The notes below the pieces were generated by a model. That model ran no database searches. It saw nothing but the letters and a program-made list of their open reading frames with translations, and was not told the origin of the DNA. DNA of 64,000 nt. Origin: Chloroflexota bacterium (GTDB lineage Bacteria; Chloroflexota; Limnocylindria; Limnocylindrales; CSP1-4). Below are positions 1 through 64,000 of this stretch, one piece after another. Positions within the stretch are counted from its first letter, which is position 1, and each line of letters starts with the position of its first letter. Made by a program: the position numbers and the translations under genes. Location: contig CANJLL010000006.1 in NCBI GenBank assembly GCA_947475545.1, forward strand, positions 173,669-237,668. Reading direction: 5' to 3'.

Positions 1-29
1 GGCGGCGCCGGGTGACTGCCGCATGGGCG

Positions 30-1706
30 TCAGTCCGGTCTTGGTCCGACCCAGCTGGGCAGCTCGCGGGCGAGCGTCGCGAGCGGGATGGATCCGTGGC
101 CGATCAGCGCATCGTGGAAGGCGGGCAGATCAAACCGGTCCCCGTCGCGCGCCGACACCTGCGCCCGGAGGCGCTCGATCTCCCGCTGGCCAACCTTGTA
201 GGCGAGGGCCTGGCCAGGCATGCAGATGTAGCGATCCGTCTCGATGGACGCATCGGTGGCCGACAGCCCGGCCCGGCGGAGCACCTCGACCGACTGGTCG
301 CGTGTCCAGCCCATGGCGTGGAGGCCCGTGTCCACCACGAGCCGGGCGGCGCGCCACGCCTGGTGGTCCAGCATCCCGAAGCGCTCGGCGTCGGTCCGGT
401 AGAGGCCCATCTCGTCGGCCAGCCGCTCGGCATACAGCCCCCAGCCCTCGACGTACGAGACGCCGATCAGGCGTGGGCCCAGCCGCCGGAAGACGTTGAG
501 CGCCGTGTTCTCCACCTCCAGCGCGATCTGGAAGTGGTGGCCCGGCACCGCCTCATGCGCGGTCACCGACGCGAGCTTGTGGAACGTGCGCGAGGGCAGG
601 TCATAGGTGTTGACGTAGTACAGGCCGCCCCGCGAGCCATCCGCCGCGGGCCCGAAGTAGTAGGCGAACGGCGCGTCCTTCTCCTTGTACGGCTCCACCG
701 GCCGGACCTCGCAGCCAGCGACGGGGAGCCGGCCGAAGTAGCGCGGCGCGACGGCGAGGGCGGCCGCGATCTGCGCCTGCGCGAGCGCGACCAGCTGGTC
801 CGGGGAGGCGGGGATGTTGGACACGTCCGCTTCCAGGAACGCCCGGTACTCGCGGTGGCCCTGGAAGCCGGCGCGCGCGGCGATGGCTGCCCACTCCGTC
901 TCGATCGCGGCGAGGTCGTCCAGCCCGAACTGGTGCAGGTCCGCCGGGGCCAGGTCCAGCGTGGTGTTGTGGCGGATTCGCATCCGGTACAGGTCCAGGC
1001 CGCCGGGCGCGGAGGCCAACCCGGGATCTGTCCGGGTGGCGGCCAGGTACTCGCCGCGGATCGCGTCGAGGAAGGCGCGGTTGGCCGGGTAGACGGCGTC
1101 CCGGACGGCATCCCGGACGCGCTCGCGGTCGGCGTCGGAGGCGATGCGGGCCAGCGTTGCGATGGTCGCCTGCTCGATCGGCGTGGCCAGGATGCCCTCC
1201 AGCTGGGCCACGACGCGGTCCGCGACGACGCGTGATGCGGTGAGGCCGCTGGCCAGGCCCTCGCGGAGCAGCGCACAGCAGGCGTCGATGTAGGCGGGGT
1301 AGGCGCGCAGCCGGGCCAGGAGCCGCTCGAGGCGCTCCGGGGTGTCAGCCGGCTGGAAGGTGGCGACCTGCGGGAGCATCGTCTGTGGCCCGTTCATGGG
1401 GTCCACGACCTGAAGGAGGTCAAACCGGCTCTCGTCCAGCTCGACGACGCGCTGGCCCAGCAGGACGAGCATGTCGCGGGTGATCCGGTCGTCGACGGAC
1501 ATGGTCGTGCCATCAACGGCCTCGGCCGCGACGCGGGTGGCCTCGGCCAACCGACGCATGGCCGCCCGTCCGGCTGGTCCCGGATCCGGCAGGCGATCGT
1601 TGTACCGCTCATCGCCGTTCATGGTGGCCGTCAGCGGGCTGAGCTCGAGGAAGCCCTCCCAGAATCGCGTGGCGACCTCGTCGATCGCGGAACGGGTCTG
1701 GGTCAC
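30..1706 (-). CDS. DUF885 family protein (putative metallopeptidase-like)
   Basis: 558-aa ORF containing HEAVPGHHFQ and the C-terminal layout typical of DUF885 proteins. Confidence 0.85.
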   Translation of the reverse strand: MTQTRSAIDEVATRFWEGFLELSPLTATMNGDERYNDRLPDPGPAGRAAMRRLAEATRVAAEAVDGTTMSVDDRITRDMLVLLGQRVVELDESRFDLLQVVDPMNGPQTMLPQVATFQPADTPERLERLLARLRAYPAYIDACCALLREGLASGLTASRVVADRVVAQLEGILATPIEQATIATLARIASDADRERVRDAVRDAVYPANRAFLDAIRGEYLAATRTDPGLASAPGGLDLYRMRIRHNTTLDLAPADLHQFGLDDLAAIETEWAAIAARAGFQGHREYRAFLEADVSNIPASPDQLVALAQAQIAAALAVAPRYFGRLPVAGCEVRPVEPYKEKDAPFAYYFGPAADGSRGGLYYVNTYDLPSRTFHKLASVTAHEAVPGHHFQIALEVENTALNVFRRLGPRLIGVSYVEGWGLYAERLADEMGLYRTDAERFGMLDHQAWRAARLVVDTGLHAMGWTRDQSVEVLRRAGLSATDASIETDRYICMPGQALAYKVGQREIERLRAQVSARDGDRFDLPAFHDALIGHGSIPLATLARELPSWVGPRPD

Positions 1707-1764
1707 TGGTCCACCGGCGATGCGGGTTCTGTCACGGGGCCCACCCGCCTGGCTGTCGCCCCCA

Positions 1765-4605
1765 TCACTGGCCGGGCGGGTCGAACAGGCCGAGCTGTTC
1801 GCCGGTTCGTTCGATCCGCGGGTCCAGGCCGATGAACGGCTCCATGCCCGTCAGCTCGAGCGGGTCGGTCTCCAGCCAGGCTCGCAGGTGGTGCCACTTG
1901 ATGATGTGCCAGTTCCCTTCGTCCAGGGCGGCCCGAAGGACCGGCGAGTGCTCCAGCTTGAAGCGGACCAGCTCGGTCCGCTCGGGCGCGATCACCAGGA
2001 AGCGGACCAGGTCGTCCGCCGGCGGGATCCGGGCGTGGCGGCGGAGCAGCGGCTCGCCCAGCATCGCCGTCCATTCCACTTCGAACATGAAGGCGCCGCG
2101 GTGGCGGACATACCAGATGCAGTCGACCGCCTCCAGGTCCTCGAGCGGTGCCTTGCTGATGTTGAGGAGGTAGGCACGGCGCTCCCGCTCGTCGAGCCAC
2201 TCCCCGAGGGACCGGCTGCCCAGCCGGTGCGCCTGCTCGCGACGGCCCAGCCAGACCTCCATCCCCATCCGGTGTCCGCCGTTGGCCAGGAGCGCCAGCA
2301 GCTCGCTATGCTCATGGGTGCGGCCACGCAGGTCGTCGGTGGTGGTCAGGTGGTCGGCGTTGCTGTTGACGCTCCGGTAGCTCCCCAGGCAGGCGCGGAT
2401 CTGGGCCTCGTCGGGAAGGTCCTGGCCGGCGAAGAGCCCGGCGATCCGGTCGAGGAACGCGGCCTCCGTCAGGGGTCCGGCGGTCGACAGGAGGCTGTAG
2501 ACGGCCCACTCAACGCGGTCGGAGAGCGGGCTGGCGGCCGTCTCCCGGTCCTCCCGCGATGCGAGCCACCAGCGACCTGGCTCGACTTCCACGAGGCGCC
2601 GCTGGGAAGAGCGGGTCAGCTCGTCGCGGACCAGCGCGACCAGCCGGTCCACCTGGTCGGGCACGGCCGTGGGAGCCGCGCGTCGAAGCCGGGCGGCGGA
2701 GCCGGTGCTGATTGGGCTGGTGGAGGAGGAGCCGGCCATGCCGGCGCCGCCCGGTGCTCCGGGACCCATACCCGCCGACAGGCCGGTCCTGGGCCCCGTT
2801 CCGCGCTCGATGCCGTCGCGCGGCTCACCTCGACCCTGCCTGTTCGGCCCTTCCCACGAGGCCACGACCTCGGCGTCGTCGGGAACGCCACCGCCATCGC
2901 GGGCGATGAGGCGCCGGAGCTGGCCACCCCGGTCCAGGCCCACCAGGATCTCACCGAGCAGCCGCTCGGTGTGGGCCGGCTCGCCACGCGCCTTGAGCAC
3001 GTCGACAGCAGTCTCCGTGACCAGGCGGCCCGCCTCCAGCGCGGAATACGGGCGGGCGTCGTAGCGTTCGGGTGCGGAGAAGAGACCAGGGCCGGGCACC
3101 ATGTCGGGGTCGCCGGCGCCGCCGGGGAGTGGGGCCAGGGCCTGGCCCGACCGGCTTCGCGCTGGGGAGACGGAGGCACCGGGCGGGCTGAGCTCCACCA
3201 CGCCGCCCGCGTCCTGATCGGTCTCCGACAGGCGCGCCGAGACCAGCCGATAGCCGGCGCTCACGCCACCCAGGACCGCGGCGGCGAGCGCCTCGGAGCC
3301 GCCCGAGTCCAGCAGGAGGACCACCCGGGCATCCCGCGCCAGGTCGGGTTCGATGGCCGCCAGTGATCGGCGCAGCGATGTGGCCTGCCAGGACCACGGC
3401 GCCTTCACGGCCGGCCCGATCATGGGCTCCAGCGGCAGCAGCGAGGCGGCCTCCCGGCCGAGCGCCCACGCGGTGGCATGGTAGGTGGCAACCAGGCGAT
3501 CCTGGCTGAGGCGCATGGGCGGCTGGCCCAGCACCAGGCGGATCCGTGCCTGCGACGACCGGCTGGCCTCGCCGGCCTCTCGCCGCAGCGTCTCGAGCAC
3601 GCTGGGCGTGGCCACGCGGACTACGACGGTGGCTGCACCCTCGCCCAGGCTCCGCAGGTCAGCGCCGAAGCGGGCCTGGATCAGGCCGCGCTGACCAGCC
3701 TCCAGGCGCTGGATGAAGGCCCGGACCTGCTTGACGCCATCCTCGAAGGCCAGCCAGGGGTTGCGCTCCCGCCAGCCCTCACCGGTCGGTTGGCGGAGCC
3801 GGCCGGCCCCGATCCGGAGGCTGGCGATCCGCCCCGGCTGCGCGCCGAGGCGGCTGGCGGCCGGGACGGCAAGCATGAAGGCCAATCGGAGGGCCGCCTC
3901 GACGGGAGCGGCACGGAGGTCCCCCTCCACCCGGTCCAGGATCGCGGACAGGCCCACCAGCTGGCGGTCCGTGTGCAGGGCCAGGAGCTGGTCAACGAGG
4001 GGGGCGCCACCCTCTGCAGCCGGGAAGCGTTCGCGGAGGCGGATTCGGACGGCGGCCCCACCGACCTCCGCCCCGGTCCGCGCGAGGTCCTCGGCATCCA
4101 GGTCGGCTGTCCGCTGCTCCCCACCCCGGCGCAGGTCCCGGCAGATGTGGCAGCGGAAGGTGCGCCGGGCGGGCGCGGAGCCGGAGCCGTCCTCGGCATC
4201 GGCCCAGACCACCTCATCGAGGACGAGCATCCGCCCACAGGCTGGGCAGCGGGACGCAAACAGATCCCCGATCGCCATCTTGAGGCTGGAGTCGCGCAGC
4301 GGCGAGGCGGACAGGGCCCCGAACGCGGCGTCGAGGTGGCGCAGGTCCGGCGGGCGGAGGACGACCTCGGCCAGGAGCCGAGTCATGGGTGACGTCTCGA
4401 TGGTGACCGCGCGGCGCTGGCGGTCCACGGCCGCGCGGGCGATCCAGCCGCCGCGGCCGTGCAGGTCCGCCACCACGTCACCGGGCGCGGTGTGCGCCTC
4501 GATCCGCGCCGCCACCAGGTCGGGCGACGGCGGCGGCGCGAGCCGATCGTAGATCGGCAGCGTGAACCCGGGCTCCGCCCGGGAGGTCAGCGTGCGGCCT
4601 GCCAT
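1765..4605 (-). CDS. Large DNA-methylase-like protein with Cys4 zinc-binding insert, catalytic motif apparently absent
   Basis: 946-aa ORF; N-terminal GDVVADLHGRGGWIARAAVDRQRRAVTIETSP resembles a methyltransferase motif I/II region; CPACG...CHIC zinc-binding pairs; no DPPY/NPPY found. Confidence 0.6.
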   Translation of the reverse strand: MAGRTLTSRAEPGFTLPIYDRLAPPPSPDLVAARIEAHTAPGDVVADLHGRGGWIARAAVDRQRRAVTIETSPMTRLLAEVVLRPPDLRHLDAAFGALSASPLRDSSLKMAIGDLFASRCPACGRMLVLDEVVWADAEDGSGSAPARRTFRCHICRDLRRGGEQRTADLDAEDLARTGAEVGGAAVRIRLRERFPAAEGGAPLVDQLLALHTDRQLVGLSAILDRVEGDLRAAPVEAALRLAFMLAVPAASRLGAQPGRIASLRIGAGRLRQPTGEGWRERNPWLAFEDGVKQVRAFIQRLEAGQRGLIQARFGADLRSLGEGAATVVVRVATPSVLETLRREAGEASRSSQARIRLVLGQPPMRLSQDRLVATYHATAWALGREAASLLPLEPMIGPAVKAPWSWQATSLRRSLAAIEPDLARDARVVLLLDSGGSEALAAAVLGGVSAGYRLVSARLSETDQDAGGVVELSPPGASVSPARSRSGQALAPLPGGAGDPDMVPGPGLFSAPERYDARPYSALEAGRLVTETAVDVLKARGEPAHTERLLGEILVGLDRGGQLRRLIARDGGGVPDDAEVVASWEGPNRQGRGEPRDGIERGTGPRTGLSAGMGPGAPGGAGMAGSSSTSPISTGSAARLRRAAPTAVPDQVDRLVALVRDELTRSSQRRLVEVEPGRWWLASREDRETAASPLSDRVEWAVYSLLSTAGPLTEAAFLDRIAGLFAGQDLPDEAQIRACLGSYRSVNSNADHLTTTDDLRGRTHEHSELLALLANGGHRMGMEVWLGRREQAHRLGSRSLGEWLDERERRAYLLNISKAPLEDLEAVDCIWYVRHRGAFMFEVEWTAMLGEPLLRRHARIPPADDLVRFLVIAPERTELVRFKLEHSPVLRAALDEGNWHIIKWHHLRAWLETDPLELTGMEPFIGLDPRIERTGEQLGLFDPPGQ

Positions 4606-4716
4606 CGTGGGATTGTCGCAGACGGAGCCCGCGTTCCGCGAGACCCGTGCCCGGGCTGGGCCGCGATCCGGCGGGGCGCGGACCCGCGAGCCGTCTGCCG
4701 ATGTGCGCGGCGGGGC

Positions 4717-5631
4717 CTAGCCCTCGTCCAGCTCGTCGGGCTCGTCTTCGAACGCCTCGTCGGTGGTCACGTCGGCCGGGATGACGCGATCGAAGTTGTC
4801 GATCTCCTCGTCCTCGTCATCCTCCTCCAGCTCGTCCTCCAGCTCCATCTCCTCGCGGACGAGTGTGCCCTTGGTGTAGGGCCGGAGGTCCGTGGACTTG
4901 CCGGCGCTGGGGAAGCTGACCTTGCCGTAGTTGCGGGGATCCTGGAAGACCTCCCGGATGATGATCCGGACGTCCTTGTCGCCCAGCGCCGTAACGCCGG
5001 CAGCGTACTTGTTGCCGTCGGCGAGGAGCTTCAGGAGGCGGGCCGCGACGCGCGGCTCCACCACGCCGATCCGGACGCCGTTGCTGATCGCGATCAGGCG
5101 GTTGCCCTCGGGCGTCAGCTCCACGGCATCACCGGGGTTGACCTGCGCCAGCTGTCGCGGCCCGGCGAGGTCCGTCAGGTAGGCGAAGCCGGTCTTGCCG
5201 GTCTCCTCGACGAAGATGGAGACGGGCGCCTTGCTGCCGACCATTGCCGGGGCGGTCTTCAGGTCCGCCTTGGAGTCCTGGATCAGGATCCTGAGCCGCC
5301 CGATGTTGCGCTCGGCGATCCGATTGGTCGGATCGAGCGCCAGGGCCGTCTGGTAGTGCTCACGCGCGGCACCCAGCTCGCCCAGCTCCCAGAGCGACTT
5401 GGCGAGGCGGTTCTGTGCCTCCGCGTCCGAGCCCAGCTCCAGGATCCGCCGATTGGTCTCCGCCGACGCAGTCCACTGTGCCGCCGACGCCTGGGCGATC
5501 GCCTGCTCGATCAGCTGGCGCTTGATGCGCGTCTGGTGCACGGCGCTGATGGGGGCGTCGATATCAGGGAAGGTCACGCGGTCGTCCTTTCGGGCGCGAT
5601 GCCCGGGCTGGTAGGTCGTCGATGTGCCCAT
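4717..5631 (-). CDS. TPR-repeat protein with very acidic C-terminus
   Basis: TPR-like AKSLWELGELGAAREHYQTALALDPTN; C-terminus EMELEDELEEDDEDEEIDNFD; start taken at MGTSTTYQ (the ORF extends to 5682). Confidence 0.65.
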   Translation of the reverse strand: MGTSTTYQPGHRARKDDRVTFPDIDAPISAVHQTRIKRQLIEQAIAQASAAQWTASAETNRRILELGSDAEAQNRLAKSLWELGELGAAREHYQTALALDPTNRIAERNIGRLRILIQDSKADLKTAPAMVGSKAPVSIFVEETGKTGFAYLTDLAGPRQLAQVNPGDAVELTPEGNRLIAISNGVRIGVVEPRVAARLLKLLADGNKYAAGVTALGDKDVRIIIREVFQDPRNYGKVSFPSAGKSTDLRPYTKGTLVREEMELEDELEEDDEDEEIDNFDRVIPADVTTDEAFEDEPDELDEG

Positions 5632-5834
5632 CCGGGCTCGAGGGCGCTGGAGGGCGTACGAGAGGGCAAGTGTTTCTAGCACTCCGCGGCCGTCCCGTCA
5701 AACGCCCACGGAACGGAGGCCGCTGGTGTCGCTCCCTGGGTCGCTCGCCGGGCCGCCAACGCCGGGTGTGCTGCCCGCTCTCAACGGTGCGGGCGAGGCG
5801 GACGAGCCGCCAGGTTCGGGCGGGTGCGCGGTCG

Positions 5835-6659
5835 TCAGGACGCTGCCGCGCTGAAGCTCCAGGCGATGACCACCAGGGCCGCCACGACCAGGAGGATCGC
5901 CTCCCAGATCCGCCGAACGTCGCGCCGGTCCGATCGGACGGCGGCGTGGATCGAGTCCCACAGGTAGAACACGATCACCAGGAGTGCGGGTCCCAGCAGG
6001 CGCGGCAGGGCCATGGCCCGGAGGCCGGCCGCTGCGATGGCGACGGCGACGCCGGCCGTCAGTGCCGACCATGCCACCTCTCGCAGGTTGGTTCCCCGCA
6101 GGGCGGCGGCACGATAGGCCAGCAGCGCCGCGATCACCGCGTCCGCGCCGGCCAGCAGCGCCAGGTTGCGAAGTCGGATCCCGGAGCTGGCGAAGAGCGC
6201 GCCGGTGGGATCGGGCAACCCTCCGGGCACGGTGGCCGCGACCCCGAGGAACCCCACAAACGCCACGAACAGGATGCCGCCCATCACGGATTGGCGAGCC
6301 CACGACGCGCCGCTCATGGGCGATGCGAGGATCTCCGCCTCGGTCCGAAGCGTCCGGCCCAGCAGGAGCCCGCCGGCGGCGAGTGCCGGGAGCAGCCACA
6401 GGCCAACGGGGATGAGGCGAATGGCGCCTGCCACGGCCACGGCGGCGGCGGCGGGGACGAGCAGCGATTCGATGGGGACGCCCGCGGTCTCACCGGCCGG
6501 GTCAACGCGGGCCAGGAGCTGCAGTGCGGCCACGGCGACGACGAACAGCACCAGCACGGCCACAAGCCAGATCAGCGGCGGCTCCACGAGCCGCGACAGC
6601 CCGACGAGGAGCACGGTGGTGATCAGCAGCTCGCGGGTGTCAAACGTGCGCTGGTCCAT
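5835..6659 (-). CDS. Multi-pass membrane protein of unknown function
   Basis: Repeated hydrophobic segments after start MDQRTFDTRELLITT. Confidence 0.6.
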   Translation of the reverse strand: MDQRTFDTRELLITTVLLVGLSRLVEPPLIWLVAVLVLFVVAVAALQLLARVDPAGETAGVPIESLLVPAAAAVAVAGAIRLIPVGLWLLPALAAGGLLLGRTLRTEAEILASPMSGASWARQSVMGGILFVAFVGFLGVAATVPGGLPDPTGALFASSGIRLRNLALLAGADAVIAALLAYRAAALRGTNLREVAWSALTAGVAVAIAAAGLRAMALPRLLGPALLVIVFYLWDSIHAAVRSDRRDVRRIWEAILLVVAALVVIAWSFSAAAS

Positions 6660-6784
6660 CGCCGGGATGGTACGCGACCGTGCGGCGGCCACGGGTCCGC
6701 CGGCGACGTCCATGGGTCCGCCGGCCGGGGATCCATCGGCCGCGCCCGCGTCAGTCGCACCCGCCACGGGATCGCTCCCCGGCC

Positions 6785-8767
6785 TCACTCCACACCCCCC
6801 GGCTGCCGGTACGGCTCGACCCCGGCCGCGATCAGTCGTGCCTCCTTGCCCGCCAGCCACGCCAGGAGCCGCTCCGGCTCCCACGTGTTGACGACGCGGT
6901 CCGGCTCCACCCAGGCCCGGCGCGCCTGGCTGACGCCCCAGCGCACGTCGTCCAGCTCGCGGATCCGGTGGGCGTCGGAGTCGATCGCCACCAGGCAGCC
7001 CGCGGCCACGGCGCGCCGCGCGCGCTCGACCGCCAGGTCCAGCCGGTCGGGCGACCCGTTCATCTCCAGGATCGTCCCCGTCCGTGCGGCCTCGACGTAG
7101 ATCGCGTCCCAGTCCAGGTCGAGGTCCGGGCGACGGAGCACCTTGCGACCCGATGGGTGGGCGATCACGTCGACGTGGGGGCTCCGGATCGCCGTGAGGA
7201 CGCGGGCCGTCAGCTGCTCCCGGGGCTGGCGCCGGCCGACGTGGAGCGAGGCCACCACCAGGTCGAACCGGGCGAGGAGGTCGTCGTCATAGTCGAGGCG
7301 GCCATCGGTCCGGATCTCCAGCTCGCAGCCGTGCAGGAGCCGGAACCCCGGCGGCGCGGCCCCATCGGGAAGCCGCCCTGTCCCCAGCCGCGCCGCCCTC
7401 TCCTCCGCCTCGAACCGGGCGTTCAGGGCGGCGATCACCCCGCGCTGCTCCTCCACGCGATCCGGCGCGAGGCCGTTGGCGACCTGGAGGGACCACGTGT
7501 GGTCCGTCAGCGCCTGGTAGCGACGACCACGGCGACGGGCCTCCTCGGCCATCACCTCGACGGGCTCCGTCCCGTCCGACCACCCCGAGTGGCTGTGCAG
7601 GTCCCCCTGCAGGTCGTCCAGCGACACCAGGCGCGGCAGCCGGCCCGCGAGCGCGGCCTCGATCTCGCCCTGGTCCTCGCGCAGTTCCGGCTCGATGAAG
7701 GGCAAGCCCAGGAACGCGTAGACCTCGACTTCGGTGGCCATGGTTCGGAGCTCGGCGGCGGGGCCCGTCAAGGCCTGGCCCGTCTCCGGGTCGATCCGGA
7801 GGAAGCCCTTCTCCGACAGGCTCCAGCCCATGTTGCGCGCACGCGCACGCAGCCGGACGTTGTGCTCCCTGGAGCCCGTGAAGTGGACCAGGTAGGTCCC
7901 GGCCTCGCCGGGCGGCATGATCATCAGGTCGACGTTGGGACCGTCGTGCAGCGAGATCGCGGCCTTGTGGCTGCCCTGGGCGATGACCTCACGGATCCGC
8001 GGCACCGCGAGGAAGCGCTCCAGCAGGGCGGCGGGATCGCTTGTCTCGGCGAGGAAGTCCAGGTCGGCGATGGTCTCCCGCCGGCGGCGGAACGAGCCGG
8101 CCGGGACGATGCGACGGACGCCCGGGGCTTGACGAAGGATCGCCTCGATGAACGCGATGCGCTCCTCGGCCTCGTTGAGGCGGAGGCGCTGGACCTGCCG
8201 GGCCAGGCTCTCGATGCCGGACAGGATCAGCTGCTCGGTCCTGGCCGAGATGCCGCGCAGGCCGCGCAGCCGCCCCGTCTCGGCCGCGACCCTGAGCTCC
8301 TCCAGCGTGGCGATGCCCAGGTCGCGGTAGATCTGGCTGACGGTCCTGGGGCCCAGTCCGGGGATCCGGAGCAGGTCCACCAGGGTGAGCGGGAGCTCCG
8401 AGCTCAGCTTGTCGAGGAACCCGAGCCGACCGGTCCGAACGCGCTCCTCGATCTTGTCGGAGATGGCCTGGCCCACGCCGGCGAGGCGGGGCGGCTTCCC
8501 TTCGAGGTAGGCGCTGGCGAGGTCCACGGGGCAGGCGGCGATGACGTCGGCGGCGCGGCGATAGGCCACGACCTTGAAGACCAGCTCGCCCTTGATCTCC
8601 AACAGGTCGCCGATTTCCCCGAAGAGCCGGCCCAGCTCGGCGTTGGTGGGCAGGTCGGCGGGGATTCCGGGGGCAGCCGAAGCCGGGCCCAGCGAAGCCG
8701 TCGCGGCGGCCGACTCCGGGCCGGCCGGGTCGGCCCGTTCGTCCTCGAGGTCGTCGTCGTCCAGCAC
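6785..8767 (-). CDS. polX: DNA polymerase/3'-5' exonuclease PolX (family X polymerase + PHP domain)
   Basis: HhH region (IPGLGPRTVSQIY), GSFRRRRETIADLDFL palm motif, PHP motif DLHSHSGWSDGT; GTG start at 8767 preferred over the longer ORF. Confidence 0.92.
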   Translation of the reverse strand: MLDDDDLEDERADPAGPESAAATASLGPASAAPGIPADLPTNAELGRLFGEIGDLLEIKGELVFKVVAYRRAADVIAACPVDLASAYLEGKPPRLAGVGQAISDKIEERVRTGRLGFLDKLSSELPLTLVDLLRIPGLGPRTVSQIYRDLGIATLEELRVAAETGRLRGLRGISARTEQLILSGIESLARQVQRLRLNEAEERIAFIEAILRQAPGVRRIVPAGSFRRRRETIADLDFLAETSDPAALLERFLAVPRIREVIAQGSHKAAISLHDGPNVDLMIMPPGEAGTYLVHFTGSREHNVRLRARARNMGWSLSEKGFLRIDPETGQALTGPAAELRTMATEVEVYAFLGLPFIEPELREDQGEIEAALAGRLPRLVSLDDLQGDLHSHSGWSDGTEPVEVMAEEARRRGRRYQALTDHTWSLQVANGLAPDRVEEQRGVIAALNARFEAEERAARLGTGRLPDGAAPPGFRLLHGCELEIRTDGRLDYDDDLLARFDLVVASLHVGRRQPREQLTARVLTAIRSPHVDVIAHPSGRKVLRRPDLDLDWDAIYVEAARTGTILEMNGSPDRLDLAVERARRAVAAGCLVAIDSDAHRIRELDDVRWGVSQARRAWVEPDRVVNTWEPERLLAWLAGKEARLIAAGVEPYRQPGGVE

Positions 8768-8830
8768 GCCGCGATGGTAGCGCCAGCTCCTTGCGGCGCC
8801 ATCGCGGTCGAGCGGCCGCGTCGAAACGCG

Positions 8831-8860
8831 TTGACCCGGGCTCGCGCCCGCGGCTACACT
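8831..8860 (+). promoter_or_regulatory. Candidate sigma-70-type promoter for the PRC/MgtE-NRAMP operon
   Basis: TTGACC (8831-8836), 18-nt spacer, TACACT (8855-8860). Confidence 0.55.
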
Positions 8861-9075
8861 CCGGGTGAGTCCCGACCGCCTCTTGACCCGCGCCGGGACC
8901 AGTCTCAACCAGCCTCGGAGGAATCCTCCCCCAGTGGATGCCGGACCCAGTACCGTCGGCGCCGTGGCGCCGTCAGACCCGGTCCGTCCCGCCCTCCCGC
9001 CGGTGAGCCGCGGCCCTCGCTGAGGGTTGCCTCCCCACCCGCGCGGCGCGACGGACCGCAGCCGCGAGGTGGCAG

Positions 9076-10335
9076 ATGCTCTACTTGAGCCAGGCGATCG
9101 GTCGACCTGTCCTCGACCTCAACGGTGAGCCAATCGGCAAGGTGGCCGACCTCATCGTCGCCCTCGGCAGCCAGTACCCGCCGTTGACCGGCCTCGTGGC
9201 CGCCACGGACGGTCGCCGCCGCATCTTCCTGCCGTGGTCGTCCGTCGAGCGACTGGACGCGGCCGGCGTGCTCCTGCGCGGCACCACCATCGACGTGAGC
9301 TCGTTCCGCCAGCGCCCCAACGAGATCCTGCTGCGCGCGGACCTGATGGACAAGCAGATCGTGGACATTGACGGCCGCAAGGTGGTCCGCGTCAACGACC
9401 TTCGCCTCGACGAGATCGAGGGCACGCTCCGCCTGGTCGCCGTGGACGTGGGGGCCGCCGGCCTCCTCCGCCGGCTGGGCATCGAGGGCGCCTACCGGCT
9501 CATCGCCCGCAACCTGAACCTGGCCGTCCCGGAGCGCTACATCAGCTGGGAGGACGTGGACCCGGTCGAGTCGTCCGTGGCCTCCGTCAAGCTACGGGTC
9601 CCGCACGCCGGGCTCGCGGAGCTGCACCCGGCCGACCTGGCCGCCATCATCGAGGAGCTGGCGCCGCGCGACCGGGCGGGGGTCCTTGCCTCGCTGGACG
9701 ACGAGGCGGTCGCGGACGCGATGGAGGAGATGGAGCCGGACACGCAGGTCGAAGTCCTGGAGGACCTGGCCCCCGAGCGCGCCGCCGACATCCTCGAGGA
9801 GATGAGCCCGGACGATGCCGCCGACCTGGTCGCCGACCTGGACCAGGACACGCGCGACGAGATTCTCGCGCACATGGAGAAGGACGACGCCGACGCGGTC
9901 AAGGAGCTCCTCGGCTACCCCGAGGATTCGGCCGGCGGCATCATGACCACGGAGTTCGTGGCCATCGAGGCCCACCTGACGGCGGCCAGTGCGATCGACC
10001 GGCTGCGCGAGCTGGAGCCCGACGCCGAGACCATCTACTACGTGTACGTGACCGACGAGGAGGGCCGGCTGATCGGCGTGCTGTCACTCCGGGACCTGAT
10101 CATCGCGCGGCCCGAGCGCCTGGTGCAGGAGTTCATGTTCCGCGAGCCCGTCGCCGTCGCGGTGACCGCGGGCCAGGACGAGGTCGCCGAGGTGGTCGCC
10201 CACTACAACCTGCTGGCGGTGCCGGTGGTCGATGATGAGCGCCGGCTGGTCGGCATCGTCACGGTCGACGACGCCATCGACACCGTCATCCCGACCGGCT
10301 GGAAGCGACGGATGCCGAGGGTCTTCAACCGGTGA
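9076..10335 (+). CDS. PRC-barrel + MgtE intracellular N-domain + CBS pair protein (no transmembrane part)
   Basis: PRC-barrel N-terminus (GRPVLDLNGEPIGKVADLIV), MgtE_N-like helical repeats (AADILEEMSPDDAADLVADL), CBS domains; no hydrophobic membrane segments. Confidence 0.85.
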   Translation: MLYLSQAIGRPVLDLNGEPIGKVADLIVALGSQYPPLTGLVAATDGRRRIFLPWSSVERLDAAGVLLRGTTIDVSSFRQRPNEILLRADLMDKQIVDIDGRKVVRVNDLRLDEIEGTLRLVAVDVGAAGLLRRLGIEGAYRLIARNLNLAVPERYISWEDVDPVESSVASVKLRVPHAGLAELHPADLAAIIEELAPRDRAGVLASLDDEAVADAMEEMEPDTQVEVLEDLAPERAADILEEMSPDDAADLVADLDQDTRDEILAHMEKDDADAVKELLGYPEDSAGGIMTTEFVAIEAHLTAASAIDRLRELEPDAETIYYVYVTDEEGRLIGVLSLRDLIIARPERLVQEFMFREPVAVAVTAGQDEVAEVVAHYNLLAVPVVDDERRLVGIVTVDDAIDTVIPTGWKRRMPRVFNR

Positions 10336-11783
10336 GCCGGCCCATCCCGGGCGGTGACGGCGGGCCCAAGGCCGCCCCCGCGATGCCGGCGTCGACCACG
10401 CCCGCGGCCGCCCCGGGCGCCGATGGACCGGCCCGCCCGCCCATCGCCCCGGGTGCCGGAGCCGCCCCGGGTTCGAGTCGCCCCCCCACCACGCCCGGCG
10501 CCCCGCGACCACGCCGCCCGCGCGTCATCACCCCGCTCCCCCGCCTCCCGCTCTGGCGGGTCCGGATGGTGGCCGTCCTCGGCGTGCTGGGCCCGGGCCT
10601 GGTCAGCGGCTTCGCCGACAACGATGCCGGCGGCATCACGACGTACTCCCTGGTCGGGACCCAGTTCGGGTACGGGCTCCTCTGGGTGATCCTGGTCAGC
10701 CAGGTAGCCCTGTTCTTCACGCAGGAGGTCGGGGCCCGGCTGGGCCTGGCGACCGGCAAGGGCCTGATGGGCCTGATCCGGGAACGCTGGGGTGTCCGCT
10801 GGGTCGCCTTTGCGGTCGTCCTGATGCTGGTGGCCAACCTGGGATCCACGGTCGCCGAGTTCGCGGGCATCGGCTCCGCCCTGAGCCTGTTCGGCATCCC
10901 GCCCCAGATCAGCGCCTCCGTGGCAGCGGTGGTGGTGGTGGTCTTCATCGCCGCGGGAAGCTACGGGCGGGTGCAATACCTGTTCGTCGGGATCGGCATC
11001 CTGGTCTCCGTGGGCTACGCCATCTCGGCGATCCTCGCCGGGCCGGACTGGGGCCGCGCGGCCGCCAGCCTGGTGACGCCGCAACTGACGTCGTCGCCGG
11101 CCTACTGGCTGGCCGTGGTGGGAACCGTGGGCACCACGATCACGCCGTGGGGACAGTCCTTCATCCAGTCCTACGTGGCCGACAAGGGCCTGCGCGAGGA
11201 GGACCTGGCCGCCAGCCGGGTCGATGTCTTCTTCGGCGCCCTGCTGACCAACCTGATCGCGGCCTTCATCGTGGTGGCCTGCGCGGCCACGCTCTGGACC
11301 AACGGCCAGACGATCACCACCGCCGCCGACGCCGCCCGAGCCCTGGAGCCGCTGGCCGGGCCGGCCGCGGCCGTGCTGTTCGGCGTCGGGCTGGTGGGCG
11401 CGTCGCTGCTGGGGCTGGGCGTCGTGCCGCTGACCAGCGCGTACGCCACCAGCGAGGCGTTTGGCTGGGAGACGGGCGTGGACTGGAACTGGCGCGAGGC
11501 GCCGGCGTTCTACGCGCTGCTGGCGTTCTTCATCGGGTTCGCCGCCATCTTCGTCATGATCCCGGGCCTGCCGCTGATCCAGGTGATGTTCACCGCGCAG
11601 GTCATCAACGCGCTGCTGCTGCCGTTCATCCTGGTGTTCGTGATGCTCCTGGCCGGGGATCGCAAACTGCTGGGGTCCATGGCCAGCGGCCGGATCCTGC
11701 TGCCAATCGGCTGGCTGGCGACGGGGCTGCTGATCCTGCTCTCGCTGATCCTTGCGGTCACCAGCGTGCTGGGCGGCCCGTAG
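10332..11783 (+). CDS. NRAMP-family divalent metal transporter (divergent)
   Basis: Hydrophobic 483-aa protein; LGPGLVSGFADNDAGG corresponds to NRAMP TM1 and GTVGTTITPWGQSF to TM6; 4-bp overlap with the upstream gene. Confidence 0.82.
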   Translation: MSRPIPGGDGGPKAAPAMPASTTPAAAPGADGPARPPIAPGAGAAPGSSRPPTTPGAPRPRRPRVITPLPRLPLWRVRMVAVLGVLGPGLVSGFADNDAGGITTYSLVGTQFGYGLLWVILVSQVALFFTQEVGARLGLATGKGLMGLIRERWGVRWVAFAVVLMLVANLGSTVAEFAGIGSALSLFGIPPQISASVAAVVVVVFIAAGSYGRVQYLFVGIGILVSVGYAISAILAGPDWGRAAASLVTPQLTSSPAYWLAVVGTVGTTITPWGQSFIQSYVADKGLREEDLAASRVDVFFGALLTNLIAAFIVVACAATLWTNGQTITTAADAARALEPLAGPAAAVLFGVGLVGASLLGLGVVPLTSAYATSEAFGWETGVDWNWREAPAFYALLAFFIGFAAIFVMIPGLPLIQVMFTAQVINALLLPFILVFVMLLAGDRKLLGSMASGRILLPIGWLATGLLILLSLILAVTSVLGGP

Positions 11784-11821
11784 CCCCAGGGGTCAGCCCA
11801 GGGTCCAGGCCGGGGCCGGCC

Positions 11822-12640
11822 CTACTGGCCGGTCAGCAGCAGCTTCAGGCTCGACGCGACCAGCCGGGCAAACCCCGTGACCCCGTACCAGCGCGGGTGG
11901 CATCGGGCGATCCGCCAGCGGGCCGATTCCATGTCGCGAATCCGCTGGGGGTTGCGGCTGGGAGCCGCGTGCTTGCGGTACTGGAGCAGCGGCTCGTCCA
12001 CGCCGGCCCCCAGCCAGCCCGTGCTGACCATCGCGGCCCAGAGCGCCCAGTCCTCGTGATGGTCGGCGAAGACGGCATCAAACCCACCCACCGCCTCGTA
12101 CGCGGCCTTGCGGACCAGGCTGGACGCGTGGGCGAAGTTGCCGAAGCGCAGCGCACCCGCATCAAAGGGCCGGCCGGCCACCACCCCGGACTGGGTCCCG
12201 ATGTAGCGCACGCCCGTGTACACGAAGCCCACGCGCGCATCCGCCAGCAACGGACGCGTCCGGGCCACATAGGTGGGCTCGAACACGTCGTCCGCGTTGA
12301 GCAGGCAGTAGAAGGGCGTCGCGACGCGGGCGACACCGGCCCGGAACGCCGCGATGGCGCCGCCGTGCGGGAGCGACACCACCTCCACGCCCAGGGCGCT
12401 GGCAGTCTGGACGCTGTCGTCGTCCGATCCGTCGTCCACGACGACCACGCGGCACGGGACGGTCTGGGCCAGCGCGCTGGCGACGGCCTCCGCGATGAAC
12501 GGGCCCTGGTTGTACGAGGTGACGACGATGGTGACGTCGGGCCGCGCGGCCTCGACCTGGGCGTTGGCGGCCGCGATCTCGGCGTTGGCGGCCGCCTCCG
12601 GGGCCTGGGCGGCGGATTCGTTGGGCTGGCCGGCGGCCAC
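11822..12640 (-). CDS. Glycosyltransferase family 2
   Basis: [25 protein letters not shown]...[11 protein letters not shown]...LLNADD; N-terminal start uncertain (the ORF extends to 12850). Confidence 0.8.
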
Positions 12641-12834
12641 GGGTGGTCTCCTCTGCGGGCGGTCGAAGCATACCGGGGCCGGGCGTGGGCCCCGGTCGCC
12701 GTCCGGCGCCCGGGGGGCGGCTTCTGCGGGCGTTCGCTTCGGCGTTCGGAAGCGCCGCGGGGGTGCACGCCCGCGTCGCAGGCGTGCACTATTCTTCCCG
12801 AGACATCTCGCCCCACAGCGGAGCCACCCGCCAC

Positions 12835-16319
<3,485 letters not shown>

Positions 16320-16323
<4 letters not shown>

Positions 16324-17477
16324 CCGGCGCGCGGGCGGGCACCGCCGCCCCGGCCTCGCCGCGGATTGCCACCGTCCACCTGGTCTACCCGCACGGCGCG
16401 TCGGTCGGCACGCCGGACGCCATCGGCCGAAACCTGGGGGCGCGCCTGGAGCGGCGCTACCGGGTGGAGTACCACGACTGGACGGCGCGCGACCGCATCA
16501 CGCCCGCACCCAACGCCGCTCTGGTTGGCCACCCGCATCCGCTGCCCGGCACGGTCTTCCGGCGGAGCAGCCGGGCGGCGGGCTGGGGCCGCGTGTTGAT
16601 GCTGGCCCCGTTCGTGACGACGCCGGCGCAGGTCGCGTTCGAGGATGGCGTGGTTCGCCGGAGCGACCTGGTCCTGGCCATCACGGGCCCCTACTGGCTC
16701 TCCGTCCTGGGTGCCTCGGCGGTGGCCCACTGGGCGCCGCGGATGCGACGGCTGGACCTGGCCATCGACCGGGCCGACTTCCCGCCCCTGAAGGTCGACT
16801 TCAACCCGCCCGGGCAGCGACGCTTCGCGTACATCGGCAACAACGCCCCGGCCAAGAACACGCCGTACCTGTCGGCCATCGCCGCCCGGCTGCCCGGGAC
16901 GGACCTGGCCTGGCTTGGCACCGATCGGCGCCCGATCGAAGGACTCCGCCCGCTGGGCTGGCAGGACTTCGCCACGCCGGCGTCGCGGGCGTTGATCGGC
17001 ACCTTTGACTTCCTGGTGACCGTGGGGCGATCCGACGCCAACCCCACCACCATCCTCGAGGCGATGGCCTGGGGCCTCATCCCCGTCTGCACGCCGCAGA
17101 GCGGCTACGACGGCGTCCCGGGGATCATCAACGTGCCCCTCGATGACGTGGACGGCGCCGTGGCCGTGATCGAACGCCTCCAGGGCCTCCCGGACCAGGA
17201 GCTGCGCCGGCTCCAGGCCGACAACTGGCGTGCACTCGACGAGCGCTACACCTGGGACCGCTTTGCCGACGCGGTGATCGACGCGATCGAGGCGAACGGC
17301 CGGCCGGCGCTCGGCCCGGATTCGGCCGTCCGCCGGATCCACCTGGCATGGGCGGCGATCACCTCGCCGGAGACGTCGCCGCTGGCCCTGCTCCCGTCGC
17401 TCGCCCGGAACCGGCTTCGGCGCTGGCGCAGAATAGCCCGCAGGGTTGGACCATCAGGCTCGGCGGGCAAGGGATGA
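16320..17477 (+). CDS. Glycosyltransferase, GT4-like
   Basis: ATGA overlap with the flippase gene; C-terminal DFLVTVGRSDANPTTILEAMAWGLIPVCTPQSGYDGVPG donor-site-like segment. Confidence 0.65.
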
Positions 17478-17481
17478 CGAC

Positions 17482-18303
17482 ATGACGATCGACGAGGCGA
17501 TTCGCGCGCTGCGGAACGACCCGGGGTCGGCCGCCCTCGTTCGGGACGCCTACCTGGGCCGGGACGTCGTCGACTCCATCGAGCGGTTCTGCGCGTCCGC
17601 GGAGTTCGCGGCGGTCCAGGCGCTGCTCGGCAACCGGATCGCTGGCGCCACCATCTTGGACCTGGGTGCGGGCATCGGCATGGCGTCGGTCGCGTTCCGG
17701 CGAGCGGGTGCCGCACGGGTGATCGCCATCGAGCCGGACGACAGCGACGAGGTGGGCCGCGGGGCCATGGCCCGGGGCGGCGTCGAGGCCGAGGTCGTCT
17801 CCGCGTTCGGCGAGGAGCTCCCCATCCCCGGCGGGAGCATCGACATCGTGTACGCCCGGCAGGTCCTCCATCACGCCCAGGACCTGGAGGCGATCCTGCG
17901 GGAGATCGCCCGGATCCTGCGGCCGGGCGGCGCCTTCGTCGCGTGCCGGGAGCACGTGATCTCCAACGACGAGGAGTTGCGCGCGTTCCTGGCCGCCCAT
18001 CCCGTCAACCGGCTCGCGGGCGGCGAGAACGCCTTCCCGCTGGACCGCTACCGCTCCGCGATCCTGGGCTCGGGACTCCGCCTGGAGGCGCAGCTGGGGC
18101 CCTGGGACAGCGTCATCAACACGTTCCCGCTGATCGGCTCTGATGCCGAGCTGCGGGCCATGGCCCAGGACCGCCTGGTGCGGCGGTTCGGCCGCGCGGG
18201 CGCCCTCCTCGCCCGGATCCCCGGCGTGCAGGCGATGGTCCGGCGCCGGATCCAGCCGATGGTGCCGGGGCGGGTGTACACCTTCCTGGCGGTCAAGCCG
18301 TGA
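17482..18303 (+). CDS. Class I SAM-dependent methyltransferase
   Basis: ILDLGAGIGMASVAFRRAGAARVIAIEPD and DIVYARQVLHHAQDLEAILREIARILRPGG. Confidence 0.85.
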   Translation: MTIDEAIRALRNDPGSAALVRDAYLGRDVVDSIERFCASAEFAAVQALLGNRIAGATILDLGAGIGMASVAFRRAGAARVIAIEPDDSDEVGRGAMARGGVEAEVVSAFGEELPIPGGSIDIVYARQVLHHAQDLEAILREIARILRPGGAFVACREHVISNDEELRAFLAAHPVNRLAGGENAFPLDRYRSAILGSGLRLEAQLGPWDSVINTFPLIGSDAELRAMAQDRLVRRFGRAGALLARIPGVQAMVRRRIQPMVPGRVYTFLAVKP

Positions 18304-19430
18304 CGGCTGCCCCGGGCGGGCCGGGCGGGCCCGGCGGGTGGCGGATCGCGCGGACGGCCGTCGTGACGGGTGCGGCGGGTCAGGACGGCTACCTCCTGAC
18401 CAGGCGCCTCCTCGCCGAGGGTAGCACCGTCCACGCCGTGGTCCGGCCCGGATCCTCCCGGGAGGCCATCGCGGTAGACGCCGCCGAGGCGCCCCGCCTC
18501 CACGTCCACGCCATCGACCTGGCGGACGTCGCCGGGCTCGCCGACCTCATCCGGACCATCCGGCCCGACGAGCTGTACAACCTGGCCGGGCTGAGCAGCG
18601 TGTCTGCCTCCTTCGGGGACCCCCTCACCACCTGGGAGACCAACGCCCGGTCGGTGGTGACCATGCTGGAGGCCGTCCGCCGGGACAGCCCGGAGACCCG
18701 CTTCTACCAGGCCTCCTCAAGCGAGATGTTCGGCGGGCTGCCCGGCGAGAGCGTCGTCCACGACGAGACATCGCCGCTGCTGCCCCAGAGCCCGTACGCC
18801 GCCGCCAAGGCTTCGGCGCATCTCGCCTGCCAGGTCTACCGGGCCGCGTTCGGCCTGCGCGTCGCGTGCGGGATCTCGTTCAACCACGAGTCCAGCCGCC
18901 GCCCCGGGACGTTCCTGACCCGCAAGGTGGTGGACCACGTCCGACGGCTGCGCGACCTGGGCCCCGCCGGGCGCGCCGGCCTGGCGCCCATGCGGATGGG
19001 CAACCTGGGCGCGCGGCGGGACTGGGGCTTCGCCCCGGACTACGTCGAGGGCATCCTGCGGATCTCCCGCCAGGTGGAGGCACGGGCCACGCTGCTGGGC
19101 CGCGAGCCGGAGCCGGACACCGGCGCGGCGTACCGCGACTACATCCTGGGCACGGGCGAGCTCCACGGGGTCTGGGAGCTGGTGGACCGCGCCTTCGCGC
19201 TGGCCGGCATGGACCTCGACTGGGACATGACCGCCGTGGATCCGGCCGACTGGGCCGCCACGTTCCGCGATTCGGGGGCCGTGGCCGTCGCGGTGGACGC
19301 GCAGCTGATCCGCCCGGCCGACCCCATCGCCATCCAGGCCGATCCCACCCGCGCCCGCGTGGAGCTGGGCTGGACGGCCCGCCCGGGCCTCGACACGTTC
19401 CTGGCGGAGATGCTCGCCAATGGGGGCTGA
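18300..19430 (+). CDS. GDP-mannose 4,6-dehydratase-like SDR (second copy in locus)
   Basis: VVTGAAGQDGYLLTRRLL, SSSEMFGG, SPYAAAKAS, FNHESSRRPGTFLTRKV; lacks the RRSSS segment of the first copy. Confidence 0.8.
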   Translation: MTAAPGGPGGPGGWRIARTAVVTGAAGQDGYLLTRRLLAEGSTVHAVVRPGSSREAIAVDAAEAPRLHVHAIDLADVAGLADLIRTIRPDELYNLAGLSSVSASFGDPLTTWETNARSVVTMLEAVRRDSPETRFYQASSSEMFGGLPGESVVHDETSPLLPQSPYAAAKASAHLACQVYRAAFGLRVACGISFNHESSRRPGTFLTRKVVDHVRRLRDLGPAGRAGLAPMRMGNLGARRDWGFAPDYVEGILRISRQVEARATLLGREPEPDTGAAYRDYILGTGELHGVWELVDRAFALAGMDLDWDMTAVDPADWAATFRDSGAVAVAVDAQLIRPADPIAIQADPTRARVELGWTARPGLDTFLAEMLANGG

Positions 19431-20805
19431 GCCGGGCCCCGCGGCACGCGCCGGCGACACCGGGCGCGACGGAGCCGAGGCCGGCAACACCGCTACCCGG
19501 CCGCTCCGCGTCGAGACCGCTACCCGGCCGCTCCGCGTCGCCGTCGACGCGCGGCTGGAGGACGGCCGCGCCGGCGGCGTCCAGCAGTACGTCCTGGGCC
19601 TCGCCGCCGCGCTGTGCGAGTTGGACGACGGCGACGAGTCGTACGAGTTCCTCGGCGAACCCGGCCAGCAGGCCTGGCTGACGCCGTACCTGTCGGGTGA
19701 CTGGCGGTTCATCCCGCCTCTCGCGGCCGGGGCGCCGCCGCCGTCGGGAGCCGCCGCGCTGCGCCGGGCGATCGGCCAGCGGCTGCCGGTCGCCCGAACT
19801 GCCTGGCGCCGCCTGGCCCGCCGCGGCCGGCCGGAGTCGGTGGTGGTCGCCACATCGGACGGCACGCTGGAGGGGTCCGGCGTCGACGTGGTCCACTTCG
19901 CCTTCCAGGGCGCGTTCCGGACCGCGGTCCCGTCCGTCTACCAGCCGTGGGACCTCCAGCACGTCCACCTGCCAGAGTTCTTCAGCGACGTCCAGCGCCG
20001 CTGGCGTGACGCCGCGTACGGCGCGTTCTGCGAGCAGGCGGCGCTGGTGGTGGTCGCCAGCGAGTGGGCCCGCGGTGACGTGGCCACCCACCTGGGCGTG
20101 CCGCGCGAGAAGATCGCCGTCGTCGACGTCCCACCCGTGGTCCGCGCGTACCCCGTCCCGGACGCCGCGGCGATCGAGGCAACGCGCACCGCGCTGGACC
20201 TGCCCGCCCGGTTCGCCTACTACCCGGCCCAGGCGTGGCCGCACAAGAACCACATCCGCCTGCTGGAGGCCATCGCGCGGCTACGCGATCGCGACGGGAT
20301 CCGGGTGGACCTGGTCTGCTCGGGCGGCCAAAACGAGCACTTTGCCGAGGTGGAGCGGGTCATGCGCCGGCTGGGCCTCCAGGACCAGGTGCGCTTCATC
20401 GGCTTCGTGGAGCCCATCGCGGTCCAGGCGCTCTACCGGCTGGCGCGCCTCATGGTCTTCCCCAGCCTGTTCGAGGGCTGGGGGCTGCCCATCGTGGAGG
20501 CCTTCGCGGTGGGCCTGCCGGTGGCCTGCTCCAACGTCACCTCGCTGCCCGACCTGGTGGGCGACGCCGCGCTCACGTTCGACCCGCTGGACGTCGATGC
20601 CATGGCCACCGCCATCGGCTCGCTCTGGGAGGACGACGCCCGATGCGCCACGCTCGCCGAGCGCGGCCGGCGGGTGGTGGACCGGTTCGACTGGGGCGAG
20701 ACCGCCCGAACGCTTCGCGCGCACTACCGCTCCATCGGCGGGCGCCCGCTGGACGAGGCCGACCGCGCGCGGATCGCCCGCAGCCTGGGGCCCGACGGCC
20801 GATGA
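19420..20805 (+). CDS. Glycosyltransferase family 4
   Basis: VDARLEDGRAGGVQQYVLGLAAAL and PSLFEGWGLPIVEAFAVGLPVACSNVTSLPD. Confidence 0.88.
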   Translation: MGAEPGPAARAGDTGRDGAEAGNTATRPLRVETATRPLRVAVDARLEDGRAGGVQQYVLGLAAALCELDDGDESYEFLGEPGQQAWLTPYLSGDWRFIPPLAAGAPPPSGAAALRRAIGQRLPVARTAWRRLARRGRPESVVVATSDGTLEGSGVDVVHFAFQGAFRTAVPSVYQPWDLQHVHLPEFFSDVQRRWRDAAYGAFCEQAALVVVASEWARGDVATHLGVPREKIAVVDVPPVVRAYPVPDAAAIEATRTALDLPARFAYYPAQAWPHKNHIRLLEAIARLRDRDGIRVDLVCSGGQNEHFAEVERVMRRLGLQDQVRFIGFVEPIAVQALYRLARLMVFPSLFEGWGLPIVEAFAVGLPVACSNVTSLPDLVGDAALTFDPLDVDAMATAIGSLWEDDARCATLAERGRRVVDRFDWGETARTLRAHYRSIGGRPLDEADRARIARSLGPDGR

Positions 20806-21704
20806 CGAACCAGGAAGAGGCGGCGCGAGCGACCGGCGACCAGGCCACGGCCCGGCCCACCGTGACGATCATCACGCCCTCGTTCAACCAGGGCCGCTTC
20901 CTGGCCGCCGCTATCGATTCCATCCTGGGCCAGGACTACCCGGCCATCGAGCACCTGGTGCTGGACGCCGCCAGCACGGACGAGACCCTCGATGTCCTGC
21001 GCGGCTACGGCGACCGGGTCCGCTGGATCTCCGAGCCGGATCACGGCCAGGGCGACGCGATCGAGAAGGGCTTCGCCCGGACCGGCGGCCAGGTCATCGC
21101 CTGGCTCAACGCCGACGACGTCTACCTGCCCGGGGCCGTGAGCGCGGCCGTGGCGGCCCTGGAGGCCCAGCCCGGCCTGGCGGGCGTCTATGGCAACGCG
21201 GAGTTCATCGACGCCGCCGGGGGCGTCATGGGCCCGTGCACGCAGGTGGAGCCATACGACCCGGCCCGCCTGGTCAACCAGCTCGACTACATCGTCCAGC
21301 CCGCCACGTTCTTCCGGCGCGCCACCTACGAGGCGGCGGGGGGCCTGGACCCGGGGCTGCGCTACTGCCTGGACTACGACCTGTGGATCCGGATGGGCAC
21401 GCTGGCGCCGTTCCGCCACCTGGAGCGGACCCTGGCGCAGGTCCGCATCCACGCGCAGACCAAGACGGCCAGCGGCGGGCTGGGCCGGCTGCTGGAGATC
21501 GAGCGGATGATCGCCCGCCACGGCCGCGGCTCGCTCCCCCTGGGCTTCCAGCGCGAGGCGCTCAATGCGGCGCTTGACGGCCTCCCGGGCGCGGTGCGAG
21601 CGGGTCGCTGGGGCGAGGTCTCGCAGCGAGTGTCCCTGGCGGCGCGCTACGGCGCCCGAATCGCCGGCCGGCGGCTGCGCCGGCTGGTCCGCCGGCCCAC
21701 GTGA
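20802..21704 (+). CDS. Glycosyltransferase family 2
   Basis: TVTIITPSFNQGRFLAAAIDSILGQDYP, AWLNADD; ATGA overlap with the upstream gene. Confidence 0.87.
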   Translation: MTNQEEAARATGDQATARPTVTIITPSFNQGRFLAAAIDSILGQDYPAIEHLVLDAASTDETLDVLRGYGDRVRWISEPDHGQGDAIEKGFARTGGQVIAWLNADDVYLPGAVSAAVAALEAQPGLAGVYGNAEFIDAAGGVMGPCTQVEPYDPARLVNQLDYIVQPATFFRRATYEAAGGLDPGLRYCLDYDLWIRMGTLAPFRHLERTLAQVRIHAQTKTASGGLGRLLEIERMIARHGRGSLPLGFQREALNAALDGLPGAVRAGRWGEVSQRVSLAARYGARIAGRRLRRLVRRPT

Positions 21705-22636
21705 GCCCGCGGCTGCGCCTCCCCGGCCAACGGACCATCCTCCGGGCGGTGGGCCGGGTTCGGTCGGTGGCGGCCGGGCCCGAGGTCTCGCCCCGCCGGA
21801 TCCGGCAGCACCTGGCCGAGCTGCGGGACACGCCGCTCCCCCGCCTGGCGGATTCGCCGGCCACCAGCCTCGGGGTGGTGGTGCCGTGCTACGGCCACGC
21901 GGCGTACGTGCCCACGATGCTCCGCAGCCTGGCGGCCCAGACGCGCCTCCCCGACGAGGTGATCCTGGTGGTGGACGCCTCCCCCGACGACACGGCCGCG
22001 ATCCTGCGCGAGGCGATAGCGGCGCTGGGCAACGGGCGGGGCGCGGGTTCCGCGGGGTCCGCGGGCTCCGCGGCGGCCGACGCGCTGGGCAACGGGTTGG
22101 GCCCGCGCTGCCGGCTGCTGGTCAACGAGCGAAACATGGGCCAGGCAGCGTCCATCAACCGGGCCGTGGAGGCCGCGTCCAGCGACCTGGTCGCCATCCT
22201 CAACGACGACGACTACCTCCTCCACGACGCGGTCGCCACGCTCCTCGCGCTCTTCGCCGAGCACCCGGAGCTGGCGCTCATCGGCGCCCACAGCCTGCAG
22301 TTCCGGACGGATGCCGATCTCGAGGGTCTCCCGCTGACCGTGGCGGAGCAGGCGGGCGGGCGCCCCGTCCCGCTGGCCATCCGCCAGCCCGCCGAGGTCC
22401 CCGGCTACCGCCGCTACAACGACCTCAACATGACCCATTCCGGGTCATGCTTCCGGCGCGCGGCGTGGGCGGTGGCGGGCGGCTACCGGCCGGACCGGGA
22501 CCGCCGGGTGGTGCCGTTCTCGGATCGCGACTTCCAGCTGCGGGTCAACGCGCTCTTCCCGGTTGGGGTCTGCGCTGAGACGGCGTTCTCACTCTGGCGG
22601 GTGGGCAGCAGCGTGGACCACGGCCTGAACTCGTAG
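21701..22636 (+). CDS. Glycosyltransferase family 2
   Basis: LGVVVPCYGHAAYVPTMLRSLAAQTRLPDEVILVVDASPDDT; GTG start at 21701. Confidence 0.85.
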   Translation: MSPRLRLPGQRTILRAVGRVRSVAAGPEVSPRRIRQHLAELRDTPLPRLADSPATSLGVVVPCYGHAAYVPTMLRSLAAQTRLPDEVILVVDASPDDTAAILREAIAALGNGRGAGSAGSAGSAAADALGNGLGPRCRLLVNERNMGQAASINRAVEAASSDLVAILNDDDYLLHDAVATLLALFAEHPELALIGAHSLQFRTDADLEGLPLTVAEQAGGRPVPLAIRQPAEVPGYRRYNDLNMTHSGSCFRRAAWAVAGGYRPDRDRRVVPFSDRDFQLRVNALFPVGVCAETAFSLWRVGSSVDHGLNS

Positions 22637-22640
22637 CCCG

Positions 22641-23324
22641 TCAGCGGCGGGGGCGCGCCACCGTCACGAACTGCGTGAAGCGCGTGTCCTCCAGGCGCCC
22701 GCGCAGGAGCGCGTTGGCGATCCGGAAGCGCATTGGGAGCCGCGGCGCCGGGTTGATGCCCTCCTGGCGGAGCACCTCGTAGCCAAGCCGCTCGTACATC
22801 GCCCGGATGCTGGTCTCCGTGAAGAAGCGCAGGTGCGTGCGATCCAGGATCCCCGACGCCTCGTACTCCCACGACTTGTGCGCGAGCAGCGCGTACAGGA
22901 CCGGCCAGAAGCGGATGTTGGGGATGGAGCTGACCACCACCCCGTCCGGCGCCATGCGACTGCGGATCCGGGCCAGCACGTCGTACGGGTCCACCAGGTG
23001 CTCCAGAACGTCGTTGAAGACCACGACGTCGAACAGGCCGGCCGGCAGCTCATCGATCAGCGCCGCCACGTCGCCGCACAGAACGTGGTCCAGGCGGCCG
23101 TCGGCCACCTTGGCGGCGTCGGCCTCCAGCTCGATCCCCCAGACCGCGCTGCCCAGCCGCTGGCGCACGTTGGCCCCGAACTGGCCCTGGCCGCAGCCCA
23201 CGTCCAGCACCGTGGCCGGGTGGGGCGGGAGGAACGCGAGGACCTCCTCGCGGGCGTTCTGGTAGTAGTTGTCCGGCTTGATGTCGGGCGGCTGGCCGGC
23301 GGGCGGCGTGGGTTCGGTGGACAT
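22641..23324 (-). CDS. Class I SAM-dependent methyltransferase
   Basis: ATVLDVGCGQGQFGANVRQRLG and FDVVVFNDVLEHLVDPYDVLARIRSRMAPDG. Confidence 0.85.
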   Translation of the reverse strand: MSTEPTPPAGQPPDIKPDNYYQNAREEVLAFLPPHPATVLDVGCGQGQFGANVRQRLGSAVWGIELEADAAKVADGRLDHVLCGDVAALIDELPAGLFDVVVFNDVLEHLVDPYDVLARIRSRMAPDGVVVSSIPNIRFWPVLYALLAHKSWEYEASGILDRTHLRFFTETSIRAMYERLGYEVLRQEGINPAPRLPMRFRIANALLRGRLEDTRFTQFVTVARPRR

Positions 23325-23349
23325 CGAATCGCTGGACCTCCCAGTCACG

Positions 23350-24096
23350 TCAGGACCGTCCGGCGACGGCGAGATCGGGAACGTAGCGCGCCAGGACGGC
23401 CTGGAAGCCGCCCGGGGCGGCCAACGGCTTGGTGCCCAGCCGGGCCGTGAGCCGTCGCGTGGCGAAGCGCTGGGCCTCCCCGCCGGCGACCGGCACGATC
23501 TCGGGCGAGACCCCCAGCAGCCCGTTGATGGCCGTCACGATCTCCCCCACCGGCACGGACACCCCGCTGGCCACGTTCACCACGTCGCGCGGACGCCCCG
23601 TCGCCAGCAGGTCGGAGATGACCGCCGCCATGTCGTCCACGCCTACCAGGTCACGCGCCGCGCCGGCCTGCACGGTCACCCGGCCGGCCAGGGCCTGGCG
23701 GACCAGCGCCGGGACCAGCTGGCGCTCGCTACCCGCGGGGCCCACCACGTTGGGCAGCCGCGCGATCAGGTAGCGGACGCCGGCCGAGCGGATCACCGCC
23801 TCGCACACAAGCTGGTGGCGGCCGTAGGCGGAGCGGGGCTCCAGCGGCTCATCCTCGCGCGCGGGACGGTCCCAGCGGCCGTAGATGGCGCCGCCGCCGG
23901 AGAAGTAGACGATCCGCAGGTCGTCGCGCCGGGCCTGCTCCAGCGCCTCGTACAGCAGGGCGCACTCGCGCTCGAACTCGGCCGGGCTGGTGGTCGACGA
24001 GTCGGAGACGCCGCTGGCGAAGGCGAGCGCGTCGGGGTGCCGATCGGCGTACGGAGCCAGGCTCCGCGCGATCAGGCCGTGTCCGATGATGCGCAC
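23350..24096 (-). CDS. NAD-dependent epimerase/dehydratase family protein
   Basis: IVYFSGGGAIYG, YGRHQLVCE (YxxxxxxE rather than YxxxK), DLVGVDDMAAVISDLL; GTG start VRIIGHG. Confidence 0.7.
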   Translation of the reverse strand: MRIIGHGLIARSLAPYADRHPDALAFASGVSDSSTTSPAEFERECALLYEALEQARRDDLRIVYFSGGGAIYGRWDRPAREDEPLEPRSAYGRHQLVCEAVIRSAGVRYLIARLPNVVGPAGSERQLVPALVRQALAGRVTVQAGAARDLVGVDDMAAVISDLLATGRPRDVVNVASGVSVPVGEIVTAINGLLGVSPEIVPVAGGEAQRFATRRLTARLGTKPLAAPGGFQAVLARYVPDLAVAGRS

Positions 24097-24220
24097 TCGC
24101 GGGTGGTCCTCCAGGCGCCGGCCGGCGACGGGGCCGGTGCGCCGCCGGCCGGCGGCGGCTGCGCGCATTCTAGGGCACGGCCCGGGGGCCACCGAACCGA
24201 ACGGGCCCACGGGGGCCGCG

Positions 24221-25312
24221 ATGCTACCTTTGGGGCATGCCTCTCTCGCCCAACCGGACGGCCTCGCCGCGCCCGTGACCAACCCGCGCGTCACGGTCGC
24301 CATGCCGACCTACAACCATGCCGCCTTCGTGGCCGACGCCATCGCCAGCGTCCTGGCCCAGACCCTGCCGGACTGGGAGCTGGTGGTCGTGGACGACGGC
24401 TCCACCGACGGGACGGCCCAGATCGCCCGCGGCTTCGCGGATCCCCGGATCACCGTCATCGACGGCGAGCACCGCGGCCTGGAGCGGCTGGGCGAGGCCT
24501 ACCAGGCCGTCCTGGACCATTCCACCGCCCCGCTGGTCGCCGTCCTGGAGGGCGACGACCGCTGGCCCCCCGACAAGCTGGCCCGCCAGGTGGCCGACTT
24601 CGATGACCCGGCGGTCGTGCTGTCGTACGGCGCCGGCTGGCTGATCGACGAGCTGGGCTGCCAGTACGGCCTGGTGGAGCCGTCCATCCCCGCGGACCTG
24701 CGGACCAACCGGCCCACGGGCGCCATCGTGCCGGCCCTGCTGGGCGGCAACCCCGTCCTGGCTCCCACCGTGGTGGTTCGGCGGTCAGCGCTGGAGGCCA
24801 TCGGCGGCTTCTGGCAGCCGGCCGGAGTCCCCTACCTCGACCACCCCACGTGGCTGCTGCTGGCCCTGCGCGGTGCGTTCGCGTACCAGGGCCAGCCGGT
24901 GGGCTCGTGGCGGCGCCACGCCGCGCAGTGGACCACCCGCACCGTCCAGGACGCGGACGCCAGCCCCGAATCGGCCTATCTCCCCGACGTGGTGGAGCGC
25001 TACCGCGCGCACGTGGACCCGGCCTTCATGGCGCCGGCCGCCGACCTGGGGGCGCGGCACGAGGCGCGGGCGCGGCTCAACCGCTGGCGGCTCACGCTGC
25101 TGGCCGGCGGCCCCGGGGACGTGGCGGCAGGCTACTGGGCGCTGGTGCGCTCCGGCAGCCCGCGGCTGATCGCGCTGGCGCTGCTGGGGGCGGCGATGTG
25201 GGTCGCGGGTTCGGACCTGGAGTGGCTCCAGCGGCGGCGCCACCGCGTCTCGTGGCCCTCGCGGCGGCATCGTCGCGCGCACGCCGCCGGCCGAACGGGG
25301 AGCCCGGCGTGA
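24221..25312 (+). CDS. Glycosyltransferase family 2
   Basis: RVTVAMPTYNHAAFVADAIASVLAQTLPDWELVVVDDGSTDGT; start could also be GTG 24275. Confidence 0.85.
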   Translation: MLPLGHASLAQPDGLAAPVTNPRVTVAMPTYNHAAFVADAIASVLAQTLPDWELVVVDDGSTDGTAQIARGFADPRITVIDGEHRGLERLGEAYQAVLDHSTAPLVAVLEGDDRWPPDKLARQVADFDDPAVVLSYGAGWLIDELGCQYGLVEPSIPADLRTNRPTGAIVPALLGGNPVLAPTVVVRRSALEAIGGFWQPAGVPYLDHPTWLLLALRGAFAYQGQPVGSWRRHAAQWTTRTVQDADASPESAYLPDVVERYRAHVDPAFMAPAADLGARHEARARLNRWRLTLLAGGPGDVAAGYWALVRSGSPRLIALALLGAAMWVAGSDLEWLQRRRHRVSWPSRRHRRAHAAGRTGSPA

Positions 25313-26121
25313 TCGACCCCACCAAGCCGGCCATCGAGGGCGCTTCGCCCATGGTCAGCCTCGTCATGCCCGTCTTCAACGGGATGCCGTGGATCCCCGA
25401 GGCCGTGGATTCGGTCGTCGGCCAGGCCGGCGTGCCGTGGGAGCTGATCGTCATGGACGGCGGCTCCACCGACGGCACCCGCGAGTGGCTGACCGCCAAC
25501 CCGCGGCCCGGCATGCGCGTGGTGATGGAGCCGGACAAGGGGCAGTCGGACGCCATCGCCAAGGGCCTCGCCCAGGCGCGGGGCAGCATCCTGGGCTGGC
25601 TCAACGCCGACGACGTAATGGAGCCCGGCGCGCTGGCCGCCGCGGCGACGGTCCTGGCGGCCCACCCGGAGGCCTCGATGGTCAGCGGGGTCTGCCTGAT
25701 CATCCAGGCGGACGGGGCCGTGACCGGCCGAATCGAACCCCCGCCGGACGGCTCGCGGGCTGGCCTCCTGCGCTGGCCGCGCAACCTGGCCCAGCCGGCC
25801 ACGCTGTTCACCGCCGCCGCGTTCCGGGCGAGCGGCGGCCTGGACCCGGCGCTCCACTACGCGATGGACGTGGACCTCTGGCTGAAGCTGGCCCGCAGCG
25901 GGCCGGCCATCCTGCTCCGCGACCAGGTGCTGGCCCGCTTCCGCGAGCACCAGGCGGCCAAGTCCAGCCGCGCCGCCACGGCCATGGTCCGCGAGGAGCT
26001 TCAGGTCCGCCTCCGCCACGGGCTGCCGCCCCTCAGCCGCGCCGCCCTGACGCTGGTCCGCTGGGCCTACCTCCGCCCGGCCAAACACTGGCTCCTGGCG
26101 CACGTCCCCCGGAGCCGCTGA
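25309..26121 (+). CDS. Glycosyltransferase family 2
   Basis: MVSLVMPVFNGMPWIPEAVDSVVGQ...VMDGGSTDGT...GWLNADDV; GTGA overlap. Confidence 0.87.
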   Translation: MIDPTKPAIEGASPMVSLVMPVFNGMPWIPEAVDSVVGQAGVPWELIVMDGGSTDGTREWLTANPRPGMRVVMEPDKGQSDAIAKGLAQARGSILGWLNADDVMEPGALAAAATVLAAHPEASMVSGVCLIIQADGAVTGRIEPPPDGSRAGLLRWPRNLAQPATLFTAAAFRASGGLDPALHYAMDVDLWLKLARSGPAILLRDQVLARFREHQAAKSSRAATAMVREELQVRLRHGLPPLSRAALTLVRWAYLRPAKHWLLAHVPRSR

Positions 26122-26164
26122 CCCGGCGAGCAGCCCGAGGGGTATGCGGTGCGCCGAGCTGGGA

Positions 26165-26992
26165 TTACCCGTCGCGGCCCCGACGCCGCCGGTCCGCCAG
26201 CACCAGGCGCACGAAGGCCAGGTTCGTCCGCGTGTAGCGGCGCAGCAGGCGGCGCGGCTCCGAGAGCAGCCGGAAGAGCCACTCCGTCCCGGTCCGCTGC
26301 ATCCAGCGCGGCGCGCGACGGCGGCGGCCGGCATGGAAGTCGAACGCGGCGCCCACGGCCAGCAGCGCGGCGGCGTCCAGGCGGGCCCGGTGATCGGCCG
26401 CCCACAGGTCCTGCTTGGGCGCGCCCAGGCCAATCCAGACGTAGTCCGGCCGGGCCGCGTTGATTCGGGCGACCATCTCGTCGTCCTCCTGGGTCGTCAG
26501 CGGCCGGAACGGCGGCGACTCCATCCCCACCACCAGCAGGCCGGGGAAGCGCGCCGTGAGGGCCGCGGCCAGCTCTTCCGGCACGCCGGGCGCGCCGCCG
26601 TACAGGTAGTGGTGCCGGCCCAGCGCAATCCCGGCACCGGCCAGCGCGGGCATGAAGTCGGGGCCGCAGACGCGCTCCACGACCAGCCCGGATCGGCGGC
26701 CCACCCAGACCAGGGGCATGCCGTCGGGCTCCACGATGCCCGCGGCCAGGGCCGCCTGGAGGCGCGGGTCGCCGTGCGCCTCCACCACAGAATGGGCAGT
26801 GGCGAAGTGGACCGATAGCCGCTCCCCGGTCTCCGGGGCCCGCAGCACGCGCTCCACGAAGGCTGCGAACGGCGCGGCGTTGATCTGCAGCTCGGCGAGT
26901 GGGAAGGACGGCCCCGCGGGCGGGACTGACGCGTTCCCGCGCGGCGCGGGCGCCGAAGCCTCCACGGGCGGCGCCGATGCCTGGTCAGCCAA
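26165..26992 (-). CDS. WecG/TagA/CpsF family glycosyltransferase
   Basis: DGMPLVWVGRR, YLYGGAPGV, DYVWIGLGAPKQDLW, VGAAFDFHAGRRRRAPRWMQRTGTEWLFRLLSEPRRL. Confidence 0.92.
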   Translation of the reverse strand: MADQASAPPVEASAPAPRGNASVPPAGPSFPLAELQINAAPFAAFVERVLRAPETGERLSVHFATAHSVVEAHGDPRLQAALAAGIVEPDGMPLVWVGRRSGLVVERVCGPDFMPALAGAGIALGRHHYLYGGAPGVPEELAAALTARFPGLLVVGMESPPFRPLTTQEDDEMVARINAARPDYVWIGLGAPKQDLWAADHRARLDAAALLAVGAAFDFHAGRRRRAPRWMQRTGTEWLFRLLSEPRRLLRRYTRTNLAFVRLVLADRRRRGRDG

Positions 26993-28265
26993 CTCGGGCC
27001 CTCCGCGCGATGGCCGCGCCGTACGCGTCCAGCAGCTGCGCCAGGTGGACCGGGCCGCGGAGGCGCTCCTCGTACAGCGTTCGGGCCCGCCGGCCTATCG
27101 CCCGCGCCTCGTCCGGGTGGCCAAGCACCCATTCGGCGGCGCCCGCCAGCGCCGCGGCATCCCCGGGCGGGACCAGGAGGCCCGTCACACCGTCCTCCAC
27201 GATGTCGGGCAGGGTGCCGATCCGGCTGGCGATGATGGGCGTCCCCGCAGCGAACGCCTCCAGCATGATCATGGGGAAGCCCTCGAACCAGATCGACGAC
27301 ATCACAAGCGCGGCCGCCGACCGAAGACGCTCGCGCATGGGGTCCGCCCAGAGCGGGCCCAGGTAGGCAAGGTGGCCTGCCGCGGCGGCGGCGCTCACCT
27401 GTGGCGCCATGGGACCGTCGCCGATGACGGTGAACCGGCCCGGCAGCCGCGCCGCCGCGTCCAGCAGCGTGGCGATCCCCTTCTCCTCGGCCAACCGGCC
27501 CACGTACAGGACGCCATCGCGCGCGTCGCCACCAGCGCCGGGGTCGGGCTCCAGGAAGTTGGGCACCACCTGCATCCGGCCCGCGGGCAGGCCGCCGCGC
27601 ACCATGAGATCGCGCTGGAACGCGGTGCCCACCAGGTAGCGATCGATCCCCCGCCGATACGTCCCCAGCGCCCGGTGCGCCGTCAGTGTGGCCACGGAGA
27701 CCGCCGACTGGGCCCGCGAGCCCCGGACACAGCCGTGGATCACGGCCGGCAGCGGGATCGGCATCCCGACGCAGTCCGTGCAGGCGTGGCCGTCGCGGTA
27801 GGCCGTGGCGACGGGGCACGCCATCCGGTAGTTGTGGAGCGACTGCACCACGGGGACGCCCAGCCGGATGGCCGGCGAGTAGACGGACGGCGAGGCCGCG
27901 GCGAACGTGTTGTGGACGTGCATGACCTGTGGGCGGAACGACGCCAGCTCCTCGCCCACCCGGCGCGCGGCCGCGCGGGACCAGACGGCCGACAGGGCCA
28001 GGCCCAGGTCGCCAAGGGCCGAACGCGATTCCTGGAGGTCGGCGTTGTCGAACAGGACTTGGCGGACTTCGATGCCGGCGGCCTCAAGCAGCGCGCGCTC
28101 GGCGGCCACTGCCTGGTCCTCGCCACCGGCCTGGCGGTAGCGAGTGTGGAGCTGGAGGACGCGCTTGACGGGCGACGCGGTGGTGGCGAGCGGCGCGGGG
28201 CCGACGCCCGAACCCGGCGCGGGGCCGACGACAGCCGCGGGCGAAACGGGCCCCACCCTACGCAT
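26985..28265 (-). CDS. Glycosyltransferase family 4
   Basis: RVLQLHTRYRQAGGEDQAVAAERALLEAAG and SSIWFEGFPMIMLEAFAAGTPIIASRIG; start approximate. Confidence 0.85.
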   Translation of the reverse strand: MRRVGPVSPAAVVGPAPGSGVGPAPLATTASPVKRVLQLHTRYRQAGGEDQAVAAERALLEAAGIEVRQVLFDNADLQESRSALGDLGLALSAVWSRAAARRVGEELASFRPQVMHVHNTFAAASPSVYSPAIRLGVPVVQSLHNYRMACPVATAYRDGHACTDCVGMPIPLPAVIHGCVRGSRAQSAVSVATLTAHRALGTYRRGIDRYLVGTAFQRDLMVRGGLPAGRMQVVPNFLEPDPGAGGDARDGVLYVGRLAEEKGIATLLDAAARLPGRFTVIGDGPMAPQVSAAAAAGHLAYLGPLWADPMRERLRSAAALVMSSIWFEGFPMIMLEAFAAGTPIIASRIGTLPDIVEDGVTGLLVPPGDAAALAGAAEWVLGHPDEARAIGRRARTLYEERLRGPVHLAQLLDAYGAAIARRARVG

Positions 28266-29694
28266 CCGAGCGGCGGCGGCTCTCGCGCATGACCACCAGC
28301 CCCAGGCCAACGACCACCCAGAACCAGATCCCGCCCTGCGGGCCTTCCAGGTACGGGTCGAACGAGGTGTCCACCATCATGGCCAGCCAGTACGCCAGGA
28401 CCCAACCCGCCGCCCCGGCCATCGCCCCGTCCCCGGCGCGACGGAACGCCAGCAGCGCGCGGAGCAGCCCCAGCGCGAAGGCGGCCTGCAGGAGCGCCCA
28501 GAGCACAAAGCCCGGCACGCCCATCCGTGCCAGCGTGGAGATGTGGCTGTTGTGCGGGGCACGCAGGGAGTGGTCGGCGTTGACCTGGAAGCCGTCGTCG
28601 TCGGCCAGGTTCACCCCAAAGCCCTTGCCCGTCCAGAAGTACGGGCCGCGGACCGTGTAGTCGAAGATCGCGGTCCACCAGGCGATCCGGAAGCTCTTGG
28701 TCCCCTCGAGGCCTCCGGCCCCGGACGAGCTGACGATGCTGTCGGTGTTCTGGATGAGCTGGCAGGCGTTCACGCCCCGGTCACCGGCCTGGGCGTTCCC
28801 CGCGTCGCCGTTGGGATCACAGCCCTGCAGGTCTCGGATGAGCGAGGGGGCCGGCAGCACGACCAGGAGGACGTAGCCGAGCAGCACCGGGATCCAGCTG
28901 CGCGTCCGCGCTCGGAGCAGGACCAGGATCCCCAGGCCCGCGGCCGAGGTGAGGAGCGCGCCGCGGCTGAGCGTCGCGGTGACGTACTGGGTCCAGGCGA
29001 GGGGAAGCGTCGCGAGCGCGCGGACGGCGAAGAGCCAGGGGCTGGTCCACGCCCCGGCGACCAGCACCAGCCAGGCCAGCGAGCCCGCCACATGGACGGC
29101 CATGTCGCCGTTCTTGAACCAGATCAGCGGCACGTCCGTCCCGGGGACGTCGGGGTCCAGGCCCGTGGTCAGTTGCCCAGTGAGATTCCAGGCGATGGGC
29201 AGCCACAGCGCGAAGACCGGGATCACCCAGCCGTAGGCACGCAGCGCCCTGCGAATCACCGCGCCGTCGACCAGGACGTAGACGATCAGCGCGAACAGCG
29301 CATAGCCCCACAGCACGGCGTCGCGGAGCGCATCCGCGCCGTACTGGCCCAGGTACGGGACCGTCCGGACCAGCCCCAGCGCCATGAAGGCGCCGAGCAG
29401 CCAGATGACGGGGGTGAGGGGCCGGCGCGCGCCGTGGCGCACGATGGCGACGCCCGCCGCCAGCAGGCCCAGCGCCAGCACCACCTCGCCCACGAAGACG
29501 GGGCTGCGGCCGATGTGCGCGAAGCCGCGGCCCATGAACATGTAGCCCAGGAGCAGGACGCCCAGCGCGCCCAGGAACACGCGCACGATGGGCAGGTCCA
29601 CCGGACGTCCAGGGGCCGTGGCCTCACTGGCCGTGGCCCGGCGCGCCGCCGCGGGACCCGGTGCCGGGAGTGCGCTGGGTTCGGGAGCGGTCAA
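28258..29694 (-). CDS. O-antigen ligase/polymerase-like membrane protein
   Basis: Multi-pass protein with RAPHNSHISTLARMGVPGFVLWALLQ, the conserved O-antigen ligase loop. Confidence 0.82.
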   Translation of the reverse strand: MTAPEPSALPAPGPAAARRATASEATAPGRPVDLPIVRVFLGALGVLLLGYMFMGRGFAHIGRSPVFVGEVVLALGLLAAGVAIVRHGARRPLTPVIWLLGAFMALGLVRTVPYLGQYGADALRDAVLWGYALFALIVYVLVDGAVIRRALRAYGWVIPVFALWLPIAWNLTGQLTTGLDPDVPGTDVPLIWFKNGDMAVHVAGSLAWLVLVAGAWTSPWLFAVRALATLPLAWTQYVTATLSRGALLTSAAGLGILVLLRARTRSWIPVLLGYVLLVVLPAPSLIRDLQGCDPNGDAGNAQAGDRGVNACQLIQNTDSIVSSSGAGGLEGTKSFRIAWWTAIFDYTVRGPYFWTGKGFGVNLADDDGFQVNADHSLRAPHNSHISTLARMGVPGFVLWALLQAAFALGLLRALLAFRRAGDGAMAGAAGWVLAYWLAMMVDTSFDPYLEGPQGGIWFWVVVGLGLVVMRESRRRSDA

Positions 29695-29827
29695 CAGGCG
29701 GCCCTCAAGCGTGGTGCGTCCCGCAAGCCGCCTGCGCGGTCGGGGCCGGGCCGGAGCGCGGTCCCGTAGGTCGCCGCACCAGCCGCTGGCAATCTACCCC
29801 ATCCGCCGGGGCCGGGCGCCTGGACCG

Positions 29828-30577
29828 CTACATCATCACCAGGCCGCCGTCCACCGCCAGGACCTGCCCGGTGATGTACGCGGCCTCGTCGGACGCCAGG
29901 AACGCCACCGCGTCGGCGATCTCCTCCGGGGTGCCAAAGCGGCCGAGGGGCGTCTGCTCGGTGATCTTCTGCTTCCACTGGTCGGCCAGGCCCACGGTCA
30001 GCTCCGTCAGCACGAAGCCCGGCGCCACGGCGTTGCAGGTGATGCCGCGCGAGGCCAGCTCGCGCGCCGTGGCCTTGGTGAGGCCGATGAGCCCCGCCTT
30101 GGCGCTGGAGTAGTTGGCCTGACCCATCTGCCCCGCCTGCCCCGAGACCGAGGTGATGTTGATGATCCGGCCGCGCTTGGCCTTGAGCATGGGGCGCGTG
30201 GCCGCCTTGATCGCGTAGAAGGCGCCCGACAGGTTGGTGTCGATGACGGCCCGCCAGGCGTCGATGGACATCCGCATGATCAGGTCGTCGCGGGTGATCC
30301 CCGCGTTGTTGACCAGGATGTCCACCTTGCCGAAGGCCTCGAGGGCGGCCTTGATCAGCGCGTCCGCGGCCTCGGGCTGGGCGGCGTCGCCCTGGACGGC
30401 GAGGGCGCGGCGACCCAGCGCCTGCACCTCGGCCACCACGACGTCGGCGGCGGCGGCGTTGCTCTGATAGGAGAAGCAGACGTCGGCGCCCTGGGCCGCC
30501 AGCCGCAGCACGATGGCGCGGCCAATCCCACGCGATCCGCCGGTCACCACGGCGCTCTTGCCGCTGAGTTCGATCAT
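29828..30577 (-). CDS. fabG: 3-oxoacyl-ACP reductase
   Basis: SDR: MIELSGKSAVVTGGSRGIGRAI, NNAGITRDDLIMRM, YSSAKAGLIGLTKATARELASRGI. Confidence 0.93.
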   Translation of the reverse strand: MIELSGKSAVVTGGSRGIGRAIVLRLAAQGADVCFSYQSNAAAADVVVAEVQALGRRALAVQGDAAQPEAADALIKAALEAFGKVDILVNNAGITRDDLIMRMSIDAWRAVIDTNLSGAFYAIKAATRPMLKAKRGRIINITSVSGQAGQMGQANYSSAKAGLIGLTKATARELASRGITCNAVAPGFVLTELTVGLADQWKQKITEQTPLGRFGTPEEIADAVAFLASDEAAYITGQVLAVDGGLVMM

Positions 30578-30602
30578 TGGGGCGCTCCTCCGTCTCGCTG
30601 CG

Positions 30603-31799
30603 CTAGGCCTGGGACGCGCCCGCCGGTGCGGGCGAGGGCTCATCGGGGATGACATCGTCGAGCGGGACACGCGGCTCGCCCGGGCGGCGCATGAGGTCGG
30701 CGAGCGCCGCCGGAATGGGGTCCACCGAGTCCCAGTCGACGGGCGCCCGGACGTGGACGTCGGCGGGGTTCACGGCCGCCTCGCCCGCCGGGCCGCGGGC
30801 AGGATCGGCCGTCCACTCCAGCGTGATGGCGCCGGAGGTGAAGCCGGCCCCAAAGGCCACCATGACGATCCGGTCGCCCTGCTTGATCCGCCCGGAGTTC
30901 ACGGCCTCGGCGAGCGCGATGGGCACCGACGCGGCCGACGTGTTCCCGTAGCGGTCCAGGTTGACGAACATCTTGTCCATCGGGAGGTCCAGGCCCTTGG
31001 CCACCGCCTCGATGATCCGGATGTTGGCCTGGTGCGGGATGAACAGGTCGATGTCGGAGGGCTGCAGGCCGGCCTTGCGGATGGACGCGAGCGCCGTGGA
31101 GGCAAGCGTGCGGGTGGCGAACCGGTAGGTCTCGCGGCCCTCCATCCGGATGAAGTGCTCGTTCCGCGCCACCGTCTCCCCCGACGACGGGCTCCGGGAT
31201 CCACCCGACGGCAGCCAGATCATGTACGCGCCCTGCGGCTCCGTGGTGAGCTCGATGCCGAGCGCACCGCCGAGCGCGTCCGAGGCCGAGACGACCACGG
31301 CGCCCGCGCCGTCGCCGAACAGGATGCAGGTGTTGCGGTCGGTGTAGTCGAGGAAGCGCGTGAGCAGCTCCGCGCCGATCACCAGCACGTTGCTGGCCAG
31401 CCCCGAGGTCACGTAGGCGTGCGCCGTGGCGTAGGCGTACACGAAGCCGGAGCACGCGGCTGCCACGTCCATGGCGGCGGCCCGGGTGTTCCCGATCGCC
31501 TCCTTGACCAGCGCCGCGGTGGACGGCATGGGGTAGTCCGGCGTGAGCGTGGCGACCAGGATCAGGTCGATGTCGTCGGGCGCCAGCCCCGCGGTGGCGA
31601 TGGCGCGCAGGCCCGCGACCGCGGCCATCGAGGCGGTGGTCTCGTGGGCGGCGGCAACGTGGCGCTCGCGCATGCCGGTGCGCGACACGATCCATTCGTC
31701 GGTGGTGTCGACCAGCTTCTCCAGATCCTTGTTGGTCAGGATCTGCTCCGGGGCGTAATGGCCCCAGCCGGTGATGTGGGCGGCGCGCGGAGCGCTCAC
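30603..31799 (-). CDS. fabH: 3-oxoacyl-ACP synthase III
   Basis: DEWIVSRTGMRERH, DVAAACSGFVYAYATA, IPHQANIRI, DRYGNTSAASVPIAL; extended C-terminus. Confidence 0.93.
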   Translation of the reverse strand: MSAPRAAHITGWGHYAPEQILTNKDLEKLVDTTDEWIVSRTGMRERHVAAAHETTASMAAVAGLRAIATAGLAPDDIDLILVATLTPDYPMPSTAALVKEAIGNTRAAAMDVAAACSGFVYAYATAHAYVTSGLASNVLVIGAELLTRFLDYTDRNTCILFGDGAGAVVVSASDALGGALGIELTTEPQGAYMIWLPSGGSRSPSSGETVARNEHFIRMEGRETYRFATRTLASTALASIRKAGLQPSDIDLFIPHQANIRIIEAVAKGLDLPMDKMFVNLDRYGNTSAASVPIALAEAVNSGRIKQGDRIVMVAFGAGFTSGAITLEWTADPARGPAGEAAVNPADVHVRAPVDWDSVDPIPAALADLMRRPGEPRVPLDDVIPDEPSPAPAGASQA

Positions 31800-32389
31800 A
31801 GGGGATCCACCTCGATCAGGGGCTGCCTGGCCTTGACCAGCTGGCCGTTCTCCGCGACCACCTTGACCACGCGGCCGGCGAGGTCGGACTTGATCTCGTT
31901 GAAGAGCTTCATGGCCTCGATCAGGCCGATGACCTGGCCAACAGCCACCTCGCCGCCGATCCGCACGTACGGGGCGGAGCCGGGGGCCGGGGCGCCGTAG
32001 TAGATCCCGGTCAGGGGCGCCTTGACCGACGGGCGAGCCGGGGCCGGGGCGGGCGTCGCGGCAGGGTTGGCAGCCTCCGCGGGGAGGGCCTGCGTGGGTG
32101 CCGGCGCCGGGCCGTAGAAGGCGGGCGAGCCGCCGGCCTGGGCCGTCGCGGCGGCGACCGCGATGGCTGTCGGCTTGCGCAGCACGAGGCCCGTCCCACC
32201 GGCCTCCACCTCGATCTCGGAGAGGTCGCTCTTCTCGAGGAGACCCGCCAGCTGATCGATCAGGGCCAGCAGCGACGCGTCCCCCGCCGAGACGGATGCG
32301 GGCGGGGGCGATGCCGGTTCGGTCGATGCCGCGGTCGGCGATGCCGTGCCCGAAGCGCCGTCCGGTAGCGACTGCTCCGCGTCGCTCAT
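31796..32389 (-). CDS. accB: Biotin carboxyl carrier protein of acetyl-CoA carboxylase
   Basis: BCCP N-terminal LIDQLAGLLEKSDLSEIEVE and biotinylation motif IEAMKLFNEI. Confidence 0.93.
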   Translation of the reverse strand: MSDAEQSLPDGASGTASPTAASTEPASPPPASVSAGDASLLALIDQLAGLLEKSDLSEIEVEAGGTGLVLRKPTAIAVAAATAQAGGSPAFYGPAPAPTQALPAEAANPAATPAPAPARPSVKAPLTGIYYGAPAPGSAPYVRIGGEVAVGQVIGLIEAMKLFNEIKSDLAGRVVKVVAENGQLVKARQPLIEVDPL

Positions 32390-33684
32390 GACTCCCACCG
32401 CCGAAGCACCAGCGCCGTGTTCTGGCCGCCGAAGCCGAACGAGTTGGAGATGGCAATCCGGACATCCTGGCGCCGGGCGACGCCGGCGACCACGTCCAGG
32501 CCCCCGGTGCCATCCTCGGGATCCACCAGGTTGAGGGTGGGCGGGACCCAGCCCTCGCGGATGGTCTGGATGGTGACGATCGCCTCGATGGCACCCGCCG
32601 CGCCCAGGGTGTGGCCCAGCATCGACTTGTTGGCCGTCACGGTGGCGTGCCGGGCGCGCTCCCCCAGGATCGTCGAGATCGCCTGGATCTCGGTCTTGTC
32701 ACCCTCCGGGGTTGAGGTGGCGTGCGCGTTGACGTGGTCCACGTCCGAGGCGGAGATCCCGGCCTTCTCCAGCGCCCGACGGGCCGCCCGGACCGCGCCC
32801 GCGCCACCGGGGGCCGGCAGCGTGAGGTGGTAGCCGTCGGCCGTGGCGCCGTAGCCCACCAGCTCGGCGAGGACCTGGGCGCCGCGCGCCTGCGCGCTCT
32901 CGAGTGCCTCCAGCACGACCACGCCGGCGCCCTCGGCGATGACGAAGCCATCACGGCCCTTGTCGAATGGCCGCGACGCCGCCGCGGGATCGTCGTTGCG
33001 GGTGCTCAGCGCCTTCATGGCGCAGAAGCCGCCGACGAGGGCCTCGTGGAGCGCCGCCTCGGCGCCGCCGGCGATCATCAGGTCCGCGTCGCCCCGGCGG
33101 ATGGTCTCGAACGCCTCGCCCAGCGCGTGCCCGCTGCTGGCACAGGCCGAGACCGTGGCAAAGGATGGGCCCAGCGGCCCGAACGTCATGGGGATCTGGC
33201 CGGCCGCCATGTTGGGGATGCCCATCGGGATCATGAACGGACCGATCCGGTCCGGACCGCGCTCGGCAAAGCTGATGACGTTAGCAAACATGGTGCTGAC
33301 GCCACCCAGGCCGGTGGCCAGGATGGTGCCGGTCCGCTCGGCCAGGTCGCCCTCGAGGCGTGCCGGCAGGCCGGCCTGGTCCATCGCCTGGCGCGTGGCG
33401 ACGAGGGCCAGCTGGATGAACCGGTCGGTGCGCCGGAGGTCCTTGCGGTCCATCACCCCCGAGGCGTCCAGGTCGCGGACCTCGCCGGCAATCTGGGAGG
33501 CGAGCCGGGAGGGGTCGTAGGCCTCGATCCGGCGGACGCCGGAACGGCCGGCGATCAGGCCGGCCCACGTGCTGGCGACGTCGTTGCCCAGCGACGTGAC
33601 GGCGCCCATCCCCGTGATGACGACGCGGCGCGCGTCGGAGCGACGCGCGTCCGTGCGGCGCGGTCCCGCGTCCCCGTCGCTCAC
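32386..33684 (-). CDS. fabF: 3-oxoacyl-ACP synthase II
   Basis: RRVVITGMGAVTSLG, SACASSGHALGEAFETI, NAHATSTPEGDKTE, NKSMLGHTLGAAGAIEAI. Confidence 0.94.
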   Translation of the reverse strand: MSDGDAGPRRTDARRSDARRVVITGMGAVTSLGNDVASTWAGLIAGRSGVRRIEAYDPSRLASQIAGEVRDLDASGVMDRKDLRRTDRFIQLALVATRQAMDQAGLPARLEGDLAERTGTILATGLGGVSTMFANVISFAERGPDRIGPFMIPMGIPNMAAGQIPMTFGPLGPSFATVSACASSGHALGEAFETIRRGDADLMIAGGAEAALHEALVGGFCAMKALSTRNDDPAAASRPFDKGRDGFVIAEGAGVVVLEALESAQARGAQVLAELVGYGATADGYHLTLPAPGGAGAVRAARRALEKAGISASDVDHVNAHATSTPEGDKTEIQAISTILGERARHATVTANKSMLGHTLGAAGAIEAIVTIQTIREGWVPPTLNLVDPEDGTGGLDVVAGVARRQDVRIAISNSFGFGGQNTALVLRRWES

Positions 33685-34430
33685 CGGACCAGCTTCCCCG
33701 ACCGAACCGTGGCGGCCCGGTAGACATCCCCCGGGAGGCCGCGCGCCGAGATCGCGTTGGCGGCGGCCAGCTCGTCGAACGGGGTCCGGCGGATCTCCGC
33801 GCGGACCTGGTCGCCCTCGATCTCGATCATCGCCCAGGAGGCGGTGGGCTCCCCGTCGAGGACGTAGCCCGCGCTCCCGCCGTTGACGATCATCTTCCAG
33901 CCAAAGTCCCGGATCTCAGGCAGGTGGGTGTGCCCGCAGCAGATGACGCGCGCATCCGTCTTGGACAGCCGCTCCATGACCACCGTCACGTCGATGAAGG
34001 CGTCGAAGCCGGCGGTCTGCGAGCCGGGCGAAGCGTGGGTGAGCAGGAGCAGCGTGTCCTCGCACCAGAGCCGGCGCTCGGCGGGGAGACGGCGGAGCCA
34101 GCCCAGCCGCTCGGGGCCCAGGGCCTCGTGCGCCCACTCGGCCGCCTCGCGGTAGCTGTCTGGGATGCCGTCGGCCAGCCACGGGAAGGCGCCGGTGTAG
34201 TCGAAGTCGGCCACCGCGATGTCGGTGTTGCCCGAGATGACCAGCGCCCCGTGGGCCTCCAGCTCGCGGATACCATCGACCGTCGCCGCGGGATCCGGCC
34301 CGTTGAGCGCGTAGTCGCCGGCCACCAGGACCGCGTCCGGGGCCTCCTTCACGATCGCCGCGCGGACCGCATCGAGCGCGAACGAGTTGCCGTGGATGTC
34401 GGACAGCAGCGCGACCCGGATGATGCTCAC
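33681..34430 (-). CDS. Calcineurin-like metallophosphoesterase
   Basis: LLSDIHGN, VAGDY, SGNTD, LTHASPGS, CCGHTHLP. Confidence 0.88.
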   Translation of the reverse strand: MSIIRVALLSDIHGNSFALDAVRAAIVKEAPDAVLVAGDYALNGPDPAATVDGIRELEAHGALVISGNTDIAVADFDYTGAFPWLADGIPDSYREAAEWAHEALGPERLGWLRRLPAERRLWCEDTLLLLTHASPGSQTAGFDAFIDVTVVMERLSKTDARVICCGHTHLPEIRDFGWKMIVNGGSAGYVLDGEPTASWAMIEIEGDQVRAEIRRTPFDELAAANAISARGLPGDVYRAATVRSGKLVR

Positions 34431-34885
34431 TTGAGCACCCCCTCGTTCGGGATGATGAAGCTGATGATGGCCTGGCAGGCCACCTCGCCGTCCACGCTGG
34501 CCACGGCCTGGGCGCGCCCGAAGCGGGAGCCCAGCTTCTCCATGGTGATCTCCAGGCGGAGGACGTCGCCCGGGCTCACGACGCGCTTGAAGCGGCAGTC
34601 GTCGATGCCCGCGAAGAGCCCGATCCGGTCGCCGAACCCGGGCTGCTTGGCCACGTAGACCGCCATGGTCTGCGCCAGGGCCTCCACCTGGAGGACGCCG
34701 GGCATGACCGGGAGGCCCGGGAAGTGGCCCTGGAAGAACCACTCCGACGCGGTCACCGCCTTGATCCCCACGATCCGCTTCGCGTCGGGGTCGTACTCGA
34801 CGATTCGATCGACGAGCAGGACGGGCCAGCGATGCGGGATCAGCTCCATGATCTCGCGGGTGGTCAGGACGGTGGCGTCGGTCAC
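34427..34885 (-). CDS. fabZ: 3-hydroxyacyl-ACP dehydratase
   Basis: IMELIPHRWPVLLVDRIVEY, GHFPGLPVMPGVLQVEALAQ. Confidence 0.94.
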   Translation of the reverse strand: MTDATVLTTREIMELIPHRWPVLLVDRIVEYDPDAKRIVGIKAVTASEWFFQGHFPGLPVMPGVLQVEALAQTMAVYVAKQPGFGDRIGLFAGIDDCRFKRVVSPGDVLRLEITMEKLGSRFGRAQAVASVDGEVACQAIISFIIPNEGVLK

Positions 34886-34979
34886 GAGCGGCTCCGGTGG
34901 GTAGGTGTGACGGGGTCAGTCTGCCGCGCGGCGCCCACGGCGAGCGTCGCGAAGCATGCAGGTCTGCAACGGGCCGGGA

Positions 34980-36353
34980 TCACTGGCCGCGCGCGGCGGC
35001 GGCGAGGAACGCGGCGCTCCCCACCCGGTCCAGGAGGTTCGTGGTCATGCGGCCGTCGAGGAAGGCGTCGTTGACCAGCAGCGCCCGATGGATGGGCACG
35101 TTGGTGACGATCCCCTCCACGACCAGCTCGTCGAGCGCGCTGCGGACACGCGCGATCGCCGTGGCCCGGTCGGGGCCCCACGCGATCAGCTTGCCCAACA
35201 GGGAGTCGTAGAACGGCGGGACCTCGTAGCCCGAGTACAGGTGGCTGTCCATGCGGATGCCCGGGCCGCCCGGCGCCAGGTAGCGCTCGACCACGCCGGC
35301 GCCGGGACGGAAGTCGTTCTCCGCGTCCTCGGCGTTGATCCGCAGCTCGATGGCGTGGCCCGTCTGGCGGACGTCCGACTGGGTGAACCCCAGCGGCTCC
35401 CCGGCGGCGATCCGGATCTGCGTGGCGACCAGGTCGATGCCGGTCCGCATCTCGGTGATGGGATGCTCCACCTGGATCCGGCAGTTGATCTCGATGAAGT
35501 AGAAGTTCCCCTCGCGATCCACCAGGAACTCCAGCGTCCCGACGTTCTCGTAGCCGGCGGCCACGGCGGCCCGGATCGCCTTCTCGCACAGCTCCGCGCG
35601 TGCGGTGTCCGAGAGGGCGGGCGTGGGTGCCTCCTCGAGGATCTTCTGGTGGCGGCGCTGGACCGAGCAATCGCGCTCACCGAGGTGGACGCCGCTGCCG
35701 TAGCGATCCACGGCGATCTGGACCTCGACGTGCCGGTTGTCCTCCAGCCAGCGCTCCAGGTAGAGCGAGTCGTCGCCGAAGGCGGCGCGGGCTTCCGAGC
35801 GGCACAGCTTCATGGCCGTCTCCAGCTCGCGCTGGGAGCGGACCATGCGCATGCCCTTGCCGCCGCCACCCGCCGACGGCTTGATCAGCACGGGGTAGCC
35901 GATCCGCTCGGCCTCCGCGATGGCGTGCGCGTCGTCGCGCAGCATCCCGTCGGAGCCCGGGATGGTGGGCAGGCCGTGCGCCGCGAGGAGGCGGCGGGTG
36001 CCCTCCTTGCTCGCAAATCGCTCCAGGACATGGGAGGGCGGGCCGATGAAGACCAGGTCGTGGGCGCGGACCACCTCGGCGAAGCCGTCGTCCTCCGACA
36101 GGAACCCGTAGCCGGGATGAATGGCGTCGCAGCCGGTGACCAGGGCCGCCGAGATCACAGCGGGAGCCGACAGGTACGAGCGGCGGGCGTCGGCCGGGCC
36201 GATGCAGATCGCCTCGTCGGCGAGCTGGACGGCGAGGGTGTCGCGGTCCGCTTCGCTGTAGGCGACGACAGCCTCCACGCCCAGCTGGCGGCAGGCGCGC
36301 AGGACGCGCAGGGCGATCTCGCCACGGTTCGCGATCAGGATGCGGTGAAACAT
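34980..36353 (-). CDS. accC: Acetyl-CoA carboxylase, biotin carboxylase subunit
   Basis: FHRILIANRGEIALRVLRACRQLG, KPSAGGGGKGMRMV, EINCRIQVEHPITEM. Confidence 0.95.
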   Translation of the reverse strand: MFHRILIANRGEIALRVLRACRQLGVEAVVAYSEADRDTLAVQLADEAICIGPADARRSYLSAPAVISAALVTGCDAIHPGYGFLSEDDGFAEVVRAHDLVFIGPPSHVLERFASKEGTRRLLAAHGLPTIPGSDGMLRDDAHAIAEAERIGYPVLIKPSAGGGGKGMRMVRSQRELETAMKLCRSEARAAFGDDSLYLERWLEDNRHVEVQIAVDRYGSGVHLGERDCSVQRRHQKILEEAPTPALSDTARAELCEKAIRAAVAAGYENVGTLEFLVDREGNFYFIEINCRIQVEHPITEMRTGIDLVATQIRIAAGEPLGFTQSDVRQTGHAIELRINAEDAENDFRPGAGVVERYLAPGGPGIRMDSHLYSGYEVPPFYDSLLGKLIAWGPDRATAIARVRSALDELVVEGIVTNVPIHRALLVNDAFLDGRMTTNLLDRVGSAAFLAAAARGQ

Positions 36354-36991
36354 CAGGCCGCCTCCCCGTCGCTCGGCTCGTCGGGAGCCGGGAGGGGCCG
36401 CATCTCCATGACGGGCTGGCCGTACTCCACGCCATCGCCCGCCTCCGCGATGAGCGGGCCGACGATCCCGTCCGCGGGAGCCACGACCTCCTGGGGCATG
36501 CCCAGGACGTCCACGGCGCCCAACCGGTCGCCGGCGTGGACCCGGCGCCCGGCAATCCCGGGAAGCGGCCGGAAGATGCCCACGGCGGGGGAGGTGGCGG
36601 GCGGGGTGCCGCCCGGATCGGCGGGGCGCGGCGCAGACTGACGGGCGCCGTCGCGGGTCGGGGCGGGATGGGAGAGCGGGGCGTGTGCCTGTCCGGCCTG
36701 GACCGGGAGGCGGAACTGGCGATCCGTGACGCGGCGCCCGGTGCCGACGGCCTCCAGCGGGCGGCGGAGCCGCACCTTCCAGTCGCCCTCGCGAACCTCG
36801 ATCTCCGCCAGGCCACCGGCCGTGAGGCGGCCGATCAGCACCGGCAGGAGCTCCGTCGCCAGCCGCTCCACGGCGCGGTGATCGGCGACGCGTTCGGCGG
36901 CCGTCCGCTCGGGGGCGGGGTCGCCGGCGGCGGCTTCCGCGGCGCCCCGCGGGCGGAGTTCGCTGGATGGCATGGAGGCGGGATCGGGCAC
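36353..36991 (-). CDS. BCCP-like protein without biotinyl-lysine (AccB paralog)
   Basis: BCCP-like N-terminus VERLATELLPVLIGRLTAGGLAEIEVREGDWKVRLRRP and lipoyl/biotinyl fold C-terminus, but DVLGMPQEVVAP replaces EAMKMxNEIxAP. Confidence 0.8.
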   Translation of the reverse strand: MPDPASMPSSELRPRGAAEAAAGDPAPERTAAERVADHRAVERLATELLPVLIGRLTAGGLAEIEVREGDWKVRLRRPLEAVGTGRRVTDRQFRLPVQAGQAHAPLSHPAPTRDGARQSAPRPADPGGTPPATSPAVGIFRPLPGIAGRRVHAGDRLGAVDVLGMPQEVVAPADGIVGPLIAEAGDGVEYGQPVMEMRPLPAPDEPSDGEAA

Positions 36992-36994
36992 GCG

Positions 36995-38023
36995 CTAGAC
37001 CTCGTCGCGGGCGGGCGGTTCGTCGCGCTGGCGACCCTGGCCCGGCTGCGGGCCCGTGGGGCTCGCCCAGCGGTTGATGTCGAGAAGATTCCGGAGCCGA
37101 TCCGCGAGACCGGTCCGCTCGGGAGCCGGCACCGCGGGGGCGGCAGTCTCAGTGTACGGGCCCAGCGCCCGGAAGCGCCGATAGCGAGCCTCGACCAGCT
37201 GGTCGGTCGGCACGGGGACCAGGGCGTCCAGCCAGCCCACGATCGTGGCCCGCAGGTGGCGTGCCGTCTCGGCGTGATCGGTATGCGCGCCGCCCGCCGG
37301 CTCGGGGACGACGACATCCACGACGCCGAGGCGTTGCTGCTCGCCGGCGCTCATCCGCATGGCCCGGGCGGCGGTTGGGGCCTCCTCGGGGGTACGCCAC
37401 AGGATGCTGGCGCAGCCCTCCGGCGTGATGACCGAGTAGGTGGCGTTCTCGAGCGCGATCACCACGTCCGCCACGGCCAGGGCCAGGGCCCCGCCGGAGC
37501 CGCCCTCGCCCGTGATGACCGCCACGATCGGCGTGCGCAGTCGGCTCATCAGGGCGATGGATCGCGCGATGGCATCCGCGATCCCGCGCTCCTCCGATTC
37601 GGCGCCGGGATGCGCACCCGGCACGTCGATCAGCGTGACGATGGGAAGGCCGAAGCGCTCGGCCATCTCCATGACCCGCATGGCCTTTCGGTAGCCCTCC
37701 GGGTGGGGCATCCCGAAGCTCCGCCGGATGTTCTCCTCCGTGTCGGCGCCCTTCTGCATCCCGACGATCGCGACCCGGTGGCGGTCGATCGTGGCCAGCC
37801 CGGCCACCATGGCCCCGTCGTCGCCGAAGAGCCGGTCGCCGTGAAGCTCCACCCAGCCGTCGGCCATGAGGCGGATCAGCTCCAGGGTGTGTGGGCGCCG
37901 CAGGTTGCGGGCCAGCTGGACCCGCGCCCAGACGGCCGCCTGGTTGTCGGCCGAGTCGGCCGGGACGGCCGGGAAGGGGGCCGGGGTGGCGTCGCGGCTT
38001 CGGCCAAGCAGGCGGTCAACCAC
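36995..38023 (-). CDS. accA: Acetyl-CoA carboxylase carboxyltransferase subunit alpha
   Basis: ELHGDRLFGDD, MPHPEGYRKAMRVMEMAERFGLPIVTLIDVPGAHPGAESEERG, EGCASILWR. Confidence 0.94.
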   Translation of the reverse strand: MVDRLLGRSRDATPAPFPAVPADSADNQAAVWARVQLARNLRRPHTLELIRLMADGWVELHGDRLFGDDGAMVAGLATIDRHRVAIVGMQKGADTEENIRRSFGMPHPEGYRKAMRVMEMAERFGLPIVTLIDVPGAHPGAESEERGIADAIARSIALMSRLRTPIVAVITGEGGSGGALALAVADVVIALENATYSVITPEGCASILWRTPEEAPTAARAMRMSAGEQQRLGVVDVVVPEPAGGAHTDHAETARHLRATIVGWLDALVPVPTDQLVEARYRRFRALGPYTETAAPAVPAPERTGLADRLRNLLDINRWASPTGPQPGQGRQRDEPPARDEV

Positions 38024-39044
38024 GGGATGCCTCGGCGGTTGGCGATGCGGCGGACGGGGCGGACGACGCCGGAGCGGGGGCCGGCAGCGGGGGCGCCGGC
38101 GCCGGGGCGGGCTCCTCGGCCGGGGCCAGGACGCGGTCGGCGAGCGAGCTGAGGATCCCCAGCGGCCGGAACGAGGAGAGGCCCAGCGAGGAAGTGGCGG
38201 CCTCCGCGGTCAGTGCACGCGGCTGCAGGTAGCGCAGGAGGAGCGCCAGCTCGGCGCGCAGCTCGGAGCGGTGGACGACGCGGTCGACGAAGCCGTGGTC
38301 GAACAGGAACTCCGCCCGCTGGAAGCCCGGCGGCAGCTCGGCCCCGATGGTCCCCGCGGCGACGCGGGCGCCGGCAAACCCGATGAGCGCGTTGGGCTCG
38401 GCCAGGTTGACATCGCCCAGGACCGCGTACGAGGCAAAGACCCCGCCGGTGGTGGGATCAGACAGCAGGCTGACGTACGGGACGCCGGCCATGCGCAGCC
38501 GCTCCAGCGCGCCGACGGTCTTGGCCAGCTGCATCAGGGCCAGCGTGCCCTCCTGCATCCGGGCCCCGCCGGATGCCGAGACGATCAGCAGCGGGATGCG
38601 TCGGGCGAGCGCGTCCTCCGCGGCCCGGGTCACCTTCTCGCCCACGACCGCGCCCATCGAGCCGCCCATGAAGCCGAAGTCCATGACGCAGACCGAGACG
38701 GGCTGGCCGTCGATGGTGCCGATCCCCCGGACGGCGGCGTCGCGGAGACCGGTCGCTGTCTGGGCCGCGATGACCCGGTCCGGGTACGGCTTCTGGTCGA
38801 CGAAGCCCAGCGGGTCGACGGACTGGAGGCCGGCGTCCAGCTCCTCGAACGAACCGTGGTCGAGGAGCAGGTCCAGGCGGGCCTGGGCCGAGAGGCGGAA
38901 GTGGTGGCCGCACGACGGGCAGACCCGGGTGGCCTTGTCGAGCTGCTTGTTGAAGAGCATCTCGCCGCACGACGGGCACTTGGTCCACAGGTCCGGCGGA
39001 TAGGCGTCGCGGCGTGGCCGGAAGGACGGCAGCTTGATCGGCAT
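38016..39044 (-). CDS. accD: Acetyl-CoA carboxylase carboxyltransferase subunit beta
   Basis: Zinc ribbon CPSCGEMLFNKQL...CPSCGHHFRL; GGSMGAVVGEKVTRAAE, GGARMQEGTLALMQLAKT. Confidence 0.94.
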   Translation of the reverse strand: MPIKLPSFRPRRDAYPPDLWTKCPSCGEMLFNKQLDKATRVCPSCGHHFRLSAQARLDLLLDHGSFEELDAGLQSVDPLGFVDQKPYPDRVIAAQTATGLRDAAVRGIGTIDGQPVSVCVMDFGFMGGSMGAVVGEKVTRAAEDALARRIPLLIVSASGGARMQEGTLALMQLAKTVGALERLRMAGVPYVSLLSDPTTGGVFASYAVLGDVNLAEPNALIGFAGARVAAGTIGAELPPGFQRAEFLFDHGFVDRVVHRSELRAELALLLRYLQPRALTAEAATSSLGLSSFRPLGILSSLADRVLAPAEEPAPAPAPPLPAPAPASSAPSAASPTAEASRG

Positions 39045-39670
39045 CAGTCCGGCCGCTCCACGCCGGCCTGCCGGGGCTGAACCAGCCGCAGCGCATGGGC
39101 CGCCCGGGCCGCGCGGGCCATGGGCGAGACGGGGTGGTGCGAGCGGCGCCAGGCCACGATGGCCGCCCCGGCGATGGAGATGGCCGCGGAGGCCACGGCA
39201 CCGCCGATCAGGATTGGCCGCGCGTGACGGCGCAGGGCACCCTCCGCGCCCCCGTCGTCGTCGCCGCGGAAGGCAGATGGACGCAGCGCGGCAGGGGCGT
39301 CCGGGTCGGACGGACCGGTCACGTCGGCCAGACCCGACAGGTCGACGAGGTCGGCCAGATCCGTCACGCGGCCGCGGCGGATCGGCACCGGGACGCCTTC
39401 CGAGCCCACGGCGCGGGCGACGTGCATCGCGGCCGCGGCCTCGGCAAGCCGAAGCGCGAGACGCTCCTCGAAGCGGAACGAGGGATGAAACCGGGGCAGG
39501 TCGCGGCGGAGCCGGAGGGACGCGAGACGGACGCCCCGGTCGAGGTCCCCGCCCTCCCAGCCAAAGGCGGCAGCACCCGCGGTGGCGTCTCCGCGCGTGG
39601 CCAGCAGCGACTCCAGGTAGCGGTCGGTGATGAGCGCCTCGACGTCATGGGTGTCGCGCGTGGCGGTCAT
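39044..39670 (-). CDS. Single-TM protein encoded next to ECF sigma; possible anti-sigma/regulatory partner
   Basis: Overlaps the sigma gene stop by 4 nt; single hydrophobic segment PILIGGAVASAAISIAGAAIVAW; no HxxxCxxC zinc motif. Confidence 0.5.
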   Translation of the reverse strand: MTATRDTHDVEALITDRYLESLLATRGDATAGAAAFGWEGGDLDRGVRLASLRLRRDLPRFHPSFRFEERLALRLAEAAAAMHVARAVGSEGVPVPIRRGRVTDLADLVDLSGLADVTGPSDPDAPAALRPSAFRGDDDGGAEGALRRHARPILIGGAVASAAISIAGAAIVAWRRSHHPVSPMARAARAAHALRLVQPRQAGVERPD

Positions 39671-40287
39671 CGCGTGGTCGCTTCCCCGTGTCCGCGGCCC
39701 TCGCCACGGCCCGTCAGGTCACGGGCGACGCTCCGGAGGCCGCGATGGATCAGCACCCGAACGGCCCCCTCGGAGCGGCCCAGGACGCCGGCGATCTCGG
39801 CCGTGGTCATCTCGTCCACGAAGCGGAGCACCAGCGCGCGCCGCCGGTCCGCCGGCAGCCGGTCCACCGCCTGCCAGGCTGCCGCGGCCTCTTCACGCGC
39901 GACGACATCGCGCTCCACGTCGAGCGGGTGAACGGCGGTGGTAGCCGCCTCGAGGGGAGCGGTGGCCGTGCGACGCGTGGTCCGGCGCTGGGAGGCAATG
40001 GCGTTCCGCGCAATCTGGAACAGCCAGACCTTGAAGGTCGACGCGCCGTCGCCATCCTCGGGGCGCGCCCGCTCCTCGAACCGGGCAAGGTTCGCCAGGG
40101 CGGACAGGAACGTCCGCTCGGTCGCGTCCTCGGCGGCGTGATGATCGCCGAGCTCGTAGTACGCCAAGCTGTACACCTGCGCGAGATACCTGCGATAGAG
40201 GGCGTCGAAGGCGGCGGGGTCATGTTGGGCCGCCTCCACCATGCCGCGGTCGCGGTCGAGGTGGATCACCCGCGGCCCCTCCTCCCC
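39667..40287 (-). CDS. ECF-type RNA polymerase sigma-70 factor
   Basis: FDALYRRYLAQVYSLAYYELGDHHAAEDATERTFLSAL, WLFQIARNAIASQRR, FVDEMTTAEIAGVLGRSEGAVRVLIHRGLRSV; start uncertain. Confidence 0.9.
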   Translation of the reverse strand, partial: GEEGPRVIHLDRDRGMVEAAQHDPAAFDALYRRYLAQVYSLAYYELGDHHAAEDATERTFLSALANLARFEERARPEDGDGASTFKVWLFQIARNAIASQRRTTRRTATAPLEAATTAVHPLDVERDVVAREEAAAAWQAVDRLPADRRRALVLRFVDEMTTAEIAGVLGRSEGAVRVLIHRGLRSVARDLTGRGEGRGHGEATTR

Positions 40288-40339
40288 CATCGGTCGCGGA
40301 GCCGCACTCGTCTTCCTGAACGCCGGTCGCTGCACGGTG

Positions 40340-41242
40340 TTACACCCCCGCCGCAGAGTTGGCCGCAGGCTCTCCGGCCGGCGCCAGCCGGAGATGGCGG
40401 ACCTCGCCGCCCATGATCAGCCGCTCGCCGCCCGGGACGGCCGGATCGGCCACCACGAGCGCCCCGGTCCGGGCATCGACGCCCAGGGCCCGGACCACCT
40501 CGTCGGATCCGTCGGGGCGCTGAAGTCGCACGAAGCGGCCTACCACCAGCTGCCTGAGCGTCCAGTCGCCGACATCGAAGCGGCCGCCCTGGAGCGCCGC
40601 CACCCGCACCTCGAGCCGGCCGAGGAAGCCATCGAGCAGCGCGACCATGTCGATCGGTCGGCCGTGTGACGCCTCGCGGAGCGACGTCATGCCGGGCGCC
40701 AGCGCAGGCGGGAACGCTTCGGCCGGCCAGTCCGCATTGATCCCGATGCCGATGATCGCCGTGGGGGTGGCCGTCCCCAGGCCACTCGTCTCGCCCAGCA
40801 CGCCGGCGAGCTTCCGATACCCCGGGCCGCCCGCGTCCCGCGTGGGAAGCTGGAGCCCGGCCTGGGCCGCCCGATGGACGTCGGCGGGGTCCACCGTCTC
40901 CTCGACCACCATGTCGTTGGGCCACTTGAGCCGGATCGAGTGCTCGGCCAGGCCGGCGGCGTCCTCCGCGGCGTCGGCCATCGCCAGGCTCACCACGGCG
41001 CCCAGCTGCCAGACGCGGTCCGGCGCCAGCCAGCCGGGCCGGAAGCCCAGGGAGAGAAGGAGCGCACGGCCCGGGGGCGCGGTCCAGGTCCGGCCCTGGC
41101 GGCCGCGGCCCGCCGACTGCTCGTCGGCCACGGCCAGGCAGACCTCGGCCGTCCCATCGTCCAGCCAGCCGCGGACAACGTCGCTGGTGGAGGCCACGAC
41201 GGGAAAGCGCTCCTGGCGCGCCAGGAATCCGGACACGGTCAC
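40340..41242 (-). CDS. birA: Biotin-[acetyl-CoA-carboxylase] ligase (no N-terminal HTH)
   Basis: DEQSAGRGRQGRTWTAPPGRALLLSL, RLKWPNDMVV, GIGINAD. Confidence 0.9.
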   Translation of the reverse strand: MTVSGFLARQERFPVVASTSDVVRGWLDDGTAEVCLAVADEQSAGRGRQGRTWTAPPGRALLLSLGFRPGWLAPDRVWQLGAVVSLAMADAAEDAAGLAEHSIRLKWPNDMVVEETVDPADVHRAAQAGLQLPTRDAGGPGYRKLAGVLGETSGLGTATPTAIIGIGINADWPAEAFPPALAPGMTSLREASHGRPIDMVALLDGFLGRLEVRVAALQGGRFDVGDWTLRQLVVGRFVRLQRPDGSDEVVRALGVDARTGALVVADPAVPGGERLIMGGEVRHLRLAPAGEPAANSAAGV

Positions 41243-41270
41243 GCGGCGACGGGTCGGGGGCCGGTCCGGC

Positions 41271-42530
41271 TCAGCCGGCGGCCGCGTCGATGGCTTCCGG
41301 CTGCTCCAGCTGGAACGCCGCGTGCAGCGCCTTGAGGGCGACCTGCAGCTGGTCTTCGGCGATCATCGCCGTGATCCGGATCTCCGAGGTGGAGATCATC
41401 TCGATGTTCACGCCCGCATCCGCCAGGGAGCGGAACATCCGGGCCGCGTAGCCGGGGGCGTTCTGGATCCCCGCGCCGATGATGCTCACCTTGGCGACCG
41501 ACGCGTCCGTGGTCATCTCGCGGACGCCCAGGTCGCGGGCGATGGGCTCCAGGATCCGCTTGGCCCGGGCCAGCTCCACGCGCGGGGTGGTGAACGAGAG
41601 GTCCGTGGCGCCGTGGTGGCCCACGTTCTGGACGATGATGTCGACGTTGATCCCGGCCTCGGCCAGCGGCTCGAAGACGCGCGCGGCCACGCCCGGGCTG
41701 TCCGGGACGGCGACCAGGGTCACCTTGGCGACGTTGCGGTCATGGGCCAGCCCGCGAACCTTGTTCCGCTGCTCCACGTGCGGGTCCTCCGTGATGAGCG
41801 TCCCCGTTGCATCCTCGAAGGAGCTGAGGACTTCGATGACGACGTTGTTGACCCAGCCCAGCTCCACCGCGCGGACCTGCATGACCTGGGCGCCCTGGTG
41901 AGCCATCTCCAGCATCTCTTCGTACCCGATCAGCGGCAGCTGACGGGCGGCGGGGACCACGCGCGGGTCTGCCGTGTAGATGCCCTTGACGTCGGTGAAG
42001 ATCTGGCAGCGATCCGCCTTGAGCCCGGCGGCGAGGGCGACCGCGGTGGTGTCGGAGCCGCCGCGGCCGAGCGTGGTGGTCTCGGCGTGACCTGGCGCCA
42101 TGACGCTCAGGCCCTGGAAGCCCGCGACGATGACCACTTTGCCCTGCTCCAGCTCATGCTGGATGCGGCTGGGCTCCACGCCCGCGATGCGTGCCCGACC
42201 GTAGGTGCCGTCCGTGGTGATCCCGGCCTGGGCGCCGGTCAGGCTGATCGCCGGGACACCCAGCCCATGGAGGGCCATGGAGAGCAGCGTGGCGCTCTGG
42301 TGCTCGCCCGTTGCGAGGAGCATGTCCAGCTCGCGGGGATCCGGCTCGTCGGTGATGGCGGCCGCCAGGGCGAGCAGCTCGTCCGTGGTGTCGCCCATCG
42401 CGGAGACCACCACGACGAGGCGCGACCCGCTGTCGCGCTCGCGCTTGATCCGCCGGGCGACGCGCTGCATGCGCTCGGCGTTGGCGACCGAGGAGCCGCC
42501 GAACTTCTGGACGACAAGCGGTGATGGCAT
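41271..42530 (-). CDS. lysC: Aspartate kinase
   Basis: LVVQKFGGSSVANAERMQRVA, TTLGRGGSDTTAVALAAGLKADRCQIFTDVKGIYTADPR, ACT domains. Confidence 0.95.
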   Translation of the reverse strand: MPSPLVVQKFGGSSVANAERMQRVARRIKRERDSGSRLVVVVSAMGDTTDELLALAAAITDEPDPRELDMLLATGEHQSATLLSMALHGLGVPAISLTGAQAGITTDGTYGRARIAGVEPSRIQHELEQGKVVIVAGFQGLSVMAPGHAETTTLGRGGSDTTAVALAAGLKADRCQIFTDVKGIYTADPRVVPAARQLPLIGYEEMLEMAHQGAQVMQVRAVELGWVNNVVIEVLSSFEDATGTLITEDPHVEQRNKVRGLAHDRNVAKVTLVAVPDSPGVAARVFEPLAEAGINVDIIVQNVGHHGATDLSFTTPRVELARAKRILEPIARDLGVREMTTDASVAKVSIIGAGIQNAPGYAARMFRSLADAGVNIEMISTSEIRITAMIAEDQLQVALKALHAAFQLEQPEAIDAAAG

Positions 42531-42653
42531 GGCCGGAGTTTACCAGCGGCGCCGGGGCCGCTCCCGGCCCGCGCCGGGGGGCCTGGCCCTGCCGGCGCCA
42601 GATCACGAGTAGCATCACCTTGTCGTGCCCCGTCGCCGCCAGGAGCCCAGCCT

Positions 42654-43352
42654 GTGTACTCAATCGCCCTCGCGATCGAGGACTACGTCCCGGTGATCCT
42701 GTCGGCCGCGGGCCTGTGGACCGTGACCCGCCTGATCCGCACTGGCGCCCGCGAGCACGAGGACGTCGCCCCGTCAATCGGGGGGACTGCGCTGGCGGCG
42801 TCGGCCTTGATCGTCGCCGGCGGGGTCAGCCGTGCGACGTGGAAGTTGATTATCGCCGGCGGCGGGCCAGACGTGGGCGCGCTCTACCTGGCCCTCTTCC
42901 CCGCGCTTGTCGTCGGCTACCTGACGCTCGCTACCGCGGCCTGGCTCCGCTGGACCAGTCCCGGATCACGGCGGGGTCGGGCCACGGCGCTGATCCCGGC
43001 CGCGGTCGCCGTCGCGCTCCTGATCCCCTTCACGGTAGCCCTCCAATCCCCAGACAGCCGGACCGTACCGCTGGCCTGGCTGCTGACTGGCGCCGCCGGA
43101 AGCGGCGCCCTCAGCCTGCTCCTGGCCCGCCGGGCGTGGCGGCGCGGGCTCAACCGGCTGGGATGGCTGTTCGTCCTCAACCTGGCCGTCACGCTTGCGC
43201 TCAACGGGGTTGCCCGGGCCGCCCAAGCCTCGGAAGGGGTGCAATGGGTGCAGCAGCTCATCAACACCGGGAACCAGGCCCTCTTCCTGGTCGCCGCTCG
43301 ACGACTGGCGGCGATCGCAGATTCTCCCGACCTGGAGGCCCGGGCCCGCTGA
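42654..43352 (+). CDS. Multi-pass membrane protein of unknown function
   Basis: 232-aa hydrophobic ORF; GTG start; no family recognised. Confidence 0.55.
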   Translation: MYSIALAIEDYVPVILSAAGLWTVTRLIRTGAREHEDVAPSIGGTALAASALIVAGGVSRATWKLIIAGGGPDVGALYLALFPALVVGYLTLATAAWLRWTSPGSRRGRATALIPAAVAVALLIPFTVALQSPDSRTVPLAWLLTGAAGSGALSLLLARRAWRRGLNRLGWLFVLNLAVTLALNGVARAAQASEGVQWVQQLINTGNQALFLVAARRLAAIADSPDLEARAR

Positions 43353-43468
43353 GATCGGCCCGACGCAGGATCGAGGCCACCAACGGCCGGGCACCCTTCT
43401 CAACGGCGCAGGCGGTTCCGCCGTCCCGCCTCCCACCCCGCGCCCGCGCCCGGGCCCGTTTCCGTCAC

Positions 43469-43595
43469 CTACCCACCCGGTGCATGTTGGTCAGCGGATC
43501 CCCGCCATCTACCCGCCTCGTGCATCGCTGACACAAGCAGCCCGCCGCTCCACGCACGAACCCCCGCCTCGCCCGGCCGCAACCCCTGACCAACA
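43469..43595. repeat. Intergenic short direct and inverted repeats
   Basis: CTACCCaCCcgGTGCAT (43469-43485) and CTACCCgCCtcGTGCAT (43509-43525); TGTTGGTCAG (43485-43494) with perfect inverse CTGACCAACA (43586-43595). Confidence 0.6.
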
Positions 43596-43649
43596 CTCGC
43601 GGGAGGGGTATCTGCCGGCTTCCAACCGTTCGAAGCCCTGCCCAGTCGA

Positions 43650-44161
43650 TCAGGCCGGGTGGAGCAGCTGGCTGGCAATCGCCACCACCCGCTCGTAGCT
43701 GATCCCATCGCGTTGGTCGACGGCGAGGGGGCGGTCGGTCGGTTCGAGCTCGATCCAGGGCCGCTCGCCGATCGGCGAGGTGTGCACGTGCAGCCTCAGG
43801 TTGGTCGTTCCCGCATAGAGGGGCTGAATTTCGTTGGAGAGCCAGCCGAAGTACGGCGGCTCGCTCTCCCGGCCCGGCGTCTGCCATACCTCGATCGAGC
43901 GATCCCAGTTCGCCTCGCTGAGCGACGCCCAGACGCCAAACTCCAGCTGCGCCGCCAGACCCCGAATGGGGATCCGGATGAGCCCGCGGATGAAGTGGTT
44001 GGTCTCGCCCGGCCGGACGATCCGGCACAAGTCGCTGTCGAGAGAGGACGAAGACGAATGTCCTCGGGCAGAGCCCGCCAGATGTCGGGGGCCTCCAGAT
44101 GCCAGGCGAGCGGGATCTCGTGCCGGAGCCCGCAGGTATGACATTCGAAGCTCAGGTCCAC
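43650..44161 (-). pseudogene. DUF2199-like protein gene with apparent single-base frameshift
   Basis: N-terminal DLSFECHTCGLRHEIPLAWHLEAPDIWRALPEDIR in one frame, continuing in another as LDSDLCRIVRPGETNHFIRGLIRIPIRG; frame change near 44037-44060. Confidence 0.75.
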
Positions 44162-44199
44162 GGGGGCCTCCACTCGATCGTCCGGACGAGGACGCTCCC

Positions 44200-45156
44200 C
44201 TACTCCAGGCTCAGGACCCGCGCCCCCGCGTTCCGAACGGGCATGATCTCCGTGCGGCCCGGCAGGTCGGACGCCGCCGCTGTCGCGCTGAACGCCGCCG
44301 CGATCCGGTTTACGGACGCGCGGCTGTCGGCGAAGGCGATGATCGTGGAGCCCGCGCCCGACAGGCACGCGCCCAGCGCCCCGGCCTGGCGAGCCGCCGC
44401 GACCATGACGGGGAGCTGCGGGAAGACGGCCGCGCGATAGGGCTCGTGGAGGCGATCCTGGGTCAGCGCGCCGAACAGGTCGTTGCGGCCGGCGGCAAGC
44501 CCCGCGACGCCCAGGGCCACCCGCCCCAGGTTCGCGACCGCATCCGCGAAGGGCACCGTGGCCGGCAGCACCCCGCGCATCGACTTGGTCGAGAGGCGCA
44601 GTTCGGGGATGAACACCACGATCCGCAGGTCGCGCGGGACGTCGAAGCGGATGCTCTCCACTCCCGTCTCCAGCGCGGCCGAGACCACGAAGCCGCCCAG
44701 CAGCGCCGCGGCGGCGTTGTCGGGATGGCCCTCGATCGCGGTCGCCAGGCGGAGCACCTCGCGCATGGAGAGCGGCTGAAGAAGGAGGGCGTTGGCGGCC
44801 AGCAGCCCGCCCACCGTGGCGGCCGCGGATGAGCCCAGGCCGCGCGAGAGCGGGACCTGGTTGGCCATCCGGATCTTCCAGCCCAGCTGCTCGGGGACCC
44901 AGCCCGCGGCCCGGATCACGGTCTCCAGGCCCTCGATGAACCGGTTCCCACGGTCGTTGCCCAGCTCGCCGGCGCCCTCGCCCTCGACCTCGAGGGTGAT
45001 CTGCCCGTCGCAGTCGTGGCAGACCTCCAGCTCGATCCGGTTGGTCATGCCCAGGGCCATGCCGAGGCAGTCGAAGCCGGCGCCCAGGTTGGCCGTGGTG
45101 GCCGGGACCTCGACGACGACCCGTCGGCCTTCGAGCTCGGCGAGCGAGCCAATCAC
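44200..45156 (-). CDS. thrB: Homoserine kinase
   Basis: VEVPATTANLGAGFDCLGMALGMTNRIEL, PLSRGLGSSAAATVGGLLAAN, LSGAGSTIIAF. Confidence 0.93.
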   Translation of the reverse strand: MIGSLAELEGRRVVVEVPATTANLGAGFDCLGMALGMTNRIELEVCHDCDGQITLEVEGEGAGELGNDRGNRFIEGLETVIRAAGWVPEQLGWKIRMANQVPLSRGLGSSAAATVGGLLAANALLLQPLSMREVLRLATAIEGHPDNAAAALLGGFVVSAALETGVESIRFDVPRDLRIVVFIPELRLSTKSMRGVLPATVPFADAVANLGRVALGVAGLAAGRNDLFGALTQDRLHEPYRAAVFPQLPVMVAAARQAGALGACLSGAGSTIIAFADSRASVNRIAAAFSATAAASDLPGRTEIMPVRNAGARVLSLE

Positions 45157-45187
45157 CGGGGGCTCACCACGGGGCTCACGGGGAGCC

Positions 45188-46279
<1,092 letters not shown>

Positions 46280-46411
46280 CGGCCGAATGGTAGCCGAGAG
46301 GCCGTCCCCGCCGAAGGGCCGAATGGGCCGGGACCGTCGAACCGCTCCCGCCGTCCCCGCCCCAGGGCCACGGTCGTGCGGCCTCCCGCGCGTGGGCTAC
46401 ACTCGCGACCC

Positions 46412-47398
46412 ATGACCACGACCGCCGTCACCCCCCGGATCTTCAGCGGCATCCAGCCCTCTGGCGCGCCCCACCTGGGCAACGACCTGGGCGCGATCCG
46501 CAACTACGTCCGCCTCCAGGCCGAGTACGAGGCGATCTACTGCATCGTCGACTACCACGCCCTCACGTCCACCCACGACGCCGCGACGCTCCGGACGCGG
46601 ACGCGCGAGATGGCCGCGACGCTGCTCTCCCTGGGCCTTGACCCGGAGCGCTGCACCCTGTTCGTGCAATCCAATCGCCCGGAGTGCACGGAGCTGGCCT
46701 GGCTCCTGACCACGGTGACGCCGGTCAGCTGGCTGGAGCGCACGCCCACGTACAAGGAGAAGAAGCAGAACCAGCCGGACGACGTCAACCACGGCTTGTT
46801 GACGTACCCGGTCCTCCAGGCGGCGGACATCATCCTGTACAAGGCGACCATGGTCCCCGTCGGGCGCGACCAGGCGGCGCACCTGGAGCTGAGCCGAGAG
46901 ATCGTGCGCGCCTTCAACAACCGGTACGGCGAGACATTCCCCGAGCCGCAGGCGGTCTACACCGAGGCGCCCGTCGTGCTGGGCACCGACGGCGTCCGGA
47001 AGATGTCCAAGTCCCTGGGCAACGCCATCGAGGTCCTGGCCGACCCGGAGACGGTCCGCAAGCAGGTCATGGGCATGGTCACCGACACCACCCGGGCCCT
47101 GCGCAAGGACCCCGGCCACCCCGACACCTGCAACGTCTGCCAGCTGCAGCGCTTCTTTGGCGACGATCACGAGGGACTCTGGGAGGGCGAGCGGACCGCC
47201 CAGACCGGCTGCGTCGACATGAAGAAGCTGCTGGCCGCGCGGATCACGGACCACTACGCCGCGGCGCGCGAGCGCTACCTGGAGCTGATGGCCACCCCCG
47301 ACCGCGTGGACGAGATCCTCGCAGCGGGCGCAGAGCGGCTCAAGCCCCTGGCGACCGCGACGATGGCCGAAGTCCGCGAGCGGATGGGGCTGCGCTGA
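46412..47398 (+). CDS. trpS: Tryptophanyl-tRNA synthetase
   Basis: RIFSGIQPSGAPHLGNDLGAI, KMSKSLGNAI; the longer in-frame ORF from 44792 is antisense to thrBC and rejected. Confidence 0.96.
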   Translation: MTTTAVTPRIFSGIQPSGAPHLGNDLGAIRNYVRLQAEYEAIYCIVDYHALTSTHDAATLRTRTREMAATLLSLGLDPERCTLFVQSNRPECTELAWLLTTVTPVSWLERTPTYKEKKQNQPDDVNHGLLTYPVLQAADIILYKATMVPVGRDQAAHLELSREIVRAFNNRYGETFPEPQAVYTEAPVVLGTDGVRKMSKSLGNAIEVLADPETVRKQVMGMVTDTTRALRKDPGHPDTCNVCQLQRFFGDDHEGLWEGERTAQTGCVDMKKLLAARITDHYAAARERYLELMATPDRVDEILAAGAERLKPLATATMAEVRERMGLR

Positions 47399-47430
47399 CC
47401 GATGGACCGGCGCCCGCGGCCGGGGGTCCG

Positions 47431-48669
47431 GTGAGCCTGGACCTGACGCGCCGCGAGCGGCGCTGGCTGGAGGCGCTCCTCGTCCTGTCCACGGTCGCGG
47501 TCGCCTACATCGTGCTGGGCTTTGCCGCCCAGGTCATGGCCGACTTCGGCGACGTCATCCTGGTCTTCTTCCTCGCCTGGCTGCTGGCCTTCGCGCTCAG
47601 CCCGCTGGTCAGCCGCCTGACCCTGGCCATCCCGCTGTTGCCCAGGGTGGCGGCCGTCGTGGTCGTCTACGGGTCGCTGCTGGTGGGGCTGGGGGTCGTG
47701 ATCGTCCTGGTCACGGGCGCCGTGGCCCGCTCGATCACGGCCTTTGTCCGGAGCATCCCGTCGCTTTCGGCCGACCTGCCCCGCCTCATCGCGCCGTGGG
47801 AGGACTGGCTCCGGAGCCTCGGCCTCATGGACGTCGACCTGGCGGCCAGGGCCCAGGACCTGGTCCAGAACATCGGGGCCTATGCGGACCGGCTGGCTGG
47901 GCCGTTGCAGGGCCTGGCGGTCGCCAGCCTGGGCACGATCGGCAACCTGCTGCTCATCTTCATGCTGTCGCTGTACATGATCGCCGACCGTGACGGCATC
48001 CTGGCGTTCCTCTTCCGATTGGTGCCGCCCGCCTACAAGGAGCAGGCCACCTTCCTCGAGCAGAGCGTGGCGCGCTCCTTCGGCGGCTTCCTGCGCGGCC
48101 AGGCCGTCATGGGCATCACCTATGGGCTCGTGGGCACGGTCACCAGCCTCGTGCTGGGCCTGGACTACCTGCCCGCCACCTCGGCGCTCGCCGGCGTCCT
48201 GATGGCCATCCCGTTCTTTGGGCCGTTCGCGGCGTGGGCGCCGCCGGTGCTCGTGGCCGCGGTGACGGCGCCGGGCGCGATGGTCCCGGCGCTGATCGCG
48301 ATGGCCGCTGGCTGGATGGTGGTCATGAACGTGCTCCAGCCGCGAGTGATGGCAGATGCCCTGCGGATCCACCCGGTCGTGGTGCTGGGCTCGGTCTTGC
48401 TGGGGCTCAAGGTCGCGGGCATCGGCGGGGCCGTGTTCGGGATCCCGATCGCGGCCGTCCTCTCCGCGTTCTTCTTCCACAGCGTCCAGCGAGCCGGCGA
48501 CACGGGGAGCATCGCCCGCCGGGCGGCGCGACGGCTGGAAGCCCGGGAGGGCCGCCCTGTCCGAGTGCCCCGGGAGCCACTGCCTGGCCAGGATCCCGAC
48601 ATCGACGCACCGCCAGGCAACCCGCAACCGGCGCCCGACACCGGCTCGGCGGAAGGAGTCAGCGCGTGA
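47431..48669 (+). CDS. AI-2E family transporter
   Basis: AI-2E/UPF0118 architecture; GLDYLPATSALAGVLMAIPFFGPFAAWAPPV, VLQPRVMADALRIHPVVVLGSVLLGLKVAGIGGAVFGIPIAAVL; GTG start. Confidence 0.9.
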   Translation: MSLDLTRRERRWLEALLVLSTVAVAYIVLGFAAQVMADFGDVILVFFLAWLLAFALSPLVSRLTLAIPLLPRVAAVVVVYGSLLVGLGVVIVLVTGAVARSITAFVRSIPSLSADLPRLIAPWEDWLRSLGLMDVDLAARAQDLVQNIGAYADRLAGPLQGLAVASLGTIGNLLLIFMLSLYMIADRDGILAFLFRLVPPAYKEQATFLEQSVARSFGGFLRGQAVMGITYGLVGTVTSLVLGLDYLPATSALAGVLMAIPFFGPFAAWAPPVLVAAVTAPGAMVPALIAMAAGWMVVMNVLQPRVMADALRIHPVVVLGSVLLGLKVAGIGGAVFGIPIAAVLSAFFFHSVQRAGDTGSIARRAARRLEAREGRPVRVPREPLPGQDPDIDAPPGNPQPAPDTGSAEGVSA

Positions 48670-49673
48670 ACCCCGGCGACCCACGCGACCCGGATGGCCG
48701 CGGCGCCGGCGACGACCGGCCGAGCTCGCCACGGCCCGAGGTGCCCGAGATGACCCGTGAACGGGCCCGGTCGGAGCGACGAGATCTCGACCTGGAGCGC
48801 GGCGAGCCGGTCGCTGGCGGGATGGAGGGGGTGGACAGGGCCCACGCCCTTCGTCCCCACGCCCGGCCCCTGGGCGAGTGGCCCAGCCGTCCCCGGATCC
48901 TGGTCACCAACGATGACGGCGTGGAGTCGCGCGGCCTGCTGGCCCTCAAGCAGGCGCTCGACCCCATCGGCGACGTGACGGTGGTCGCGCCTGACACCAA
49001 CCAGAGCACCGTGGGCCACCAGAAGACGCTCATGCGCCCGCTCCGCGTCCGGGAGCGCCAGCTGGCGGACGGATCGCAGGCCTGGTCGATCGACGGCTCC
49101 CCCACCGATGCCGTCAGCCTCGCCTTCCTGGGCTACTTCGATCACCGCTTCGACCTGGTCGCCTCCGGGATCAACTACGGGGCCAACCTGGGCGATGACA
49201 TCACCTACTCCGGCACGGTGAGCGCGGCGATGGAGGCCGTGATCAACGGCTGCCCCGCCTTCGCGATCTCGCAGGAGTACTACGAGCATCCCGACTTTGC
49301 CCTCGCGGCCCTCGCGGCACGGGTGGTCGCGCGCAACATCCTCGAGCACGGCCTGGCGCCCGGCGAGCTGGTCAACGTCAACGTGCCCGCTGTCGATCCC
49401 GACGAGTTCGCCGGCTTCGAGGTCACCCGCCTGGGCAAGCGGATCTACCAGGACGAGCTGATCGAGCGGCGCGACCCACGTGGGCTCCCCTACTTCTGGA
49501 TCGGCGGTCCGCCGCCGTCGGGCCTGGCGATCGCCGGAACGGACTTCCACGCGGTCATCAACCGCAAGGTCGCGATCACGCCGATCCACCTCGATCTCAC
49601 CGGGCGGAGCCTGCTGCGCCGCCTGAAGACGTGGCGCTGGGAGATGGACGAGGACCCCGAGCAGGCGATCTGA
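48666..49673 (+). CDS. surE: 5'/3'-nucleotidase SurE
   Basis: RILVTNDDGVESRGLLALKQAL, APDTNQSTVGHQKTL, SGINYGANLGDDITYSGTVSAAMEA. Confidence 0.93.
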   Translation: MNPGDPRDPDGRGAGDDRPSSPRPEVPEMTRERARSERRDLDLERGEPVAGGMEGVDRAHALRPHARPLGEWPSRPRILVTNDDGVESRGLLALKQALDPIGDVTVVAPDTNQSTVGHQKTLMRPLRVRERQLADGSQAWSIDGSPTDAVSLAFLGYFDHRFDLVASGINYGANLGDDITYSGTVSAAMEAVINGCPAFAISQEYYEHPDFALAALAARVVARNILEHGLAPGELVNVNVPAVDPDEFAGFEVTRLGKRIYQDELIERRDPRGLPYFWIGGPPPSGLAIAGTDFHAVINRKVAITPIHLDLTGRSLLRRLKTWRWEMDEDPEQAI

Positions 49674-49727
49674 GGCCATCGCCCGGCTGCGGCGCGGGGC
49701 CGCCCCGCGGGCCCCGGCGGGACGACC

Positions 49728-51354
49728 CTACCCGGCCAGCTGCCCCGCGGCGAGATCCTCTTCGTGGAGCCGGCGCGCGACATGGACGCGGGCGTGATCG
49801 ATCGCCGCGGGGGTCGTCTCAAAGATGTGCCGCCGGTCGCTGAGGGTGGCGAAGACGCCCAGCCTCTCGAAGACTCCCCGGTGCTCGTCGCGCGCTCCTG
49901 GCAGCAGCACGGTCACCCCGCGGCCCTCCAGCCGCCGGATAGTGTCGCGCAGGACCGAGGCGCCCGTCGCGTCCAGTGTGGCCACCCGCGAGAGGCGGAG
50001 GACCACCACGCGGACGTCGCTGACCTCGGCCAGCTCCAGGAGGAATGCGTGGGCGGCGCCGAAGAGGAGAGCACCGTCCAGCCGAAAGGCCACGATGTGC
50101 TCGTCGAGGAGCGAGGATTCCTCGACGGCCTGATTACCCGGGTCCAGCAAGATCTCTTCGAGGTGGGCAGACCGGGCGACCTGCTGGAGTGCGAAGGCAC
50201 CGGCCACGATCAGCCCGAGGATGACCGCCGTGACCAGGTCGACGGCGATCGTGGCCGCGGCGGTGAGGATCAGCACGACCGCGTCACCGCGCGTGGACCG
50301 GAGCAGGGCCCGCACGCTCGAGACCTGGACCATCTGCACCGCCGCGGCGATGAGAACGCCAGCCAGGGCCGGAAGCGGGATCCTCGCCACGAGCCCGGAG
50401 GCCACGAGTACCACCACGAGGAGCACCAGGGAGTGGGTGATGGCCGCCATACGGGATCTCGCCCCGGACCGGACGTTGACGGCCGTGCGGGCGATGGCCG
50501 CCGTGGCGGGCACGCCGCCGAAGAACGGGACCACGAGGTTGGCCACGCCCTGGCCGAACAGCTCCCGGTCTGAGTTGTGGCGCTCCCCCACGCTCATGCC
50601 GTCCGCGACCATCGCGGCGAGCAGGCTCTCAACCGACGCCAGCGCGGCGACCGCGACGGCGGGCAGGACCAGCCAGCCCAGGTCGAGGCCCTGCGGGTTG
50701 GGGACCGTGGGCAGGGGCAGGCCCGCCAGGATCGCGCCGATCGTGGCCACGGGAAGGTCCAGCCAGGCCACCGCCGCGGTCACGATGCCGACCGCCACGA
50801 AGGAGACCGGCAGACCGGGGCGCAGGCGGGCGGCGATCAGCATGGCCCCCGCGACCGCGACGGCAATCCCGGGGGGCGGTCCAGTCGGGGGCCCTGAGCC
50901 ACGGGTCGAGGGCGGCCAGCGCCGTGGGAAGCACGCCTTCCGCCGTCGCCAGAACGCCGAGGGCGGGCGGGACCTGCTGGAGCGCGATGATCACCGCGAT
51001 CCCGATGGTGAATCCCTCGACCACGGGGAGGGGGATGTAGCGCATGGTCCGTCCGGCTCCGGCCCAGCCAAGGAGGACGAGGAAGAGGCCGGCCAGCAGG
51101 CCCACGACCAGGACCGCGTCCGCGCCGTAGTGCGTGATGATGGGCACAAGGACCACGGTCATGGCCCCGGTTGGCCCGCTGACCTGGAGGTTGCTGCCGC
51201 CGAAGAAGGCCGCCAGCACGCCGGCCACGATCGCGGTGACCAGCCCGGCGCCGGCACCCAGGCCGGACGAGATCCCAAAGGCAAGTGCGAGAGGAAGCGC
51301 GACGATCGCGACCGTCAGGCCGGCGACCAGGTCGCGCCGCGGGTTGGCGGCCAT
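49728..51354 (-). pseudogene. SulP-family anion permease with STAS domain, split by frameshift in a 6-base homopolymer
   Basis: N-part (51354 to ~50877) RDLVAGLTVAIVALPLALAFGISSGLGAGAGLVTAIVAGVLAAFFGGSNLQVSGPTGAMT; C-part in another frame GIAVAVAGAMLIAARLRPGLPVSFVAVG...STAS; G6 run at 50871-50876 between them. Confidence 0.88.
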
Positions 51355-51457
51355 CGCCCGGAGGTCGGCGCGCGTCGCGTGAGCCCACGGAACCGCTGGC
51401 CGGCGGCAACAATGGTGGTCGCAACCACGGTGGAGGGCCGCTTGAGACCCACCTCGA

Positions 51458-51853
51458 TCACGACCTGGGCTCGGCGAGCTCGGAGGTCATGGGCCCAGAA
51501 CCGCGCGTGGTGATGCTGGCGGAGGCAGCCAGCGACCCGAGGTCGCGGCGGAGTTGCTCGCGATCCTCGAGCAGGCCGAGCAGGATGCGCCGGGCGGCGA
51601 TCAGCAGGTCGCGGACCTCCTGGACGCTGATCGCGTACAGGACCTGACTACCGGATCGGCGCTGCGTGATGAGGCCTGCGCGTCGGAGCACGGCCAGTTG
51701 CTGGCTCAAGTTGGACGGCTCGATCTCGATCCGATCCCGCAGCTCGTGGACGGCGAGCTCCTGCTCCGCGAGCAGCTCCAGGATCCGGATCCTGGCCGGA
51801 TGGCCGAGGGTCCTGAAGAACTCCGCCTTGGCCTGATAGAGAGGTATGGTCAT
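51458..51853 (-). CDS. ArsR-family transcriptional regulator
   Basis: winged HTH: KAEFFRTLGHPARIRILELLAEQELAVHELRDRIEIEPSNLSQQLAVLRRAGLITQRRSGSQVLYAI. Confidence 0.92.
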   Translation of the reverse strand: MTIPLYQAKAEFFRTLGHPARIRILELLAEQELAVHELRDRIEIEPSNLSQQLAVLRRAGLITQRRSGSQVLYAISVQEVRDLLIAARRILLGLLEDREQLRRDLGSLAASASITTRGSGPMTSELAEPRS

Positions 51854-51869
51854 GTGCTCAGGTTAGCAC
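51854..51869. promoter_or_regulatory. Candidate ArsR operator overlapping the arsR -10
   Basis: GTGCT-N6-AGCAC inverted repeat; minus-strand TGCTAACCT extended -10 inside it. Confidence 0.45.
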
Positions 51870-51948
51870 TTGATAACTTCTTCATACCCTGCACAAGGGC
51901 GAGCGGAGGCGGCAGGTGCGCCGGCAGGCGAGTGAGGGGCGCGACGAC

Positions 51949-52644
51949 CTACTTGGTGACCTTGAGGAGACCGGAGCCGATCGACCGGAACGTGGCCTCG
52001 TCCAGGCCCGTTGCGGTGGCGCTCCAGGACGGGTTCAGGCCGGGCTTCACGTACAGCACGTACGCGGTCGACAACTTGCCCAGCTGGCCCACCAGGTCAC
52101 CGTACGCGGCGTTGCCCAGGCTGGTGTCGTACGGGCCGCACTCGATGGGGACGCCCAGGCAGCCGACGCCCTCCGTGAGCTCGACCCGCTGGCCTGTGGC
52201 GCTCTTGTAGCTGATCACCATGGAGCCGCCGCCAGCCGCCCGGAAGTTACCCGCCTCCACGAACCATCCCTTGGGCAGGGTGGGACAGTAGACGGCCCAC
52301 GTGACCTGGGCGGCGACGTCCCGGAAGAACTGACGGTTGGCGTCTGTCCCGGCGCACAGGCTGGGATCGATTGAACCCGTGGGCACGGGACCCGCCGATC
52401 CGGCCGCGCTCGCCTTGGGCGAGCCGGAGGCCGCTGCCGGGCCCGATGCCTTGGGGCTGGCGGCCGCCGTGGATGCCACCGGGGCCACGCTGGCGCTGCT
52501 GCCGGCGGCGGACGCCGAAGCACGTGCCGACGGGGAGATGGACGCGGTGGCCGGGCGCTGGGAGGCGACGCTGCTGGGTGCCGCCGCATCACAGGCCCCA
52601 ACAAGCAAGGCCGCCAGGACGATGATCAGTCCAGCTCGCTGCAT
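51949..52644 (-). CDS. Putative secreted lipoprotein
   Basis: MQRAGLIIVLAALLVGACDAAAPSS lipobox, Ser/Ala/Pro-rich linker, C-terminal globular domain. Confidence 0.75.
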   Translation of the reverse strand: MQRAGLIIVLAALLVGACDAAAPSSVASQRPATASISPSARASASAAGSSASVAPVASTAAASPKASGPAAASGSPKASAAGSAGPVPTGSIDPSLCAGTDANRQFFRDVAAQVTWAVYCPTLPKGWFVEAGNFRAAGGGSMVISYKSATGQRVELTEGVGCLGVPIECGPYDTSLGNAAYGDLVGQLGKLSTAYVLYVKPGLNPSWSATATGLDEATFRSIGSGLLKVTK

Positions 52645-52675
52645 CCGCACGAGTGGCAGGGTAGCACCTCCCACC

Positions 52676-53416
52676 TCAGGTCCCCAGCCGGACAAATGCG
52701 GGATCCACGCCAAAGACCTCCCGGACCCGGTCCGCCTCCAGCACGTCGCCCGGGGGCCCATCGGCAACGAGTCGGCCACGATCGAGCAGAGCCATCCTGG
52801 GGAAGAACGCCGACGCCAGCCGCAGGTCGTGCAGGACGGCGACCACCGTGGTCCCGTCGCGCTCGTTGAGGTCGGCCAGGAGCTCCATGACTTCGACCTG
52901 GTGGCGGAGGTCAAGGTGGACGGTCGGCTCGTCGAGGAGCAGGAGCGGAGTCTCCTGCGCCACGGACAGCGCGAGCAGCACGAGCTGGCGCTCCCCCATC
53001 GACAGCTCGCGGGCGTCGCGGCCCAGCAGGTGGCCGACGCCGACGCGTTCGATGGCCGCCGCCACGGCGGCTCGATCGGCGGGACGGTGACCGCGAATGG
53101 GATCCTCGTGCGGGAGACGGCCCAGGCCCACGAGGTCCTCGACGCGCATCGCAAACGGGAGGTTCGCCGCCTGGGGAACCACCGCGAGGCGACGGGCGAT
53201 GGCGCGCCGGTCCAGCGCCGCCACCGAGTGTCCATCCAGCTCCACCGTGCCGACGGCTGGCCGCAGGACGCCCGCGATCACGCGCAGCAGCGTTGACTTG
53301 CCGGCCCCGTTGGGTCCCGCCAGCGCCACGCGCTCCCCCGCCCCGACAACCAGCCGGACATCACGCAGCGCGGCCCGTCCGCGGTAGTCGACCGAGACCC
53401 CTTCGACGCGGATCAC
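52676..53416 (-). CDS. btuD: ABC transporter ATP-binding protein (cobalamin/Fe3+-siderophore type)
   Basis: LAGPNGAGKSTLLRVIAG, LSMGERQLVLLALSVAQETPLLLLDEPTVHLD; GTG start. Confidence 0.85.
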   Translation of the reverse strand: MIRVEGVSVDYRGRAALRDVRLVVGAGERVALAGPNGAGKSTLLRVIAGVLRPAVGTVELDGHSVAALDRRAIARRLAVVPQAANLPFAMRVEDLVGLGRLPHEDPIRGHRPADRAAVAAAIERVGVGHLLGRDARELSMGERQLVLLALSVAQETPLLLLDEPTVHLDLRHQVEVMELLADLNERDGTTVVAVLHDLRLASAFFPRMALLDRGRLVADGPPGDVLEADRVREVFGVDPAFVRLGT

Positions 53417-54495
53417 AGCTCGTAGCCCTCGCGGGTCCGGCGCAGCAGGACCAGGAAGAACGGCGCGCCGATGACGGCCGTCACGACGCCCACCGGCACC
53501 TCGCCGAAGAGCCGCGCGACCAGGTCGGCGGCGGCCAGGAGCGCGGCGCCGTACAGGGCCGAGAGCGGGAGTACCAGGCGGGCACCCGGCCCGACCAGGA
53601 GTCGCACGATGTGCGGGATCACCAGGCCCACGAACCCGACCAGCCCGCTGATCGCGACCCCGGCGGCGGTGACCAGCGACGCCAGGGCCAGCAGAATGGT
53701 CCGCTCGCGACCCACGTTCACGCCCAGGTGGGCGGCCGTCTCGTCGCCCAGCAGCAGGCCGTTGAGCGATCGTGCACGGGAGATGATCGCCAGGCTGCCG
53801 CCCAGGATCAGGGGCGCCGCGACCGCCAGCCGCTCCCACGATGCCGCCGCGAAGCCGCCCAGCAGGAAGGCGAAGATCTGGCGCAGCCCGGCGCCCGACA
53901 GGTACATCGAGAGGGCGAGGCCGGCGGCGAGCAGCGAGCCCACCGCGTAGCCGGTCAGGAGCAGTCCCGTCAGGGGCGCCAGGCCGCTGGTGCGAGCCAG
54001 GCGGTAGACCAGGGTCACCGATCCCAGCGCCCCCAGGAACGCCAGGCCGTGGAGCAGCCCGAACTCCAGGACCAGACCGCGGACCGGCACCAGGACCGCG
54101 ATGGCCGCCCCCAGCGCCGCCCCGGATGCCGTGCCCAGCACGTACGGGTCCGCGAGCGGATTGCGCAGCAGCCCCTGGAGCGCCGCGCCGGCGACCGACA
54201 GGCCCACGCCGACGACCATCGCGGTGAGGACGCGCGGCAGCCGCAGGTCCATGACGATCGTCTCCGACGCTTCGGGCCAGGTCCGCTCGCCGCCCAGGCC
54301 GAGGAGCCGGTGACCAAGGATCGCCAGCGTGTCGCCGGGGGCAACGAAGACGGATCCCGCGGCGACGCCGCCGACCAGCACGACGACCAGGGCGACCAGC
54401 CCCACGAGCACGGCGAGCAGCGCCCGGCGGCGCGGCCGGCCGCGGGCACGAGCGCGCGGCCCGGCGCCGATCGCCAGGCCCCCGCCGGCGGTCAC
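53413..54495 (-). CDS. btuC: FecCD/BtuC-family ABC permease
   Basis: DLRLPRVLTAMVVGVGLSVAGAALQGLLRNPLADPYVLGTASGAALGA, GFVGLVIPHIVRLLVG. Confidence 0.88.
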   Translation of the reverse strand: MTAGGGLAIGAGPRARARGRPRRRALLAVLVGLVALVVVLVGGVAAGSVFVAPGDTLAILGHRLLGLGGERTWPEASETIVMDLRLPRVLTAMVVGVGLSVAGAALQGLLRNPLADPYVLGTASGAALGAAIAVLVPVRGLVLEFGLLHGLAFLGALGSVTLVYRLARTSGLAPLTGLLLTGYAVGSLLAAGLALSMYLSGAGLRQIFAFLLGGFAAASWERLAVAAPLILGGSLAIISRARSLNGLLLGDETAAHLGVNVGRERTILLALASLVTAAGVAISGLVGFVGLVIPHIVRLLVGPGARLVLPLSALYGAALLAAADLVARLFGEVPVGVVTAVIGAPFFLVLLRRTREGYEL

Positions 54496-54496
54496 G

Positions 54497-55567
54497 TCAG
54501 GGCGCCTTCGACGACGAGGCGATCTCCAGGACAAGGCCGGGGTGGATGGCACGAGCGAGGTCGGCCAGTCCCAGCCCGAGGCGCGGCCCCGGCCGCGTGA
54601 TGATGACGTCGTCGACGGGCCGGATCGCCCGGGTCTTCACCGCGGTCAGGCCGGCCCACGGGCCCCGGGCCGCCACCTGGTCGGGCGTCACCCCGTAGGC
54701 GGCGTCGCCCAGGAGGATGACCTCCGGGTCGAACGCAATGATCATCTCCTCCGGGATCTGGAAGGCGCCCGCGGTGCCACTGGTCAGCGGCGTGCCACCG
54801 GCCAGCTGGATCATCTCCACGCCAAAGTAGTCGGGCGCCGGGCCCCAGTAGCCGTTGCTGGCATCCAGCTCGTAGTAGACGCGCGGCCGGGCGAGGCCCT
54901 TGACCGCGTCCCGGACGCGAGCGAAGGTCGCCTTGAGGTCGGAGACCAGCGCGCTGCCCTGGCCGGCACGGCCCACGGCCTGTCCGATCAGCTGGATGTC
55001 GGCCAGGGCGGTGGCGAGGTTGGGCCCGTAGATGGTCAGGACCGGGATGCCCAGCGTCCGGAGACGCGCGATCTCGGCCGGCGGGTTGAAGTCGTTGCCG
55101 CCCGCGATCACCAGGTCGGCGTGGAGCGCGACGATCCGTTCCACGTCCACCGACCCGAACTTCGCGACGTCGGGCACCTTGGCGGCCTCTGGCGGGAAGA
55201 CCGCGAAGTCCTCGACCTTGCCGACGAGGCGGTCGCCCACGCCCAGCGCGTACAGGGTCTCGGTCGCGGCCGGGGTGAGCGACACGATTGCCTTCGGGAC
55301 AGCCGCAAGCCTGACCTGGTTGCCGTCGTCGTCGGTCAGGGTCAGCGGGAACGTGGCCGCAGGTTCACCGGTGGCGCGCAGGGCGACCGTCGTGGGCGCA
55401 ACGCCCGATGCGGCCGGGCCGCCGGGCTGGCTGGGCACCGGCGTCGCGACCGATGTGCCGCAGGCGGCGAGGACGAGGGCCATGGCCACGGTGACGACCG
55501 GAGCCGGGAATCGCGCGACCCCTCGGCGTTCGAGGGGCCGGAGGGGTCGGAACAGGGGCTGTCGCAT
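54497..55567 (-). CDS. btuF: Cobalamin-type ABC substrate-binding lipoprotein
   Basis: MALVLAACGTS lipobox; KAIVSLTPAATETLYALGVGDRLVGK, TIYGPNLATALADIQLIGQAVG; preceded by cobalamin riboswitch. Confidence 0.85.
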   Translation of the reverse strand: MRQPLFRPLRPLERRGVARFPAPVVTVAMALVLAACGTSVATPVPSQPGGPAASGVAPTTVALRATGEPAATFPLTLTDDDGNQVRLAAVPKAIVSLTPAATETLYALGVGDRLVGKVEDFAVFPPEAAKVPDVAKFGSVDVERIVALHADLVIAGGNDFNPPAEIARLRTLGIPVLTIYGPNLATALADIQLIGQAVGRAGQGSALVSDLKATFARVRDAVKGLARPRVYYELDASNGYWGPAPDYFGVEMIQLAGGTPLTSGTAGAFQIPEEMIIAFDPEVILLGDAAYGVTPDQVAARGPWAGLTAVKTRAIRPVDDVIITRPGPRLGLGLADLARAIHPGLVLEIASSSKAP

Positions 55568-55597
55568 GCGGTGCCATCCCTTTCTCTCGAAGGTGAG

Positions 55598-55710
55598 CAA
55601 CCACTGCTGGGCCGGCGACCGGACTTGCGCCGCGTACGCGGCGTTCACCGTAGCGGGACTGTGCCGGAATCTCACCGGCTTCGCGACCAGGCAGCGTCGA
55701 TCTGAGGTTG
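55598..55710 (-). promoter_or_regulatory. Cobalamin riboswitch
   Basis: Minus strand contains GCCGGTGAGATTCCGGCACAGTCCCGCTACGGTGA and B12-box-like AAGTCCGGTCGCCGGCC, closed by CAACC (55706-55710)/GGTTG (55598-55602). Confidence 0.88.
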
Positions 55711-55856
55711 TGGCCGGACTGTAGCACGTCGCCTCGCGAGACCTATCGGACAGGGAAGACGGTGCCGGGTCCCGGATAAGCGGCTGGTGAGGGCCGGCTG
55801 GGACGATGCGCAGGTCCGCCCCTCCCGCCACTACCCCGCCGGAGGAGCTCTCGCTC

Positions 55857-57050
55857 GTGCCAGTCCACAGAATCGCAGCCTGGACCGCCCCGCCCGTGAT
55901 CGCTGCCCTCGCCATCCCCCTCATCGCCGGGCTTGCCTCGGGAGCCGCGCCGACACGCGACGCGGCTCCCGCCTCCAGCTGGGCAGACCCGGTCGCCCTG
56001 GCGGCGTGCGGCGACGGCCCGGGGATCACCACGCGGGCACCGTCCGGGCAGATGCCGGCCGCCGGCTCCAGCGCATCCGCTGCCGGCGCCCGTGGCGGGG
56101 TTCACGGCGGCTTCAGCCTGGAGCCAGTGCTGGGAACATCGGGATCGCTGGAGGGCTGGCGGCTCGTCACGTCTGTCCCGGGCAGCCCAGCCGCCTCGGT
56201 CCAGCTACCGCCGGAATCCACGGTGCGTGGCCCGGTGGAGGGGCGGGTCGTGGTGGCCGCAGACAACGGGAAGCGGTCGCGCATCACGATTGCAGCGCTC
56301 GGCGGCTGCGCGGCCCGTGTCCTCGAATGGCCGGACGTGGTGCGCCAGGCCGTGCTCAGGCCGGGGTCTGGCGCGGTCCTGTTCCACGCGGTGCGCCGCG
56401 CGGATCGGTCGGACCTCGGCGTCTGGAGCTTTGTGCCGGGTGATGACTCGGCACCCGCCCGGGTCGTGCCGCCGCTCGCCCCGGAGGATCCCATCGTTGC
56501 CGAAGTCGGACGCATCTGGGCCACGTCCCTGATGCTCGACGATAGCGGACGGTGGCTGGCCGTCCAGTCGTGCGGCGAGGAGGCCTGCGGAGCCAGGATC
56601 GTGGACCTGCAGACCCGCGAGATCCGCCGGCCGCTGGGGGCTCACCAGGGCGACCTGGTGGGGCTGGATGCCCACTGGGCGATCGGCTACCGGCCGTGTC
56701 CAGGCCGGCCCTGCGAGCTCGTTGCGACCTCGCTCGCGGACGGGCGGGAGCGCGTGCTGAGCCACGCGGCATCGGCGGCCACCACCGCCACCGTCGGCGA
56801 TCGGTTTGTCGTCGCCGCCGTGGTGCTGGACCGCGGCCAGCCGGAGCTGCAGGTCATCGACCCCGCAAATGGGTTGATCCGACACCTGGGACCGGCGGCA
56901 CCCGACCTCGTCCTGCTACCAGCAGGCGGATCGTCGGGCGCCGGGATCGGGGCCGCCTCCGGCTGGGTCGGTGCAGTCCGGCTCCGGGATGGCACGCCCA
57001 CCACGCTCAACCTCGACGGACTGCTCGCGCCTTCGGAGGGCCCCCGGTGA
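55857..57050 (+). CDS. Putative exported protein, unknown function
   Basis: Signal-peptide-like VHRIAAWTAPPVIAALAIPLIAGLASGA; repeat-like segments suggestive of a beta-propeller; start uncertain (ORF from 55806). Confidence 0.6.
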   Translation: MPVHRIAAWTAPPVIAALAIPLIAGLASGAAPTRDAAPASSWADPVALAACGDGPGITTRAPSGQMPAAGSSASAAGARGGVHGGFSLEPVLGTSGSLEGWRLVTSVPGSPAASVQLPPESTVRGPVEGRVVVAADNGKRSRITIAALGGCAARVLEWPDVVRQAVLRPGSGAVLFHAVRRADRSDLGVWSFVPGDDSAPARVVPPLAPEDPIVAEVGRIWATSLMLDDSGRWLAVQSCGEEACGARIVDLQTREIRRPLGAHQGDLVGLDAHWAIGYRPCPGRPCELVATSLADGRERVLSHAASAATTATVGDRFVVAAVVLDRGQPELQVIDPANGLIRHLGPAAPDLVLLPAGGSSGAGIGAASGWVGAVRLRDGTPTTLNLDGLLAPSEGPR

Positions 57051-58138
57051 TCCACCTGGTTCGATTTCGTCTCGCACGTCGGTCGGCACGCCGGCTGGCC
57101 TTCCTGCTGGGGCCCACCGCTGCACTGGCGCTGACCGCCGCCCTGGCCCTGCCGGCGGCACCCATCGCCGCGCACAGCGCGGATCCGTCCATCGGCGGCT
57201 TGTCGTGGTCCCCCAACCAGGTGGTGCCCTACGCCTGGGCCGCGGGGCAGGTCCCGCCAGCCTGGATGCAGTCGGCATTCAATGGGGCGGCCAACGACGC
57301 CAACCAGACCCGCGCATCGCAGGCCGCCGTGTTCAGCCTCCAGTCGTCCGGGAGCCTCGTGGCGTACGGCGAGCCAACCGGCTGCAGCGCCACGGGCATC
57401 GCCTGCTTCAGCCGGTCTGCACCCGGCTCCTTCCGGATCTGGTACCGGGCCCACGGTGCCTGGTTCGACTGGGGCCAGCTCCGCTGGTGCCAGGGCCCAT
57501 CCGGCTACGTGTCGGGCTGCTACGACGCCGAGACCGTCGGCCTCGACGAGCTGGGGCACGTCGAGGGGCTGGACCACCACGTCAACTGGAGCGATAGCAG
57601 CGACTACGGCGACGCGGTGGTGCAGTCGGTGAGCCGGAGCTACCCACGGGCGGGCTCCACGGCCCGCGGGTTCGCGCGCTGCGACGTGGCTCGCCTGCAG
57701 CTGACGTACGATCGGCTGTCCAGCTGGGATTCCTTCTCCACCTGCCTGTCCATCGCGTCGGAGACGGGCATGGGCGTCTCGGCACTCTCGATCACGTCGG
57801 GCGGCGCCGTCCTCTTCACGGCCACCCTTCGAACCACGCCCGCGGCGGCGGCCGGCGCGCTGTCGGGCGGCTGGATCAGCGGCCGCACCATGATCCTGGA
57901 GCGCCGGTTCCCGGGGGCCGCAACGTGGACCGCCGTCACCACGCTCACGCCCCAGGCCGCGGAGGGCTACTACGCCGCCTGGGTGACCATCAGCGGCACC
58001 TACGAGTGGCGCGCCAGGTTCCCGTCGCCGTCCGGGGAGGGCGTCCAGGGGTCGGCCTCGGGGACGGCACTCATCACCGCCCGGGCCTGTTCCGTCTGTC
58101 CATACGGAGCGGCCTCCGGCGCTGCCACCACTCGCTGA
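57047..58138 (+). CDS. Secreted metalloprotease-like protein with altered zinc motif
   Basis: Signal peptide; TVGLDELGHVEGLDHHVN resembles HELGHxxGLxH with first His replaced by Asp; GTGA overlap with the upstream gene. Confidence 0.6.
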   Translation: MIHLVRFRLARRSARRLAFLLGPTAALALTAALALPAAPIAAHSADPSIGGLSWSPNQVVPYAWAAGQVPPAWMQSAFNGAANDANQTRASQAAVFSLQSSGSLVAYGEPTGCSATGIACFSRSAPGSFRIWYRAHGAWFDWGQLRWCQGPSGYVSGCYDAETVGLDELGHVEGLDHHVNWSDSSDYGDAVVQSVSRSYPRAGSTARGFARCDVARLQLTYDRLSSWDSFSTCLSIASETGMGVSALSITSGGAVLFTATLRTTPAAAAGALSGGWISGRTMILERRFPGAATWTAVTTLTPQAAEGYYAAWVTISGTYEWRARFPSPSGEGVQGSASGTALITARACSVCPYGAASGAATTR

Positions 58139-58167
58139 CCAACACCGTCACGTTCAAGGAGAAGCCC

Positions 58168-58728
58168 GTGCCAACTCCCCGCCTCGCAATCCTGGCGCTC
58201 GCGGCCGTCGTGGCCGCCTGCACCGGGTCATCTGCCAGCCCGACCACTTCCGGTTCGCCGGGCGGGGCGGCCGCCTCGGCTCCGCCCTGGTCGGCGGGGC
58301 CGGACGTCAGCGGCCCAAGCGCGGCGGCGTCCCAGCGTTCATTCCCGCCGGCCGCCCTCCTGGCGGGCACGCAACAGGCGGCGCCCCCGGGCGGGACCCT
58401 GGGTTCCTGGGCGCTCGCCGGCGGCGGCTCGGACAGCCCCTGGCTGCCCGCCACGAGCCTCACCGAGGTGCGGTCGGTCGCCGGCGCTCGCCTGGTGGTC
58501 CGCCTTGCCGATGGGACACGGATCGGCTTCTGGCAGGCGCTCTACGCCCGTGCCGACGACAAGGCGGGGGCGGAGGCAACTGGACTCGGGGGTCGGGAGA
58601 TCCAGCTGCCCGCGATCGACGAGGTCACCCCGGATGCGCTGGGGCCAGGCGACTGGGTGCTCTCGGTCCGGCTGGGCCTCGCCGAAGGCGGGAGCGCCAC
58701 CTATTACTGGCGGCTCAGGGTCAACTGA
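58168..58728 (+). CDS. Putative lipoprotein
   Basis: VPTPRLAILALAAVVAACTGSSASP lipobox; GTG start. Confidence 0.65.
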   Translation: MPTPRLAILALAAVVAACTGSSASPTTSGSPGGAAASAPPWSAGPDVSGPSAAASQRSFPPAALLAGTQQAAPPGGTLGSWALAGGGSDSPWLPATSLTEVRSVAGARLVVRLADGTRIGFWQALYARADDKAGAEATGLGGREIQLPAIDEVTPDALGPGDWVLSVRLGLAEGGSATYYWRLRVN

Positions 58729-58769
58729 GACGCCGGGCGCCACCCCGGCTGGAAGTCCGGGACATGGTT

Positions 58770-58795
58770 CGCGTCCGCCGAAATCGGCGGACGCG
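58770..58795. terminator. Strong hairpin between convergent genes (candidate bidirectional terminator)
   Basis: CGCGTCCGCCG-AAAT-CGGCGGACGCG, perfect 11-bp stem; weak T-tract. Confidence 0.7.
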
Positions 58796-58852
58796 GGCTT
58801 CCTGTTGGGCCGTTGGTCGACCCAGGGCCGGCAGGTGGCCGGCCCGGACCGG

Positions 58853-59128
58853 CTAGGTGGATGGCACCGCCGCGGGCGAGAAGATGGAGACTTGGGCCTC
58901 CTCCGGCAGCATCACGCCGAGCATCTTCTGGAGTGCCAGGAGATGGACGCAGGAACTCCAGCTCTCGAAGTAGTGACAGGTGCAATGCCACTGGCCGGCG
59001 TCGAGACTGACGCGGTGCACGTCGTTGTCGCCACGGAACGTGAGGGAGAGCCGATCGACCGTGATTCGGTCGAGCTCACGTGCGTAGCGGTTCGCCTTCT
59101 CGACCTTGCCGATCAGGGAGCTGTGCAT
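58853..59128 (-). CDS. Small SWIM-type zinc-binding protein
   Basis: GQWHCTCHYFESWSSCVHLLALQKML matches CxCx8CxH; SD GGAGG upstream. Confidence 0.7.
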   Translation of the reverse strand: MHSSLIGKVEKANRYARELDRITVDRLSLTFRGDNDVHRVSLDAGQWHCTCHYFESWSSCVHLLALQKMLGVMLPEEAQVSIFSPAAVPST

Positions 59129-59352
59129 GTCGCGCTACCTCCGTTGGCCCATCTGGACCATCGAAACGGCCGCCGTCCGGTGATGCACCTCGACCGGTGA
59201 TGGCGGTCGCTCAGCCAACAGCGTACACCCCGGGGCCGCGTCGGAGCCAGTCCGAACCTCCCGTGGATTCTGCCCTCGACCGGGCCGGCCGGCATCCAGC
59301 GATGGGGCCAACTAGGTGACCCACGGCCTCTCGCGGACGCGGGCTCCCAGCC

Positions 59353-59748
59353 CTACGGGGCGCTGGTGCCCTCGCGCCCAAAGTCGTCCTGGAGGCGCAC
59401 CACGTCGTCCAGCTCGGGCGTCGAGACTTCGATGACCTCGGCCCGCTCGATGGCCTCGTACCGGTGGCGCCGCCCCACCGGCACATGGGCGCCTTGCCCG
59501 GGGCCCAGCTCCATGATCCGGTCCACGCCGTCCTCGTCCTCCAGCAGCAGCCGAAGGCGGCCGGACAGGACACGGACCCACTCGTCCTTCTGTTCGTGCA
59601 ACTGGAGCGAAAGGCGCTTGCCGGTCTCGATCACCAGGATCTTGCCGCAGTAGCGATCGGTGAGCGCCCAGATCTCCTCGTGGCCCCAGGGCTTCGCGAC
59701 TCGCCGGGGCGCAAAGCCCTCCGCGCGAGGGGCAGGGTTGGCGGTCAT
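59353..59748 (-). CDS. Cupin-type mannose-6-phosphate isomerase-like protein
   Basis: KPWGHEEIWALTDRYCGKILVIETGKRLSLQLHEQKDEWVRVLSGRLRL, GQGAHVPVGRRHRYEA. Confidence 0.88.
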   Translation of the reverse strand: MTANPAPRAEGFAPRRVAKPWGHEEIWALTDRYCGKILVIETGKRLSLQLHEQKDEWVRVLSGRLRLLLEDEDGVDRIMELGPGQGAHVPVGRRHRYEAIERAEVIEVSTPELDDVVRLQDDFGREGTSAP

Positions 59749-61223
59749 GCCTCGCGGACCAGGCGCTCGCCGGCGGTCAGCATGGCCTCCTGGACAGACT
59801 CGGAGCTGGCCTCCGTGTAGACGCGCACGAGCGGCTCCGTCCCGGAGGTCCGGATGAGGAGCCACGAGCCGTCCGCGACGAAGAACTTGTACCCATCGTT
59901 GGTGGACAGCGCCACGGTCCGCGTGACCGGCTGGCCCGCGAGCTGGGATGGCGCCTGGCGCTGGAGCTCCACGAGGAGGTTGCGCTTGACCGCGTCGTAC
60001 TGTTCGCGCGCGACGTGGACGTCGATCCGGCGGTAGCGTGACGGGCCGGCGATGGAGTGGAAGTGCTCCATGGCGCTGGAGACCGGCGCGTAGCCCTTGG
60101 CCCGCTCGCGGATGAACAGGTCCAGCAGGAGCAGATCGGCGTAGATCCCGTCACGCTCCGGCAGGTGCATCCCGAACCCAAAGCCGCCCGATTCCTCGCC
60201 GCCCATCATCGCGCCCGATTCGATCATCCTGGGGGCGATGTACTTGAACCCGACCGGCGTCTCGTAGACGGGGATCCCGTAGTGCTCACCCAGACGGGCT
60301 GCCATGGCGGTGTTGTTGACGCTGACCACGACCGGGTCCCGGAGGCCGCGGTACTCGGCCAGGTAGTACATGAGCAGGCCGGTGACCTGGAGCTGATGGA
60401 TGAACACGCCGCGCTCATCGGCCGCGCCCGCGCGGTCCGCGTCCCCGTCGAGGAGCAGGCCCAGGTCGAAGCCGCCGGCCGCAATCAGCCGGAGCGCCTC
60501 GTCCACGTGCGGCCGGATGGGCTCCGGGTTGACGCCGCCGAAGTACGGGTTGCGCTCCTGGTGGATCTCCGTGACCCTGATCTTGCCGCCGGCAAGGAGG
60601 CGCGGAATCCAGCCCGCTCCCGATCCGTACAGCGGGTCCACCAGCACGTGCATGTCCGCCGCCTTGAGCGCGTCGAGGTCCAGCGTCCGCCGGACGTAGC
60701 GCTCGTAGCCCGCGTACGGGTCGAAGTGCTCGACCAGCCCGGCCGCCTCCGCATCCGCGATGGGCCGGCGTTCGATGACCGTGCCCGCGTTCCTGGAGAT
60801 CTGGTCCTCGAGCACCTTCAGGATCTCCGGCCCCGCCGCCGACCCCGTCGGGGCCTTGACCTTGAAGCCGTTGTCCATCCACGGGTTGTGGCTGGCCGTG
60901 ATGACGATCCCGGCCGCCGCGCCGCGTTCCACGACCTCGTACGAGCTCATCTGGGTGGGCACGGCGGACGTGGAGATGGCCACCGGGATGCCGTGGGCCA
61001 GGACAACCTCGGCCGCCGCCTCGGCGAAGAACTCCGACGAGAAGCGCCGGTCATAGGCGATCACGACGCCCTTTGCGGCTTCGCCGCGCTCCACGACATA
61101 GCGGGCGACGCCGTCCGCGCAGCGGCGAACGTTGTCGTACGTGAAGTCGTCCGCGATCCGGGCTCGCCAGCCGTCCGTCCCGAAGACGATCGTGGTCGGG
61201 CGTGGGGCTTCGCTGAGGGTCAC
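59745..61223 (-). CDS. manB: Phosphoglucomutase/phosphomannomutase
   Basis: FGTDGWRARIADDFT, ITASHNPWMDNGFKVK, LDGDADRAG, GGEESGGFGFG. Confidence 0.9.
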   Translation of the reverse strand: MTLSEAPRPTTIVFGTDGWRARIADDFTYDNVRRCADGVARYVVERGEAAKGVVIAYDRRFSSEFFAEAAAEVVLAHGIPVAISTSAVPTQMSSYEVVERGAAAGIVITASHNPWMDNGFKVKAPTGSAAGPEILKVLEDQISRNAGTVIERRPIADAEAAGLVEHFDPYAGYERYVRRTLDLDALKAADMHVLVDPLYGSGAGWIPRLLAGGKIRVTEIHQERNPYFGGVNPEPIRPHVDEALRLIAAGGFDLGLLLDGDADRAGAADERGVFIHQLQVTGLLMYYLAEYRGLRDPVVVSVNNTAMAARLGEHYGIPVYETPVGFKYIAPRMIESGAMMGGEESGGFGFGMHLPERDGIYADLLLLDLFIRERAKGYAPVSSAMEHFHSIAGPSRYRRIDVHVAREQYDAVKRNLLVELQRQAPSQLAGQPVTRTVALSTNDGYKFFVADGSWLLIRTSGTEPLVRVYTEASSESVQEAMLTAGERLVREA

Positions 61224-62287
61224 GAACGGACCTCCTGTCGTGCGACTCGGTCGAGCAGGCCTTCGACGGCCGGCCGGCTCGGCCAGGCGCCGCTGAGCAG
61301 GGCGGAAGGGGTGGAAGCGAGGATGTGTCGCGGCCCGTCCGAGAGAACCAGGCGACCATCGATCGTCTCCACGATCAGGTCGCCGGGCAGCGCCTCACCC
61401 CGGTCGCCGGCCTGGATGACGCGGCCCGTGCCCTGGGCGCCGATGGCCTCGAGGAGCGCCGACCAACTGCCCAGGTCGCTCCAGCCCACGCTCATCGCCG
61501 CCATCACGACGTGGTGGTCACGGGCCGCGCCCTCCATCACGGCGTAGTCGATGGAGATGGGCTTGAGGCGGTCATACGCCGCGTCCAGCGCCGAGTGGCC
61601 CACGACCGGCCCGAAGACGGTGACGAGCCCGGTGTAGCGCTGCAACGCATCGCGGATCGCCCGCCGACGCCACGCGAAGATCCCGGCGTTCCAGGCCACG
61701 CCGGGCAGCTCGAGGAGCTCCAGCGCGCGGGTGGGATTGGGTTTCTCCTCGAAGCCCAGGAGCGGATAGGCTGCCAGCCCGTCCAGCTCTTCGCCTCGGG
61801 CGAGGTCCGGGAGGAGGTAGCCGTAGTCCGTCGAGGGGCGGTCCACCTGGATGCCCAGGGTGACCAGGGGGTGGGTGATCCCGAAAGCCCCGGCTGCCAG
61901 CGTGGCCGCCGATCCGAGCACGCTCCGGAAGACCCATTCGCGCTCGATGGCGTGGTCGGCCGGCAGGACCACCATCACCTCGTCGAGCGGGCGATTGATG
62001 GTCACGGCCGCCAGGGCGATGGCCGCGGCGGTGTTCCGCCCGATTGGCTCCGCGATGATCTCGATCCCCGGCAGCTGGGCGGCGACGATCGCCTTGTAGC
62101 GACGGTCCGTCACCACGTAGATGTCGGACCGGGCCAGGTCCAGCTCGGGGTGGCCAACCAGTCGGTCCACCGTCATCTGGAGCAGCGTCCGGTCGCCCAG
62201 GAGCGGCAGGAACGGCTTGGGCATCTCGGGGCGGCTGAGCGGCCACAGGCGTGTGCCGCCGCCGCCGGCCATGATCACGGCATACAT
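61220..62287 (-). CDS. manC: Mannose-1-phosphate guanylyltransferase
   Basis: MYAVIMAGGGGTRLWPLSRPEMPKPFLPLLGDRTLLQ, EPIGRNTAAAIALAA, LGFEEKPNPTRA, WNAGIFAWR. Confidence 0.94.
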   Translation of the reverse strand: MYAVIMAGGGGTRLWPLSRPEMPKPFLPLLGDRTLLQMTVDRLVGHPELDLARSDIYVVTDRRYKAIVAAQLPGIEIIAEPIGRNTAAAIALAAVTINRPLDEVMVVLPADHAIEREWVFRSVLGSAATLAAGAFGITHPLVTLGIQVDRPSTDYGYLLPDLARGEELDGLAAYPLLGFEEKPNPTRALELLELPGVAWNAGIFAWRRRAIRDALQRYTGLVTVFGPVVGHSALDAAYDRLKPISIDYAVMEGAARDHHVVMAAMSVGWSDLGSWSALLEAIGAQGTGRVIQAGDRGEALPGDLIVETIDGRLVLSDGPRHILASTPSALLSGAWPSRPAVEGLLDRVARQEVRS

Positions 62288-62378
62288 CGGCGCCATTCTA
62301 CGTTCCGCCCGGCGGATGGGGCGCGCGGCCTGTGGCGGCGGGGGCTGCAGGCCGGCGCTCGAAGCGGGGACGTCGCCG

Positions 62379-63566
62379 TCAGGCGGGTGAGACCACCGCT
62401 GGCAGGCCTGCGTCGGCCGCCAGGATCGCCGCCTTGTCGGTGCGCTCCCAGGGCAGGTCCAGGTCAGGCCGGCCGAAGTGGCCGTAGGCCGCGGTCTGGC
62501 GGTAGATTGGCCGGCGCAGGTCGAGGGCGTTGATGATCGCCGCCGGGCGCAGGTCAAAGTGGCGCTCGATCAGCGCCTGGATCTTCTCGTCCGGGATCTT
62601 CCCCGTGCCGAACGACTCGACTGAGAGGGAGAGCGGCCGGGCGATCCCGATGCCGTAGGCCACCTCGATCTCGAACCGATCGGCGAGGCCGGCCGCGACC
62701 ACGTTCTTGGCCACCCAGCGGGCGGCGTACGCGGCAGAGCGGTCCACCTTCGTCGGATCCTTGCCGGAGAAGCAGCCACCGCCGTGGCGGGCCATCCCGC
62801 CGTACGAGTCCACGATGATCTTCCGGCCGGTGAGGCCCGCATCGCCCATGGGGCCGCCGGTGACGAACCGGCCCGTGGGGTTGACGAACATCTCCGGGTC
62901 GGTCGGGCGGAGGTCGCGCGGGATGGTGGGCAGGATCACGGCCTCCGTCAGGTCACCCTGGAGGTGCTCCAGGGTGACATCCGGATCGTGCTGCGCGGAG
63001 AGGACCACAGTCCGGACCCGCTTGGGCACGCCGCGCTCGTACTCCACGGTGATCTGCGTCTTGCCATCCGGCCGCAGGTACGGGAGCTGGCCGGACTTGC
63101 GCGCCTCCGCCAGGCGACGGGCCATCCGGTGGGCCAGCGCGATGGGCAGCGGCATCAACTCAGGCGTCTCGTTGCACGCGAAGCCGAACATCATTCCCTG
63201 GTCGCCGGCACCGATGTCGTTGCCCTGGTCCACGCCCTGCGCGATGTCGCGCGACTGCTCCTTGATGGTGACCAGGGTGCCACACGTCTCGTAGTCAAAC
63301 CCGTAGTCCGACCGTGTGTAGCCGATCTCCTTGACCGTGTCGCGGACCACCTTCTGGAAGTCCACGTAGGTGCTGGTGGTGATCTCGCCCAGGACCAGCA
63401 CCAGGCCGGTGGTGGTCGCGGTCTCACAGGCCACCCTGGCCTGTGGGTCATCGACCAGGATCCGGTCCAGGATCGCGTCGCTGATCTGATCACACATCTT
63501 GTCGGGATGGCCTTCAGTCACCGACTCAGAGGTGAACAGGTACTGGTCAGCGTCGACGATGCTCAT
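62379..63566 (-). CDS. metK: S-adenosylmethionine synthetase
   Basis: [69 protein letters not shown]. Confidence 0.96.
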
Positions 63567-63588
63567 CGAACTCCTCGGTTGCAGGCCC

Positions 63589-63689
63589 GGCCGACGCGGC
63601 CTACTCGGACGCATCCCGGCATTGGCGCACCCGCGCCCGCGAGCTGCCGGTTGCAGGCCGCCACGTCAGTGCCGGCTCATGGTAATGCG
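63589..63689 (-). promoter_or_regulatory. SAM-responsive riboswitch candidate (SAM-I/SAM-IV clan) upstream of metK
   Basis: Minus strand CGCATTACCATGAG..CTGCAACC..GGTGCGCCAATGCC..GATGCG with P1 63684-63689/63610-63615, P2-like hairpin GCCGGCAC-TGAC-GTGGCGGC, downstream hairpin GGCCG-CGT-CGGCC (63589-63601). Confidence 0.7.
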
Positions 63690-64000
63690 ATCCAGCATCG
63701 CGCGGCAGCCGTGGAGCGGCAGGCACGCCGGGCACCCTCACGATGCGCACTCGGTGGCGTCCCGACACCGCCCCCTGCCCTGGCCCCGCCCGACGGCACG
63801 AAGTAGCCGGTCACGTCGAAGATCAGCTCGACGGTCTTGCCGGGGGCTGCCCCGAAGACGGCGGACAGGGTGCCGCCGGCACCGAGCGCCACGGTGACCC
63901 CGTTGGCCCGGTCATCACCCACGGGGAAGTTGATGGTGCTGCTGGTGGCCGACGTGGTTTCGACCGGACCCAGGAACACCCAGCCGCCGGCGGTCTGTGC
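63677..64000 (-). CDS. C-terminal part of a surface/secreted protein (truncated by window end)
   Basis: GKTVELIFDVTGYFVPS motif typical of repeat-rich secreted proteins; reading frame open to the window edge. Confidence 0.5.
   Translation of the reverse strand, partial: AQTAGGWVFLGPVETTSATSSTINFPVGDDRANGVTVALGAGGTLSAVFGAAPGKTVELIFDVTGYFVPSGGARAGGGVGTPPSAHREGARRACRSTAAARCWIALP

Follow-up and report, generated by a model that had tools for sequence, protein, structure and literature searches.

Why would a bacterium keep, inside its acc operon, a BCCP-like protein that has lost the lysine to which biotin is normally attached? The question was raised by a sequence-only reading of the window, a 64,000-nucleotide stretch of a Chloroflexota contig (CANJLL010000006.1), in which such a paralog had been placed between accC and accA. 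The coordinates proposed for the gene were correct, and its strand, not given there, is the minus strand (Table 1). Read along this strand, the gene order is birA-like, ECF sigma, an unnamed ORF, accD, accA, the paralog, accC, fabZ, phosphoesterase, fabF, accB, fabH and fabG, where the fab genes were named by their sequences and their order. A gap of 3 nt separates accA from the start of the paralog, whose TGA stop shares bases with the accC start codon ATG (TGATG), an overlap that suggests translational coupling of the paralog with accC, and a promoter and terminator scan of the paralog gene found none. The canonical accB (EAMKLFNEI), thought to lie about 4 kb off in the fab operon, is indeed located 3.95 kb away, after fabF.

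Table 1. Features of the acc-fab region and of the Lys-less paralog (positions are those of the window).
Feature	Positions	Strand	Remarks
Lys-less BCCP-like paralog	36353-36991	minus	212-aa ORF, GTG start
accC, biotin carboxylase	34980-36353	minus	Pfam/TIGR profile matches; likely partner of the paralog
accA, carboxyltransferase alpha	36995-38023	minus	Pfam/TIGR profile matches
accD, carboxyltransferase beta	38016-39044	minus	Pfam/TIGR profile matches
birA-like biotin protein ligase, operon head	40340-41242	minus	Pfam-type profile match
Canonical fab-type accB	31796-32398	minus	EAMKLFNEI at 31892-31918; Lys164 at 31907-31909
Former biotinylation site DVLGMPQEVVAP	36476-36511	minus	Gly164 (codon 36500-36502) replaces Lys
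N-terminal helix, residues 31-59	36815-36901	minus	AlphaFold2, pLDDT ~90
N-terminal beta-hairpin, residues 63-76	36764-36805	minus	AlphaFold2, confident; conserved in alignments A2/A3
Linker, residues 77-131, disordered, fast-evolving	36599-36763	minus	Low pLDDT; highest regional dN/dS in 7/7 pairs
Biotinyl-type barrel, residues 132-199	36395-36598	minus	pLDDT ~97; Foldseek biotinyl domains
VEYGQ motif, residues 188-192	36416-36430	minus	Glu retained in all 36 Lys-less forms of Chloroflexota

Two further observations concern the neighboring genes. Between birA and accD (39044-40335, minus strand), the gene for an ECF-type sigma factor and an unnamed ORF of 208 aa overlap each other; the latter has one hydrophobic stretch and possibly encodes an anti-sigma. 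The ECF sigma gene was also seen in family f4 of the GTDB class and not in the streamlined family f2. In families f1 and f2, a calcineurin-like phosphoesterase gene (33681-34460 in the window, minus strand) separates fabZ from fabF; it was not seen in f4.

Both halves of a BCCP, as first proposed, could be recognized in the paralog. The Pfam Biotin_lipoyl profile matched above its cut-off (23.4 vs 22.1 bits), and a profile of the orthologs matched E. coli BCCP 4hr7 (2.7e-16) across hairpin and barrel. The match to the BCCP family TIGR00531 was partial (residues 52-197, 30.3 bits) and far under the 115.2-bit cut-off, a failure that is weak by itself because the true accB of the window narrowly misses it as well, with 109.5 bits. 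The best Foldseek matches to the AlphaFold2 model were biotinyl domains (2evb, E. coli 1bdo and 4hr7, and Arabidopsis BCCP1 9a87), and the paralog is thus predicted to keep the barrel fold. At the former biotinylation site, the motif E-x-M-K-M with its biotinyl-Lys is replaced by D-V-L-G-M; DVLGMPQEV aligns with EAMKLFNEI of accB, confirming the Lys to Gly replacement at the codon listed in Table 1. The thumb also departs from the ACC type, its loop being 7 residues shorter in the window paralog than in a canonical BCCP and 6-7 residues shorter in 20/20 class paralogs, in which the distance from the conserved Gly before the thumb to the site is 26-27 residues vs 33 in Lys-bearing single BCCPs, and in which the N-terminal hairpin is retained. 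Mutation of the conserved thumb Tyr and Pro disrupts the function of E. coli BCCP (PMC11926652). Judged by its sequence, the paralog descends from a BCCP and is incapable of biotinylation at the normal site.

The Lys-less form is not a peculiarity of one genome. A profile search matched 111 of 117 class genomes, including 52 of the 53 with a completeness of 90% or more. When the genome itself and 60 relatives were searched at the protein level, 56/61 gave matches, a few of them weaker matches to AccB itself. Leu-Gly occupied the Met-Lys position in all 53 distinct intact class paralogs whose sequences were read directly, a pattern beyond chance, and EAMKM at this site, which the sequence-only reading had held to be incompatible with its proposal, was found in none of the close relatives read. 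The partner accB carried Lys in 24/24 class copies read, and a Lys-bearing AccB coexisted with the paralog in each class genome where both were read. The order accA-[paralog]-accC-fabZ-...-fabF-accB was kept in families f1, f2 and f4, including genomes of ~1.1 Mb, and differed in f3 and f5. In alignment A3, comprising 24 sequences from five families, the invariant columns were VG, G148, LG, G175 and VE-G. These results support the core of the original proposal, namely that a BCCP paralog without the Lys is retained in association with the ACC genes, alongside a distinct AccB that can be biotinylated.

One class copy (L025, in G033), whose reading frame is broken at the hairpin of the biotinylation site, through either an assembly error or a real change, was set aside from the 53 intact orthologs. 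Nine class genomes were without a full paralog. Seven of them were also without an accA match and therefore cannot be scored, the acc operon being either missing from the assembly or diverged past the reach of the search; in the other two, an accA match was cut at the contig end (G078) or stood beside a partial paralog match at the contig end (G053). True absence from some class genomes is thus unsupported.

Outside the class, BCCP-like genes were read from selected genomes in a sample of the phylum, and 17 Chloroflexota genomes carried Lys-less forms, in which the site residue is Gly, Asn or Arg. A second BCCP, Lys-bearing and adjoining fabF, was read in 16 of these 17, while the seventeenth (G358) had a further AccB-sized match. 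In five other sampled genomes the comparable BCCP still had Lys, and the matches read there included no accB linked to fabF. Genome G408 had a second Lys-bearing BCCP copy without fabF. At both fully tested non-class loci the Lys-less gene lay between EF-P, itself after an M24 peptidase, and xseA, and at two further loci an M24 peptidase was nearby. None of the non-class Chloroflexota Lys-less copies read was beside accC, and operon linkage to ACC is therefore not universal. Since efp-accB is a common bacterial gene arrangement, we infer that the EF-P/xseA slot is the older accB position; and since Lys-less Chloroflexota copies occupy this slot, the window paralog is more likely an older BCCP minus its lysine than a fresh duplicate.

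A similar arrangement was encountered in Armatimonadota, where, at the locus of a match in Candidatus Zipacnadia, a BCCP whose site residue is Arg stands between EF-P and accC. A survey around this genome gave 30 loci with the BCCP mostly beside accC; eight of them kept Lys at the site and the other 22 had Arg, Gly, Asn or Thr, in a sample biased by the use of an Arg form as query. A second BCCP carried Lys in 15/15 Armatimonadota genomes read. Retention of a Lys-less BCCP beside a Lys carrier thus extends to at least two phyla, which the sequence-only reading had not foreseen. A lysine shifted by one residue was considered as a substitute: some Armatimonadota copies have it (EALRKLTDV), others have none, and neither does the window paralog. 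The efp-/accC-adjacent Armatimonadota BCCPs that carry Lys are L212, L215, L216, L219, L220, L223, L224 and L226. Genomes G546 and G498 yielded another Lys-bearing BCCP besides the Lys-bearing efp-/accC-adjacent one, and this two-Lys arrangement is possibly an intermediate state.

How often the lysine was lost was addressed with a tree built without the site columns. The fab-type Lys carriers formed a single clade (support 99/95), and with Armatimonadota added, about six changes between K and non-K were required at the site, with a range of 5-6 across bootstraps. Placing all Lys-less forms in one clade was 32.8 log units worse on this set (AU p=0.058) and was not rejected on a smaller Chloroflexota-centred set (AU p 0.10 and 0.23), so that a single loss is disfavoured only marginally. 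The tree suggests repeated loss even inside bacteria; recurrent loss is likely, not proven, as the one-loss tree is not firmly rejected.

The likeness to plant BADC proteins noted in the sequence-only reading holds for the anatomy. Like the BADC of the plastid heteromeric ACCase, the paralog is a motif-less BCCP-like protein alongside a true BCCP: it has a BCCP-like N-terminal segment and a biotinyl-type domain (the profile matches 4hr7 over both), the AMKL/biotinylation motif is missing, and a biotinylatable BCCP coexists with it. In BADC, too, the place of Met-Lys is taken by Leu-Gly. The further claim that such a protein down-regulates ACC should not be carried over, since both an inhibitory role and one as 'glue' in assembly are reported for plant BADC (PMC11926652). 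Plant BADC lack the biotinylation motif and bind BC and BCCP (PMC11926652, PMC7712654), a property that for the paralog would follow by analogy, and they have been described as unique to plant ACC (PMC11926652, 2025). In contrast to them, the paralog is bacterial; in the class, its gene lies inside or adjoins the acc genes and its thumb is shortened. No report of a bacterial BADC or a Lys-less AccB was found in a literature search that lay mostly outside subscription journals; no BADC was found in the PDB by name, and a PDB search with an approximate plant BADC segment returned only BCCPs, other biotinyl chains or unrelated chains. On sequence grounds, the paralog is best read as BADC-like and not filed as a BADC.

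With bacterial AccB/BCCP (TIGR00531; E. coli 4hr7/1bdo) the paralog has the two-part architecture and the fold in common, but it differs in lacking the biotinyl-Lys and E-x-M-K-M, in its altered thumb and in scoring under the family cut-off. Within the same phylum, the BCCP hairpins of four Chloroflexus aurantiacus BC1 subunits form an eight-stranded barrel that joins BC dimers and raises or supports BC activity (PMC11077971), and this hairpin is thought to be equivalent to residues 63-76 of the paralog. BC1 differs in being a single fused BC-BCCP that is biotinylated at E-A-M-K-M (PMC11077971). Non-catalytic subunits of bacterial acyl-CoA carboxylases are cited as 'glue' in PMC11926652, and the proposed role of the paralog resembles theirs in that they are assembly subunits of a carboxylase without catalytic function.

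We consider it probable that the paralog is a non-catalytic, BCCP-derived ACC subunit that works like plant BADC. It would enter the biotin carboxylase-BCCP subcomplex through its N-terminal helix-hairpin and barrel and mix with biotinylated AccB in the hairpin barrel tying BC dimers, a role that we infer from a fused BC-BCCP. In this position it would not carry CO2 but would determine how the subcomplex assembles and what share of its carriers is active, and the net effect could be either activation, as glue, or restraint, through competition for BC.

An unlikely alternative, which nevertheless has to be weighed, is that the older BCCP was freed by the second AccB and now works outside the ACC complex, for example as a scaffold or partner of another enzyme, its nearness to acc genes reflecting operon history. 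The non-class Chloroflexota genes beside EF-P and xseA, away from accC, would fit such a history. However, the class copy lies between accA and accC with its TGATG overlap, the Armatimonadota gene adjoins accC, and the hairpin, which contacts BC in a relative, is among the most conserved parts of the paralog.

A role as a BirA decoy, docking unmodified and thereby coupling biotinylation to the supply of ACC subunits, appears more doubtful still. The birA gene shares the operon, and the Glu of VE[YF]G, which is important for the recognition of E. coli BCCP by BirA, is kept in 36/36 Chloroflexota Lys-less forms and gone from 27 of 28 fab-type Lys carriers. Yet Lys carriers without this Glu must still get biotinylated, and the Armatimonadota Lys-less forms, which have mostly lost it (6/21 keep it), speak against the putative binding. 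The same Glu is also retained by single Chloroflexota BCCPs, unlike fab-type Lys carriers such as the window's accB.

That the paralog is a decaying relic of accB is very improbable and already contradicted. Lys and thumb residues are lost and the linker is disordered and fast-evolving, with dN/dS of 0.20-0.81 in seven pairs, but dN/dS was 0.06-0.17 for the barrel in the same number of pairs, and the helix-hairpin gave 0.40 in one pair and 0.03-0.22 in the other six. A relic would not be constrained in this way, and the low ratios of the Lys-less barrel therefore show that it is constrained. Whole-gene dN/dS against the nearest relative (G001) was 0.34 for the paralog, 0.54 for accB and 0.02 for accC. 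The VG, LG and VE-G motifs are invariant, and the gene is retained in streamlined genomes. Decay, named at the outset as the finding that would overturn the proposal, was not seen (barrel dN/dS about 0.1), and the paralog is under purifying selection; the low dN/dS and the Leu-Gly in 53/53 orthologs also rule out a single-genome error or a pseudogene. Finally, although the barrel fold is kept, it is scarcely credible that biotin, lipoate or another group is carried on a different residue, as the barrel has no Lys at all in 32 of the 54 class copies counted, the window's included, and the K553A substitution abolishes biotinylation of the Chloroflexus BCCP (PMC11077971).

Taken more broadly, the reading of the paralog as a non-catalytic ACC subunit leads to a tentative picture, which may or may not hold: in at least two phyla, a dedicated non-catalytic subunit would have been derived from an older BCCP by several independent losses of Lys and would tune assembly, while a second BCCP of the fab operon does the carrying, with plant BADC as a convergent case. 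Genes of this kind are readily named accB, yet their products cannot bear biotin at the normal site, a warning for annotation. ACC commits carbon to fatty-acid synthesis; if the picture is true, a bacterial counterpart of BADC would offer a simple system for deciding between the inhibitor and the assembly role, and a division of labour between two carriers would have arisen more than once.
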